Shown here piece after piece: positions 1-64,000 of a stretch of DNA of 64,000 nucleotides; within the stretch, counting starts at the first letter, position 1; every line of letters begins with the position of its first letter. The stretch comes from Picochlorum sp. 'celeri'. Taxonomy: Eukaryota; Chlorophyta; Trebouxiophyceae. A program made the translations under genes and the position numbers. The notes under the pieces are model-generated. The model was not told where the DNA came from, searched no databases, and was given only the letters and a program-made list of their open reading frames with translations. The DNA is taken from contig JAACMV010000017.1 in the NCBI GenBank assembly GCA_010909725.1, positions 496,001-560,000 on the forward strand. The letters run 5' to 3'.

Positions 1-103
1 GGCAAAGAAAGACAGGTCAAATCAAGGATGGAAACAATATCAAGATGCTGTCAGAAATTTAGAAAGGCGTTAAAGACATGTAATTCTATTTAATGTAAGT
101 TCA

Positions 104-1805
104 TCAAAAGAAAACAAGTACAATCAAAATCGAGGCGAAAACAGAATATGCCGAGAGGGAGAACATTGGAGTTCCCAAGCTTGAGGCCTGCAAAGGAGCA
201 GAGGGAGAGAGCGATACGCTTTCCTCAGTTGGCTGTGAACTCGCCGCATCTAAATTCTCTTGGCTCTCAGGAACAACAGCTGTGGTCAAAGTAGAGGCAG
301 TAGGAACAACTGCGGCAGTTGCTGCCACCGGAACGACAGCAGCAGCAACTGGCTCTGGAACAACGGCAGCAACAACTGGCTCTGGAACCACTGCTTGGAC
401 GACTGGCTCTGGAATGGCTGCTGCAAGAGCGACAGCCGGATCGGCAACAGACACAGGGGCCTGAGCTAATTGAGATGCGTCAGACTTACGATTGATAGCT
501 CCTGCAGCATTACCACCGGTCGTGCACCCAAGCCATTCATTCATCTTGCTGATAGGGACGGGGTTTTGCATCCACTGAACCAACTGATGCATTGTCACGA
601 AATATGTATCATTTGGATGATTTTCCCGTACCCAGGAGATGAACTTCTGGACATCTTTCATATTGCCGTTCTGTTGAAGCCATGGAGAATGCACATAGAG
701 AGGCACAGGTGCCCTGTTCCCATTGTATGCCAATTCAAAGTTGGATTTCAGTAATTCGTATGGATCACATTTGATCTTCGCGGCATCACAAGGATCCAAT
801 GCATATGCATTTTCAGGGTACTTGTCAGTCTGAATGTTCCACACAGGTACTTCCCACAGGCCCTTGTATGACTCATCTTCAGTGCAGAAGTTTCCTGTCC
901 AGGCGCAGTTCTGTGGAATCCCATTGTCCATAGTATACGGCCAAAGCCTAGATTTGCCGTTCGGTGATACCGTGTTTGGTTCAGAATTTGTCAAAGTTTG
1001 GTCAGGCCAGTGCTCGTTGATTGTTGAATCATACAGGAAACCACCCTTCTCGAGAGCTTGTCTGTGTTTTGGGTTATTGACAAGATAAGGGGACCTGTGA
1101 CCAACGACATCCTCAGCTGGAATTCCACATTCATTGATTAACCAGTTTCTTAGCCCGACTATTTCTTCCTCTGTAAATTTGTATTTCATATCCATGGGTT
1201 CGTGACTGATGGTATGCCCAGCAATTTCATCGCCAGCATTCCAGGCTTCTTGTATCTTTTCACAAGTAGAGTATGCTTGCATGGTGAAGTATGTCACTGG
1301 AATCTTGCATCCATTAGGGTTGGTATTCTTTCCAATAGTTTGATTCATTAAACTTGTCGAGAGATCGCCAGTCGAATCATCATGAGTGAAGAGGATAAAT
1401 TGAGGAGTCTGTTCAACTGGTAAAGGAGAACTTTGCGTTGGACAGTGGCATTCCGGAGCTTTGCAGACATTGGGATCACAAGAATATGCTGCACATATAC
1501 AGGATCAAATTAGTCGCAACCTGGTTTGCGTTCCACACACGTTGTCCGTCTCAAACGCGGTGTGCCCCCGACCACCACAATATATAATCGCCCATATACC
1601 CAAAAAATGCTGAAAGGCTCTGCCTTTTGTTCTCTAAAGATAATACGAGATGCCAAGGAATGCTCAAAATAGTTGTTGGTGCTCCAAGTTGGAAGCGCCG
1701 CTCCAGCAAACAACTAGATCTTCCTAGTCAGCACGTACCTGCTTTTGCCGGCAAAGCGTTAAAGATGCACAATACAGTGCATAAAAGTAATATATACCCT
1801 TTCAT
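104..1805 (-). CDS. Secreted polysaccharide (chitin-type) deacetylase, 483 aa, two exons
   Basis: Exons complement(104..1488) and complement(1739..1805); the 250-nt intron starts GTACGT. The start at 1805 gives a 22-residue signal peptide (MKGYILLLCTVLCIFNALPA) that joins in frame to a Cys-rich segment and the NodB-fold domain. Visible motifs are THDDS (replacing the usual TFDD metal/base motif) and HTISH, the typical H-S/T-x-x-H metal site; HRSPYL resembles the next conserved motif. The family removes acetyl groups from N-acetylglucosamine polymers outside the cell. The C-terminal third is a low-complexity VPEP/Ala-Val stretch ending in a hydrophobic tail, which suggests a GPI or membrane anchor. 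The fold is clear; the real substrate is inferred only from family resemblance. Confidence 0.8.
348..415. repeat. 27-bp tandem repeat inside the deacetylase gene
   Basis: The core ACTGGCTCTGGAA recurs at 348, 375 and 402, a 27-bp period. Read on the minus strand it codes for nine-residue VPEP-plus-Val/Ala units in the C-terminal linker. It is probably a length-variable cell-surface stalk. Confidence 0.7.
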
Positions 1806-2154
1806 TTTAATTTAATGCCTCTATCGTATGCGGAATGGTCCAAATGCTGTTAGTTAGCTCGGGAAGGCCCCAACACTCTCGCCGGTGTAGCGTAGGCTCT
1901 TTTTCCCAGGGAACGGACCCACGCAATTTAATTCACAAGACAATCGCTTTTGAATTTAGAGAAGAGTTATACACGGCGAACTATGGCTATATATATCTGC
2001 AAGTGCCAATGCAGAAACTGCCGCGTGCTGATCTCAGCATGCTCGAGGGGCCCCCGCGGGATGCCCCGAGCGCAACCGCTGTCCCGAGCGTCCGAGTCCG
2101 ACTTGAGCCGTCAACACGGGATCTGGGTGATGTTACATTCATTGCGTGGAATAA
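1806..2154. other. Intergenic, 349 bp, with a GC-rich hairpin
   Basis: I see no convincing protein gene here. A TGTAA signal read on the minus strand lies about 40 nt past the lipase stop (near 2135). A GC-rich patch at 2042-2070 can fold with GGGGC (2047-2051) against GCCCC (2063-2067), flanked by CTC/GAG. The GC content contrasts with the AT-rich flanks. Confidence 0.5.
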
Positions 2155-4848
2155 TCATTCAAGTACATTCTTCATGAAGACACCGACTTTGTCTCCCACA
2201 GTTTGCTTAATTTCAAACTCATTTTCTGCATACACTTCGTCAGCCTCCAACGTCTGGTCAGCATCCTTAGACCTACCTCTACTACAAGGGAAACATCCAG
2301 AAGAATCCGCATCTCCATCACCAGCCGGTTTCTTCTTTTTCACTCGTGGAGCCTCTGCCAATTCAATCGGCTGGACGTCGAGATTTTGATCGGACAGGCA
2401 CTTGCCATCCAAAGACTGGACTAGTATAGTCCGTTCCAAGTCCATCGCCTTTGCAAGCTTCTCAACTCCTTGTGATGCACCAGATAGAGACAGGCTTGGT
2501 ACAAATTGGGCTTTCAAAAATTGGCCCACTCGCCGACCATACACCGCCAGCATATGGTCGGAAACCTTTCCTCCCACTGACCCAAAAAGACTTGCCTCAA
2601 AGTGTGTGGGATGGATATCCACATTTCCTAGTGACCCAAGAATAACTCTTTGCCCAGACCTTTTATACGATCCTTTAGGAATTCTGGCTACTGGATCATT
2701 CGTACCAACAATGTGCCAGTTGTCAGGAATCAATGCATTGCAGTATGTTCCAAAGGCTACATTGCCTACCCTCGGGGCACCAAAGGTGTACACCTCCACA
2801 TGCTGGGATGGCAGCGCAATTTTGACCTCGACAGAAGCCAAACCAGCCAGAGCCCCTCCTAGGGAATGACCTGTCACATAAATTTTTATTTTCGAGGGGT
2901 CCGAGCCATTCTCAATCATATTGTTGACTCTCTCGACGACAGAATCAATCACCCTTGTATTGAACCCTTCCGCAGTCCATGCCTGGTAAAATCCCTTATG
3001 CACTCTCACAGGGGCCTTGAACACTTTTGAAGACAACGCATTCTCAGATCCTCCCAACGTATCTGAGGACGTCAAGTAAGGGTGGGGTTCATACCGGACA
3101 CTCCAAGCCTTCAAATCAGTCATTATGTTTGCATTTGACGCTGTGCCTCTGAAGGAAATCACAACAGTGTCGTTTCCAGATCCCATGATGGCATATGTAT
3201 CAGTTTTCTCCTCATAAAAGTATTCGAATTTTTCCAAACCAAACGTTTGCAGACATGCGTCGATTGTGTAGGGGTATTTATCTCGATTTTCCTCTGTGAC
3301 ATAGTCAGGGAGTCCCTTCTCCATTCCCCTGTATGCTGCCCGCGACCAGAGGAACAGTTTGCACATGTACTCCACACAGAATATGGACTCCATCGGCTTT
3401 TCAAAAAGTGCAAATGTATCCGGAACACCAATTTGCTTCGCAAGAAACTTGGCGGGCGAGGCTGTGAGATTCAATAGACCTTGATGCTTGTGCATCAGTT
3501 CAATCTTTTCAAGACGCTCCCTCTTCTTCTCCTCAATGTCATCTTCTGTCCAAGCAATGCTTTTGAAAATCATATGACTATAGGTATCATTTGCCCTTGC
3601 GGGTGCAAAGAGAAGCAGTACAGTGCAAGCATACACGGCGAGGGCCAGATGAGATGATGGAGATCCAAGAACTCCCTGCACAACACCCCGACACGTTCCC
3701 AGCGTCGCCAGGTTCGTGATCACATCACCAAAGAAGATTGCCACGAACAGCAATCTTCCATATCGCATTTGTATTCTCAAAAAGATTTTCGACAGCCTGA
3801 AATGTGAATTGGGCAGATCCCTCTGGGCCCGCCACGATCTTCTCACCCCTATAGTGTAACAGACCAGAAAGAAGATGACGGCCACGCTACTGATGACATA
3901 TCCGATGATATCCGGTGTCGTTGTTTTGCACGAAAACTTTCCATTTTGCTCAAAAAGCTCAGGCGGGCAGGTTGAAGGATCAAGTGGCGGCACAAATGTC
4001 TTTCCTGCTGCAGTTTCCAGAACTGCCGCAACAACCAATACTGCAATCACGATGCCGTAAACCGTCAGGAACACCACCTGTTCTCTCAGTATTACTTTAA
4101 TTGGCTGATCAACGAGCAAAATTCGATCCGGATCATCCGGCGCCTCGTCAGCTATTGAATCTTTTTCCTCACTGTCCTTTCCAGAAGTAGACCCAATACG
4201 AGAGCGATGCTTGCTGTACACTTGCATCAAACGGGCTGCAATCGTCATCCAGGCCAGCACACCCACACCACAAATAGATCGAAACAATCCCAAGACACTC
4301 AGCACAGTCGCATTCGGTATGCATGTCGAGTTTAGGTAATATGCATAGGCCGTTGTCACCATGGCAAGATCCACCAACGTCAACATGCCAATAATCCTTG
4401 CATCCCACACCAAAAACCTCTGCCTCGATTTGTATGATTTCTTATGGCGCCACACATTCGCCATGCGATAGGAGAAGAACACGACCATGTACAACAAGAT
4501 CCCCAGGAGGACTCCCAGCACAATTGTATTCCCCAAGTAGTAATTTGTATTGGTCGACGTATCCCCCGAGCTGTCATCCAGCGGCGACACTGTGGCCGAT
4601 ATGACAATGATGGCAATCCCATACACAACGAACAAGGTCATGAGGAGGAAGAAGAGCAATTCAAGCGCCTTTGCTTCCTTGTTCCCAGTCTGCTCCACCC
4701 GCAACACTGCCATGTCGCCCAGGTCTTCCTCTTGTTCCGCAGTCAACCGAACTCCATTAAATTTGCTTTTTACTTGAGAAAGATCCTTTTCATCGCTGTA
4801 TTCTCCCCTCGGACCCCCACTCTCCTCCTCTTGGGTCGTCGTGGGCAT
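2155..4848 (-). CDS. sn1-specific diacylglycerol-lipase-like membrane lipase, 897 aa
   Basis: An intronless gene. Residues about 65-430 hold several hydrophobic segments in two blocks, then a class-3 lipase alpha/beta-hydrolase domain. The nucleophile motif GHSLGG has its Ser near residue 662, preceded by FRGTAS (oxyanion region) and followed by YTFGAPRVGN and NDPVARIP with the acid, as in DAG lipases. The family hydrolyses diacylglycerol at sn-1 to release monoacylglycerol. The start at 4848 has no in-frame alternative upstream. It is divergent from the CDCA7-type gene across a 354-bp spacer. Confidence 0.85.
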   Translation of the reverse strand: MPTTTQEEESGGPRGEYSDEKDLSQVKSKFNGVRLTAEQEEDLGDMAVLRVEQTGNKEAKALELLFFLLMTLFVVYGIAIIVISATVSPLDDSSGDTSTNTNYYLGNTIVLGVLLGILLYMVVFFSYRMANVWRHKKSYKSRQRFLVWDARIIGMLTLVDLAMVTTAYAYYLNSTCIPNATVLSVLGLFRSICGVGVLAWMTIAARLMQVYSKHRSRIGSTSGKDSEEKDSIADEAPDDPDRILLVDQPIKVILREQVVFLTVYGIVIAVLVVAAVLETAAGKTFVPPLDPSTCPPELFEQNGKFSCKTTTPDIIGYVISSVAVIFFLVCYTIGVRRSWRAQRDLPNSHFRLSKIFLRIQMRYGRLLFVAIFFGDVITNLATLGTCRGVVQGVLGSPSSHLALAVYACTVLLLFAPARANDTYSHMIFKSIAWTEDDIEEKKRERLEKIELMHKHQGLLNLTASPAKFLAKQIGVPDTFALFEKPMESIFCVEYMCKLFLWSRAAYRGMEKGLPDYVTEENRDKYPYTIDACLQTFGLEKFEYFYEEKTDTYAIMGSGNDTVVISFRGTASNANIMTDLKAWSVRYEPHPYLTSSDTLGGSENALSSKVFKAPVRVHKGFYQAWTAEGFNTRVIDSVVERVNNMIENGSDPSKIKIYVTGHSLGGALAGLASVEVKIALPSQHVEVYTFGAPRVGNVAFGTYCNALIPDNWHIVGTNDPVARIPKGSYKRSGQRVILGSLGNVDIHPTHFEASLFGSVGGKVSDHMLAVYGRRVGQFLKAQFVPSLSLSGASQGVEKLAKAMDLERTILVQSLDGKCLSDQNLDVQPIELAEAPRVKKKKPAGDGDADSSGCFPCSRGRSKDADQTLEADEVYAENEFEIKQTVGDKVGVFMKNVLE

Positions 4849-5202
4849 GTGGAGTAGCGTAATCCTTTAGGTGGGTAGACGCCCCGTTCTTATAGGCAGT
4901 CGGATGCGTGTAACATTTATTCGATGCACTATAATTTGCATTACAGGGGATCTGCGGCGTTGAGCATCGTTCATGGACTCCACAAACTGACATGTGAACT
5001 GTACTGTTCTCTCACTTCCCTTGGATCGAGGGTCGCGATCGGACCCACTGATTCATCAATGATAATCAGAATGGCCGGTCAACCGAGACTGTGCAAGGCT
5101 GCCTGTTGTGCTTAACGGATTTGTAACAGAATGTCGTTTTTTGGCCTTGATTCGTGCATCTGGGCACAGAATAATAGATAAGATATACGAAGAAGAACCA
5201 GG
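4849..5202. promoter_or_regulatory. Shared upstream region of two divergent genes
   Basis: 354 bp between the starts of the lipase (minus) and the CDCA7-type gene (plus). It must hold both promoters. I see no clear TATA box or repeat in it. Confidence 0.5.
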
Positions 5203-6066
5203 ATGACTGTACTGTCAGAGTATGAGCAAGCTCGTCAGGTGCGAAGCCTCATCGTTCTCGTGGCACGATTCAACAACAATCATTCCTTTGGGTTGGCCTA
5301 GTCCCCGATCATCGTTTTATATGCTTTGCAGAGGAGAATAGAGGAAAACAAGGCTAGGATGGGTAGTTTGGGTCTGGTAGAGGCTGTACAAGACACGCTG
5401 AAAAGTGCCCAGCCAACCAAGAAGAGGAGGCAAAACAGGCTGAGTTCCACAAAAAGCAAGCAGGACAAGGGCGAGCCGGTGAGGAGGCGTTCCAAGCGAG
5501 TTGCAGGAGAGTCGGCGCCAGAATTGTACGAGCCTGGTGTTCAGGATAGGCCTGTGGAGGAGGTGGAGGAGTATGGTATTGAGCATGTGAGGGCTCTCGG
5601 GCGGTCCACAGGACCATGGGAGCTCTTTGTGGATGGGTACGACGCGCACGGAAATAGAGTCTATGACAAAGCTTCAGGAATGACGTGCCATCAGTGCAGA
5701 CAGAAGACACTGGGGAAGAGGACATCGTGCAGTAGTTGTGCATCCCTTCAGGGGGTTTTCTGTGGAGACTGTCTGTACATGAGGTATGGAGAAAACATTG
5801 ATGAACTGCCCAAAGAAGGGTGGGTATGTCCCCCGTGTAGAGACTTGTGCAACTGCTCTTTTCATAGATCTCGCCGAGGATGGTGCCCAACTGGCTCGCT
5901 GTATCGAAAGGCGCAAGCTGAGGGATACCCTAGTGTGGCCCACTACCTGGTGTTGCAGAATTTGAAGGATTGTGAAGAGACACGAACATGTGCTAGGGAG
6001 ATGTGGGGAAGTCTAGTCAACTGTAGTGATACGAGTACAACAACTGATATGCGAAATGCGGTGTAA
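5203..6066 (+). CDS. CDCA7-type zinc finger protein (zf-4CXXC_R1), 256 aa, two exons
   Basis: Exons 5203..5238 and 5332..6066; intron 93 nt with donor gtgcga. The 12-codon first exon joins in phase 0 to RRIEENKARM, giving the E-Y-E-Q-x-R-x-R-R-I-E-E-N-K segment typical of CDCA7 homologues. The C-terminal half is a Cys-rich domain: CHQCRQK, CSSC, CGDCLYMRYGE, CPPCRDLCNCSFHR. In animals and plants such proteins recruit the HELLS/DDM1 remodeller to hemimethylated or heterochromatic DNA; that role here is by homology. A TGTAA signal overlaps the stop codon (6063). Confidence 0.85.
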
Positions 6067-6258
6067 ATATGTGCTGCTATTGCATTTCAATGCTCACTCA
6101 ATGAAGGAGCATGTAGAATGCTGTCAGTGAATCTCATGATGGTGAACTTTATTTTTATTTTATTTTTTTACAGTATAGATATCTAATAAATGCTTATTAG
6201 ATTAGAATGCTGGGGAGAATACCATTTCTACCGGCTGAGGATCCTTCGATAAATCTTT

Positions 6259-7042
6259 CTATGACTCCTCGTGAAGACTTGTGCATGCTCTGAACCTTCT
6301 CTTGGAAGCATAGTGCAAAGCTGCATCACAAAGCGGCCAGAAATCATTCCAGCAATTCTTGATCTGGAGGGAGAAGACATGATGCTCTTTACTTGAGTCA
6401 TGAGGATCAGGAATTTTCCCGATGGAAAGAATCTCCTTCAACCTCTGGTGACAAGATGTACACAATGGCAATGGAATGCCACAAGCTTCAACAGCATTGC
6501 TTGTTGATGTTTGCGTTGTGTTGCACAGCATACATGAATACGAACTAGATTTCTGTGATGTTCTCTTGAAAATGTCTTTAGAATTCCTCCATTTTTCGTT
6601 CAGAGTAGATCCTTGCTCCAGTTGGCAAGCCCCCCTCCCATGACACGGATCACGAAGAGTAACGCAGTAATCATCGACTCCGTAGTTTCCGTTCAACAGT
6701 GGATCTCCACATATATATCCAGAATTCTTCTCCACTCCTCCAATATCGCCCAAAGACCAGAATGTGAGTTGCACGATGACAAATCTAGCAAACTTGACTT
6801 TGTCAGTCTTGTCGTACTTCTCCCAAAAAAGCCTATTGAACTTACCGCAGAAAGCGCATTCAAGGAGAAGACGGGATTGATTATTTTGGTTGGTTGACTT
6901 TCGATAACCAAGATTTTTTCAAGGTTGTCATAATCCGAGTCGTCTCCTCTGAGAAAGGCTCTGGCGGTCCATCGTTTGCCTCAAGGTTTTCCATGCAACA
7001 TTCCGTTGCATCTGACCTCATCCGCTTGATAATAGGCTCCAT
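6259..7042 (-). CDS. Unrecognised Cys-rich protein gene with a break in reading frame
   Basis: Two coding-looking frames follow each other. The upstream frame starts with ATG at 7042 (MEPIIKRMRSD) and runs into a stop just after WLSKVNQPK near 6882. The downstream frame is open from about 6917 to 6259 but has no Met; it carries CAFCGK, CMLCN and CTSCH, which look like zinc ligands. The frames overlap around 6885-6900 in a repeated GGTT tract, so one extra base or an unrecognised intron would join them into about 260 residues. I do not recognise the family. Frame break and extent are uncertain. Confidence 0.45.
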
Positions 7043-7653
7043 ATTTTGAACTGAATCGTGTATACGTGAACAGTTGGCAAAGAAATGGTATACAAACACA
7101 GGTGCGTATCCTCGTCGCGACAAGCAAGAAACTCGAGCAGATTCCTGATGTGTACTCGACTGTTTTATAGTTCAAGAGCAATCAGGAATGATAACATGGA
7201 AATTACTATTTTATAAATTTCCATTTGGCCCTCTATCGAGAAAGTTGACTTTTGCACGGAAAAAATCAGGTGTTCGCATCGTTGACCGATTTGGGGAAGC
7301 GTGCGCCCACCCAGGGCTGTCGAGGACAGGCTGACGCAGTCGATTTCGCACAGGCGCCAAGTCGACGTTGGTGCACCATCACGAATATATTTGGATGGGA
7401 TACATTGCTCATTTTCGGGACCATTTGAAATGGCGAGGTTTGCGTGTTCGTTGTTAACAGAAAGGATTTGGCCATTTGCGCAATACCAATAGTATCTATA
7501 GAAGTTATACGTACTTCTAGGACAACGAACAAAAATAAGATTTGTCGAAAACTCTTGATAACTGTGTATATCTTGTGGTATCGTATCAGAACCTGTACGT
7601 GCTCCTATTTGTTACGCTGTGTCCAACCCGAGATAATCCCTTTGTCCTTGGAG
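7043..7653. other. About 610 bp without a supported gene
   Basis: Open frames here are short, overlap on both strands and show no recognisable motif. The stretch separates the Cys-rich gene from the permuted tRNA-Met. Its edge carries the T6 Pol III terminator of that tRNA (7654-7659, minus strand). Confidence 0.5.
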
Positions 7654-7685
7654 AAAAAAGTGAGTCTCGTGCATTTGTATGTTGT

Positions 7686-7785
7686 TATGAAACCGACGCT
7701 CTAACCAAGACTAAGCTAGGATGGCATGATCTCTGTTTGTGACGGAGGATGCCATCCGCCAGATTCGAACTGGCGACCTCCGGCT
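7686..7785 (-). tRNA. Circularly permuted elongator tRNA-Met (CAU)
   Basis: On the minus strand the 3' half comes first (7785..7750) and the 5' half second (7725..7686), separated by a 24-nt linker (7749..7726). Joining 5' half to 3' half gives a full cloverleaf. The acceptor GCCATCC pairs with GGATGGC (7/7), followed by discriminator A. The D-stem is GCTT/GAGC, the T-arm is GCCAG-TTCGAAT-CTGGC, and the variable loop is AGGTC. The anticodon stem TCGGT/GCCGG has G-U ends around loop TTCATAA, so the anticodon is CAT. The break lies between positions 37 and 38. The G1:C72 pair argues for elongator rather than initiator. The B-box-like T-loop lies upstream of the A-box. A T6 run at 7654-7659 ends the transcript. 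TTCA of the anticodon loop can pair with TGAA just upstream of the 3' half, as expected for a splicing helix. Confidence 0.9.
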
Positions 7786-7881
7786 GATTCAGTGTTGAGA
7801 CATTCTGTACAGTTCGAATTTTCTGTCCTAGACTGACTCAAATTTTGATTTTGTTTTCTTTTTAAGGAGAGGGACTAAGAG

Positions 7882-10435
7882 ATGGCTTCTGAAAACAGCG
7901 ATACGAGTCTGGCAGCCATCCTGGAGAGGCTCAAACACTGTGGAGAAACAATTCTCGAGTTTGAGGTGGGATGGGGAACAACTATCGACCTGGGCGAGGT
8001 TAAGAGGACGCCGTCCGTCCCTGAACAGGTGAAAATTTCAATATACCCAAGCGAGAGTACGTTCGGCATGAGAGATTTTATTTTGCTTGTATTAAAAAGT
8101 AATATTGCCAATTCTGAGTTAATGACCAAACCAATGCTGAACTTTGGCTGGTGCAGGGTTTGTTGCTTTCAAAGAAAACGGCCAGGAGCTTGTTGACTTT
8201 GGGTTTCAAAGAGGGCAAATTACACGAGATTCCAGATGTCGAGATGGCATTCTACGCACTATAGCGTCGTGTTACATCGCAGAAAGGGTCATCAAGAAGT
8301 ATTTACGGCACAAGTATGACGCTTATGACAGCAACGATCCTGACTCTGGCAAGTCTCATATTCTCAAGCTGTGGCAGCAGCTCCAGGGAGCGCTGTCTAA
8401 GCCAGAAAACAGCGCCTTGTTAGAAGAGTACAATGAATTGCTTGATTGTAGCACAAAAGCTCTGAATGCGTATGGAGATGAAGCGAGGATGTTCTATGGA
8501 GGTGCTGCAAGGATGCTGTCCCCAGATCAAATTGAACTGCTCGCCAGCATGAAATCGCATCTAACGGATTCCAAACGCTTGCTGGATAATTTTATTGTGG
8601 GTGATTTCTCTACTCGCATGGGAAGAATATTGAAGGCCCTGGATGGATCGAGGTGGGATGTGATTTACAAGAAAGATGACACAGAGTTTATTGAATCCGT
8701 GTTCCGAGACAGCCATAAAAACAATGAAGCAGAGCAGCGTCATATGCCTGCTATCCCGTGCATCCGAGACAAGTTTAAAGATTTTTGCAGCAGTGACTTC
8801 AATATGTTCGACGTCTTCCGATGTTGTGTGGCGCGTGGGACAGAGGTTGTTGAAATGATCTCAAAGAACTTGTGCTCAACATACCATCTTTATCCCAGCG
8901 CTGGAGAACTGGCTCCTGATTATTGTATATTTTTGGAGGGGGTATTTGAAGGATCAGATGGATCCTTACTGGCAGTGTTGGATATCGGCATGGTAATCGA
9001 TTTGAAGAGATGCAGTCTCAGGTCCATTAATGAGGTCTGTTTCACGTATGGTGGGTACAATGTCATGGACCTGCAAAATAGTGCCAGGCTTGGTATATCC
9101 CCCAAGTTATTGCGTGAGAATAAGAGTGTTGGTGGAAAGCTGGCATACTCATGTGACCACGTGGATATCAGTGCAACCAACTCCACTATCTGGAACTGCC
9201 GAATGCTCAGCATCCAAGGAAATAATGCCAATCGCTCTGGGCTGTTGTACACGTCTTTCTTGAATTTCGAAGAACTGAAAGATTATCAGAAAAGGTGGAT
9301 TCAAGATTCAACAAATCAAGAGAATCCATCAGTGGAAACTTTCGAGGATTGTTTCAAGTCAATGTACTACCTTGATCGTACGTCTGATTTGGATTGCAAC
9401 GCCTATGTCAGGGCAATAAAATATTCAGACATCAGGTATCAAACATTCACGAATAGTGATGAGATTTCAGACACTATTTTGGTGAGAAAACGGCGGACGC
9501 GTACTGGAGCGAAGATACTGTTCCTATCAATGGCGAGTATGAGGGATAAGATCTTGATGTATTCCTCCCTCTCTAATCACATTCACCAAATGCGTTACCA
9601 ACAATTTTATGGGACAATCAATAAAAATGGTGAAGCAGTGAAGATTCAGAATAGTTTCCAAAGGGCTGTGGCATATTCTGATTTGATTGCCAATGACCAC
9701 CCCATGGTGGTGGAAAGAGATGATGGTTACTGGGTACAGGCCCTAAGTGAGAATGGGGAAGCGTACCATGTGGACCATATCGATGGGAATCGCGTAAATA
9801 ATGTTTCTACAAATCTGCAGGTTATAACTGCTGCTGAGAACAATAGGAGATCTGCAAGCACCAGAGATTATGCCTTCGCATCTGCAAACATGAAATCCAT
9901 CAAATTTGTGTTCATGCCAGAAGAGCACTCTTTCGACATCTCTCACGGGGAAAGTATTCCTGGGAAGATGGAGTGGGAATGGTGCTCCCCTGTTTCGTCC
10001 AATAAGGAACAGGTAGACAGAGTCCAGACGTGGACATTAACGATTGGTCATTATTTCAGACAGAAAGATGGCCATTTTACGTGGGACCATCATGGAACGA
10101 CAGCATCTCTTTTCTCTGAGCTGAAAGGCCTCCTTGATGTCTGGAACGTTTTTCTTCGGGATTTAAACATGGAAAATGGGGTCTTGTACAACCTTAGCTT
10201 GTTGGCTGAGAGTTTGTCGGAATTTCGACAACTCTTGACGCAGACTTTAAAACCGTCGGGGATGAGGAAAGGGAGGGGGTCCAATGCAAAGGGATTTGAT
10301 TGCGCCGTGGGTGAACAGCCGATCCAGCTCTGTCACATTCATAAAAAAGGTTTACCATTTCAGGTTTTTACAGTATACTGTCGCCTTCGTGCTGTATCCA
10401 CACAGCCACAAGTAAAGAGAACCAGGGTCACCTGA
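7882..10435 (+). CDS. HNH-motif protein of unknown role, 817 aa, two exons
   Basis: Exons 7882..8056 and 8157..10435; the 100-nt intron begins GTACGT and joins in phase 1 (PSE then RFVAFKENG). Near residue 596 is an HNH nuclease signature: HVDHIDGNRVNN followed by NLQVITAAENNRR, matching the H-x-x-H-x-D-G-x-x-x-N-N / N-L pattern of homing-type and phage HNH endonucleases. The other 550 or so residues match nothing I recognise. The gene has a normal host-like intron and intact frame, so it looks expressed. It lies between the permuted tRNA-Met and an inverted truncated copy of it. It could be a domesticated or active selfish nuclease; that is inference. Confidence 0.7.
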
Positions 10436-10557
10436 CCAGACCTTTACAGCAATGTTACACCAGTGTAGCATCAGTTTGATCTTTCTTTTAATGCACAATC
10501 CGTATTAAATACGTTCATCAATATATTAGATACATTCGAATCTGTAATATTTTTTTT

Positions 10558-10615
10558 ATCAGCCGGTTAGAGCGTCGGTTTCATAACAATCAAATGACAT
10601 TTGAGACTCTTTTTT
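10558..10615 (+). pseudogene. Truncated, inverted copy of the permuted tRNA-Met
   Basis: Bases 10565-10589 repeat, on the plus strand, the 5'-half segment of the tRNA-Met from the D-loop to just past the anticodon (7682-7706 on the minus strand). Immediately before is ATCAGCCGG, identical to the start of the tRNA-Met 3' half with its upstream flank. The T-arm, acceptor, linker and first part of the D-arm are missing; the joint lies at a shared GG. A T6 run follows at 10610-10615, in the same relative place as the terminator of the intact gene. It cannot fold as a tRNA. Confidence 0.75.
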
Positions 10616-10899
10616 CGTCTGTTTGCCTGTTTCAGAGTATGCAAGCTTCTTTTGGACCAAGTCTACACAGTAAGAAGCATCTGATGTGGTCACCATGGAT
10701 GGGCCGCATTCAACCACGTTGAATGACTAGGAATATGTTCGAAATGTATTTCGAAATGTACATATGTACTATATTTTTGATCGAAACTTTGGGTAGGGCA
10801 TGGGTTTCATCACAGACATGAAATGTGATACAGGGCCCTGGACGGTATTTCATGCATTGTACCATCACACATACTTTATTTGTTACATACATCTATATG
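10616..10899. other. Intergenic, no gene seen
   Basis: AT-rich sequence between the tRNA remnant and the stop of the next minus-strand gene. Short open frames on both strands show no motif. Confidence 0.5.
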
Positions 10900-11991
10900 T
10901 CATGACACCCGTCGTCTGCACCACAGAAGGATCCTTTGTTGTACAAATACGAGGAAAGAAAGGACATATCGCAATCCCATTGAGATGGAGGAAAGCAGGG
11001 CACAGCATGCGTCCCACCAAACCCAAGGCCATTCTTGGGCGAACAAGAATCGGAAGCCGAAGTTAATCATTCGCCTGGTTCTCTTGCCGTGTGGAAACAA
11101 GATGTCCAGCACCGAAAATGCCAACTTGTTCACCTTCCTGGATGCATACCGAGGTCCCCCAGGTTGCGTGAGTGAGTAGATGGTTCCCTGTAAACGAATC
11201 CTAGTCGAGGTCCGGAGCATACCTATGAACTTTCCCACCAATTTCAGCCTGTATAGGTATTGCATACAAGCTTGATCTGCCCTGATGTCTTTGGCAAGGG
11301 CATCAACAATTCTAGCAATCACGAAATCAATCAAATCTTCTCCTCCTTTTTCATTCAACTCGTCCAAAATTCTACTAAATTCGACATCTTCCTGGACGTA
11401 ATAAGGCATGAAGGACACCGAGAGACCTGTGAGGTTCTCCTCTACATGCTCATGTGTCAAAACCATCCGCAGAATAAAAGTATACAAAGGCTCAAATGCC
11501 ATGGATGACGTCTCCACATCTCCCAGAAAGAGCTGTCGGGCGCCGGATATTAGAATATTCAAGTGTTTCAGTCGTTCATCAGCCCCCCCTGCATCTGGAT
11601 GAACCAGTAACCATTGATGAAGGAGCAGGGCAAATATTGGAGCTGTGAATGGCTGCCCCCACAGTTTCTTGCATACCGATAGTAATTCGTCCCCAGTCGA
11701 TGGATGACTCGAGAAGAATGGTGCCAATACCTCGTACCACCTCGTGTTCGCATCAGAATGGCCGGTGCTCTCGCGAGCAGCTGCATTCAACGTCCCAGTG
11801 ATATCTGCAAAGACCTCGCTGCATACGATATCCCTATCCTCTTTCTGCTCCGCCTGTGTGGCCAGTCCTAGTTTGCGTATAATTTCTTTAGATAAAACTG
11901 TTTTTATTTTACAATCTGCAGTGCTGTCATCGTTCTTGATTTCCCTCTGTTTCCTCTTCGCTGAGGAAGACGGAGAAAACAGGCGTCGCAT
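10900..11991 (-). CDS. Conserved-looking protein with C-terminal membrane segment, 363 aa
   Basis: Intronless. The N-terminal 35 residues are basic and Ser-rich (MRRLFSPSSSAKRKQ), which could be an organelle leader. The body is helix-rich (residues 60-270), with DITGTLNAAARESTG and LLLHQWLLVHP segments that resemble an uncharacterised green-lineage family; I recall no function for it. Residues about 325-355 are strongly hydrophobic (MGLRYVLSFLVFV), then a basic end, which suggests a tail anchor. It starts 61 bp downstream of the neighbouring lipase stop on the same strand. Confidence 0.65.
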   Translation of the reverse strand: MRRLFSPSSSAKRKQREIKNDDSTADCKIKTVLSKEIIRKLGLATQAEQKEDRDIVCSEVFADITGTLNAAARESTGHSDANTRWYEVLAPFFSSHPSTGDELLSVCKKLWGQPFTAPIFALLLHQWLLVHPDAGGADERLKHLNILISGARQLFLGDVETSSMAFEPLYTFILRMVLTHEHVEENLTGLSVSFMPYYVQEDVEFSRILDELNEKGGEDLIDFVIARIVDALAKDIRADQACMQYLYRLKLVGKFIGMLRTSTRIRLQGTIYSLTQPGGPRYASRKVNKLAFSVLDILFPHGKRTRRMINFGFRFLFAQEWPWVWWDACCALLSSISMGLRYVLSFLVFVQQRILLWCRRRVS

Positions 11992-12052
11992 CTATGTCGT
12001 CGACTGTCGTGCCATCCTGTCTGCATTAGTTACATTGAATAAATAAATACAA

Positions 12053-14125
12053 CTATCGACTTAATACGTACTCCAACACCTCTTCTCGAATGGCGTAGCA
12101 CATGTCCAGATGCCCTGCATTGAATTCTTTGTATGACACTTCCACCCCAGCATCCTTCATGGCCTTGTAGTGCCGCATGACGTCGGCTTTGTTGATGACA
12201 CCGTCACGAGATCCTGCTACCAAATCGATAGAAATGCCTTGCAAAGCGCCATAATGCTCTGCGACATTCGGTGGTTTGGGCACCCCATACTTCTTCATGT
12301 TGACGCTTTTTGATCCATAATCGTACATTTCAAACTCTCCAGTTCGAATCAGCTGTATCAGGTGCGCCCCTGTGTGAACCGAAAGTGCTGGCATCGACGC
12401 TACGGCATAATGAGGCATCTGCAGAGCTCTGTCCCATTCGCTGGAATCTCCGTTGAACAGCAGGCGCAGTGCTGCCCTTGTCAGCTCATTCAATGCTGGA
12501 ATCTGGTGAAGGTCTGTCGACAATTTGAATGTGATATAGCGCAGTAATGATGATGGAATATACGCAGGTGCCCCAACCCCAGGCCTATAAGCATTCAAAA
12601 ATCTCATGATGATTGGCAAGACATGATAGAAAGGCAGTGCTATGGTTGGGTAATTCTTGTGAAACCCCGCTGGTGTAAGCAAAACCATTTTCGAAATTCG
12701 ATGCGGTTGACCCAAGATGCCACACATGACGGCGTACATCAGTACAGAGGCGGCTCCTAGAGAATGCGCAACAACCTTCAACCTGTATGGCTGAGAGGAG
12801 TCATTCTGAAGAGGCATGGTTCGTTCATAATACGATGAGGAGGATCCCTTTGTTGCTCGTGTCGGCGTGGTCGTTATTATATTCTTTTTTGGCTTCTCTC
12901 TGTCTTTCGAGCTCGAAAGCCGACGAAAGTCCACCTTCCCTTCCAACGACGTGGGGACGGAAGTTTCTGTGTTCTCTGCACTGAAAAGCTCTGGGTTGCT
13001 ATTACTCCGACCATGATTTGCATATTGGGTTCTCCTCCGGGACGCCGTGAGCTCAGATCTCTTTACGGAATCAATCCGCGATATGAGAGCGGTGATATCT
13101 TCCATGGCTAATTCATTTATGCTGTATGCCCAATACGAGGCTGCCGTCTTCCCTGGCTGTACGTGAGCCCTGGGCGGATTTGCCCGGCAGTTTCCAAGCC
13201 ACACGTCAGCGCCAGCATCATACGCTGCAAAAGCTTGGGATCCTTGAGGCCCATTGCATACCCACCCTAGAGATGTGTCCAGCACGCCATGTTGGAAAAA
13301 GACCACCTCCTTTGAGTTTTTCCTGGGAATCCGCTGCATGGTCAGAATATAGCCATCCCGTGTTTGAACAACGTGCTCTTCCAACGGATACCCAGATTGC
13401 AAAATGACATCACTCGGTGTCCACACATTTAAATCTTCCCATTGACCAGCTATTCCGAATCTTCGCGAAGACACGTTTTTCGCATCCACTTTGCCAATAA
13501 GAACAAACTGAATGAGGCCTCTCAATGCTGCAAATACAATTTCCACACCGAGCTCCAACCACACCTTGACAGACTCAAGAAGACCTCGCCGCTCCATTCT
13601 CTCCGAGACTCCAAATCCGTAAGGTCTCTCGAACAAGTCACTCCCGCTGCGCCTCATCCCATGTTTTTCTGGCCCCTTCCTTCTCCCCTTCAAGACATCC
13701 AAGTCCCACCACCATGAAGAAGGGTCGCGACTCTGATAGAGAGCCTGCTCTGGCATTGAGGCGCTTTTAATCATTCCCCTCTGTTCTATTACAGCATTCA
13801 AGGTGCTATTTGTTCCATTCTGCGCCCAGAAACTGCTCCATGCCTCAGACCTCCTCTTCCTCCTTGGAGACGTCTTTTTCTTCCCATAAAAACCTCTGTC
13901 GATGAACAAGGCCACAAAGACCAGAGCCATCCCGTTGATAACCCTACCAAAAAAGGAGAATGTCTCACGAATCGCTGCCTTGGTACTCTCCTCTGCTGTC
14001 GTCATGACGTTGTCGACAAACCACTGTGCAAAGGGGGAAATGAACACTGCGTGAACCCAGTGGAAGAGTATCAGAGCGGCCCATACTGGCACCCCTGCAG
14101 CTCTTTGAATGGACTGTAAACCCAT
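12053..14125 (-). CDS. Acid-lipase / steryl-ester-hydrolase family lipase, 690 aa
   Basis: Intronless. The N-terminal 60 residues contain a membrane segment (PVWAALILFHWVHAVF) and a second one near residue 57. The alpha/beta-hydrolase lid-type lipase begins around residue 235 with an AB-hydrolase-lipase domain (HVVQTRDGYILTMQRIP) and the HGxLD motif (FFQHGVLDTSLGW). The nucleophile motif is AHSLGA rather than GHSxG. The C-terminal Asp (AGSRDGVI) and His (NAGHLDM) complete the triad. About 80 residues of Ser/Arg-rich insert separate the oxyanion region from the nucleophile. The family hydrolyses triacylglycerols or steryl esters. Two TGTAA-like signals lie downstream (near 12025). Confidence 0.85.
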   Translation of the reverse strand: MGLQSIQRAAGVPVWAALILFHWVHAVFISPFAQWFVDNVMTTAEESTKAAIRETFSFFGRVINGMALVFVALFIDRGFYGKKKTSPRRKRRSEAWSSFWAQNGTNSTLNAVIEQRGMIKSASMPEQALYQSRDPSSWWWDLDVLKGRRKGPEKHGMRRSGSDLFERPYGFGVSERMERRGLLESVKVWLELGVEIVFAALRGLIQFVLIGKVDAKNVSSRRFGIAGQWEDLNVWTPSDVILQSGYPLEEHVVQTRDGYILTMQRIPRKNSKEVVFFQHGVLDTSLGWVCNGPQGSQAFAAYDAGADVWLGNCRANPPRAHVQPGKTAASYWAYSINELAMEDITALISRIDSVKRSELTASRRRTQYANHGRSNSNPELFSAENTETSVPTSLEGKVDFRRLSSSKDREKPKKNIITTTPTRATKGSSSSYYERTMPLQNDSSQPYRLKVVAHSLGAASVLMYAVMCGILGQPHRISKMVLLTPAGFHKNYPTIALPFYHVLPIIMRFLNAYRPGVGAPAYIPSSLLRYITFKLSTDLHQIPALNELTRAALRLLFNGDSSEWDRALQMPHYAVASMPALSVHTGAHLIQLIRTGEFEMYDYGSKSVNMKKYGVPKPPNVAEHYGALQGISIDLVAGSRDGVINKADVMRHYKAMKDAGVEVSYKEFNAGHLDMCYAIREEVLEYVLSR

Positions 14126-14424
14126 TCACTTTTCTATTCAACGTCCTGCGCCGTATGAAGCCAACCAAAGTCCTGTGGCATTGTTTGTTTGTTGTTGGAG
14201 GGATGGCACGAAAGCTGTGCCTGTCCTTGTACGAGCTGCGCGTCGTCTTTCCTTTACTTGATCAACATTATAGTACGTATAGAGAGACAAAGCGGTACGT
14301 TGTGCCACAAATGGATTTCCAGAGGCGCCTCTCCTAATTTCGAATATTGCAATCAAGAATTGAACCTTTTCAGCCAGATATCTGGCAACAGGGGCAGATC
14401 GAGGCATTTCAATCACCAAGTACC

Positions 14425-15417
14425 ATGCTGAAATCTCATTGTGGGCAATCTACGACACGTTACGCTTGGCCTTTATTGTCGGCTGATGCTCTGGCAGTGT
14501 GCCGAAGCGCCAGACAAAGTCGCCTCGCAAGGGAACGAATAGTCGCCATATATGCCAGCAACAAGGGATCTGAGGACACGGAAGACGAAGATAATGATTT
14601 AATTGCTCGATTGAAAGCTGCTGAAGAGGAGGCGAAGGCTCTCAAGCAGGAGTTGAACAGGGTTCAGGCTGCAACCACAAAAGCTGAAGAGGGAGCACCT
14701 GGCACGAAGGCCCCACCATCCGCTGTTTCTCGAATTGATGGAGCTGATCTTCGCCGTGAGACTTTATCTTTTGTGGAGAACAAACCAAGAAATTGGCTAA
14801 GTGAGAGTGACATAGAGTTTTTTACCGGAGGAGGGCCAAGTGAGGCAGGCACTCAGACTGGTTCTGGGCAAGGGGTGGATGCGTCCAAATCCAGCGAGGA
14901 TGCGGTCGTTCAGAGACGACTAGCGATCGGCATAGGGCTCTCTGTGGTGTTGGGCGCATTCGCATTGGTTCCAACAGAGAAGCTGCAACCCCCACCATCC
15001 AAGCCTCTTTTTTTCTACTTGGTTCCATTGATCCGGACACAGGAGATTTTAAAAGAGGTGATAGATATTCTACCAGATGGGGATTATGACAAGCTTCGTA
15101 CTTTGCTGTCTCGGATCGAAGGAGCTCCAAATAACGTGCAGGAGAATTTGAAATCTGCCGTTGCATCCATCTCTGATGCTCGCATTGCAGGAAAGGCAGA
15201 CCTGATCGCCAGGGATGCATATGAATACTTAAAAGGCATCGATTACCAGACATACTACGAGTCGAGATCAATGGAAGGCCAACAATTAAAAGAAATGTTT
15301 GATTTTTCCAGCAATAGTGCACAAGCAGCTCAAAGAAAGCTGGAAGAGTTCTTGAGCCTGATGCCAGAGGATGAGGTGATGGCTGCAAGGCAGCAAGTGT
15401 CTCAGTCGTATTATTAA
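14425..15417 (+). CDS. Predicted plastid-targeted membrane protein with helical C-terminal domain, 330 aa
   Basis: I use the ATG at 14425, which gives a Ser/Arg-rich, acid-poor leader of about 46 residues, as in plastid transit peptides; the frame is open further upstream. A coiled coil (RLKAAEEEAKALKQELNRV) follows, then a linker. Two arginines precede a hydrophobic span (RRLAIGIGLSVVLGAFALVP), which may be a membrane anchor or thylakoid signal. The C-terminal 130 residues are amphipathic helices (IDILPDGDYDKLRTLLSRI) of the kind seen in PsbQ-like lumenal proteins. Function is unknown to me. The stop is 36 bp from that of convergent ERO1, with a very AT-rich shared spacer. Confidence 0.65.
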   Translation: MLKSHCGQSTTRYAWPLLSADALAVCRSARQSRLARERIVAIYASNKGSEDTEDEDNDLIARLKAAEEEAKALKQELNRVQAATTKAEEGAPGTKAPPSAVSRIDGADLRRETLSFVENKPRNWLSESDIEFFTGGGPSEAGTQTGSGQGVDASKSSEDAVVQRRLAIGIGLSVVLGAFALVPTEKLQPPPSKPLFFYLVPLIRTQEILKEVIDILPDGDYDKLRTLLSRIEGAPNNVQENLKSAVASISDARIAGKADLIARDAYEYLKGIDYQTYYESRSMEGQQLKEMFDFSSNSAQAAQRKLEEFLSLMPEDEVMAARQQVSQSYY

Positions 15418-15453
15418 ATAATAAATATAAATATATAGAATTTAATGGTAAAC

Positions 15454-16932
15454 TCAGTGCGTCTTCCATCCATACGGCAGCTCATTGTGGGTCAAATCTT
15501 TGATTGCCCCCAATCCCTGTGGATGGTCTCCAGGATTCGCAAGCCGTAAGCTGAGACTCCGCACTGTCTCCACAGACGACGACAAACGCTCTAAAAGGTT
15601 CACGAGCGCTATGACTTCGTTTCTTTCCAGGATCAGGTTATTCGTTCCTGGAGACCCCGAGCATGTTTCTGACGAAAACAGGATTTTTAAAGATGTTGCA
15701 ATTCCCAGAAACTGTAATTTGCCCCACATCTTGCACTTCTCGCACCCAACACAGTCCATGGCGCGAGTGATATTCTGGAATGACGCTTGCAAATCTTGTT
15801 TCAACTCGTCAGCTCCTTTCCCTTTCCAGAGACGGCCTTCATCAAAGGGAACAGGACACGAATGCCGAAGATCCTTATTGTCCACCAACATTGTCATCAG
15901 CTTTTGTGTGTGTTGATCTTCTTTAGGGTACCCAGTATCATAGCTGACATTTTTTAGGATTGGACTAGCTTTGACTACGGCACGCAAGACGAACAAGTAC
16001 GTGAAGTACAAGTTCTCAACTCGCTCCTTGACATCTGGATTTCCTAATCTGGCTTCAAACATTTCCAGGTTGGGGCCCCATGTCTGTGTTGCCTCATCAA
16101 TCAGATAGTCACCCACAATATGTGCGGTAATTGAGGAGTGGATGCCAGATATCAGCCGATAAAACACTTTTTTCTCGTCTGGTACATCTTCATCATGGAT
16201 TCCCTCAAAGCACTTTTGCTCGTATATAGCCTTCCATACCCTGTTCGCGTGCTCGCCCTTGTATCCAGTATATCTTTCTCCATTTCGAAGAAGATTCACG
16301 TATGTATACTCATAACCATTCTCCTCGGGCATCCAGGGATTCTTGTACCCCTTCCAGTCTTTCACTTCGAGCAATTTCGTCTTAATATCCGGCAAAATCG
16401 TCCTATCAACATGCGACTCCTGCTCAACTTCATCACACGATTCTCCTTCTTTCCATGGCTTTGGAACCTCATCTGACTCGCATTCGCATACCGAGCAGTC
16501 TTTCAGAGAGCACATGCCATCATCTGGCCACAGTGGACATTCACAATACAAGTCAGTTTTAAAATACCTGAAAAACGGTGTCTGGACCAACTCCTGCAAG
16601 ATCGACTTCATACTGTTTAAATTCATCCTCTCCACCGCAGCATATGAGCAGCAGCAGTGAGGGACGAATCCTTCCAACTGACAAGCAGCCTTCTGCTCCC
16701 ACGTGGAGGGGTCCACGACGTTGCCCCCGCACGTGCAAGAATCTGCGTTCACCGCAGTATCCTGTCGACGAGGAATTGGAATCTTTTCTGAAATTTTCTT
16801 AAGAAATTCATTGTGTTTCAAGACATCCGCCACAGCATGCTGAGCCTTTTCGAACAAGAAAATGTTGTTCAACGACAAAAAGATGGCTGCGAGAGCCACA
16901 AGAGCATGCAGATAGCCATTAAGTTTTATCAT
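15454..16932 (-). CDS. ERO1: Endoplasmic oxidoreductin ERO1, 492 aa
   Basis: Intronless. An N-terminal hydrophobic segment (residues 6-26) serves as ER signal anchor. The regulatory and shuttle Cys-rich region follows (CTCGG, CCCSYAAVE, DCSVCECE). The FAD-binding core contains residues YTGYKGEHANRVW and SGIHSSITAHI. The active-site CxxC is in MDCVGCEKCKMWGKLQ. ERO1 passes electrons from protein disulphide isomerase to O2 through FAD in the ER lumen. Length and motif order agree with plant and yeast homologues. Confidence 0.95.
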   Translation of the reverse strand: MIKLNGYLHALVALAAIFLSLNNIFLFEKAQHAVADVLKHNEFLKKISEKIPIPRRQDTAVNADSCTCGGNVVDPSTWEQKAACQLEGFVPHCCCSYAAVERMNLNSMKSILQELVQTPFFRYFKTDLYCECPLWPDDGMCSLKDCSVCECESDEVPKPWKEGESCDEVEQESHVDRTILPDIKTKLLEVKDWKGYKNPWMPEENGYEYTYVNLLRNGERYTGYKGEHANRVWKAIYEQKCFEGIHDEDVPDEKKVFYRLISGIHSSITAHIVGDYLIDEATQTWGPNLEMFEARLGNPDVKERVENLYFTYLFVLRAVVKASPILKNVSYDTGYPKEDQHTQKLMTMLVDNKDLRHSCPVPFDEGRLWKGKGADELKQDLQASFQNITRAMDCVGCEKCKMWGKLQFLGIATSLKILFSSETCSGSPGTNNLILERNEVIALVNLLERLSSSVETVRSLSLRLANPGDHPQGLGAIKDLTHNELPYGWKTH

Positions 16933-17459
16933 TTCGGAAAATGATGAGGCTTGTAGGCCGATTCACCGCAGTCACGAGAGTTGAAGAGCACCGAACGATT
17001 GATCTCGGTCAACAGTTACAACTCCTGGACGTTTTCCTTCCTATAGAACCTTCAAAGGAGGTATACGCCTGAAACAAAAAAATTCACAATTAAAATGTAT
17101 TTGGACTAGCATTCGCTCATGGAATTCACGAAAGCGAGCATCTATGCGGCACCTGACGATGAAAAAGAAAGACGGAAAAGGACACGTATCCGCCTTTCTC
17201 GAGAGGAGAAGAGATCTCTCAGGAATGAGATTGCGAAAACTGGCAACGAGATGTGAATGCAGCCATCAATCTTGCCATGATTGTTTTTTCCTGTGGGATT
17301 GAGAAGTCAATGATGACTGATGGAGAAAGCAGAAGTCTTTGAAAGACCTCAGGAGTTCTTCATGAAGCATGATGAGACAAAATAAAGTCACATTGCTACA
17401 TGCATGTGATTTCCGGATGTAGTGACATTGCCGAGGTTATATAAGAGGCGAAAAGTATG
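16933..17459. other. 527-bp spacer between two minus-strand genes
   Basis: Holds one short plus-strand open frame (17119-17256, listed separately) and the ERO1 promoter. GGTTATATAAGAGG at about 17434-17447 is TATA-like on the plus strand but has no gene placed to use it. Confidence 0.45.
17119..17256 (+). CDS. Possible small basic protein, 45 aa
   Basis: An ATG-to-TGA frame with strongly charged composition (EKERRKRTRIRLSREEKR), unusual for random spacer sequence. No homologue comes to mind. It may be one exon of a larger gene or chance. Confidence 0.25.
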   Translation: MEFTKASIYAAPDDEKERRKRTRIRLSREEKRSLRNEIAKTGNEM

Positions 17460-19187
17460 TCATTTTTTTTGGAAGAATTTTGCAATGCTGTTGGCACGCT
17501 TCTTCTTTGCGCCATCATATGCTTTCAATACCTTTTTGACACCGCTCGACAGGCCTTTCTGGGATAATTCCTCGTAGGTCAACCATTGCATTTCTATATC
17601 CTCCGGGAACGAGTCCGGAATTGACCCTACAAGGCACAATTCTTCAATCACCATGGTCATTCGAATGTGAGAGAAAACATGCACAGCCTCTCCAAGCTGA
17701 TTTCTCTCCATCACTCGAATGGTCTCCGATGAAAGATATGGAAGCTGTATAGTTTCTGTCAAATATGAATCAAGAACGCTTTGAATTTCCTTCGTGGAAG
17801 CCGAGGCATCCACATGCTGCAGAGGAAACTCCCATAGACCTGCAAGCAGCCCACCAGCAGGCCTCTTGACCAAGAGAAACTTCCCAGATGTCTTTTTTGT
17901 CTTTTCTTTTGGATCTGGGATGATGCGCAGCACTGTGATGCCCACTCTTTCCTCTCTTTTCTGAGGTTTCACGCTCTTCGATGGGTAGTCTGTGACAGGC
18001 ACTCCCGACAACCGTGCCTTGCACAAGTCTGACACAGGGCATGCTTTGCAGGCTGGCTTCCCATTTGGTATACAGACTGTGGCACCCAATTCCATGAGGG
18101 CTTGGTTGAAGTCTCCTGGGCGCTCACGGTCCAGGGCCTTTTGAGCCAAATCAGCAAACAGCTTTACCATACCAGTATTTTTCGGATCCCCTGCAATTTT
18201 CCTCAACCGAGACAACACTCTGACAACATTGCCATCTACAACAGCCACCTCTTCTCCACACGCTGTGGATGCAATGGCACAGCTTGTATAGGCACCAATT
18301 CCCGGTATCTTTTGCAAATCTTTAGCACATCTGGGAAATTTTCCATCGAGATCGTTCATCACATACTTGGCCCCTTCTAATAGATACCTTGCTCTCCTGT
18401 AGTATCCAAGGCCTGCCCACATCTCGTTCACCTCGTCCTGAGTCGCCTTCGCTAGGTCACCCACCGTGGGCCACTTTTTTATCCATCTCGTAAAGTACTC
18501 GCAGACACGAGAAACCTGGGTCTGTTGTGACATAATCTCACAAACCCACACATAGTATATAAAGTCGTCATCTGGGAGATCAAGGGGAGCAGCCACCAGC
18601 CCCTGCTTCCTGTATTCCTCTATCGTATCCTTCTCAAGCTTTGAATGTGCATTTCGCCTCCAAGGAAGAACTCTATGGTTCGCGTCGTACCACTCCAATA
18701 ACGCCTTTCGAAGCCTTGGGAGCTCTGTCTCGCCATCAAAGAGACAGTCCTCCAAATCCGGTACCACCAAAGGCTCTGCAGCATCCAGCGACGCACCTCC
18801 CCGGCTTTTCAGCAACAAACGCCTCTTTTTTGGCTTGCCACGCCCCTCCAGCACCACCGAGTCCTCACTTTCCTCAGAAGACTCTGGAGGAGGAGGAGAC
18901 GACGAACCTTCAGGCTCAAGATCAACCTCATCCTCCCGTGAAGCCTCCTCCTCCTCCTCCTCCTCGCTGGACCCAATGACAAAATCAGGGTCTTCTTCTC
19001 CCTTCTTACTCGCCATCGATCTGTAAATCCAGCGACTTCCTTCAACTCGAGGACAATTCAAATTCAAATCATGAAAGCGTGCTCTGATTCCTCTGAAACA
19101 CAGCAACGCGTTTGAAACTCGTGTTACAACTAATGAAGAAATTTTCAACGAAGTTTTGGGAATGAAATGAAAAAATACGCCACCCAT
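17460..19187 (-). CDS. MUTYH: Adenine DNA glycosylase MutY/MUTYH, 575 aa
   Basis: Intronless. A basic leader plus an acidic Glu/Ser-rich stretch precede the glycosylase; a second start at 19016 (MASKKGEED) would drop the first 57 residues, which look like an organelle presequence. The catalytic domain shows the MutY helix with catalytic Glu (WVCEIMSQQTQV), helix-hairpin-helix LQKIPGIGAYTS, catalytic Asp in VVDGNVVRVLSR, and the 4Fe-4S Cys cluster (C-x6-C-x2-C-x5-C beginning CIPNGKPACKAC). A NUDIX-like C-terminal domain recognises 8-oxoG. It removes adenine mispaired with 8-oxoguanine. Confidence 0.95.
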   Translation of the reverse strand: MGGVFFHFIPKTSLKISSLVVTRVSNALLCFRGIRARFHDLNLNCPRVEGSRWIYRSMASKKGEEDPDFVIGSSEEEEEEEASREDEVDLEPEGSSSPPPPESSEESEDSVVLEGRGKPKKRRLLLKSRGGASLDAAEPLVVPDLEDCLFDGETELPRLRKALLEWYDANHRVLPWRRNAHSKLEKDTIEEYRKQGLVAAPLDLPDDDFIYYVWVCEIMSQQTQVSRVCEYFTRWIKKWPTVGDLAKATQDEVNEMWAGLGYYRRARYLLEGAKYVMNDLDGKFPRCAKDLQKIPGIGAYTSCAIASTACGEEVAVVDGNVVRVLSRLRKIAGDPKNTGMVKLFADLAQKALDRERPGDFNQALMELGATVCIPNGKPACKACPVSDLCKARLSGVPVTDYPSKSVKPQKREERVGITVLRIIPDPKEKTKKTSGKFLLVKRPAGGLLAGLWEFPLQHVDASASTKEIQSVLDSYLTETIQLPYLSSETIRVMERNQLGEAVHVFSHIRMTMVIEELCLVGSIPDSFPEDIEMQWLTYEELSQKGLSSGVKKVLKAYDGAKKKRANSIAKFFQKK

Positions 19188-19528
19188 CAGCTCCCCAGGG
19201 TCTGTTCAGAGGATGCCACACTCCGTAAATAGATACATAAATATCCGGATCCGGATGCTGGCCACTCGGCATTCGAGTATATGGTCCCTTGTTGCACACG
19301 CCCCTCCACACAATGTATATGATATAAAATTTACAGAGAGATATTGCCAAAGTTTGCTGGTTTTGAGTGAGTACAGAGAAACACCAACGACGCGTCTCGT
19401 GTCGGAGAGAGAGAATATTCTTCTGTAAAGCTTCGTGTCGGGCAATTGATACGCATTTTTTGCTATAAAATACTACGTTATTATTGGAATATATCGTCTG
19501 TGAACACGAATAGTGATACCGCCAAAGG
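19188..19528. promoter_or_regulatory. Divergent promoter region, MutY / CDPK-like kinase
   Basis: 341 bp between two starts. TATAAAA at 19464-19470, about 60 bp upstream of the kinase ATG, is a plausible TATA box for the plus-strand gene. Nothing comparable is clear for MutY. Confidence 0.5.
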
Positions 19529-21553
19529 ATGATTGGAACAACGACGACCACGTCTCTGGAAGGACAGGTTCGAGGTGGAAAAGGAGTGCTTGGGTTGCTG
19601 AAAAACTTGGTTGGGAATGGAAATTATCAGCCTCAGCAGAATAGAAAGGAGGGCATCTCGGCTGCAGTTGGAGCCCCCGTCGAGGCGGTTGAGAGCGGCC
19701 GAGGAGGAGGAGGAGGAGCCGTAGGGGTGTCGACCCTGGCTCGAGACTCGGTGAAAAGCACGAAAGATGCCGTGGAGGCTGGAGAAGATGCGATTGATTT
19801 TGGGTACCAGAGAGGTCTGGAAGAGAGATTTGTCATCAAGGATGAGATTGCCAGAGGTGGGAATGGCGTGGTTACGCTTGTGACAGACTCGAGAACCGGA
19901 CAAGAGTGGGCAATGAAGAGCATCCCCAAGGTTTTGCGTGAAGACGGTGATAAGAATATTTCAGAGAGAAAGAAGATGGACCACGCGGACGCGATCAAGC
20001 GCGAGGTGGAGGTTTTGAAGAGATTGAGAGGGTGTCTGAACGTTGCCTCTCTTGAGAGTGTGTATGAGGATGATACACATGTGCATATTATCATGGAGTA
20101 TTGCTCTGGAGGAGAACTTGTCCATCGTATCGGGAAAGCTCATTATTCGGAGCGTACTGTGGCCTCGTTCATGCGGGCTACCCTGAGGACCTTGGCCCAG
20201 TGCCATGGGAATGGAATTCTGCACAGGGACATCAAGCCTGGAAATTTCCTGTTGGCTTCCGATAAAGAGGATGCTCCGTTGAAGGCTGTGGACTTTGGTC
20301 TGGCAGTGTTCAATCCAGATATGAAGAAGCCTCGTGGGGACCTCGGCTTGGAAGGGACACCATGGTTTATGGCTCCAGAGACTCTGCAGTCGGAGGTGTA
20401 CCCAGAATCTGATATATGGGCAGCAGGGGTGATGGCATATCAGTTATTGACGGGGAAATTCCCTTATAATGACAAGTCAAACCCTTATAACCCATCCCTG
20501 ACAAAGGTGTGGAAGTCTATACTCATGGATCAGCTCAATATGAGTGGGTCTCGATGGGATGGTATCAGTGAGGAAGCGAAAGACTTTGTCAAAATGCTTT
20601 TGAACAAAGACCCGATGAAGCGTCCGTCAGCGAAGGAAGCTCTCAAGCACCCGTGGCTCAAGGGAACAATCGAGGAGCGCTCAAAGGGAAGCCCACTGTC
20701 TTTGGCAGTTGTGCAGAGGATTCAAAGATACTCACAAGCATCTGTCTTCAAAAGAACCGTATTGGAAATGATTGCTGATGAGTTGCTTGATGCCAGTGAG
20801 CACGGCGGAATCGATTGCCCACTCGGGGAAGATAGTCGAGCATTGATCATGCATCCAGCTTCCTCACCCCTGGAATATTTGTATGAGAGGCTCAGGTTGG
20901 TTGACAGGGCATCCGTGGACCGCTCGGTTTTGGCTCAAGGCCTTCGAGATATGGGGTACAAGCTCTCCAATGAGGAGGTTGAACGCTTGCTGGACCAACT
21001 GGACGTCGGATTCACAGGTCAAGTCGGCAAGACTCAATTTGCTGCATCTCAGATGGATTGGAGAGCTATCCAAAGTAACACGGAGCAGTGGCTCAACTAT
21101 GCAAGAAAGGTTTTTGCTGACCTTGACAAAGACAAGGATGGCATTCTCAGTGCTGAAGACATGGCTGCACTTTTACGCCACAAATTGCCTCCATCAGAGG
21201 TGGAAGGTGCACTGCGTCATGCTATTGCAGAGGCAGCCAAGCGCCGCAGCGAGCCACATGAGGAGCACGAACCAGCAGATCCAGAGGGTTCGGTAGGAAA
21301 GGATTCGAGCGCCCACGGCAGTGCATACGACAAATCAATCAGAGATGGAATGAATTTCAGACAATTCCTTCGAATGCTTAGTCCAGGATCCTACGATTCC
21401 TTGGACTTGTTTGAAGAGCGCATGGGTTCTCCAGGGAGCAGAATGTCTGGTTCTTTGCATGCAATTGGCTCATTTAATGAGGTCGATAAATTGCTGGAGA
21501 AGAGCGTTAAAGGGGGCACAATGTTTGCAGTAAGCCCAGGAAATGGTGTGTGA
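19529..21553 (+). CDS. Calcium-dependent protein kinase-like Ser/Thr kinase with EF-hands, 674 aa
   Basis: Intronless. After a Gly/Ala-rich N-terminus of about 105 residues, the kinase domain shows a Gly-loop (EIARGGNGVV), VAIK-type Lys in WAMKSIPK, catalytic loop HRDIKPGNF, DFGLA, and APETLQSEVYPESDIW. A junction segment follows, then EF-hand-like units; only one has a full calcium loop (DLDKDKDGILSAEDM), the earlier one (DVGFTGQVGKTQF) being degenerate. CDPKs couple Ca2+ to phosphorylation in plants and algae. A Ser/Gly-rich tail ends the protein. Part of the EF-hand set is missing compared with classic four-hand CDPKs. Confidence 0.85.
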   Translation: MIGTTTTTSLEGQVRGGKGVLGLLKNLVGNGNYQPQQNRKEGISAAVGAPVEAVESGRGGGGGAVGVSTLARDSVKSTKDAVEAGEDAIDFGYQRGLEERFVIKDEIARGGNGVVTLVTDSRTGQEWAMKSIPKVLREDGDKNISERKKMDHADAIKREVEVLKRLRGCLNVASLESVYEDDTHVHIIMEYCSGGELVHRIGKAHYSERTVASFMRATLRTLAQCHGNGILHRDIKPGNFLLASDKEDAPLKAVDFGLAVFNPDMKKPRGDLGLEGTPWFMAPETLQSEVYPESDIWAAGVMAYQLLTGKFPYNDKSNPYNPSLTKVWKSILMDQLNMSGSRWDGISEEAKDFVKMLLNKDPMKRPSAKEALKHPWLKGTIEERSKGSPLSLAVVQRIQRYSQASVFKRTVLEMIADELLDASEHGGIDCPLGEDSRALIMHPASSPLEYLYERLRLVDRASVDRSVLAQGLRDMGYKLSNEEVERLLDQLDVGFTGQVGKTQFAASQMDWRAIQSNTEQWLNYARKVFADLDKDKDGILSAEDMAALLRHKLPPSEVEGALRHAIAEAAKRRSEPHEEHEPADPEGSVGKDSSAHGSAYDKSIRDGMNFRQFLRMLSPGSYDSLDLFEERMGSPGSRMSGSLHAIGSFNEVDKLLEKSVKGGTMFAVSPGNGV

Positions 21554-21667
21554 TGGACCATTTCGAGCCAATTTTGAAATCGAGTATTTTGAGCGGAGAG
21601 TTTCATTTCTTTTTTGAGCGTTTATTAAATGTTGAGAGTCTATGAATACAACAGTAGTGTAAAGTGT

Positions 21668-22153
21668 CTATTTTTTCTTTTTGAGGCCAAGCGTTATTGT
21701 ATTAATGCCCCACCTGGGATTGTTGCTGCTCAAAGCTGCCATTATTGTATCGTACTGCTTGCCTCTACAATCAAAGTACACAGTCTCCCAATTATCATAC
21801 GGCCTTTGACCGTACCCTTCCTTTTCAAAACTTCCCGACAACTTGGCCTCTTTCAGCACAACCCCGGAACAGCCGACAAGAATGTCTCCGACGCTAACCT
21901 GCCCGTTCTTGTCCGCATTGGACCCTGGCTCTATGCTCTCCACGAAGACGAGCTTGTCGGTCACGTTCTCGGCTAATGTGATTCCCAGAGGCTGTTTGAT
22001 GGTGACTCTCACAACGTCAGGGTCCTCATCCGCGGAGGAATCCGCGCTTTGTGCTCTCGTGCAAGAAATCCAACGGCGTGACATCAGTATGTGCCCTGTC
22101 GGTTTCTTCAACTTGGTCGGTACTGCCGCTCTGCGCACTCGTGCATGCATCAT
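21668..22153 (-). CDS. PDZ-domain protein, probably plastid-targeted, 161 aa
   Basis: The ATG at 22153 gives a basic leader (MMHARVRRAAVPTKLKK), then a single PDZ-like fold: VTIKQPLGITLAEN (carboxylate-binding loop region), FVESIEPGSNADKNGQVSVGD and ILVGCSG. Similar short PDZ proteins are found in green-lineage plastids. The ligand is unknown. It converges on the kinase gene with 114 bp between stops. Confidence 0.7.
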   Translation of the reverse strand: MMHARVRRAAVPTKLKKPTGHILMSRRWISCTRAQSADSSADEDPDVVRVTIKQPLGITLAENVTDKLVFVESIEPGSNADKNGQVSVGDILVGCSGVVLKEAKLSGSFEKEGYGQRPYDNWETVYFDCRGKQYDTIMAALSSNNPRWGINTITLGLKKKK

Positions 22154-22392
22154 GATGGCTTTCTCTAGTTTTATCAGAACAAATAAGTCCTCGATCAAGA
22201 ATCGATGCGCCCAATGTATCTCAGACTGTGAAATTTGAAATTTTTTAAAGTGTGGCCAGGATGATGAGCACCCATCATTTTCATAGAATATGAGGGAAAT
22301 TTCCGCCCCCTGGACAGAGGAATTCTAGATTCAAACCATATTTAATGATCAGAAGTGTATTCTTGTTATTCTACTGAAGAACATATCGTCAA

Positions 22393-23148
22393 ATGTCCAC
22401 AAATCCTTTGGAAGACCCAGAAATTGCGAAAAAATTTGTAAAGACATCTGCTCTTCTCTCTAGCAGCGGCACATTCAAATCTAGCGAAGGATGTCCAGTC
22501 ATCAGCAATAATTCGACACCACAGATTCAAGGGGGAGGATGTCCAGTTGTCGGAGTGAACCCTGGCAACCAAATGGCTCCTTCCCCAAACCAGCCTGCAT
22601 TCTCTGACCAGACGAAGCCGTTGCAGAAAGACAGACAAGTTTCGTCGATCCCAATGGCAGAAAACAAGCAAGGTGAAGAGGAGAACTGGGTATATCCCTC
22701 TGAACAGATGTTTTATAATGCAATGAAGAGGAAGGGGTGGACACCAACAGAGGAGGACATGCCTGCTGTCGTAGCGATCCATAATGCAGTAAATGAGAGA
22801 GCATGGGCTGAGATTCTGAATTGGGAAGCTCATCAAGGCATTTCTTCTTCGTGTGGTGGTCCAAAGCTAGTGAAGTTTCGGGGCAGGCCCCGGGATTTTT
22901 CTCCAAAGGCAAGGCTGTTAAATATGCTGGGGTACAAACTTCCCTTTGACAGACATGATTGGATCGTAGACCGATGTGGTACCGAGGTTAGATATGTGAT
23001 AGATTTTTACAATGGAGCATCGTCAGCAAACATGCCTGCCGCTCTACATCTGGATGTTCGGCCAGCTCTTGACAGCCCGTGGTTGCTGTTTGAGAGGCTT
23101 TCCATGCAGGTCAAATGGATGCTCTCTGGACGATGGTACAAGGAATGA
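22393..23148 (+). CDS. HCCS: Holocytochrome c synthase (cytochrome c heme lyase), 251 aa
   Basis: Intronless. Two N-terminal Cys-Pro heme-regulatory motifs (GCPV, residues 33-36 and 49-52). The conserved core reads NWVYPSEQMFYNAMKRKG, HNAVNERAWAEIL, W-E (NWEA), FDRHDWIVDRCG and VRYVIDFY, and the C-terminal DVRPALDSP motif. The enzyme attaches heme to apocytochrome c in the mitochondrial intermembrane space (System III). Its presence fits chlorophyte algae rather than land plants, which use the Ccm system. Confidence 0.95.
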   Translation: MSTNPLEDPEIAKKFVKTSALLSSSGTFKSSEGCPVISNNSTPQIQGGGCPVVGVNPGNQMAPSPNQPAFSDQTKPLQKDRQVSSIPMAENKQGEEENWVYPSEQMFYNAMKRKGWTPTEEDMPAVVAIHNAVNERAWAEILNWEAHQGISSSCGGPKLVKFRGRPRDFSPKARLLNMLGYKLPFDRHDWIVDRCGTEVRYVIDFYNGASSANMPAALHLDVRPALDSPWLLFERLSMQVKWMLSGRWYKE

Positions 23149-23172
23149 ATGGTGAAGTTACATGTTTTAATT

Positions 23173-23186
23173 TGTAAAATGTTACA
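23173..23186. terminator. Back-to-back TGTAA poly(A) signals
   Basis: TGTAA on the plus strand (23173-23177) serves the heme lyase; TTACA (23182-23186) is TGTAA on the minus strand and overlaps the PreP stop codon. TGTAA is the known green-algal poly(A) signal. Assignment is by position only. Confidence 0.45.
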
Positions 23187-26100
23187 AGACTCGTTTGATT
23201 TCTTGGAAGAATCCCTCCCGTTCCTTATTTGCAGCCTCGACCCGCTCAGAAGATGTGACTGCAACCACCTGTCCATTCATGCGCACTGCATCCAACGCTT
23301 CTGCGAATTCTTTGAAGTCTTTTAATGTTGTTCCAAGCACTTCGTCTCTCCTGATCTGGCGCTGCTCTTCCGTGACACCCAGGATGTGTCGCATGAATGC
23401 TGTCCTACCCTTGGAATCAGGGAGCTGATAGGAGTCAATATCACCAATTGTTCCGATGATTGACTTGTTCAGCTCTTCAGATGTCAAATCGAGATTTCTC
23501 AGGAAATCAGGAGTGCCATCATATACATCGACAGTGGAGAGAAGGTTTGGATCTCTGTATGAGAGGTATGAGAACATACCAGAATGGGTGTCAAAGTCAC
23601 AGAAACCTCCGTAGGCTCCCCCAGAAACTCTGAGTCTATCCCAAATCCAAGTCGTTCCCAGAAGCTTGTTGATGACATATGATGATCCAGAGAGCTCATA
23701 TCCAGCGTCTTCGTACAGGTTTGCTCCCTTGCAGACATAGTTTACCTGGGTAGGAACAACCAAGGCGGTGTTCTGTCGTGGCAAGATTGCATTCCAGTCA
23801 TTCTCTCCCGAATGTGACAAAGCTGGAATGGATGACCAGAAGTCTTTCAAGGCCTTATCTGCAGCAGAAAGAGCTCCTTCATCACCCGTGATGTTCACCA
23901 AGGCTCCTTTCTGCTGCAAAATCGCTGAACGGATGGTTTCAAGGTCCTTCTTTACACCATCCCAGTCTGATTCCACTCTCGACACTAGCTTTCTGATCTT
24001 ATCCAGATACATCACTCCGCCCATCTCTTCTCCAACCCACCCAGCTGTGCTTCTTTGCGCATCCAGTCTTGTTCCTGCAAAACTATGACCACTGCCAATG
24101 ATGCCACCCTCAAGAGAGCTCTTCGTTTCCAAGACCATCTGCTTGAACCTTTCCTTATCGTCTAGTTTGGCTGAGACAAGAATATCCCGTGTGATATCCA
24201 GCATGTCCTGGGTTTTGCCTGCCATTGTTTTTCCCCGCACCATGATGTAGCCCACAGGGTCAGAGGAGCCCCTGACTGCTGATACGAATGGGGATACGCC
24301 GATTCCACCAGTCTTTCTGCCAATGCGCTCTGTCAATTCAATGAAGCTCTCCTTTTCGGTTCCCATCTGTGTGAGGGATCGACAGAAAAGAGGAACCAAA
24401 TGCAAGAGATTGCTTGGGACCGACTTCAAGTCAAATGCAATGTCCATGTATAAAACGTCATTCGTGAAAAGATCGTGTGCAAGAGTTGTGACTCCAGAAT
24501 CGGATGAAGTGATGGCTGTTGGGACTGGCGTGACATCTTTTGGAATATCAGCAACACTCAAGCTGGGCACACACGAGAGTGCCTCTGGTGGATCTGGTGT
24601 TTCCTGCTTCTCTTTCAGAACTTTGGTCGCCTCAATGACCTGATCAAGACTTGCCTCAAGCCTCTGTCTCTCTTGCTCCAACCGCTCTTTTTCCATGGTC
24701 TCCATCTCCTTGCTCAACTGATCATCTGGATTCAATTCAACAGTCACCCTGTGAGCATTGTCCAGCAAGTATTTGCGAATCAAGGGGCTGAAGACATCCT
24801 CTCCTGCATCCAGACGGGCCTTGAACGCTAAAAGATCATCCTGCCACTTCATTGGTCTGAATGGATCCCTATCGTAAATCCAATTAGACATTGCTCTCAA
24901 CATGAGAGACAGACCCCTTGGGAACCTGCCTGTGTTGTTCTCCCTAAGGCTGAATTCAATCGTATTGATGGCTGCTTCAACAGCGCTTGATGCAAATCCT
25001 TCTTTTTCCAACCGCTCCAAAGTTTCAATGATCAGTTTTTCAACCTTGCTGGCATCCTCTTGCTTCACACCTTTCAGACCAATCGAAAATATTGGCTGGC
25101 ACAATTCATCCTCAACACCTCCTCCAATAATACTTTCTCCCAGGCCACTGTCCGTCAAGGCTTTTCTGAGCGGTGACGCAGATGTTCCCAACATCAAATA
25201 ATTCAGGAATCCTAAACCAAGCTCGGTCTCCAGGTCCAATGGCTCCTCGGAAAGCAACCAGTTGACAGACAGGAATGACTTGGGCTCCTCTTCCGACCCG
25301 TCTGCTTCCCCGACCGCATATTTTTCTACAACTCTCCTTGGTTGATCAAAAAGCTTCTGCAACTGGACAGAAGAGTTCACCTGTCTCTCCTCAAATTCAT
25401 CCAAGTAGCCACTGAGAATCCTGAGTCTCTCCTCTGCTGGATCATCTCCATAGAACCAGAATCGAGCATTGCTTGGGTGATAGTATGATTCATAGAATCC
25501 TTTGAATTCCTCAAAGGTCAAATCAGGAATGTTCCTTGGATCACCTCCAGAGTCCTTTGCATAGGATGTGTCTGGGAAGAGAACATTCTGAGTCACCCTA
25601 CCATTCACCGAGTCTGGAGACGAGTACACGCCCTTCATCTCATTGTATACGACACCTTTATACGTCAAAGGGTCGGAGGGGTTGTCAAGTTCCAAATGCC
25701 ATCCCTCCTGAGCGAAAATTTGAGGATCTCTGATACAATTTGGATGCAGCACAGCATCAAGATATACATCAACCAGATTGTAGAAGTCCTGAAGATTGGC
25801 AGACGCAACTGGATAACAGGTTCTATCAGGATACGTGAACGCATTCAGAAACGTATTCAGAGACCCTTTGAGCAACTCCACAAATGGCTCTTTAATGGGG
25901 TACTTTCTGGATCCGCAGAGAACACTGTGCTCCAAGATATGGGGAGTTCCCTTTGAATTGTCCACGGGAGTCCTCAAAGTGACACCAAATGTCTTATTTT
26001 CATCCGAATTCACGACAGACATCACCTGTGCCCCTGTCTTGTCATGTCTATACAACCCAACCCGAGATCCATACTCGGCAATGTACTGCTCTTCCACCAG

Positions 26101-26319
26101 GGTAAACCCATGAGCCTGTTTCGCCATCGGAGCCTGTGATGGCGCATTATCGGTCTCTGCTGCAGTAGAAGCAGCCGGCACAGACACCATCCTCCTGGCA
26201 TGGTGCCCGGAAGCCACAGTGTGTGGCCTCAGGCTTCGAGAAACACTGTTGCTGTACATCCTCCTCTGCACGACATGAAGACCCATCATCGTTTTATTAT
26301 CTCCACTCAAAACACCCAT
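23182..26319 (-). CDS. PREP: Presequence protease PreP (M16C metallopeptidase), 1045 aa
   Basis: The first ATG of the frame is at 26319. It gives a basic, Ser-rich organelle leader (QRRMYSNSVSRSLRPHTV). The inverted zinc motif HILEH lies at residues 127-131, followed by the M16 N-terminal fold (YPDRTCYPVASAN, EGWHLEL). The central coiled linker (EKERLEQERQRLEASLD) and the C-terminal half (SGGAYGGFCDFD, YRDPNL) are complete. PreP degrades cleaved targeting peptides in mitochondria and plastids. Intronless and full length. Confidence 0.95.
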   Translation of the reverse strand: MGVLSGDNKTMMGLHVVQRRMYSNSVSRSLRPHTVASGHHARRMVSVPAASTAAETDNAPSQAPMAKQAHGFTLVEEQYIAEYGSRVGLYRHDKTGAQVMSVVNSDENKTFGVTLRTPVDNSKGTPHILEHSVLCGSRKYPIKEPFVELLKGSLNTFLNAFTYPDRTCYPVASANLQDFYNLVDVYLDAVLHPNCIRDPQIFAQEGWHLELDNPSDPLTYKGVVYNEMKGVYSSPDSVNGRVTQNVLFPDTSYAKDSGGDPRNIPDLTFEEFKGFYESYYHPSNARFWFYGDDPAEERLRILSGYLDEFEERQVNSSVQLQKLFDQPRRVVEKYAVGEADGSEEEPKSFLSVNWLLSEEPLDLETELGLGFLNYLMLGTSASPLRKALTDSGLGESIIGGGVEDELCQPIFSIGLKGVKQEDASKVEKLIIETLERLEKEGFASSAVEAAINTIEFSLRENNTGRFPRGLSLMLRAMSNWIYDRDPFRPMKWQDDLLAFKARLDAGEDVFSPLIRKYLLDNAHRVTVELNPDDQLSKEMETMEKERLEQERQRLEASLDQVIEATKVLKEKQETPDPPEALSCVPSLSVADIPKDVTPVPTAITSSDSGVTTLAHDLFTNDVLYMDIAFDLKSVPSNLLHLVPLFCRSLTQMGTEKESFIELTERIGRKTGGIGVSPFVSAVRGSSDPVGYIMVRGKTMAGKTQDMLDITRDILVSAKLDDKERFKQMVLETKSSLEGGIIGSGHSFAGTRLDAQRSTAGWVGEEMGGVMYLDKIRKLVSRVESDWDGVKKDLETIRSAILQQKGALVNITGDEGALSAADKALKDFWSSIPALSHSGENDWNAILPRQNTALVVPTQVNYVCKGANLYEDAGYELSGSSYVINKLLGTTWIWDRLRVSGGAYGGFCDFDTHSGMFSYLSYRDPNLLSTVDVYDGTPDFLRNLDLTSEELNKSIIGTIGDIDSYQLPDSKGRTAFMRHILGVTEEQRQIRRDEVLGTTLKDFKEFAEALDAVRMNGQVVAVTSSERVEAANKEREGFFQEIKRVL

Positions 26320-26411
26320 GACTGTCAGAAAAACGCACCGCACACACCCCAGACACCTTCGTCAGACAAGACACAGTGGAAAAAGAAGAAGGCACAGACG
26401 TGCTCCTTGAC

Positions 26412-26770
26412 ATGGTTCCAAAACGCATACTCTCAATACTCCTCGCAAGCTTGGACAGCAATGCCACAGATGATTCAAATACTTTTTTTCCAGCCAGTGT
26501 TGTCAACAATCCACGGTACGTTGTGATTCCTTCGCGAGTGCCCACTACCACAGACGATCCGATGTTTCAAAGCAATGCGCGTACAGGTGTCTATAACCCA
26601 ATAATTCAAAGTTTTCTATGTATTCTTTTTGAATTGGAAGAAACGAGGACATCCTGTGGTATAAGAGGCATTCACAAACGTTGTTCTCAATCTCTTTAAT
26701 TAGGACCATCTGGTGGACTTTAGACTCTGGTCATGTAGTTCGTCTGACACTCGGCAGATGTTCTGGCTGA
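26412..26770 (+). CDS. Possible small two-exon gene, 56 aa
   Basis: Candidate exons 26412..26515 and 26704..26770, with donor GTACGTTG (the commonest donor in this window) and acceptor TTAATTAG. Splicing joins VVNNPR to TIWWTLDSGH in frame and ends with TGA at 26768. I do not recognise the product. It lies in the spacer between PreP and UBA5; without splicing neither part is convincing. Confidence 0.35.
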
Positions 26771-26920
26771 CATATATAGCCATACATCTGTTGAATCATG
26801 GAGGAACTAAGCACTCACCTCAGATCACTCCAGGTACGTTGATACTCTTGGCCCCTCGTGGAACGTCGATTCCTCTCTTACGCGTAGTACCCATATCCAC
26901 AGAGTGCTCTAAAGGAAGCA

Positions 26921-28153
26921 ATGAGCCATGGGCCTTTGTCAGATGATATCAAACGAACGGCAAAGGAGGTTCAGACGGCTCTCGGATCGCTGGTTGAGAA
27001 GAATGGCAATGTCGCTGCTCCACGGGAGAAGACAGAAAAAATGAGTGATCAGGTCGTCGATACAAACCCATATAGTCGCCTTATGGCTCTGCAGAGGATG
27101 GGGATTGTGGAGAATTACGAGAAGATTCGATCCTGCACGGTGGCAGTTGTTGGGATTGGTGGTGTTGGGAGCGTTGCTGCTGAAATGTTGACACGGTGTG
27201 GCATCGGCCGGCTGTTGTTGTATGATTATGACAAGGTAGAGCTGGCGAACATGAATAGGTTATTTTTCAGGCCAGAGCAATGCGGATTGACCAAGACAGA
27301 AGCAGCTGCAGACACATTGACTGACATCAACCCTGATGTTGAGATTGAGCCATATACCATGAATATTACCACGATCCAAGGATTTGATGCGTTTAAGAAT
27401 TCTATAACTGATGAAAACGATGCGTCGCGGGTGGACTTGGTGCTGTCCTGTGTGGATAATTATGAGGCTCGGATGACCATAAATCAGGTGTGCTTGGAGC
27501 TGGGACAGACATGGATGGAGTCGGGGGTGTCTGAGGATGCGGTGTCCGGTCACATTCAGGTTGTAAAGCCTGGAAAAACTGCATGTTTTGCTTGCGTGCC
27601 CCCTTTGGTGGTTGCCTCTGGGATTGATGAGAAGACGCTCAAAAGAGAGGGTGTCTGTGCAGCGTCCCTACCCACGACAATGGGCATCGTTGCTGGCATG
27701 CTGGTGCAAAATACACTAAAATACTTGCTTGGATTTGGACAGGTGACGCAGTATTTGGGATACTCGTCACTGACAGACTATTTCCCCACGATGGAAATAA
27801 AGCCCAATCCAACATGTGATAACACAGAATGCGTCAAACGGCAAGAGGAATGGAATGCCGGTGCCGAAGAAAGACAGGCACTAGAAGAAAAGGAACAAGA
27901 AGCTAGCAGGATTGCCGAATTAGATGACGACGTGGTCCATGAAACAAACGAGTGGGGTATAGAGGTGGTTGATGATACAGATGGGCCATCTGCACCAAAC
28001 GCGTCTACAGCATCCGCACAACTTCCCGTTGGTGTACAATACGCGCATGATGTAGGACATACACAGCCCGTCAGTTCCAAGCCAGAGGGCAGGAGTGCAG
28101 CCGAGGACATGATGATGGAAGAACTTTTAGCTAAATTAGAAGCTATACAGTAA
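26921..28153 (+). CDS. UBA5: UFM1-activating enzyme UBA5, 410 aa
   Basis: Intronless. An adenylation (ThiF/E1) domain with [15 protein letters not shown] nucleotide loop, [15 protein letters not shown] and catalytic Cys in [14 protein letters not shown]. The zinc Cys pairs are CFACVPP and CDNTEC. The acidic C-terminus has [10 protein letters not shown], which fits the UFM1-interacting segment. UBA5 adenylates UFM1 and passes it to UFC1. The stop lies 7 bp from the stop of the convergent PRA1 gene. Confidence 0.95.
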
Positions 28154-28160
28154 CACAATG

Positions 28161-29160
28161 CTATTTCCACGATTCGTTTCTTCCTCTATATATTCGGCTG
28201 ATTGATTGCATCAGCCAGTCTCTCCATACCAGGCCATAATAGAATGTCCAGCGAAATCCCTGGATGCAAGATTGCCGGCATGCCATGCCAATCTCTCTAC
28301 ATATTCTCCTCGAGTCGCCACCGTCTCCCCGCCAAAAATTCTTGAGAGAATACGCAATAGGCCTTTTCCCTCGATATCTGCACTCCGACGCAGACGCCCT
28401 GCTCGCTGCATGCACCATAATGACCACCACAGACACCATCATGGCAAGAAGCAGTATTGGCATGCATTTTGAGTACACCATCGCCATCCACGTCAACGCT
28501 GCTATCAAAATCGTCTTATTACTACTTCCACCGCCGAGGTCCGCTGAGCCAATCTCTTGCTGCTGCTGCGTTCCGCGCGATGCTTGCAACGCTCTCTCAT
28601 AATTGCTGTACACGTTGAACCCCAACACAGCAATCCCTACAATCGACCGCGGCCTCAGATACGTCATTAATACGAGTATGCATAGGAAAACTCTCATATA
28701 ATTGCCAAAATAGTACACGAGATTCTCCTGCAACCAGGAAAAATGCGTCAGTAATTCAACCCATGCAACATACATACTCTTGATCCCAACGTACATCCAC
28801 CCTCTCCGCTAAAAGATCCAAACTGGCAGGAATACTGAACGATCCCCCACCACGTGGAATTTTATTACCCCCTTGACCTCCAAATTCACTCCACGACTTG
28901 GCATCCCGCTTCACATCTTCCAATCCCAGAAATTCTACAAATGGCCCCTTATATCGCTGATATCGCTGACGAACCCCAGCATGCTCCTTTTTTGGTTTAT
29001 CTTTATGATTTCTATCTGAAACAATCAGTTCTGCTGTCCGCATTCTCTCAAGAGTGGAAAGGCCTCGGACTGTGTCTGTGCCCTCCAGGGGAACGCTCGG
29101 AACCAGGGGATTCCTCTGCAGATTCCATGATGATGGTCTCTTCAACCACCCAAAATCCAT
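28161..29160 (-). CDS. PRA1-family (prenylated Rab acceptor) membrane protein, 310 aa, two exons
   Basis: Exons complement(28161..28727) and complement(28795..29160); the 67-nt intron starts GTACGT and joins in phase 0 at RVDENLVYYFGNYM, the hallmark R-V-x-x-N-L-x-Y-Y-x-x-N-Y of PRA1 proteins. Four hydrophobic spans follow in pairs, as expected. A basic C-terminal extension of about 90 residues is longer than usual. PRA1 proteins act on Rab GTPases in ER/Golgi traffic. Confidence 0.85.
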
Positions 29161-29570
29161 GGTAATACCATAGCAGTAATAGGCTATTCGAATGTGGATT
29201 CATACCACAGAGTGAGATCTCTGAATTAAGAGATCGGATCTCTCGGAGGACATCCCTCGATCAATTTCATTTCACCCCACGATCCTGTAATTCATTTTCA
29301 TTCCGATAGACGACCAGTCAAAATAAAAATAAGCGATTCGAATAATAGTAATACGAACACGCCCGCATTACAATCTCTGCGGAAGAGAGGGAGGAAAAAT
29401 TCAAGAAGAGGAACAAGAAGGCAACACGAATAATACTGGTCTGCGTTCAACAGAGACTGCAGGTGAGACTGCCCGGCAGTGCCACGCATAGAGTTCATAG
29501 GCGTGAATCACCGATATGCAATGCCAGGAGGAGGGTGGATGGACTTTTCACATCAGAGGGGAAGGGGAAG
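29161..29570. promoter_or_regulatory. Divergent upstream region, PRA1 / NUMOD3 protein
   Basis: 410 bp with inverted GAGATC-type motifs near 29215-29245 (AGATCTCTGAATTAAGAGAT can form a short hairpin). No clear TATA box. A further 5' exon of the NUMOD3 gene is possible, because gcccggcag near 29480 looks like an acceptor. Confidence 0.4.
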
Positions 29571-30224
29571 ATGAGCACGAGAGAGGAGGAGGCCATGGTG
29601 TCTTCTGACAGGGAGAGGGAAGAGGAGGAGACAGAAAAGAAGAAGACGCCACGGCAAAAGAGAAAGCCCATGAGTGAAGAGACCAAGAGGAAAATTGCTG
29701 CGGCTAAGAGAGGGAAGCAGCAGACGGAGGAGACAAGGCAAAAGATTTCAGATGCCATGAAGCGCCGCACCTTGTCTATTGGCCATCGGTTCCACATTGC
29801 AGAATCCAAGAGGGGGAAGTGCCATTCCCCGGAGACGAGAGAAAAGATTTCGAGGGCAGTGTCATCCACAAAGACAATGCTGAAGAAACAGAGGCTGGCA
29901 GAAAGGGCTGCCTCTGTTGCAGCAGCAGCCACTGCAGATCTGAGACCAGCATTCAAGGACTCGACCATGCAAGAGGACGAGGATGAGCTCATCCTGGATA
30001 TGATTGAGCTGGAAAAGGCAGTGATTGAAGTCACAATGCTACGAGATCAGTTGACGATGTGGATGGAGGCGTATGAGAACAAGTATGGTAGAAAACCAGA
30101 TCTGACAGAGACATCAGAATCTCATCCCCATGTCTATGGAAGATTTGTAAGGTATGTAGCCCTCCGGGAGATTGTTCGGCAGTCATCTATGAGGATTGGT
30201 TCATCCCCTGCTGTATGGAATTGA
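29571..30224 (+). CDS. NUMOD3-repeat DNA-binding protein, 217 aa
   Basis: After a Glu/Lys-rich N-terminus there are three NUMOD3-like units: MSEETKRKIAAAKRGK, TEETRQKISDAMK and SPETREKISRAVS. NUMOD3 is a small helix found beside homing endonuclease catalytic domains and also in nuclear-coded plant proteins with no nuclease domain, as here. The C-terminal half has an acidic helix and YGRFVRYVALREIV. No catalytic domain is visible. Start uses the first ATG; a missed upstream exon could add a leader. Confidence 0.65.
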   Translation: MSTREEEAMVSSDREREEEETEKKKTPRQKRKPMSEETKRKIAAAKRGKQQTEETRQKISDAMKRRTLSIGHRFHIAESKRGKCHSPETREKISRAVSSTKTMLKKQRLAERAASVAAAATADLRPAFKDSTMQEDEDELILDMIELEKAVIEVTMLRDQLTMWMEAYENKYGRKPDLTETSESHPHVYGRFVRYVALREIVRQSSMRIGSSPAVWN

Positions 30225-30279
30225 TTTTGAAATCAATTCCATACAATACTTGTTTGTAAACGTTGTAAACGACGTGGTC

Positions 30280-31209
30280 ATGGGTACGAGTGTATCGGAT
30301 TGGAGTCAGGCTGAGGTTTCTTCGTTTCTTGAGGATATTGGGCTCGGACACTTGGCACCCAAATTTAAAGACAATGGGGTGAATGGAAAGGATTTATTAG
30401 AACTCGAAGATGAAGATTACAGAGAGAGTTTGAGTTGCTCGAATCTGCAGGTACGATTGTCGACACGGCGAATTGATTGACTGCTTTTCGCCTGGAATAC
30501 CAGATCGTATTGATACCTTTATTCTCTCACAACATAGATTAAGAAGATTAAGAGGGAACTTGAATCTCGTTCCTCTGGGGCAGTGACCAAGCCACACGTC
30601 ACGCCCAGTGCTCCGGTAGAGCAGGAGACGAAGACTCCACCGACCGACGATCTTTCGGCGCTGCGACAGAAGCTTGCGACAGCGGAATCTGCTGCTGAAA
30701 AGTATTTGGGAGCATCGGCGCTCCTTGAATCTGCCTGCAAGAAGATGCAGTCTGCTGCAGGTTCCCTGACAATCACCCAAGCATCGGGGGGGCTTGAGAT
30801 GATGCAAGACATACGCCGTCCCGGGCGAGGACGAGGGTTTCGTGGAAGAAGAGGAGATTTTGGACATACGATGATTGAAATGGGAACTGTCAGGAAAGCT
30901 CAAGGAGCCCTCAAAGAAGCTGGAGCAGATATCCAGAGGGCTATGCAGCTTGTGCCAACAATTCCACATATCAAGCCTGCGACAGTGCAGGGAGCCATGT
31001 CGGGAGTGGTATTGAATGCTCTACTCATGCCTGGGATTGCAGGGGATATGATGCAACAGGCCAAAGTCAAACGGGCCAAGGATGAGATCGCAACGATGGC
31101 CAATGAATGCCGTCAAGCACAGGAATGGTGCCAAAAATCATACATGGCTGCCCATACTGAAGCTACCGAGGTCAAAACCACTCTTCGTCTGAAAGAAATG
31201 AATGTTTAG
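30280..31209 (+). CDS. SAM-domain protein, 280 aa, two exons
   Basis: Exons 30280..30450 and 30538..31209; intron 87 nt with donor gtacga. The N-terminus is a SAM domain (VSDWSQAEVSSFLEDIGL, FKDNGVNGKDLLELED) completed across the splice by NLQIKKIKREL. The rest has an RGG-like stretch (RRPGRGRGFRGRRG) and a long Ala-rich helical region. SAM domains mediate protein-protein or RNA contacts. The RGG box hints at RNA binding; the precise role is unknown. Confidence 0.75.
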
Positions 31210-31245
31210 TTGTACTATGTAAAGGTTTCAGATGGACTGAGACGG

Positions 31246-32970
31246 ATGAATTCGTTGCGTGCCACAGTCCTCTGCTCGATTTTTTTGTTCCAATACGGGG
31301 CATCTCTGCGGCCTCATGATCGCCAAGAAGGACTATCGTTAATAGATATTCAAGGTCCGAAATGCTTGGAGGTTCCTGCGGGGGCAAACCTGACGGAAGA
31401 CGAAAAGGCAGTGGTTGCTCGGCACCTGTGTTTGCCAGTAGACGTGTCGGTTCCGGGGCCGAGCCATGGGAATACTCGAGACACAAGGAGGGGGATTCCA
31501 TCCGATGTGCAGTGTGAGGAAGAAGAGTGGTGTGATGACACGGCATGCTCTACGGTTTGTAAGAGAGGCTCTGTTCAGGTGGCTGAGTGGCTGAGGGAGG
31601 CCCACAGGTTGCAGCATAGGCTGTCCGCCTCTCTTCCGTTGTGCTATTCATCTTGGTTTGGAACTCATAACAGTGCCATTACATTGGCGGATGGATACGG
31701 GAACCTAGACCCTTTGTATGAATCTATGTTTGATTACGTGAAATGGCTGGCTCCCATTGGGTCATCCTCTGTGCTGAGGACCAATGACCAATATTTTAGC
31801 ATTACAGATCAATTAAACATGGGAGTTCGGATGATAGAAATAGACACACATTGGGTGGAAGGCTGTCTCCGAGTGGCTCATTGTGGAGGACTGCATGTGG
31901 AGGCACTGAACAAGCTTGTCAAAGTTTTGAACGTGGCGGCAAAAGTGCTGGGGTACGACATACGATGGGATACAGAGACGGTGGGGTGCGATCCTTCACT
32001 GTCATCGATTCCTGCTCAGGATCAGAGACCCCTTGTGGAGGCTCTGAAGGAGATTCGGGAGTGGATGGAATTGGAATCGAACAAGGATCAATTTCTCATT
32101 GTATATTTCGATGACGAGCCGGACTTGAAAGCATGGGTATGTCTTTGGTCTTGAAGATTGCATTTATTTTGATTGATATTGACGTGTATGATACGGTTGC
32201 AGGGTGTGGTGCCAAGGCTCTTGCAAGATATTTTGGATGTCTTTCCCCGCCTGGACATATTTACTCCTGGCGACTTTGCTGAATACAACGAGTGGCCATC
32301 CGTTGCTACCTTGCTTGAGCAAGGCTTTCGGATATTCTTTGTATCCTCAACAAACTATGGGGAAGCCATGAGATCTTTAATCTTTCCAAGGGGGCGCGAT
32401 GTCTGCAATTGGTTTGAGCCAAGCCTGAAAAGGATTCATGGGCCCCCAGAATGCATAGTACACAGCCGTAAAGGTGATATAGCCTTTCAAACGGGGTCTT
32501 TGATCCGCTCACCATCATGTGAGATTCAATACGGTCCATTGAATTGTGACTTTGTATGGAAAAATAGAAATTCCCCTATTTTGGATGAAGTCATATTGCC
32601 GCAGGTTTTGGAATGCGGTTTGAATATACCATGCCCTGATTTACTCACTCCCGAACGTGCTGCATCAGCAGTGTGGACATGGGCTCCAGGGCAGCCAGGT
32701 GATGGTGCGTGTACGTATGTTGCATCATCAGATGGGAGGTGGCGCTCAATCGGTTGCGAGGAGGCGGGAAGCATGCCCCTCGCATGCCGCGCAGGCTTCA
32801 CACGTGGTAATAACCAGACTGTCTGGATCTTAGGAACTGGTGATGCCAATGCATGTCCAAGTGGGACGACATTTGACCTCCCCAGGCACCCAAAAGAAAA
32901 TTTTGACCTGAAAAGGTTGCTGGAAGAATCTTCCTGGCACCGAGCGCTGATAAACTTAAAAGCAATTTGA
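31246..32970 (+). CDS. Secreted PI-PLC-like phosphodiesterase with lectin-like tail, 552 aa, two exons
   Basis: Exons 31246..32136 and 32203..32970; intron 66 nt, donor gtatgt, phase 0 (DLKAW|GVVPRLL). The start at 31246 gives a signal peptide (MNSLRATVLCSIFLFQYGAS). The X-domain shows SWFGTHNSAI with the first catalytic His, RMIEIDTHW, VAHCGG with the second His, and QFLIVYFDDEP. Near residues 465-515 is a W-x-W-A-P-G-Q-P and Cys pattern resembling a C-type lectin-like end found in some protist homologues. Substrate is not predictable. It starts 37 bp after the SAM gene stop. Confidence 0.8.
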
Positions 32971-32993
32971 ACACTCTATGTATATGATATATA

Positions 32994-33890
32994 TTATGAA
33001 AAGTCCATCTCTCCTGTCAGTTTTTTGAATAAATAGTCACGTCCATTAATACTGGCCACGCAGCCCTTCAGATTAACCTTCCACTTATTCTTGCTTCGAT
33101 GAACCCTCTCGAATTGACCAAAAACCATATTCTTTACTTTTGATTCGTCAACCTTGTGTAGACTATCTGCATCTGCCAAATCGTCCTGCACACCAAGAGC
33201 TTCAATCTCGCTGTCGTCTAGGTCAGAGCCAAGTGCCTCTTCGTCATCATCCTCGTCTTCCTCGGGACCGTCCCTCTGAGGAATCACATGTGTCATCTGC
33301 TGCTTCTCTGGACGCCCTTCACTTGGTCCTTCTTCCATCACACGCTTGTTTCCTGTCAAGGAAGGACCAGACTCTCCCTGGCTAGAAGCGCCATTCGCTG
33401 CGCTCGGAGCTGGTAGCGACATCTTGCCCACAGGCTCCCCCAAACCACCAGGAATTGATTCTCTGCGTTATAAGTGGGTAACCAGGTGAGATCCTCGTCA
33501 AAAAAAGCAATAGCAACACGAGATTTGTTCGAACGATACGTTCAGTGCAAAAGTCACACCTTTGATTGGCTGCCTGCTCCTTTTCTCCTCCCTCTTCGAC
33601 CTTAACTTCTTTATTTTTGCTAGGATCCCCAAAAGCTCCAGATTTCGCAACGTTGAGTTCCCATAAAGCTCTCAGTTGAATCAGGACATCTCTGGAATGA
33701 AAAAACGCGCCGTGAAAGGCATTCCAAGGCGCTGCATAAGAAATGACGCATTAAATATGTATTTCACGTACTCAGATATACCCCGTTCCACGAACTCTGA
33801 CTTCATCCTGGCGCAGGTGTTGTCAATGACCTTCTGGTACAGGTCCTTTGTTTTGGAGTATACCTTTCGTTTTGCTTTAGCTTCTGACAT
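32994..33890 (-). CDS. TFIIA-L: TFIIA large subunit (alpha/beta precursor), 239 aa, three exons
   Basis: Exons complement(32994..33462), complement(33560..33691), complement(33772..33890), donors GTACGT and gtgtga. The N-terminal helical bundle (YQKVIDNTCARMKSEFVERG then ISEDVLIQLRALWE across the first splice) is the TFIIA alpha part. A low-complexity linker and acidic DEDDDEEALGSDLDD follow. The C-terminal beta barrel ends WKVNLKGCVASINGRDYLFK. TFIIA stabilises TBP on promoters. The stop lies 23 bp from that of the convergent PLC-like gene. Confidence 0.93.
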
Positions 33891-33927
33891 TGTAAAATAT
33901 GACAGAAATTACAAATAAATAAACATC

Positions 33928-35752
33928 TCAGTCTGCGAAAGGGTTTTGTGACTTTGGCGGCATGGGATTGGTGGAGGACACGGACGCAGTACTCTCCTTT
34001 CTGCTGACCGGCATGGTAAAAGCCTTACCGTACATTTCGCCCGCAGCGCCCAAGACGAACGCATCTGGGATAGGATTTGTTGATGAGTGTTGGCTGAGTA
34101 CTCGTTCTTCAACAGGTTGTGGGTCTTTGTTCTCTACATCCGATACGTGCAATGAAGAGAAGTCCAATTCACTCAAGAGATCCAGGGGTGACGATTCCTT
34201 TGCTGCAGCTGCTTCCTCTTGAGGAGGAATATGATCATCCACAATTTTCTCCCTCTCAGGCTCGAATTCCCCTATATCTAACAGATCGATGGGCTTTTCC
34301 GGTTTCGCTTCGGCCTCGTCCCTTACAGGAGGCAATGCTTCAGCCGTCTCCTGTGCCTCGCTGACAGCAGATATCTGCCTTGACAACGGAGCAATAATCA
34401 TCCCTGGATCCATCGATCCTATTGCTGTACCAATATCAGGAGGGCTAAAGTTTAGCTTCCACTCTTTGCCACGTCTGAGAGGCTGATTCGCCTGCAAAAA
34501 TCAGATTCAACATGAAAAAAAAATACTCTCCCAGCCATAGACAGTCACCCACACCCACACACCTGCTTGTTCTGAATACCACTTTCTTTTTTCAATTGCT
34601 CCAAATGCTCGGTCATTGAATCCAGAAAATCTGTCGGAGGGACCTCAATTTTCGGAAATTCGATGACCCTTTTCACGGCATCCAACTGCTGCAAAGAGGC
34701 ATAGTATTTTTGCAAATCATCACCCTCCTGCAGAGCTTTGCTGTACACTTCTCTGGCTTGCGCTCCACAGTAATATTCCATTTGAAAGAATTTGTCTGCC
34801 AGGTTAATGACACCTTCACTGATTGCCTTGTAGATCTTGAAGGAGTCCCGCACAACCAAGGAAAGGGCAAACAGTGTATTGTCATTCTGACAGGCACTCC
34901 CAGTTGGCTTGCAGTCCACCAATCTCCTCTGCAGTCGTTGAATCCGTGGAAGATATTCCAAGAGTTTGTCGCTCGGCAAACTTCTAAAAGTTGACTCTTT
35001 CCCAGACTTTTCCACATCAGCGTACCACCCACTCTGGTAGTATGCATCCAAACTTTCATCAATAAATTTGCAGTATGCTCGAACCCATTCAGAGAAGTCG
35101 TACTTGCCCTCGACCGCTTTTGTGTCTAAAAATCCATCCATATTCAATGGATGCACCCGCCGTCTCTTCTGTTTCCCTGATGATGCCGAGCCCTGCTGCT
35201 GCTGGAGCTGCCTCTCCCCTCCATTCACCATACATAATTCGTCCATAAACTGCGTGCCCTCCGTCTCTTTCATCAAGCGATGGATCACCAAGGAGGCTTT
35301 CAATGCAGTCTGCATGCATGACATTCACCGTCGCGTCGAAGAAAGACCTATTTCAATGAGAGAGAAGAAACAACATACCACCCAGTCCTTGGCCCCATGA
35401 AGGCGCTTCAACAAAGAGAAAACAACATAGCCACCCTGGGAGGGGACTGCCATTTTCAACGCTGCATGAACCATCTAGTAGTCAGGAAATGACATGCACC
35501 AACAAATCATACTGACAGGGACGTACCAACAACATGCTTTTCTTTGGGTGGGTCTTCTGGCAAATGCCCACGAGTTGCCTTCTGTACAGCGACATCAATA
35601 TCCTGCAAACACAGTCAGTACATTTCAGCCAGTATGGCCATATCTGATGAGAGGATTGGCATCCCTGCCAGCATCGGAACAAAGAGATGACGCACTTTTG
35701 TAGTTATACCCACCCCCACTGAAGCCTTGCCCTTCTTCCCGAGAAGACCCAT
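33928..35752 (-). CDS. ANTH-domain clathrin assembly protein (AP180/CALM type), 502 aa, five exons
   Basis: Exons (complement) 33928..34491, 34563..35309, 35379..35461, 35527..35602, 35714..35752. All joints keep frame. The ANTH domain starts with MGLLGKKGKASVG, DIDVAVQKATRGH, PPKEKHVV and ALKASLVIHRLMKE, the phosphoinositide-binding and helical-bundle pattern of AP180. The middle is helical (FFQMEYYCGAQAREVYSKAL). The C-terminal tail has DLL/DLLSEL clathrin-box-like motifs and ends in NPFAD, an EH-domain ligand. It acts in clathrin-coated vesicle formation. Four introns make it one of the more intron-rich genes here. Confidence 0.9.
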
Positions 35753-36000
35753 CTTGGCGATGCTCCCCTGGAATCAAACAGAATTAATACTAGTTACAGA
35801 GTACTTGCCTTGGTGCCTGGGACCTTGTATGGAAACAGAACCGTGTCTTAAGAACAATCAAGTCTGTCCTCCTATTGGGGTCCACGTTTGATGGGAAACG
35901 CCCAACCAATATCATTGTCCGATCGTAGAGTCCCATTCTTTGTGTTTTCTGATACCTACGCCCGTAACAGTATTTTAATCTCATCAAAAACATTGTAAAG

Positions 36001-36959
36001 ATGAGTAGGATTGCAGCTGATGAGGGTCGCCTTGTTTACGTGGGTAATTTGCCAGAAGACGTAAGAGAGCGAGATTTGGGGGACCTGTTCGAGAAGTATG
36101 GGAAGATTGTCCATATTGAGATCAAAATTCCTGCTAGACCACCGAACTTTGCCTTTATTGAGTACGACGATTGGAGGTACGTGCTTACGAGCCCTGATGA
36201 TTGGTGCTGATGAGCAGCCGCACAGAGATGACCCCCAGCACGCTATTGATTGGATGAAAAGGTACTAAAATGATCCTAAATTAATTTATTCCATTTTTCA
36301 GGGATGCTGAGGATGCCGTTCGGGGCAGGGATGGACGCGAGCTTTTGGGTGCACGCATGAGGGTCGAAATTGCCCGTGGTCGCGACAGGCGGGAACGGGA
36401 TAGGTTCCAGGACAGGAGAGCTCCACCTCCTACGACAGGATTTAGAGTGGTTGTTCGTGGTCTTCCTGCGAATGTGTCTTGGCAAGACCTGAAGGATTAC
36501 TTTAGAAAGGCAGCACCACCTGTGTACACTGATGTGAAGAGGTCCAGAGACGGACCGCTTGGCATTGTTGAGTTTGAGACTGGTGGAGATATGGACAGGG
36601 CGATCCGGGACCTGGATGGATCTGAATTTAGAAATCCGTTTGGGTCTGGAGTTATCAAGGTGATGGAGGATAAGCTTGGCCCACCACAGCGGGGCAGAGG
36701 TCCACCTCCCAGGGGACGCTTTAGATCACGCTCTCCCCCAAGGAGAAGACCACGTTCATACTCGCCAAGAGGGAGGCGTGGGGACTCGAGGTCGCCTTCG
36801 CCGCGGGGAAGACCTGACTCGAGATCCGTCTCACCAAGGAGATCACCTTCACCAAGGAGGTCGCGATCTCCAAGAGGAAGATCAAGGAGTGTGAGCAGAA
36901 GTCCACCCCGAGACTATAGTCCTCGGGCTGATGACAGGTACGAGGGACGGGAGGATTAG
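36001..36959 (+). CDS. SR splicing factor, SRSF1/SR34-like, 277 aa, two exons
   Basis: Exons 36001..36176 and 36302..36959; 125-nt intron, donor GTACGT, phase 2 (DDWR|DAEDAV). RRM1 has RNP2 LVYVGNLP and RNP1-like PNFAFIEY. The pseudo-RRM carries the diagnostic SWQDLKDYFR heptapeptide. The C-terminus is an RS domain (RSRSPPRRRPRSYSP and repeats). SRSF1-type proteins select splice sites by binding exonic enhancers, relevant here since donors are atypical. Confidence 0.95.
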
Positions 36960-37247
36960 GCTGCGAGCAGCCTGATACATCGTTTCCTCAGAAGGGGGTG
37001 GACTGACACTTGACAATGGCCCGAGATATTGGGCTTGACCGGGGCCACATGTTGCTATTGATTGTTTGCTGTAATAGTGTTTGATCTTGAGCTGTTGCTG
37101 CTGGAGCATCCTACCAAGCTTGACTTTGGATGGCGGAGCATGCAGTTTTCCTTTGTAACGATGAATTTCTGATCAGTGCTTCATGAACTGAGTATTCTAG
37201 GAATAAAGAATAAATATGCGATGAACGAATCATGAAGAATGATGGCG

Positions 37248-38364
37248 CTATTTTTGCCGATTGTCCTGTGTGATGTCGACAGACCATTGCCAAAGCCAGG
37301 AGACGAGAGCATCGTCATGGATGGATGGGTGTGGGGTCCCTGGTTCACAATTGGAGTCGATATAGCATACGTGAGCGTACTCTTTTGTATCAAAATTTGA
37401 GCTGGTAGCGCAGTACACAGTCGATCTTGCACCTGCGTGATGAAACAAATCAATGAATGAATCCTGAACATATGTAGTATACTGAACCTGATCACCTACC
37501 TTGGGCTGGTGTTAGTAAAAATAAACGCATAATCATTCTATATAAATGTTGCATAAAAAGCGGCAAGCTGCGAACGACATCGGTGAGCACCTCCCCTGGA
37601 TGAACACTCACACAATGCACGATCCCTGCATGCTTCCTGTTGCACTCCTTTGAGAACATGACTTGCGCCAGTTTACTCTGAGAATAGGCCACTAGAGAGT
37701 TATAACTACCCTTTAATTTCAAATTTGGATCATCTCTGTGGATTTTACCCATTCGATGCAACTTTGAGGACACGTTGATTATCCTCGCAGGCGCACCAGA
37801 CTGTTGCTGAGCCTTTGCCATCCACGGCATCATCAACTCAGTCAGCAGGAAATGCCCCACGAAATTCGTGCCCATATGGGATTCTAATCCATCTTTTGTC
37901 TCTGTTCGCGGAGCTGACATTGCGAACACTCCTGCATTGTTGATCAAAACATGCACAGGCATCTTGATCTTGCGTCCCCATGTCCCTGCAAATTCTCTCA
38001 CCGACTGCAACGATGAAACATCGAGCTGCATTACCTGCACCTCCCCTCTATGAGTATTTCCAAAACTTGCCCTCATTTCTTCGGCCAACTGCCTGCCTTT
38101 GTTCTCATTTCTGCATGCCAGAACCACATGCCAGCCTCTGCGATACATTTCTTGAGCAGTCTCCCTGCCAATGCCACTCGTTGGGCCTGTTACAATACAA
38201 TAGCGATCCTCTGATATCTCATCAATGTTTCCTTCCTGTCCAATATGCTCGAGAGACGGCAGACCCATCATCCACACCTTTTGAAAAAGCACTTCGACTG
38301 CAACCACCACCGTCTCCCACAACACCAGCCACCAGGTGCCATGGCACCGATGCTCCTCACTCAT
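37248..38364 (-). CDS. Short-chain dehydrogenase/reductase, retinol-dehydrogenase/TIC32-like, 349 aa, two exons
   Basis: Exons complement(37248..37432) and complement(37500..38364); 67-nt intron, donor gtaggt, joining LTPAQG to ARSTVYCA, the usual T-P-x-Q-G-A-x-T-x-x-Y-C ending of this subfamily. The Rossmann motif is TGPTSGIG; NNAG, catalytic Ser in INVSSKLH and Y-x-x-x-K in YSQSKLAQ are present. Residues 10-25 are hydrophobic and may anchor it to a membrane. Substrate is unknown. Confidence 0.88.
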
Positions 38365-38623
38365 AATACCTTATTATTGGTCTATAATGCGTCGAAGAGA
38401 CCATCCACCCCAAATATGGTGAAATCGCTGCGTCGCCACCGGGGAATTCGTCACACACTGTCGAAGCACCCGTACGACCGGTAATCACTCATCCACGAGA
38501 GAAATCCTATCGAGATGGCTCAATTCCCTAATACGGAGAGAATCTCTCGACATCCGGCATAAAACTTTCTCTAAAACACCATTGTATTCAATTGGTAAAG
38601 ATCAACATTTACACATAGTTAAG

Positions 38624-39663
38624 ATGCAGACTGCTTTGACTCAGAAATCCTGCGTATCTGGTGTGGCTGTGTCCACCAAGGCGAGAAACGCACCATCAGC
38701 CCGCAGAGCGGCAGTGATGGTCCGTGCCTCTGCCGATGAGGTATGTACCATATCATAGCAACATTCATTTTTATGTTTGAATCCTCACTTTCCAGTGGGC
38801 CTTGCGGGAGACTGGGGGATCACGCAGCAACATCTTTCCAAGTCTAGTGATGGATAAGGTGGATTGCAACGGAGATTGGAGGAGGCGCCTTTTCTCTGTC
38901 GGAAGTGAACTGCGTCTTCCTGCCGCCCATAAGCCCAGCAGTACCTCATCAAGGCTTCTACTGACGGAAGGATTCGATGAAAACCTTTTCTTGGATGCTG
39001 ACATGTTGATATGTTGTCCAGGTTGACCGTCGTGCCACCCTCGGAATGATGGCTGCCGCTGCCACTCTTGCTGGAGCAGCCCCATCCAAGGCCGAGTATG
39101 GTGACGCTGCAAGAGTTTTCGCATCCAAGATCACCAATAAGTCTGGTTTCATTCCATATGCCGGTGAGGGATTCGCCTTGTTGCTCCCATCCAAGTGGAA
39201 CCCATCCACTGAGAACGATTTCCCAGGAACCGTCCTCAGGTACGAAGACAATGGTGATGCCGTGAACAACGTCGTCGTCCTTCAGCAGAAGGTCGGAAAG
39301 GGTTCCATTGAGGATCTGGGTTCCCCAGACAAGTTCCTCCAGGACAATGCATATCTCTTGGGACAGAGTGCTGCCTTCACTGGAGACACAATTTCTGAGG
39401 GAGGATTCAGAAGGGGATCCGTTGCAGCTGCCTCTGTTCTCGATGTTGAGGAGGCCACTGACAAGAATGGAAAGAAATACTACAAATACTACGTCCTCTG
39501 CAGAACTGCAGATGGTGATGAGGGAGGTCGCCACCAGTTGATTGCTGCCACCGTGTCCAAGGGAGACTTGTGGTTGTGCAAGGTTCAGGTTGGAGACAAG
39601 CGTTGGTTCAAGGGAGCCAAGAACGAGGCCCTCGGATGCTTCAACTCTTTCACCGTCGCCTAA
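38624..39663 (+). CDS. PSBP: Photosystem II oxygen-evolving protein PsbP (OEE2), 252 aa, two exons
   Basis: Exons 38624..38740 and 39022..39663; intron 281 nt, donor gtatgt, phase 0. The bipartite leader has a stroma-targeting part (MQTALTQKSCVSGVAVSTKA) in exon 1 and a thylakoid signal with twin Arg (VDRRATLGMMAAAATLAGAA) ending SKA|EYGDAA. The mature protein shows YAGEGFALLLPSKWNPS and the C-terminal KGAKNEALGCFNSFTVA. PsbP supports Ca/Cl retention at the Mn cluster. Codon usage is strongly biased to C-ending codons, unlike neighbours, as expected for a highly expressed gene. Confidence 0.96.
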
Positions 39664-39736
39664 GCACAGTGAAAGCCATAGACTGGTCCCGGGATGGGTC
39701 TGGTACACTGCCTGAATCTCGAATCATGAATACAAT

Positions 39737-39750
39737 TTACAATGGTGTAA
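39737..39750. terminator. Back-to-back TGTAA poly(A) signals
   Basis: TTACA (39737-39741, TGTAA on minus for the LRR gene) and TGTAA (39746-39750, plus for PsbP) lie five bases or fewer apart between two convergent genes. Position-based assignment. Confidence 0.5.
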
Positions 39751-39775
39751 AATGATGTTAGTTCTCGCATGTGTT

Positions 39776-41179
39776 TCACTTTTGACCAGATGAATCAGTA
39801 GCTGCGCGGATCACAACCATGCTGGGTCGTGCTGTGTACAGAGCCTCCACAGCATCTGCAACCTTGTGCCCTTCAACATCCGGGTTGGCTGCAATCACGA
39901 GGGTTTGGAGGCAAGAAAATACGGATACTCCATGAGGACTCGCCAATCGAGAGAGGAGTGTGACCATACAATCCTCTGAAATATTATTGCCAGAGATGTC
40001 CAAATCCCTGAGGGGGTGAGCACCCTCTGCATGCACCTCCAGGGCACGTATCAAGGATTCTATGCCACGTGTCCCTAAATTACATCCATGAAGCCTCAGA
40101 GAGAGTACACGATGACAGGTGAGAACGTATGAGAAAAATTCATCGTGCCCCAAACCTATATTCTCACCAGCATCCAACTCCAAACCTTTTCCATCTGGCA
40201 GATGTGAGGCAGCTTCTAACAATGTAGACATGCTCCGTGCCGTCAAGCCGCAACCCGAAATATTGATATATCGTATATGGGGTATCTTTTGGGACCTCAA
40301 GCATGCAGCCAAAGAACAAACCCCAGCATCTTGGGCATCTGTATGGCTAATATCAATACTCTGTATTCCTGCTGGTAGGGCCTCAACGAGAGATGAAACC
40401 CCCTCTGGACCGAGAGGATTTGAGCTTAGTGATATTTTCTCCAGACAAGTGCAGTGAGAAAGCCCCTCAGCAAGCAATACTGCGCTGCTGGCATCCAACA
40501 TGTTGTGATCTAGCTCCACTCTCTTCAACGCAGATGCATTCCTCATGGCGACAGCCAACGCGGTCGATGATCTTGCACATCCTATACCACACGAATGAGA
40601 CACAAAACTCTCCAAAACTGACACACACGGAAGAACATCCTCCAGCCCTCCTTGCAAATCATTATGGGAAAGCATCAGGTGCCTGACAGATGTACTCTTC
40701 TCCACAGCCCTACATACAGCAGCAGCAGAGCTGCGAGTCAACCCTTTCCTCTCTAAATCTATTGTCGTGATACTCGTATTTTCCTCGAAACACCCGCATA
40801 ATTCAACCATGGCCTGCAACACATCATTGCAAGGAGTCCCTTGTGTGAGACAGCACCTCCAGGAAGCAGTCCTCCAGTCCTCCACCAAAATACCACGCAC
40901 CTCGTCTCCAAATGTCGAATTTCCTATTGAAATGAACTTGATGCTCTGGTTTGACTTCAACCCCGCCCCGAGGATACCAGCTATCCGCGGACTAATAGCA
41001 TGACTGCTCAGGTTGAGTTCAACAAGCGTCTCTGACCGCGACAGGGCATCAGCCAGCCTTCCCGCATCCTCCTCATTGAACCGACGGTGCCTCATCAGGT
41101 ACAAGGATGTCAAAGTAGCATCGTTCTGAGATATTCGTCTGACAATATCGTCAATCCCCTGAGACTGGGCCCCCCACAT
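39776..41179 (-). CDS. Leucine-rich repeat protein, ribonuclease-inhibitor/NLRC type, 467 aa
   Basis: Intronless. The ATG at 41179 is the first of the frame. About ten LRRs of the RI type follow (SRSETLVELNLSSHAISP, MLSHNDLQGGLED, LSSNPLGPEGVSSLVEALPA, DISGNNISEDCM). No kinase, nucleotide-binding or membrane part is seen, so it is a bare repeat scaffold. Binding partner is unknown. Confidence 0.85.
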   Translation of the reverse strand: MWGAQSQGIDDIVRRISQNDATLTSLYLMRHRRFNEEDAGRLADALSRSETLVELNLSSHAISPRIAGILGAGLKSNQSIKFISIGNSTFGDEVRGILVEDWRTASWRCCLTQGTPCNDVLQAMVELCGCFEENTSITTIDLERKGLTRSSAAAVCRAVEKSTSVRHLMLSHNDLQGGLEDVLPCVSVLESFVSHSCGIGCARSSTALAVAMRNASALKRVELDHNMLDASSAVLLAEGLSHCTCLEKISLSSNPLGPEGVSSLVEALPAGIQSIDISHTDAQDAGVCSLAACLRSQKIPHIRYINISGCGLTARSMSTLLEAASHLPDGKGLELDAGENIGLGHDEFFSYVLTCHRVLSLRLHGCNLGTRGIESLIRALEVHAEGAHPLRDLDISGNNISEDCMVTLLSRLASPHGVSVFSCLQTLVIAANPDVEGHKVADAVEALYTARPSMVVIRAATDSSGQK

Positions 41180-41425
41180 GCTTCCCACCAAACACCGGAT
41201 GCTATGCCTCGATGAATAAATAAATGCAAATGTAGTACATCAACCATGCATGCAGATCAAAAAAGGTACCATTCCAGATCGACCAGGTGGTCATCAACGT
41301 GGTGAATTCCCTTAGTTGATGAAGGCAATCATCCATCCTGGGAGGATGAGATCTTCATCAGAAGATACAAGCCACTGGCATGACCCATCCCATTCGCAAT
41401 TCCCATATAAAACTTTACTAGCACC

Positions 41426-44287
41426 ATGCCCCAGCCTCAGCCACCTATTGGTGGCAAACAAATGCTTCTGGACAAGAATACGAAACTGAGTGCTCAAGTG
41501 GCAACGCAGCGAAAGGAAATCAATGATTTGAAGGACAGGCTGCATAATTTAGAAAACGAAGAAATAAAATGGAAGGATACAGCTGCTTGTCTGACGTCTG
41601 TATGGGACGAGTTGAACTCATCGCTTGGCTTTTTGCAATTCAAGTACGTGGCCGTCTGTTATGGTGTCTTCTTGCTGATTCTTCCTTCATTGTTTACATA
41701 TGTTTATTCAGAGTCAATGAGAGTGCCGAGGTTGCACCCGCTGGGTTGGATGCGTCTTCTGCGAAAGCTCTTCTGGAGGAGACGAATCCTTTCCTGGCCC
41801 ATCTCCTTTCTAGGTACTTGCCAGACGATCCTGTGGCGGCCAAGTCGGCCAAGAACCTGGCAGATGATTTATCTGAGACGGAGAAGGCGCTTCGAAATAA
41901 AATGAAGGACACAATGGCCGTGGCTTCGTCCATTTTGAATGCTATAGAGGAAATGAAAGGAGCAGGGAATGGTGGAGGCAGCCTTCCTGGCTTTGAAGAG
42001 TCCAAGCTGGCAGCTCTTGTGAATATATTAAAGTCTGAGAATGGAAAATTGGTGAAGGATTCCCTGTCGGACTCGATAGCGATCAGGCAGCTGGAGGCAG
42101 ATATTGCTGATAAGGAAGCAGAGATACAAGTGCTGCATCGCAAGCTCGTGATGGAGAAGAGTGTCGACAGGGGTGGAGGGGATGTGGGCGTGTCTCGGTC
42201 GGAAGAGGCCCCAGAGGTGAGCAAAGGGGTGTCTCGGAATGGGTCTGAGCAGAAATTAGTGTTGGACCAAAAGGATGAGGCTGCACCTCAGGTGGAGGCT
42301 CTCAAGAAAGAGGTGGAGAAGAGGGATGGAGACATTGCTCGTTTGGAGAGGTATGTATTTCTTGCAAAATGTCTAAAAAGTAGTGCCGAAGTCTGGCGCG
42401 CTAATCCACTGCGCTAAGGCGACAGAACGAGACGAGCTCGTTCTCGCATAGTACCTCTATGAAAGAGGTCAGACTATATGACCCTCCCTGTCACGGGAGT
42501 CTAGAAACCGGAATCTAGGACGATTTTACTGTCCTAAATGCGGAATTTCGCCATCGCCTGCGGGGATCGAACCCGCGACCTCCAGATGACATCTGGGCGC
42601 CTTGGCGGCATAGTGCCGATGTAGAATTTTTGCTTGGTTGCATCCATGGGTGGTTGTGCGGCGCGTCGTCTCATCATGTCGTTCGTCTTGTTCTTGCAGT
42701 GAATTATACACGCTGAGGCGTGAGATGGACGCAGTGTCCGAGAATACAAAGATAGAGGTCGCGCAGCGCCAAGAAAAACTGGACCTGCTGACTGAAGATG
42801 TGGAAAGGGTGAAGCAAAAATTGAAAGATTCCTATCGAGAGCAAGATCGCCTGAATTCCAAGTTGCGGGATGCAGTGCGGGATCTTGAGAAAGGTCAAAG
42901 AGCTCTCAGACGTGAATCCAGGCTGGAACATGCAATATCGGAGCTGGAGGCACAGGTGAAGCGCCTTAGAACAGAGCGGAATGAGGCTGAACGTCAGTTG
43001 CAGGAATGCAAGCACAATGATTCCTCTCAGACTCGAGATGAGTTGCTTCAACAAATGCAGGGAATGGAAACAGAGATGAAGATGCTGAAGGATGCGGTTT
43101 CAAAGCACCAAAAGGCTGCCGAGGTTGTGGAGGAAGCAGACAAGCTCAAGTCTGCCCATGAGGTGGAGATTGCAGAGTATAGATCCCGGGTTGCTGACAT
43201 GAATAAGCAGGTGAGCGTTTCGATGGTTAAACTCAACGATTGGATTCAAAAGTATGTGGATCAAACAAAGGTCAATGAAGAGCTCCGCTGCTTCCTGGAA
43301 TTGTCCCAGGAGTATCTGGGAAAACATGAGACAATGGAGGCTAGCATCAGGGATGCCATACACGAGTACCTGAAAACGCAGATGTCGTCTTTGGAAAATC
43401 GGGTCACAGCAGCGATGAAAGAGTCGCGTTCAGAGAGAGAAAGAGAGATGACTCAAGAGATCAATGAGCTTCGGAATGAGCTCGAGGGCATCAAGGGAAA
43501 GCAGGCAGGCTTGCTTGCAGAGGTTGAAAAGGTCCGTTCTGAGAAGGCAAATTTGATGATCGAGGCAGATACGTTTTGGAAGGAAATGGATAGTGTCAGT
43601 GAGGCTTATGAAGCTTCGCGAGATCAAAATACAAAACTGCTGTCTGCCATGTCCAAGAGAGATGAGGACAATGCCAGACTTCTGAGTGAAGCGGCTGCTG
43701 CAGCTAGAGACAAAACAATCATGGAGGAGGACAGGGATATGGCGCAAAGAATGATGAAGTCTATGGAACAAAAAGCACAAGATGCGGAAGAAAGAGCGAA
43801 AGAAATAGAAGAAAGGTTTGATCGATTATCTAAAGAGCGAGATGTCTACAAGACGGATGTGCAGCACTCGAAGGAGCAAATAGAGTCTTTACAGAGCGAG
43901 GCCAAAGCTTTGAGAATTTCCATGGATGCATTAAGATCCGAATTATCGAACGCAAAGAAAGATATCGAGATGATAGAAGCTGACAAAGCAAAGCATTTGG
44001 CAGCATTGAAGTCTGAGAAAACAAGAGCTGATAGGGCAGAGAGGATTCTGTCAGGTAGAAAAGACCTGAAACTACAAGCGGGCGAAGAAGCGGAGAGGGA
44101 GGTACTGAGAAAGATGGTTAATTGCAGTGTCTGCTCGACACGTTTGAAAGATCGTATCATCACCAAATGCAATCATTTGTTCTGTTCTGCATGCATTGAT
44201 GTCAACTTGTCCAGCAGGCACAGAAAGTGCCCTGGCTGTGGAGAAAAATTTGGCGTGGGCGATGTGAAACCATTTTATTTTACATAA
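41426..44287 (+). CDS. BRE1: BRE1/HUB-type E3 ligase for histone H2B, 814 aa, three exons
   Basis: Exons 41426..41643, 41712..42350 and 42700..44287 (introns 68 and 349 nt, donors GTACGT and gtatgt). Joints keep frame (FLQFK|VNESAE; RLES|ELYTL). A long coiled coil fills most of the protein. The C-terminal RING is CSVC, TKCNHLFCSACID, CPGCGEKFG, then DVKPFYF, the BRE1 ending. BRE1 mono-ubiquitylates H2B during transcription. The second intron is unusually long because it contains a permuted tRNA-Arg on the other strand. The stop lies 17 bp from that of the convergent FUSED gene. Confidence 0.93.
42386..42587 (-). tRNA. Circularly permuted tRNA-Arg (UCG), nested antisense in a BRE1 intron
   Basis: On the minus strand the 3' half (42587..42552) precedes the 5' half (42423..42386) with a 128-nt linker. 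Rejoined, the acceptor GTCGCCT pairs with AGGCGAT (7/7, first pair G-U), discriminator G. The D-stem is GCGC/GCGC and the T-arm is GCGGG-TTCGATC-CCCGC. The variable loop is AGGTC. The anticodon stem CCAGA/TCTGG is perfect, around loop CTTCGGA, so anticodon TCG. The break lies between positions 37 and 38. A T5 terminator (42375-42379) follows the 5' half. The B-box (GGTTCGATCC) precedes the A-box. GGCA after the 5' half can pair with TGTC before the 3' half, a plausible splicing helix. Confidence 0.92.
42424..42551 (-). ncRNA. Hairpin-rich linker of the permuted tRNA-Arg
   Basis: The linker can form a chain of hairpins. H1 is AGAACGAG/CTCGTTCT (42424-42444). H2 is ATAGT-ACCTCT/AGAGGT-ACTAT with a 3-nt bulge (42448-42477). 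H3 is CTCCC/GGGAG (42484-42499), H4 CTAGA/TCTAG (42501-42518) and H5 AGGAC/GTCCT (42517-42535, sharing two bases with H4). It would be part of the pre-tRNA and presumably be removed by RNase P and RNase Z. Confidence 0.5.
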
Positions 44288-44304
44288 CTGTAACTTTTAT
44301 AACC

Positions 44305-48411
<4,107 letters not shown>

Positions 48412-48833
48412 CTATCAGGTATTATGTAATTCTATGTTGACATAAATCGCCCCTATCTATCGGTAAAAAAGCCACAACGTCACCACCCGAGTTGCAGTTA
48501 GAGTAACAGCGTCTTATTGTTTCTCTCTTCCAAGCCTATGGACCTTCTCCAGCATATAAAATCATTTATTCATTCATTCAATCATTATATATAGATGATT
48601 GTGACCCTATGGGTCGTTCTTCCGGCTGAATACAAGCATAAAAAGACACAGCCATGTGCTGAGTCGAACATCTCCCATCCAGTACATCTGTTGATAGGCA
48701 CAAAGACCGCATCTCAAAATAGTCTCGGCAAGACGCATGCCCTTTTTCCGATTGATGACACAACGCACTGCCCATAATGGCATGATAAATAATTGGATAG
48801 CGGCAAGGGCATCTCTCCTCGGAAGATATCTCG
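48412..48833. promoter_or_regulatory. Divergent upstream region, FUSED / small unknown gene
   Basis: 422 bp; a minus-strand frame of 126 codons overlaps here but shows no motif. Short ATTCATTC-type repeats occur near 48570. No TATA box is convincing. Confidence 0.4.
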
Positions 48834-49428
48834 ATGGGGACCAGCCATGCAGATGCAACGTCGTCATCCTCAGAGGATGACGAAGAATACGCCAAATTTG
48901 CATCCGTTGCTGTGAATGCAGAAGATGTAAGACGGCAGAGCGTGTCAATTCGGGGCAAGGGGGTTTCGGATGGTGGTGCGGGTTCCAGAAGGGGTTGCTA
49001 CAACCGTCTCAGAGGCCCTGTGGAAAAAGTTGGATGCGGGAATAGAATTCGGAACGATCAACCAGGACTCTAATCCTTCATGTTCGACACATCGTGATAC
49101 ACAGGGCTCTAGTAGAGTCGAGAGCAGCCCAGGGCTGCGTTTGTTTCGAAGGGGACCCACCGTCAAAGGTGACTGTACTCCTCGGAAGGAAACCACGAGA
49201 CACACTGCGCGCACGGAGAGCATACTTCCAAGAAGGAGGCAAATAGACCATGAAGGAATATCAATCAGTGATATAGAGCCTCTTATTGTGCTCGGGCAGG
49301 ATATCATGGTGGGCAGGCAGAGACAAAACCCACCTCCCAGTGTGGACATCCCCAAGGCCAAGAAACGGCGGATGCTCCGTAATTTTGAACTCTATAACAC
49401 TCCTATTGACGTAGAGGAATATTCATAA
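48834..49428 (+). CDS. Unknown protein gene with a homopolymer frameshift, about 197 aa
   Basis: The first frame (MGTSHADATSSSSEDDEEY...) is coding-like up to RQSVSIRGKG, then turns poor. A second frame from the same point (FRMVVRVPEGVATTVSEALW) runs to KRRMLRNFELYNTPIDVEEY and TAA at 49428. Dropping one G from the G5 run at 48959-48963 joins them. I do not recognise the family: an acidic Ser/Glu N-terminus, a short structured middle and a basic C-terminus. Confidence 0.55.
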
Positions 49429-49619
49429 ATACCATGATACTTTTTTTTTATTCTGCCTTGTATGATACGAGGGCTTCTACATTGTGAACAGATGTTTTGA
49501 AAGACCTGAGCTGAACATTGGCTCCGCCCTCAATGATGCGAGGATCGCTCTCTTCCCTACAGACATGAGCAAGTACGATACATTTTGACCCCAAAGTGCA
49601 CAACAGCCATAGATACAAT

Positions 49620-51746
49620 TTACATGGTACCAAACCCCAGGCTCTTTTTCAAGCCTTTTTTGGCATTTCGAAGTTTCTTCGCCACGACATCAAATGCCGT
49701 GGAGCCTAAATATCCGCTAGATTTTGTCTTATCCTTTATTCGTTTCGTCTTTCCCTTGTCATACTCTGCATCATATGCATCTATTTCCTTTCTTGGGACC
49801 ACAGTCTTCCACATGTTCCGGTCTCTCTGTCTCTTACTGTCAATGTCAACGTCATCCCATTGCTGCAATCCCATTCCAACTGTGCTCGTCTTATAGCTTG
49901 CTACAGCATCCTTTCCTCGTATCTTTGCCTTGCCCTCTTTGCGACCCGTGGAGGGGCCATTTGATGCCTTGTGACCCAAGGAACCATTTGCTCTTTTTGT
50001 CTTTCGAGTGGGTCCATTACTCTCATGTTTCTTTCCGTCCACTGCGCTACTCGGAGAGCCCAACATGCTACTACGTTCCTTAGTATGTTGTTTCTGCGCG
50101 CTTTTCAAAAGCATCGCTGTGTGCTGGGCAATGGGGGAGAAACCAATGTATCCATTGACTCGACCCCGCCGGACTCTCCTGAGTGGAGATTTCACAGTAG
50201 GCCTCATATCTTCCTCTTTTGGTGAGGATGAAGACTTTTTCTTCTTCTTTGCTTTTTTCTGATGAAGCACCATGGACTGTTCTTGCTCCTCAGCAGACAT
50301 CTTTCTTTTACCGACTTTCCGCCGAGCAACGGGCTCCTCCTCCTCCTGCTCTTCCTTTTGCGTGGTTTCTTCCACAGGCGTATGAACCTTCTTCTTTTTC
50401 TTCTTCTTCTTTTTCACCTCTACTTCCGCCATTGGTGTCTTTTCTACCACATCCTCCTCCTTCCCAACATGTTTTCCTTCAGGGGCAGCCTGTCTCTTGA
50501 TATAAAACAAAATGTACGGGGACTGACCCATGGCATTCCTTGAACTCGTCGCACATACTCGCGTATCATCAAATTTATGCCACTCTCCTCCACCAGTCCC
50601 CTTTAAAAAGCAATAATAATGACCACTGTGCATACTGTGTCCCTGATGAACAAGAATCCCATACAAATCATACAATGCAGCATGCTTTGGTGGATGACTC
50701 ATGAATGGAGATAGATCCAACACTGGATCAAAATCGACATGCTTGGAAATCTTCCGGCCAGATCTACTGAATTCAAATCGCTTCAGCTGCACAATCAGCA
50801 CGTTGGGCACATCCTCAATCGTCATCCGCTTCACTGCCTTGACCATCTTATTCTGCTTTGGGCATTTATAACTATTGGCGCCATCAAGAACTTCCCCAGC
50901 GGTAAAACGCTGCAATGCCTTTTGCACACTATGGGCTCGGGTGATTTCGAGCGACAAATCCAAGAAGGGATCATAGGTATTGGACTCATAGTCACACTGG
51001 GTACACTTCAACTGAGATCGAATCTTTCCACCAAATATCCGATAAATAAATGAGGTGTATTCTAATTCTCTACTCGGTTTTGGATTCATCCCTGAAATAC
51101 TCCTATCATGCATAGCATCAAGCAATGCAATCAGGTACTCGTGCGCATCCTCTTGTCTGCCCAGCTTGAACCTGCATATCCAGGTTTAAAAAAACATACA
51201 CGTCATGCTCTTGTCTATTTCTATGCATCAATCAATCACTCATGCATACAATAATAATCCATCCAGTATGTCAGTGTAACTATGACTATAAACAGAATCC
51301 TTGTCCAGGATACAGACAAACGCTGCTCCAAGAGACTCACGTTACACATTGTCATCATCCATACCATGCCACCACCCCCAAACAACCACGCACCATCTAT
51401 TAATTCGCTTCAATGATTTCGCATGCTGCACCGGAGACACATACTCCCGCTTCCCCATCAAGGACTCTTGGATAAGCCTCTGCGTCATCCCAATAGGATC
51501 CAATTCCCCATGATCCACACGAGTATACGTCACATTCCTCCCAGACAGTAACAACTCTGCCAAAGGAGGAGTATGAATCAAACATTGCAGCACTGAATTC
51601 ATAAAACATGTATTCCCCAAGTTTGTCAGACCAGACCCAACCCTCCTCACCTGAGACCACTCCATACTCAACTCGTCAGCAGGAAACAATTCCTTCTGAC
51701 TCCTCGTTCTCGGCCCCTGCGACCGAATTCCTTTCTTACGACCCAT
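49620..51746 (-). CDS. Ubiquitin-specific protease, USP36/UBP16-like, 634 aa, two exons
   Basis: Exons complement(49620..51171) and complement(51394..51746); intron 222 nt, donor gtgcgt, phase 2 ([18 protein letters not shown]). The catalytic Cys box is [18 protein letters not shown]; the His box is [12 protein letters not shown], with Asp in HKFDD. CxxC zinc pairs are CTQCDYE and YKCPKQNK. The C-terminal 260 residues are Lys-rich (runs such as KKKKKKKK), as in nucleolar USP36. It removes ubiquitin from nucleolar and histone substrates in homologues. Confidence 0.92.
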
Positions 51747-52310
51747 CTTGGAGTCTCCAGGCTACACAGACATACAAAACAATACTCAGTCTGAAAAGCC
51801 GCATGGCACGGCATTGTTACCGGTTCGTACCGTCTCGCTATCTAGCAGCACAATATTCGATTCTAAATGATTCGTTGGTCTCTCAGTGGCATATCTAGCA
51901 GGTACAAAAGTCAATCGTGTATATCGAGAATCAAGACCAGGCATGGACTGAAACGAAAGAGCCTTGCTGTTCTGCTGCTTTACCATGTGAAATGCTGGTC
52001 GCTCCACAACACGCGTATGGCGTTCTACGACCCCATCAACAATCCCAATTCAATATATATGATTTTTTAGGACTAGCAGATGCATGCATGCATCATGAGA
52101 CTGGTATATTCCACATCATCTGGACGGATATCCGTCGATCGCCAGCTAGCTGGCCATCGATGGATGGATATCATCATCACTGTGATGCATCATGATTCTC
52201 TCATCATTGAGAGGTGATGGCATGGTACTAACTAAGAATGAATCATTATGATTATTACAACAACAACAACACTATAAAGATCATTGGTAGCATCTGAGGA
52301 ACGTCTTCAC
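51747..52310. other. 564-bp spacer, no gene
   Basis: Contains the upstream region of the protease gene and the 3' end of plastid S13. ATGCATGCATGCATCATGA near 52080 and GATGGATGGATATCATC near 52158 are short self-complementary or simple repeats. No open frame is supported. Confidence 0.5.
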
Positions 52311-53063
52311 TTACTTCTTCTTTCCTGGAATAGCCACGGCTCTACCCTTGCGAGTTCTTGCATTGTTCTTTGTGTTCTGTCCACGAGTTGGAAGACCCTG
52401 CAGTCGATACATATATATCAGCCATTGCATTCATCACAATCATTTTATGAGTATATAGTAATAACACGTACGTTGATGTGTCTACGTCCACGATAGCATC
52501 CAATTTCTTTTAACCTCTTGATGTTCAGGTTTACATATCTCCTCAAGTCACCCTCTGTGGTGTACTTGTCCACCTCCTCACGAAGCTTTGTCAGATCATC
52601 CTCTGTCAAATCTCTGGTGCGAACAGTTCCCGCAATACCCTGTACAGAAGAGAGAAAAACACCTCGTGGCATCAGTAGGGTCAGAAACACACACAGTCTT
52701 GCAAGTCAGTCTGAACGTACAGTGTCAACGCAAATGGCCTTGGCGGTGGTGTGCCCGATTCCATAAATGTACTGAAGAGAGTATTCGATTGGCTTTGCAT
52801 TTGGAATTTCCACTCCTCCGACACGAGCTGCCATTATCTGAAGAGTTCCACGGCCACTCGAGACGCCGCGATTGGCTACCACGGATGGAACTCTCACGGT
52901 ATTCATGGCCCTGAAACCGCTATAGGACTTGACGGACTGCAATTTTGGATACTAATGGTGAATATATGATACTACATTGTATGGATCAATCGAGAATATA
53001 AAGACGTACGTCGTTTCCTCCCACGGTCAGGCGAGCAAGTTGCTGAGAGACTGCGTGCGCCAT
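52311..53063 (-). CDS. RPS13: Plastid ribosomal protein uS13, 174 aa, four exons
   Basis: Exons (complement) 52311..52397, 52472..52639, 52721..52936, 53010..53063. All three introns (74, 81, 73 nt) start GTACGT and join in phase 0. A leader of about 50 residues ([30 protein letters not shown]) precedes the bacterial-type S13: [46 protein letters not shown] and the basic C-terminus [18 protein letters not shown]. It binds 16S rRNA in the small-subunit head. Plastid rather than mitochondrial targeting is inferred from sequence type. Confidence 0.9.
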
Positions 53064-53250
53064 TGTGTGCTGGAATGGCGGTGTTAAATCAATTGAATTA
53101 TATCTATAGGAAATTGACGGAGGAGGAGATTGGTTGGATACATTGTCCATCTGCCGCAATCAAGATGGCGCATGTGTGGCTGCAGCAGAGTAGATGTATG
53201 CTCGGTCGACCAATGCCTTTGATGGGCATGCTCATCTTGGGGCTTTTGTT

Positions 53251-55044
53251 TTACTTCATGGCCTGGTTTTTGGTCACATCTGCCATGGCTGATTTGACAA
53301 AGTCGAATGCGGCGTCCTCTCGCTGGGAGCTGGAGAATCCACTTGTTGCTGCATGCCATGCGCTCGATGAATCAGACCTGCTGGGTTGGGCTGTGGTGTT
53401 TGCCTGGGGGGCAGTCAATACTGGTGTGGTGGTGGATCCAAACATGTTCAAAATGTCCTCTGTACTCGTGGTGGTGGCTTTTGTCTGTTCAGCAGCAGCA
53501 GTATTCTGTCCGCCAAAAAAAGCATTTGCAGTAGCGTGGGTTTCATTTTCAATGGAGAGGAATGGATCTGTAATGTTCTGCTCTTGCATGGGTGGGGGCT
53601 GGCTTGAGAACATATCCAGAGGCGGATTGGATTGCGGTGATGGCTCGGTCCAATCTCCAAATGGGTCACTTGTTGTACTGTGTACTTGTCCTGATGTGTT
53701 GGACACGGATGGGCTCACCAGACCAGCCACAGGGCTGTTGGGAACAGCCTGTTCATTCTGTTGTTGAACTGCTGGGTAATCATCCAACAACAGACTGCTC
53801 ATATCATCTAGCAACACACACGGGTCTGGATGCTTAGTAGATTCCTCAGTGTGGTGTGCAGGACGGTCATCATGACCATGTGATGATGTCTCTTCAAGAG
53901 ACAGCAGCAGTGACCCACCATTCTCCTTCCCGTTCGATGGTTTTGCTTGATCTTCTTCTACCACGCCTATATGCGACAAGACAGAGACCGATTTTGACCT
54001 CACACGCTCTTGTGCCGATCTGGTAGCCTGCTGCAGTGCCTGTGGATGGCCTTTAAAGTAGGAAAGGATTGCCTCATCTGTCGCATGACGTTGTCTATCG
54101 GGCTTTGATATCACATCCAATACACAAAGAGCACGTAGTGATTCTTGCCACCTCCCATGCTGTATATTCTTCTCCATTGCCTTTGCAAGTGCAGTCCCAT
54201 CACGCCCAGCAACACTGGATGCAAATGTTTGGCACTCCTCTACAGTAGGCGCCACACGCACACTACTACCCCGAGAACAGAATCGATCGACAGCCTTGAC
54301 CTCGTGCGTATACCTCGATGCCGACGGCGGCGATGTCTCTGTCGTTCCAGCCACATGACGAATTGTTGGTCTTTCAGAAGACCTCCCCATACTCCTGCTC
54401 CCCATACTCGTCCCAGACCCTAAAGCCTCCATGGCAGAGTCTCGTATATCCTTCAATCCCACAGAAAATGTCGTGCCAAACGCCGTGGATGTCGGAGGAG
54501 ACAAGGGTGTCAAGCCCGATTGCTGCTGCTGATCACTGCCAAACCCAACCATCCCACTCCTGCTACTTCCCCCATCACCAACCCCATGATGAATCACATC
54601 CAACGCTTCTTTCGCATACTGCTGCACTCGTTTCCAAGGAATATCACCTTTGAATGGATCCGGGGCACATGTATAATGCGCCAGCTCACGAATCACAGGA
54701 GCAAGCCTATTCAAACCTCGTTGAAACTCTGGAGACCCCTTTTGTGCAACATATTTCACGAGCTTTAAACTCTTCTGCTTCACATTTGAAGACCTATATT
54801 GCAACCTCTGAGCAATACAATCCACAGCATCATCGATATTCTTCGCATCTCGTCCAACAGTCTCCAATACTTCATCCATCCTGTAAACTACACAGCCATA
54901 CGAGACATCAATACCCATCTCCAACATATCTACATATAAGATTATCCACGTACTTGGTGCGGGTTCGTCATCTCCATGCGTACATGCTTCTATTTTGAGT
55001 TTGAGTTGGACTGACTGAACCAGTCCTACAATTCGACTCGCCAT
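53251..55044 (-). CDS. ENTH/VHS tepsin-like (MTV1) trafficking protein, about 575 aa, two exons
   Basis: Exons complement(53251..54887) and complement(54954..55044). The 66-nt intron (GTACGT...TGTAG) is itself open in frame, so retention would add 22 residues. After splicing, DDEPAP joins YRMDEVLETVGRD. The ENTH/VHS helices read VKQKSLKLVKYVAQKGSPEF, RLAPVIRELAHYTC, DPFKGDIPWKRVQQYAKEAL, the pattern of tepsin/MTV1, an AP-4 and clathrin accessory of the trans-Golgi. A second helical domain (ARDGTALAKAMEKNIQHG-like) and a Ser/Gln-rich tail with DPFGDW follow. Confidence 0.8.
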   Translation of the reverse strand: MASRIVGLVQSVQLKLKIEACTHGDDEPAPSTWIILYVDMLEMGIDVSYGCVVYRMDEVLETVGRDAKNIDDAVDCIAQRLQYRSSNVKQKSLKLVKYVAQKGSPEFQRGLNRLAPVIRELAHYTCAPDPFKGDIPWKRVQQYAKEALDVIHHGVGDGGSSRSGMVGFGSDQQQQSGLTPLSPPTSTAFGTTFSVGLKDIRDSAMEALGSGTSMGSRSMGRSSERPTIRHVAGTTETSPPSASRYTHEVKAVDRFCSRGSSVRVAPTVEECQTFASSVAGRDGTALAKAMEKNIQHGRWQESLRALCVLDVISKPDRQRHATDEAILSYFKGHPQALQQATRSAQERVRSKSVSVLSHIGVVEEDQAKPSNGKENGGSLLLSLEETSSHGHDDRPAHHTEESTKHPDPCVLLDDMSSLLLDDYPAVQQQNEQAVPNSPVAGLVSPSVSNTSGQVHSTTSDPFGDWTEPSPQSNPPLDMFSSQPPPMQEQNITDPFLSIENETHATANAFFGGQNTAAAEQTKATTTSTEDILNMFGSTTTPVLTAPQANTTAQPSRSDSSSAWHAATSGFSSSQREDAAFDFVKSAMADVTKNQAMK

Positions 55045-55434
55045 GGCGTCGATATCAACCGCCAGACTCGTAGTTAGATCCTAGATACGTATGACGAGTG
55101 AGAGTATTATTCAAATCAATCACTGTCTGAACCTTTGAGAATACTCTAAAGACACATGCTTCTTCTTTAAATGTTTTAGTAAGGAACTTTTTGTCGATAG
55201 CCATGTGGTATTTGGACTAACACTCCTGGTGGATAGATTCTGTACCATAAATACCCATCATCTGTAAAAACTGCTACTATTGTGAATCATTGGTCATCCA
55301 TGCACAAGATGGGGATGGGGGTTTGAATTCGAATGTCGTTTGTTCTCGGGTTGGATTATTTACGGCTGATGTGGTCCTAGACTGAAAAGGATACTATATA
55401 TTGTCATTAGAGTCTGATATTAGTTCCGATCAGG
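55045..55434. promoter_or_regulatory. Divergent upstream region, 390 bp
   Basis: Between the tepsin-like start and the unknown gene at 55435. ACTATATATTG at about 55393-55403, 32 bp before the plus-strand ATG, could be a TATA element but leaves little 5' UTR. Nothing else stands out. Confidence 0.4.
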
Positions 55435-56088
55435 ATGAATAGAAAGAGGATGGGGAGGCATGACTCGTGTAGCAGTTTTGGTCACCTTGAGTCAGCATCA
55501 CCTTCCAGGATGCATCCTAGTACCAATGACGGGGGTACCGCCAAGACACCCTTGGCCCCAGTGGTATCTTCAGTTGAAGACGAGTTGCGGAAGAAGCGGA
55601 AAGACAGGGATATTGGGATGACACCAATGTCCACGGATACTGTGGCTGTTCAGACAAAACGGTGTCAGAATAAATCCCTTGCAGGGATGCAGTGGTTTGA
55701 ATATGATGCGGATATTGTGGATAATTTGTCAAAGACAAAGAGGTTTGCGACTGAATGTATGTCTGATGATGTGGCGAGTCTGATGTCGCTCAACTCCTCG
55801 CATCAAGATGGAGACTCTCCATCACCCTTGTCAAAGTATCGGAAAAAGCAGAGGCATGATGACCGCACAGTAGTGCCAGAAGTGCGTGTATCATGCACGC
55901 AGCAGAATCACACTGAATATGATGCTTGTGTGACTCCCGTGAAGTCTCGATTGCATGCGACAATAACATCAGGCGCTGCAGGTGTAGGGCCAATATCCCC
56001 TTCTGATACGACACCCGAGGATCACGTGGATTTGAGACGAACGGCCCTTGTGAGACTCGCATTGCGCCACAAAGGAGAACCGTCATGA
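55435..56088 (+). CDS. Unrecognised hydrophilic protein, 217 aa
   Basis: One uninterrupted frame. Rich in Ser, Thr, Asp and basic residues, with SP/TP sites (KTPLAP, GMTPMSTD, DSPSPLSKY, VTPVKS, ISPSDTTP) that look like proline-directed kinase targets, and a nuclear-signal-like KKRKDR. Probably an intrinsically disordered, phosphorylated nuclear protein. No domain is recognisable. It converges on TRM6 with 27 bp between stops. Confidence 0.6.
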   Translation: MNRKRMGRHDSCSSFGHLESASPSRMHPSTNDGGTAKTPLAPVVSSVEDELRKKRKDRDIGMTPMSTDTVAVQTKRCQNKSLAGMQWFEYDADIVDNLSKTKRFATECMSDDVASLMSLNSSHQDGDSPSPLSKYRKKQRHDDRTVVPEVRVSCTQQNHTEYDACVTPVKSRLHATITSGAAGVGPISPSDTTPEDHVDLRRTALVRLALRHKGEPS

Positions 56089-56115
56089 TATATATATTGT
56101 ATTTCAAACATTGTA

Positions 56116-57692
56116 TTACACCGCATCCTCATTGTGACTGGATGTGTATTGATTGAGGTCCACCCATCGGCCCCGTTTTGTGACAGTTCCCGTCAGAATG
56201 TACCCTCCTCCATGGTTCATGTTCATGAAGGGGTGTGTTCGTAATGGAAGCACTTGTATGTCTCTGGTCCACGCTTCATGGATTGTTGTTCCTACAGCAT
56301 AGTTTTTGACTCGAAGGAGATTCATACAGTCTACTAATGGTTGGAGGACCTGTGAGACAACAACAAACGTTGCAGACGGAGCTAGGAGTGGCAGCACAGC
56401 AAATAGGGACGATTTCAACGAATAATGTGCTGCTGTAATAATACAACTCGTAAATCGAGGCTTTGCTGGAGGGGCAGCCACTGTAGTGTCCTCATCCTCA
56501 TCCCTCTTCTTATCTGTAAAGTACTTTGCACGATGCGCCATGCCATCAACCTCGAGGAGAAGATCAAACAGTGGTTTTGTGTGAATAGTCTTCTGTATTG
56601 TATCCGAGAAATTGAACTGTGTTGTAATGGATATCGAGGGCGAGTTTCTACCATGATGGGCAGCACACACCTCACCAAACCCACCCAATTTCTCTGCAAC
56701 AGCCCCTGTAACAAGCCCACTGGATGCCTCCAGCACAAGAACATTTTGGTATGGACCTACATTCGCCATTGTTAGAGCAAGAGCAAGTGTATCTGGCCTC
56801 AAATACCCAATGGTATTGCTGTGCCGAGAATAATATGCTTCAGCAAGCACAGCTGCTGATGGCTTCCGAGCACACCCAATCAGCACATACTTGTCCACTT
56901 TTTTCTTCCTGAAAAACCATCAACCATTCACAAAGTGAGTCATCATTCTTTTTTTCTTCTTTTTTCAATACTACTCCCAATCAATCAATCAACCGATTGG
57001 GATTGACCAACAAAACAACGCACTTGTACTTTTTCTGAGCAAACCCACTCATCTTGTCAAAATTCTTTGAATTCGTCACCAACGCATCCACAATCGTAGC
57101 CCCCTCGGCACCAGAGGCCTTCATCCCTTCAATCTCTTCCCTTGACATGTGCTGATTCCCCGCCTCTTGGTCATGGATGTGATTTGAACCATCCCGATCA
57201 ACATCCTCCAACTGCTCATCCCATTCCTCACTAGGCTCACTGCATTGGACAATACGCGATCATCATCACAGGATGAAACATATACATATATAGTCGATGA
57301 TACAGTAGGATGTCATACGCACTGTGCAACCGGCCGAAGCGATGCCCCGTCCTCTCCCAGTCCAAACAAGGTCCCAAACCTATGCCCAACAAGATCAGTC
57401 GTCTGACAATTTCCTCGACCAAACCTCACCGTACTGCATCAGTAATCAATACTATGTTTGAATATTTCAACCACCAAAGATGATGCATTCCAGAATCAGA
57501 ATATTCGAAGACATCCTCGCATGGCATGGCAATGTTTCTCTTCAAATGCATTGTATTTCAAAAGACATGGAAAACCCACCTTCCGCTCTTCACCTTTACA
57601 AACTGTACCTTTAATTTATTATTAACATCAAATACGACCGTATCACCCTCCTGAATAATATCTGGGTCTTTGCCACAACCACTGTTCGCCAT
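56116..57692 (-). CDS. TRM6: tRNA m1A58 methyltransferase non-catalytic subunit TRM6, 410 aa, four exons
   Basis: Exons (complement) 56116..56908, 57024..57239, 57323..57433, 57580..57692; donors gtgggt, gtgcgt, gtgcgt; every joint keeps frame. The N-terminus IQEGDTVVFDVNNK and VRFGRGNCQTTDLVGHRFGT match TRM6, as do SREEIEGMKASGAEGATIV and NSKNFDKMSGFAQKKYKKKK. The Rossmann-like C-terminal domain follows (IGYLRPDTLALAL, VLVLEASSGLVTGAV). With TRM61 it makes m1A58 in the tRNA T-loop. Relevant neighbours are the permuted tRNAs elsewhere in the window, whose T-loops keep A58. Confidence 0.9.
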
Positions 57693-58159
57693 GCTTCGCT
57701 TTATTTGTATGTATCTCAATGCCTCTCCATCAACACCGTCATAATTACAATTCAAATAATAGTACTGTTGATGTACTATGAATTCAATCCGGTGCTCTCT
57801 ACTTATAGTACATGTGCATGTGTGTAACACACTCCATGCAAATGGTTGCCCTTTTCCTTGAAAAGAAAGAATTGTTCTTTCAAGAAATGTCGAATTGCCG
57901 GTATGTCCACCCCGTCGATGCCGTGTTCAATGCATGCAGTCAATCACGGATGATTGGATTCTCAGGGTATCAGATCGCCAGATGAGATGGGAATCTTTTG
58001 CACCCCATGGACATGGGCATGGAATATTGATGGGGGTTCTTCTTCTGCTGCTGGTGTAGGGTTTGGGACATCCTGTCTCTTCTAGGGTCAATTCACATGC
58101 ACAGGCTGCTCTGGTGATGGATAATTTTGAAACTAAATAAAACCCAAGAGCAATCAACG
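57693..58159. promoter_or_regulatory. Divergent upstream region, TRM6 / MATE transporter
   Basis: 467 bp. CTTGAAAAGAAAGAATTGTTCTTTCAAG at 57857-57884 is a strong inverted repeat. No protein gene supported. Confidence 0.45.
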
Positions 58160-59795
58160 ATGGATGATGTGCTGGATTACGATAATTCAGCATATTCGTC
58201 TTACAAAGCAATTGCTGGGGTCGCTGTTCCTTCCATTGTTTTGAACGGTAGGTCATGCACCGCTTGGATTTGTTCATACCCTATGCATGAAAAATCTAAA
58301 TATATGTGTGGATTTGATTCCTGTGTGTGCAGCTGCGGCTCCTTTGACTGGGGTGGTTCAAACAGCCTTCTTGGGGTATTACGTAGGGAACCATGCCTTG
58401 GGAGCATACGGTGCCTGTACTATCATTGCTGGGTTTGCCACTCGTATATTCAACTTTCTTGTGGATGGGGTGAGTGCGAAAACTGGTAAGAGTGTTGGGA
58501 GACGGGCGTGGAGGGAGCTTGGGGCAAGGGTGAAGCATTCCTTGCTCTTTGCAGTGGCGATGGGAGTGCTGGGGTTGAGTATGCTGATGCTTTTGAAAAA
58601 CTTTTTGATGGAGGGTGTTTTGGATTTATCTGGGGATATTTTGGATCAGGCGTATGGCTTTTGGACGCTTCGAGCGTTGCTGGTGCCACTTTTATTGTTA
58701 AACATGAGCTTGTCAGGCATCTTGCAAGGGTTTCGATGTGTCAAGACGGTGGCCATATTGAACACAGTGCAAGCTCTTATAGAAATGGGTGGAAGTGTTT
58801 TTGTCATCATGTTTGAGATCGAATTTCAGGGGAGTCGACTGATGTCGGTCGGGGTTGTGTCTCTGGTGTCATACCTACTGTCTGTTGTCGCTGGGTGTGT
58901 GTTGATATTTGTCATGAAACCTCCCGAGGCTGGCGCGTCTTTTTCGTTGTGGATAGAAATGTTTTATCCGGAATTGTCGTCGTCATCGTCCTATTCCAGC
59001 CTGCGTGATTCTCTGGTTGGTACAGACAATGAGGATGATGATGATGATCTAGAAGAAGAGGAAGACGAGACATTGTTGGACTTTGTCAAGGATGGGCTAA
59101 ACATGTTGATTCGATCCCTGATTATGCAGTCGACATTTTTTATAGCATTGGTATGTTCGACGCGATTAGGGAATAAATACTTGGCTGCCCATTCCATTAT
59201 TAGTCAGCTCTGGTTGCTTTTGAGTTACATTGTGGATGGGTTTGCTGCGGCTGCGATTGTGTTGGGGTCGCGACTTGGGGGTCAAGCGTACAATCCTGCT
59301 CGAGCAGCTGACGCAAAGATGCATCTACAGCGGTTAATTATACGTGTGCTATCAGCAGGGCTGATTACTGGTGTGGCAGCAGCCATTGTGTTCCAGGTCA
59401 AGGCGGATGCCATCATGGGACTCTTTACAAGGAATGAAAAGACTCTTGCAATTCTAAAAAACGGTACCTGGCAATTACTGGTTCTTGTACAGCCATTGAA
59501 TAGTCTTGTATTTGTATACGATGGTCTCATGTATGCGTCTCAGTCCTTTACATTTATCAGAAATTATTTTTTAGTCGGATTCTTTGTTGTCTTCATGCCA
59601 ATCATTGGGCTGCAAGTTTCAGTATGGCACACCTTGTGGGGAGTATGGATGGCAAAAGCATTGTTCAATGTATGGAGATGTCTCGGAGCAGCATATCTGA
59701 TACACTATGTGTTCTTGGCAGAATTTGACGCAGAATGCCTGCGTCGATCACGCAGCTCTCGTAGCATTATTAATATTGATGAATCGGCAGCATAA
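58160..59795 (+). CDS. MATE-family efflux transporter, 516 aa, two exons
   Basis: Exons 58160..58247 and 58333..59795; intron 85 nt, donor gtaggt, phase 1 (IVLN|AAAPLTG). The N-terminus IAGVAVPSIVLNAAAPLTGVVQTAF is the plant DTX/MATE pattern. About twelve hydrophobic spans are visible with an acidic loop (DNEDDDDDLEEEEDE) between the two six-helix halves. MATE proteins export organic cations, citrate or metabolites in exchange for H+ or Na+. Substrate and membrane are not predictable. Confidence 0.85.
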
Positions 59796-59879
59796 ATCTC
59801 CAATCGATCGAGGATATTCACACATTCATGTCGTCAACGAATCATGATACAGTAATTTCATTTTGTATTATACATGTTA

Positions 59880-61004
59880 TCAGTCCATCGAGACGCCAAA
59901 TTTCATAAACATTTCCCGCCTATCCGATGCATGATATCCTGCGAGGAATGCTCTGCCAAGTCTGCCGACATCATGGCCCTCTTCTGCATTCTCACGCTGC
60001 TGTGGTTCCTCATGCTCATCTATCATATCCCTAAAACAGCATCCCGTTACTCTACATACTAGCATTTCATCTCCCACGCACCGATCCCGCTCCTCGCACA
60101 TGTCCCCACACGCATGCATGGTCCCACAATGACGACAGATCCAGTGATGCCCAGTCAACCGCACGTATTCACATGAACAACAACCACCCGTCTCATCCAA
60201 GCTACGAAATTCTTCTATTCCATGATACATTTTGAATTTGAGCACTTGATCTTTCAAACTTCCTGGCACACACATTGTATTGGTCGCCATGCATAAGGTT
60301 GCATCTGCACTCTCATCCGTCAATGACTGCTCCCTGCATGCAAGGGTCATTTGAGAGTACAGTTGCGCATCTTCTTGAACCACGCCCATCACATTCTTTA
60401 TTTCCTCTGCATCCCGTTCCATATACAATTGCTTCCAGTCCTCTTTCTTGATCACTTCTTCACCCTCTTGGAGGCCGTATGGCCATCGGGTGTAGTACAA
60501 GGCCTTCCACAGAGATGCAGATGATGCCAGCGATCGACACAAACGACACGTCTGCGCAAGATGACAGAGCGCGTTTGGTGATAATCGCGCTACTATTCTT
60601 TCCAAACAATCAACAGGTAAATTGGTCAAGCACTGCTCAGAACACCCTGGCGCTCCATGATACCCAGCCTCCTCCTCTTCTGCAGTCGATGATGTGTGCT
60701 TCTGTGCCTTTGTCTTCTCACCTGTCGCTTGCTTTTTCTGAACCACAAGTGGACGTTTCAAAGACCGTCGCCGCCGTCCCTTCTGCTCTTCTATGCCTGT
60801 ATTGCTGATTGTTGCATCCCCTCCACCTCGCCTGCTAGAATGCTCCTCATCCATCAATGCCTCAAGCAGGGCCTCTTCCATTCCATCATCAACATCCCTA
60901 CAACCCTTACTACTTGTATTCTTCTCTTCTGGACCTCCTCGCCCATCACCTGAGCCACACGCGGCCCCCCCTCCCCTCACAGTATGAGGTGAGACCACAT
61001 CCAT
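59880..61004 (-). CDS. F-box protein with C-terminal Cys/His-rich domain, 374 aa
   Basis: Intronless. Low-complexity N-terminus, then an F-box at about residues 128-170 (LTNLPVDCLERIVARLSPNA, LCRSLASSASLWKALYYTRW) that would bind SKP1. The C-terminus is Cys-rich (GGCCSCEYVRLTG, HWICRHCGTMHACGDMCEE, VCRVTGCCF), resembling plant SKIP31-type proteins. It should be a substrate receptor of an SCF ubiquitin ligase. The target is unknown. The SKIP31 likeness is from memory. Confidence 0.78.
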   Translation of the reverse strand: MDVVSPHTVRGGGAACGSGDGRGGPEEKNTSSKGCRDVDDGMEEALLEALMDEEHSSRRGGGDATISNTGIEEQKGRRRRSLKRPLVVQKKQATGEKTKAQKHTSSTAEEEEAGYHGAPGCSEQCLTNLPVDCLERIVARLSPNALCHLAQTCRLCRSLASSASLWKALYYTRWPYGLQEGEEVIKKEDWKQLYMERDAEEIKNVMGVVQEDAQLYSQMTLACREQSLTDESADATLCMATNTMCVPGSLKDQVLKFKMYHGIEEFRSLDETGGCCSCEYVRLTGHHWICRHCGTMHACGDMCEERDRCVGDEMLVCRVTGCCFRDMIDEHEEPQQRENAEEGHDVGRLGRAFLAGYHASDRREMFMKFGVSMD

Positions 61005-61883
61005 GGTTGTCTCCCCGTCTGCCTGGAAAATACAGCTACACGACCACGGCTGTGCTGCTATGCATACATGTCAATACACTCAGCAAATTGAAATTGAGTA
61101 TATATTCAAGCCCGTGTGGAATATAGAGTTTGTCTTCCACCTAGGTTGGATTGAAACATGTCCAAGGCTGCACGCACCACCCCATTCAGACAAAACATGG
61201 ATCAGCCTGCACATTGACTCTCAGCCCCGTCAACGCATCCATTTCACAGGAAGGAGGTGTTAAGAAAGAAGGGCAATTGTAACGACCGGTCACGCACCTT
61301 GTCTGACCGTATATTTTAACCGACAGATCAACAGATCAATGCATCCCTCTCGATGACTCATTGACCATGAGATACGACATTTGACAGGACGTCTTTCGCA
61401 GAACACATGATCCGATCAGGTCGTGGCTTGCAAAGGAAGCCACTGCATCGCAATGATTCTGCTCCACGTGACTGCCAGATACCACGGTACTTTTGATATC
61501 AAGAAACGTGGCAGCTTCTGTAGTTTATATTAAAGCGAACAAACGTCCATGTGAAGTTAAAATTATAGTATTAATCAATTAAGGACGGTTCTGGACAAGT
61601 TTAGCCTCGCGTGGGTTGAGAACAGAAACGACTGATACAGACGTGACAGAAACTGAAGGGCAGTCAAGGTTGGTTATCAACGCATTCACCGTCTACCATA
61701 GTGTTACTTTTATTTTATTTTTATATGGATTTTTCATGACATGGACGCATCCAAACGTTGAATAGGTTTGAATATTGACCTGGAGACAGATTGACTGTGC
61801 AGCGCGAACGCCTTCCTTGTGAAGAGCGACTACTCCTTGAAAGGAGTCAGAATCTGATTGTAATTGAGTTAAATATATGAGTC
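61005..61883. promoter_or_regulatory. 879-bp divergent region, F-box / Mei2-like
   Basis: The longest gene-free stretch here. ACTCCTTGAAAGGAGT (61831-61846) is a perfect 6-bp-arm hairpin close to the Mei2-like start; its TAC-stem-TGAAA-stem-GTCAGA form resembles hairpin H2 of the tRNA-Arg linker. Long plus-strand frames near 61003-61263 show no motif. A long 5' UTR for the Mei2-like mRNA is likely. Confidence 0.4.
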
Positions 61884-63926
61884 ATGGTGAATATGGGGCA
61901 TGGTATGTCTCCTCAAGGGGCTTCAGGCAAAGGACAGAAATTCTTTTCTGAAGATACTTCAGGGGACAAGGCGCTGCAAGACCAGCGGCGAAGTTCGACT
62001 CAGAGCTTTGATACACGGATTCAGGACGATATACTGCAATCGTTGAGCCAGCAGCAGCCACAACAGTCGCAGCAGCAACAGTTGTCGTCTAGTACACCGT
62101 GTTCGTCGTCACAGCAGCTTGGATATGATCATGTATTTTCCAAGTCTCAAAAGGAGTTTGGGGAGAGTGAGAATAGTTTTTTGAAAAATAATTTATACGA
62201 GGAAGAAATCTTTGCGTTTGAATCTGGCAGTGTGCAGGGGTCTTCTCAGTATACACATGCAGGAGTGAGCTCTTCCTCCAGGTATGGTGGTGGGCTTGCT
62301 CCTCATGTGCCGAGCGGCAAGGACTTGGCGACATCACCTCCATCATCATCTCAGGATAGAGAGTCTAGGACGGTGTTGATCCAGGGGATTGATCCGAACA
62401 CGCCTGATAACATCTTGAAGGAACAGTTTGAGTGTTTTGGGGATATTCAGTCTATTTCACTGGAGACCAAGATGCAGGGGTATATGATGATAACATATCA
62501 TGATATACGAGCTGCTCGATTGGCAATGCACTCGTCTGGGACTGTATGGAGAGGTAGACAATTGTCGTGCACCATGTTGGGTCAGGATGTGACAGTGCAG
62601 AGTTCATCACCCACCATGCTGTATCTCATTTCATTGGATGGAGGCAAATCCTTGGATGATGTATATTATCTCTTGTCGTCATATGGCGAGTTGAAGGATT
62701 TGAAACAGCATCCATATCAGCAGCATTGCTGTATGGCGGAATTTTATGACAGCAGACATGCTGCTGCTGCACTGAGCAGCCTCAAATCATCTCCAGATGT
62801 GACTGGAAGGCTGGTTGTGTTGGATGGGTCAAACAAGGACCTGTTTGGCAATGTAGAAGATTTTAACCAGCAGCAGCAATATGTCAATCGCTATCAACAG
62901 ACATATTCGACGAGTGTGTCGGATATGACCAAGAATCTGTCAGAAATCTCATTGGATAGCAATCGTAGCCCTCATCAGTCCTCCCAAGGACTCTACCAAA
63001 TGATGCCTCGTGGATTGGTACAGTCCAATGATATGTTGAACAGAAGGACGAGTACGTATCCAAGTGCCGAGAAGATGTGGCAAGCCAATGCGATGGTTGA
63101 CAGACATGGAGCAAGTCCACCGAGTACAAATGCACAGTGGCTTGCATCGAACGAAGTTCTAGCTGCCTTGCAAGCACAGCAAATGGCCAGTATGCAATCA
63201 CATCATCTTCATCATCAAAATCAGAGTTCCATGCAGAGTGTGTTGCAGGGTGCTTTTCTGTCAAATCCTGATATTGGGCGCTCGCAGTACGTTGGTGGCA
63301 GTCAATCCATGCAACAGCCTACGAGGCGAAACGTGTCTGATCCTAGTTTAGGGGGTCGATTGGCAAGGCGAAATGTGAACCCATTAGCCGAGGCGGAAAG
63401 AAAAGCACAGCAGGATCGCTTGTATGGTTTGGACTTGCACAAGATATTGGCAGGGGAGGATAGGAGAACAACTTTGATGATAAAAAATATTCCAAACAAG
63501 TACACACAGAAAATGCTTCTGACGCTGTTGGAAGAGAGATTTGCAGGGACTCATCCATTCCCCTTTGATTTCTTCTACTTGCCAATTGACTTCAAGAACA
63601 AGTGCAATGTGGGGTATGCATTCATAAATATGACCACCCATTTGGCAATCCCAGCACTGGTGGAGGATTTTCATGGAAGACGGTGGCCCAAGTTTAATTC
63701 TGAAAAAGTCTGCCAGATTGCCTATGGCCGCATTCAGGGGAAGCTTGCGTTAATTCAACATTTTCAAAATTCATCCTTGCTGCACGAGGATAAGAGGTGT
63801 CGTCCAGTGCTGTTTAATATTGATGGAGAGGTAGAGCAGTTTCCTATTGGACCAGAAGCTCTGGCTTCCTTCAGTATGAAACATCAGAAAGAATCTGGCA
63901 TTGGGCGAGGGGAAGCTGCACGTTGA
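61884..63926 (+). CDS. Mei2-like RNA-binding protein, 680 aa
   Basis: Intronless. A Gln/Ser-rich N-terminus precedes RRM1 (TVLIQGIDPNTPDNILKEQF, around residue 160) and RRM2 (MLYLISLDGGKSLDDVYYLL). The diagnostic C-terminal RRM3 has TTLMIKNIPNKYTQKMLL, FDFFYLPIDFKNKCNVGYAF and GRRWPKFNSEKVCQIAYGRI. Mei2-like proteins control meiosis in fission yeast and development in plants. Domain order agrees with plant AML proteins. The next 74 bp to the window end are 3' UTR. Confidence 0.95.
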   Translation: MVNMGHGMSPQGASGKGQKFFSEDTSGDKALQDQRRSSTQSFDTRIQDDILQSLSQQQPQQSQQQQLSSSTPCSSSQQLGYDHVFSKSQKEFGESENSFLKNNLYEEEIFAFESGSVQGSSQYTHAGVSSSSRYGGGLAPHVPSGKDLATSPPSSSQDRESRTVLIQGIDPNTPDNILKEQFECFGDIQSISLETKMQGYMMITYHDIRAARLAMHSSGTVWRGRQLSCTMLGQDVTVQSSSPTMLYLISLDGGKSLDDVYYLLSSYGELKDLKQHPYQQHCCMAEFYDSRHAAAALSSLKSSPDVTGRLVVLDGSNKDLFGNVEDFNQQQQYVNRYQQTYSTSVSDMTKNLSEISLDSNRSPHQSSQGLYQMMPRGLVQSNDMLNRRTSTYPSAEKMWQANAMVDRHGASPPSTNAQWLASNEVLAALQAQQMASMQSHHLHHQNQSSMQSVLQGAFLSNPDIGRSQYVGGSQSMQQPTRRNVSDPSLGGRLARRNVNPLAEAERKAQQDRLYGLDLHKILAGEDRRTTLMIKNIPNKYTQKMLLTLLEERFAGTHPFPFDFFYLPIDFKNKCNVGYAFINMTTHLAIPALVEDFHGRRWPKFNSEKVCQIAYGRIQGKLALIQHFQNSSLLHEDKRCRPVLFNIDGEVEQFPIGPEALASFSMKHQKESGIGRGEAAR

Positions 63927-64000
63927 TAGAAGGGTAAAACAAGAAAAGAATGAATCGCCAATTGAATGTTAGCACACGTAGAAGTCTTTTTTTTTATCGC

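Follow-up and report, generated by a model that had tools for sequence, protein, structure and literature searches.

We propose that the 64-kb window (the whole stretch of DNA analysed here, part of contig C17) carries a working, circularly permuted nuclear tRNA-Arg(UCG) gene of type II, with its junction at 37/38, placed antisense in the second spliceosomal intron of a predicted BRE1 gene (probability about 85%). The two halves are read directly in the DNA: the 3′-half sequence lies ahead of the 5′ half on one strand, the last base of the 5′ half being G37 and the first of the 3′ half A38. The coordinates that the sequence-only reading had proposed for the gene (42386–42587, minus strand) proved exact to the base.

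Table 1. Features of the tRNA-Arg(UCG) locus and of a second permuted tRNA gene; positions are those of the 64-kb window.
Feature	Position	Strand	Remarks
BRE1-type RING E3 ligase gene	41426–44287	+	exons 41426–41643, 41712–42350, 42700–44287; 814 aa
BRE1 intron 2, with the whole tRNA gene antisense within	42351–42699	+	349 nt, GTATGT...TTGCAG
tRNA-Arg(UCG) 3′ half, A38–G73, first in order	42587–42552	-	36 nt; anticodon 3′ strand, T-arm, acceptor 3′ strand, G73
Insert between the tRNA-Arg(UCG) halves	42551–42424	-	128 nt; from sequence and fold
tRNA-Arg(UCG) 5′ half, G1–G37	42423–42386	-	38 nt; anticodon TCG
AAATTC upstream box, candidate promoter element	42624–42629	-	from AATTC counts in the 31-row tRNA table
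TTTTT, likely Pol III terminator	42375–42379	-	separated from the 5′ half by a 6-nt trailer
Leader stretch resembling a tRNA-intron remnant that ends at the 3′ splice site	42588–42615	-	28 nt; suggested by the 9-nt repeat and where it lies
Upstream copy of the 9-nt repeat TCGGCACTA	42611–42619	-	anticodon, G37, intron start
Downstream copy of TCGGCACTA	42381–42389	-	spans the end of the 5′ half
Permuted tRNA-Met(CAU), elongator-like	7686–7785	-	3′ half 7785–7750, insert 24 nt, 5′ half 7725–7686

Once rejoined, the halves form a 74-nt tRNA in which all four stems pair (acceptor 7/7 with a single G-U, 1:72; D 4/4; anticodon 5/5; T 5/5), bearing out the earlier claim of a perfect cloverleaf with a perfect anticodon stem. 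ARAGORN identifies the rejoined molecule as tRNA-Arg(tcg) and finds nothing in a linear reading of the locus. The conserved bases U8, A14, G18G19, U33 and TTC were recognized by eye, and the G1-U72 wobble of the acceptor stem also occurs in the tRNA-Arg(UCU) of the same genome. The D-arm and anticodon arm are closely similar to those of plant tRNA-Arg(UCG).

A strict finder, which requires the T-arm, acceptor, U8, D-arm, U33 and anticodon stem, returned two matches in the window, both permuted (Arg(UCG), and Met at 7785–7686), and none in 60 dinucleotide shuffles of the window (3.84 Mb). A relaxed version was noisy (17 permuted and 15 linear matches in 60 shuffles), and a short-gap pattern search gave two places, against two for a reversed control. 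Ordinary scans of the window overlook tRNA-Arg(UCG): ARAGORN reported no gene and Rfam no match at the gathering score.

The position of the tRNA gene on the opposite strand, wholly inside the 349-nt second intron of BRE1, is backed by the reading frame and by a collinear Nannochloris protein, which bear strongly, if indirectly, on the host intron. The frame of exon 2 meets a stop inside 42351–42699 and the RING exon opens downstream; the spliced product has its RING at the C-terminus. The Nannochloris protein P0004 (872 aa) aligns with residues 5 to 814 of BRE1 at 33% identity and is gap-free over the exon 2/3 junction at residue 286. Segment 42351–42699 is a probable spliceosomal intron, and the tRNA lies entirely within a predicted intron of a protein-coding gene. 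PDB chains with the names BRE1A, BRE1B and BRE1 also match the BRE1 protein, all within the part encoded by exon 3. The unit from box to terminator (42375–42629) accounts for 255 of the 349 nt, and the 94 nt that remain are close in length to the 68-nt intron 1. The latter (41644–41711), also proposed earlier, keeps the frame and has consensus splice sites, but is only one of 37 frame-keeping choices.

The phased diploid assembly of Picochlorum celeri has been described as 27.43 Mbp in 2 x 15 scaffolds with 46% G+C (PMC7225527); the assembly searched here holds 27,412,692 bases in 30 contigs, and the G+C content of the window is 43–50%. A 371-bp query around the tRNA found four genomic matches, two each on C17 and C8, corresponding to a segmental duplicate and to the homologous contig, and no dispersed copies. 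The halves are identical across the four copies, except for one added variable-loop base in one of them. When the assembly was searched with the rejoined 74-nt tRNA, eight half-matches came up, two per copy; all four copies are permuted, and no linear tRNA-Arg(UCG) was present among the matches to this query. The tRNA and BRE1 share a 13.7-kb segmental duplication in inverted orientation (window 35938–49619 versus C17:48811–62507, 99.4% alike), which is visible on contig C8 as well, over the 12.7 kb compared.

Signals shared with other tRNA genes were counted in a table of 31 rows (12 permuted and 19 linear), in which some other linear tRNAs of the genome are left out, three linear rows that fail the strict finder and are probably due to chance (L048, L066 and L069) are included, one row (L092) has only 24 nt of upstream sequence, and the half boundary of Ser(AGA) (L094), here as in the repeat counts below, is 9 nt off a later boundary: 16 of the 31 rows, and 8 of the 12 permuted ones, have an AATTC core in the 75 nt upstream (background 10%), and 26 and 11, respectively, have a run of at least four T in the 30 nt downstream (background 12%). 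The Arg(UCG) gene carries both; its upstream element, downstream T-stretch and terminator-free insert are putative signals, recognized by sequence only. A GGAAATTC-like box recurs 21–57 nt ahead of tRNA genes, linear and permuted alike (e.g., 42624–42629 and 7816–7821), and is a candidate Pol III promoter element.

The 128-nt insert is predicted to form several hairpins and its longest T-run is 3 nt; its minimum free energy is -45.2 kcal/mol, compared with a mean of -32.0 for 500 shuffles, none of which is so low (z -3.7). Ahead of the 3′ half, TCGG followed by 28 nt reads as the end of an anticodon and an entire intron. At least nine bases in common with the 5′-half junction of Arg(UCG) occur in 31 of 20,000 shuffled leaders; the leader repeat of the 11 other permuted genes measures only 4–7 nt, the 9 nt of Arg(UCG) being one case in 12. 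In a published model, permuted genes arise when an intron-bearing tRNA is copied in tandem and the outer halves disappear (PMC3978253), and the leader repeat appears to fit this tandem-copy model, a statement that we make with moderate confidence, 12 genes having been examined. Since the leader seems still to hold that intron, with an overlap of nine bases, we infer that an intron-bearing tRNA-Arg(UCG) probably gave rise to the gene: it would have been copied in tandem (or a circular precursor would have been inserted), and the outer halves would have been lost.

As for maturation, we infer that RNA polymerase III would start near the AAATTC box and transcribe the leader, the 3′ half, the 128-nt insert, the 5′ half and the trailer, in that order, stopping at TTTTT. 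The tRNA-splicing endonuclease would cleave before A38 and after G37, and a ligase would join G37 to A38, producing a circle from which RNase P and RNase Z would excise the insert at the acceptor stem, CCA being added afterwards. Transcription of BRE1 would run head-on, and the complement of the tRNA would leave with the BRE1 intron. It is a long shot that the circular precursor yields a stable 128-nt hairpin RNA besides the tRNA, and that head-on passage of Pol III through the BRE1 intron links the availability of the CGG-reading tRNA with how much H2B ubiquitin ligase is present.

The predicted folds tell against this scheme. The free fold of the precursor reaches -93.7 kcal/mol, against -79.6 with the cloverleaf forced (14 kcal/mol lower when free); in the free fold, the leader base-pairs with the 3′ half and a leader hairpin (CCAGATG-T-CATCTGG) rivals the anticodon stem. 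Even for the rejoined tRNA, the lowest-energy fold is at -34.1 kcal/mol and the cloverleaf at -29.5. Only an imperfect bulge-helix-bulge (hBH) can be drawn by eye at the junction: C32 can pair with a G at -3, leaving a 3-nt bulge (UC|A), and the central helix is mismatched, while free folding and cofolding favour rival hairpins. Modification, proteins or co-transcriptional folding could offset the unfavourable free fold.

It is this doubt about the free fold that holds the working-gene reading at the probability given above and leaves some room, small as it is, for a dead relic, i.e., a permuted tRNA whose transcription or maturation has ceased and which is retained since it lies in an intron. 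The precursor is able to misfold and one of the four copies has an extra variable-loop base, as might be expected of a relic; this base is, however, compatible with an uncorrected long-read indel, and the intact stems, the zero substitutions in the halves across the four copies, the presence of the upstream box and T-run and the failure of the assembly search to match any other tRNA-Arg(UCG) make such decay unlikely. Barely credible is the idea that the leader and the 3′ half form an ordinary degenerate linear tRNA, the downstream 5′ half being there by chance. The Rfam tRNA model does match 42555–42609 weakly (14.8 bits for a gathering score of 29; E 2.9), and the leader is able to form an anticodon-like hairpin, but the Rfam alignment omits much of the D-arm and acceptor stem, and by eye this stretch lacks U8, the D-loop GG and a proper D-arm or acceptor stem. 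We set this reading aside because ARAGORN finds no tRNA in the leader plus 3′ half, and the downstream 5′ half is complete, with a full D-arm, anticodon arm and 7/7 acceptor pairing.

The setting and the repeat can also be read otherwise. The tRNA would be intergenic if exons 1–2 and the RING exon were separate genes, and indeed the RING exon has its own ATG, where a metagenome protein (P0001, 520 aa) begins, and exons 1–2 on their own do not clearly resemble any solved structure (best E 0.04). The splice sites GTATGT/TTGCAG speak against such a division, which we consider highly improbable and set aside on the alignment of P0004, a single protein collinear with residues 5–814 and without any gap at the junction. 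The 9-nt repeat, for its part, might be the target-site duplication of an inserted mobile element instead of an intron remnant. Direct repeats about nine bases long flank many insertions, and the tRNA unit occupies most of a long intron; nevertheless, the anticodon and G37 lie in the repeat and would have to come from the target, and the 371-bp query gave no matches other than those in the segmental duplicate and on the homologous contig. On the grounds of the anticodon and of the lack of dispersed copies of that query, we set this explanation aside as quite unlikely.

The strict finder accepts at least 12 different permuted tRNAs in the assembly regions surveyed: Arg(UCG), Leu(AAG), Gly(GCC), Ala(UGC), Arg(UCU), Cys(GCA), Ala(CGC), Leu(CAG), Met(CAU), Ser(AGA), Ser(GCU) and Leu(UAA), the anticodons being read from the loops. 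The survey covered 88 regions (30+20+18+20), mostly on one contig per pair, around pattern matches that comprised 100 of 138 places from one search and 99 of 99 from another. With 11 further permuted tRNAs, the cell evidently handles genes of this type. The inserts of these eleven are 11–58 nt long, that of Arg(UCG) being the longest by far. Two permuted Leu tRNAs (L038 and L088; AAG and CAG) have the insert stretch CGGAGTTTCGAAATCGA in common, which suggests a single duplicated permuted ancestor. At two other loci (L044 and L055), the ORFs on either side fall into different Pfam families, which gives no hint of an intron setting there. The Met(CAU) gene of the window has an AAATTC box upstream and T6 downstream.

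The sequence-only reading went too far in making the CGN codons as a group dependent on tRNA-Arg(UCG), since a linear intron-bearing tRNA-Arg(ACG) (L079) exists; it is CGG, and perhaps CGA, that may depend on it. The 11 long ORFs of the window (7463 codons) contain 48 CGG, 61 CGA, 41 CGT and 34 CGC, indicating that CGN codons are in use.

It had also been suggested that permuted tRNA genes nested in introns are undescribed. In searches of open-access literature, outside which the 2007 and 2010 original papers lie, we found no report of a permuted tRNA inside a spliceosomal intron, and the suggestion would hold for the combination, each half of which is already known, from algae and from Caenorhabditis elegans. 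The table of a 2014 review (PMC3978253) contains 34 permuted tRNAs with inserts of 1–74 bp, mostly at 37/38 in green algae. The type II genes of Ostreococcus, Micromonas and Cyanidioschyzon described there have, like Arg(UCG), the 3′ half first and the junction at 37/38, and those of C. merolae likewise show an upstream element and a T-stretch after the 5′ half but none in the insert. The Arg(UCG) gene differs from these type II genes in its insert (128 nt versus 1–74), in its location inside a spliceosomal intron and in a leader that keeps an apparent tRNA intron (PMC3978253). In Auxenochlorella UTEX 250-A, another diploid trebouxiophyte, permuted tRNA genes are reported to have been found once the tRNAscan-SE set proved incomplete (PMC12633428). 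This program is described as targeting intronless genes or those with a canonical 37/38 intron (PMC3978253), and the tRNAs of Picochlorum SENEW3 are stated to have been annotated with it. In C. elegans, 44% of 609 tRNA genes are given as intronic, 56% of those in host orientation (PMC4999229), so that Pol III genes in Pol II introns, on the opposite strand as well, are known there too. What appears new is the union of permutation and intron nesting, together with the hairpin-rich insert and the leader resembling a leftover tRNA intron.

With at least 12 permuted tRNAs in one assembly, compared with at most 11 per species in the 2014 table (PMC3978253), this alga, provided that it is the P. celeri kept in culture, is a good system for studying their origin, transcription and maturation. 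The Arg(UCG) gene offers a testable case for the origin of permuted genes from tandem intron-bearing tRNAs, as well as a test case for Pol II and Pol III working in opposite directions in one short intron.
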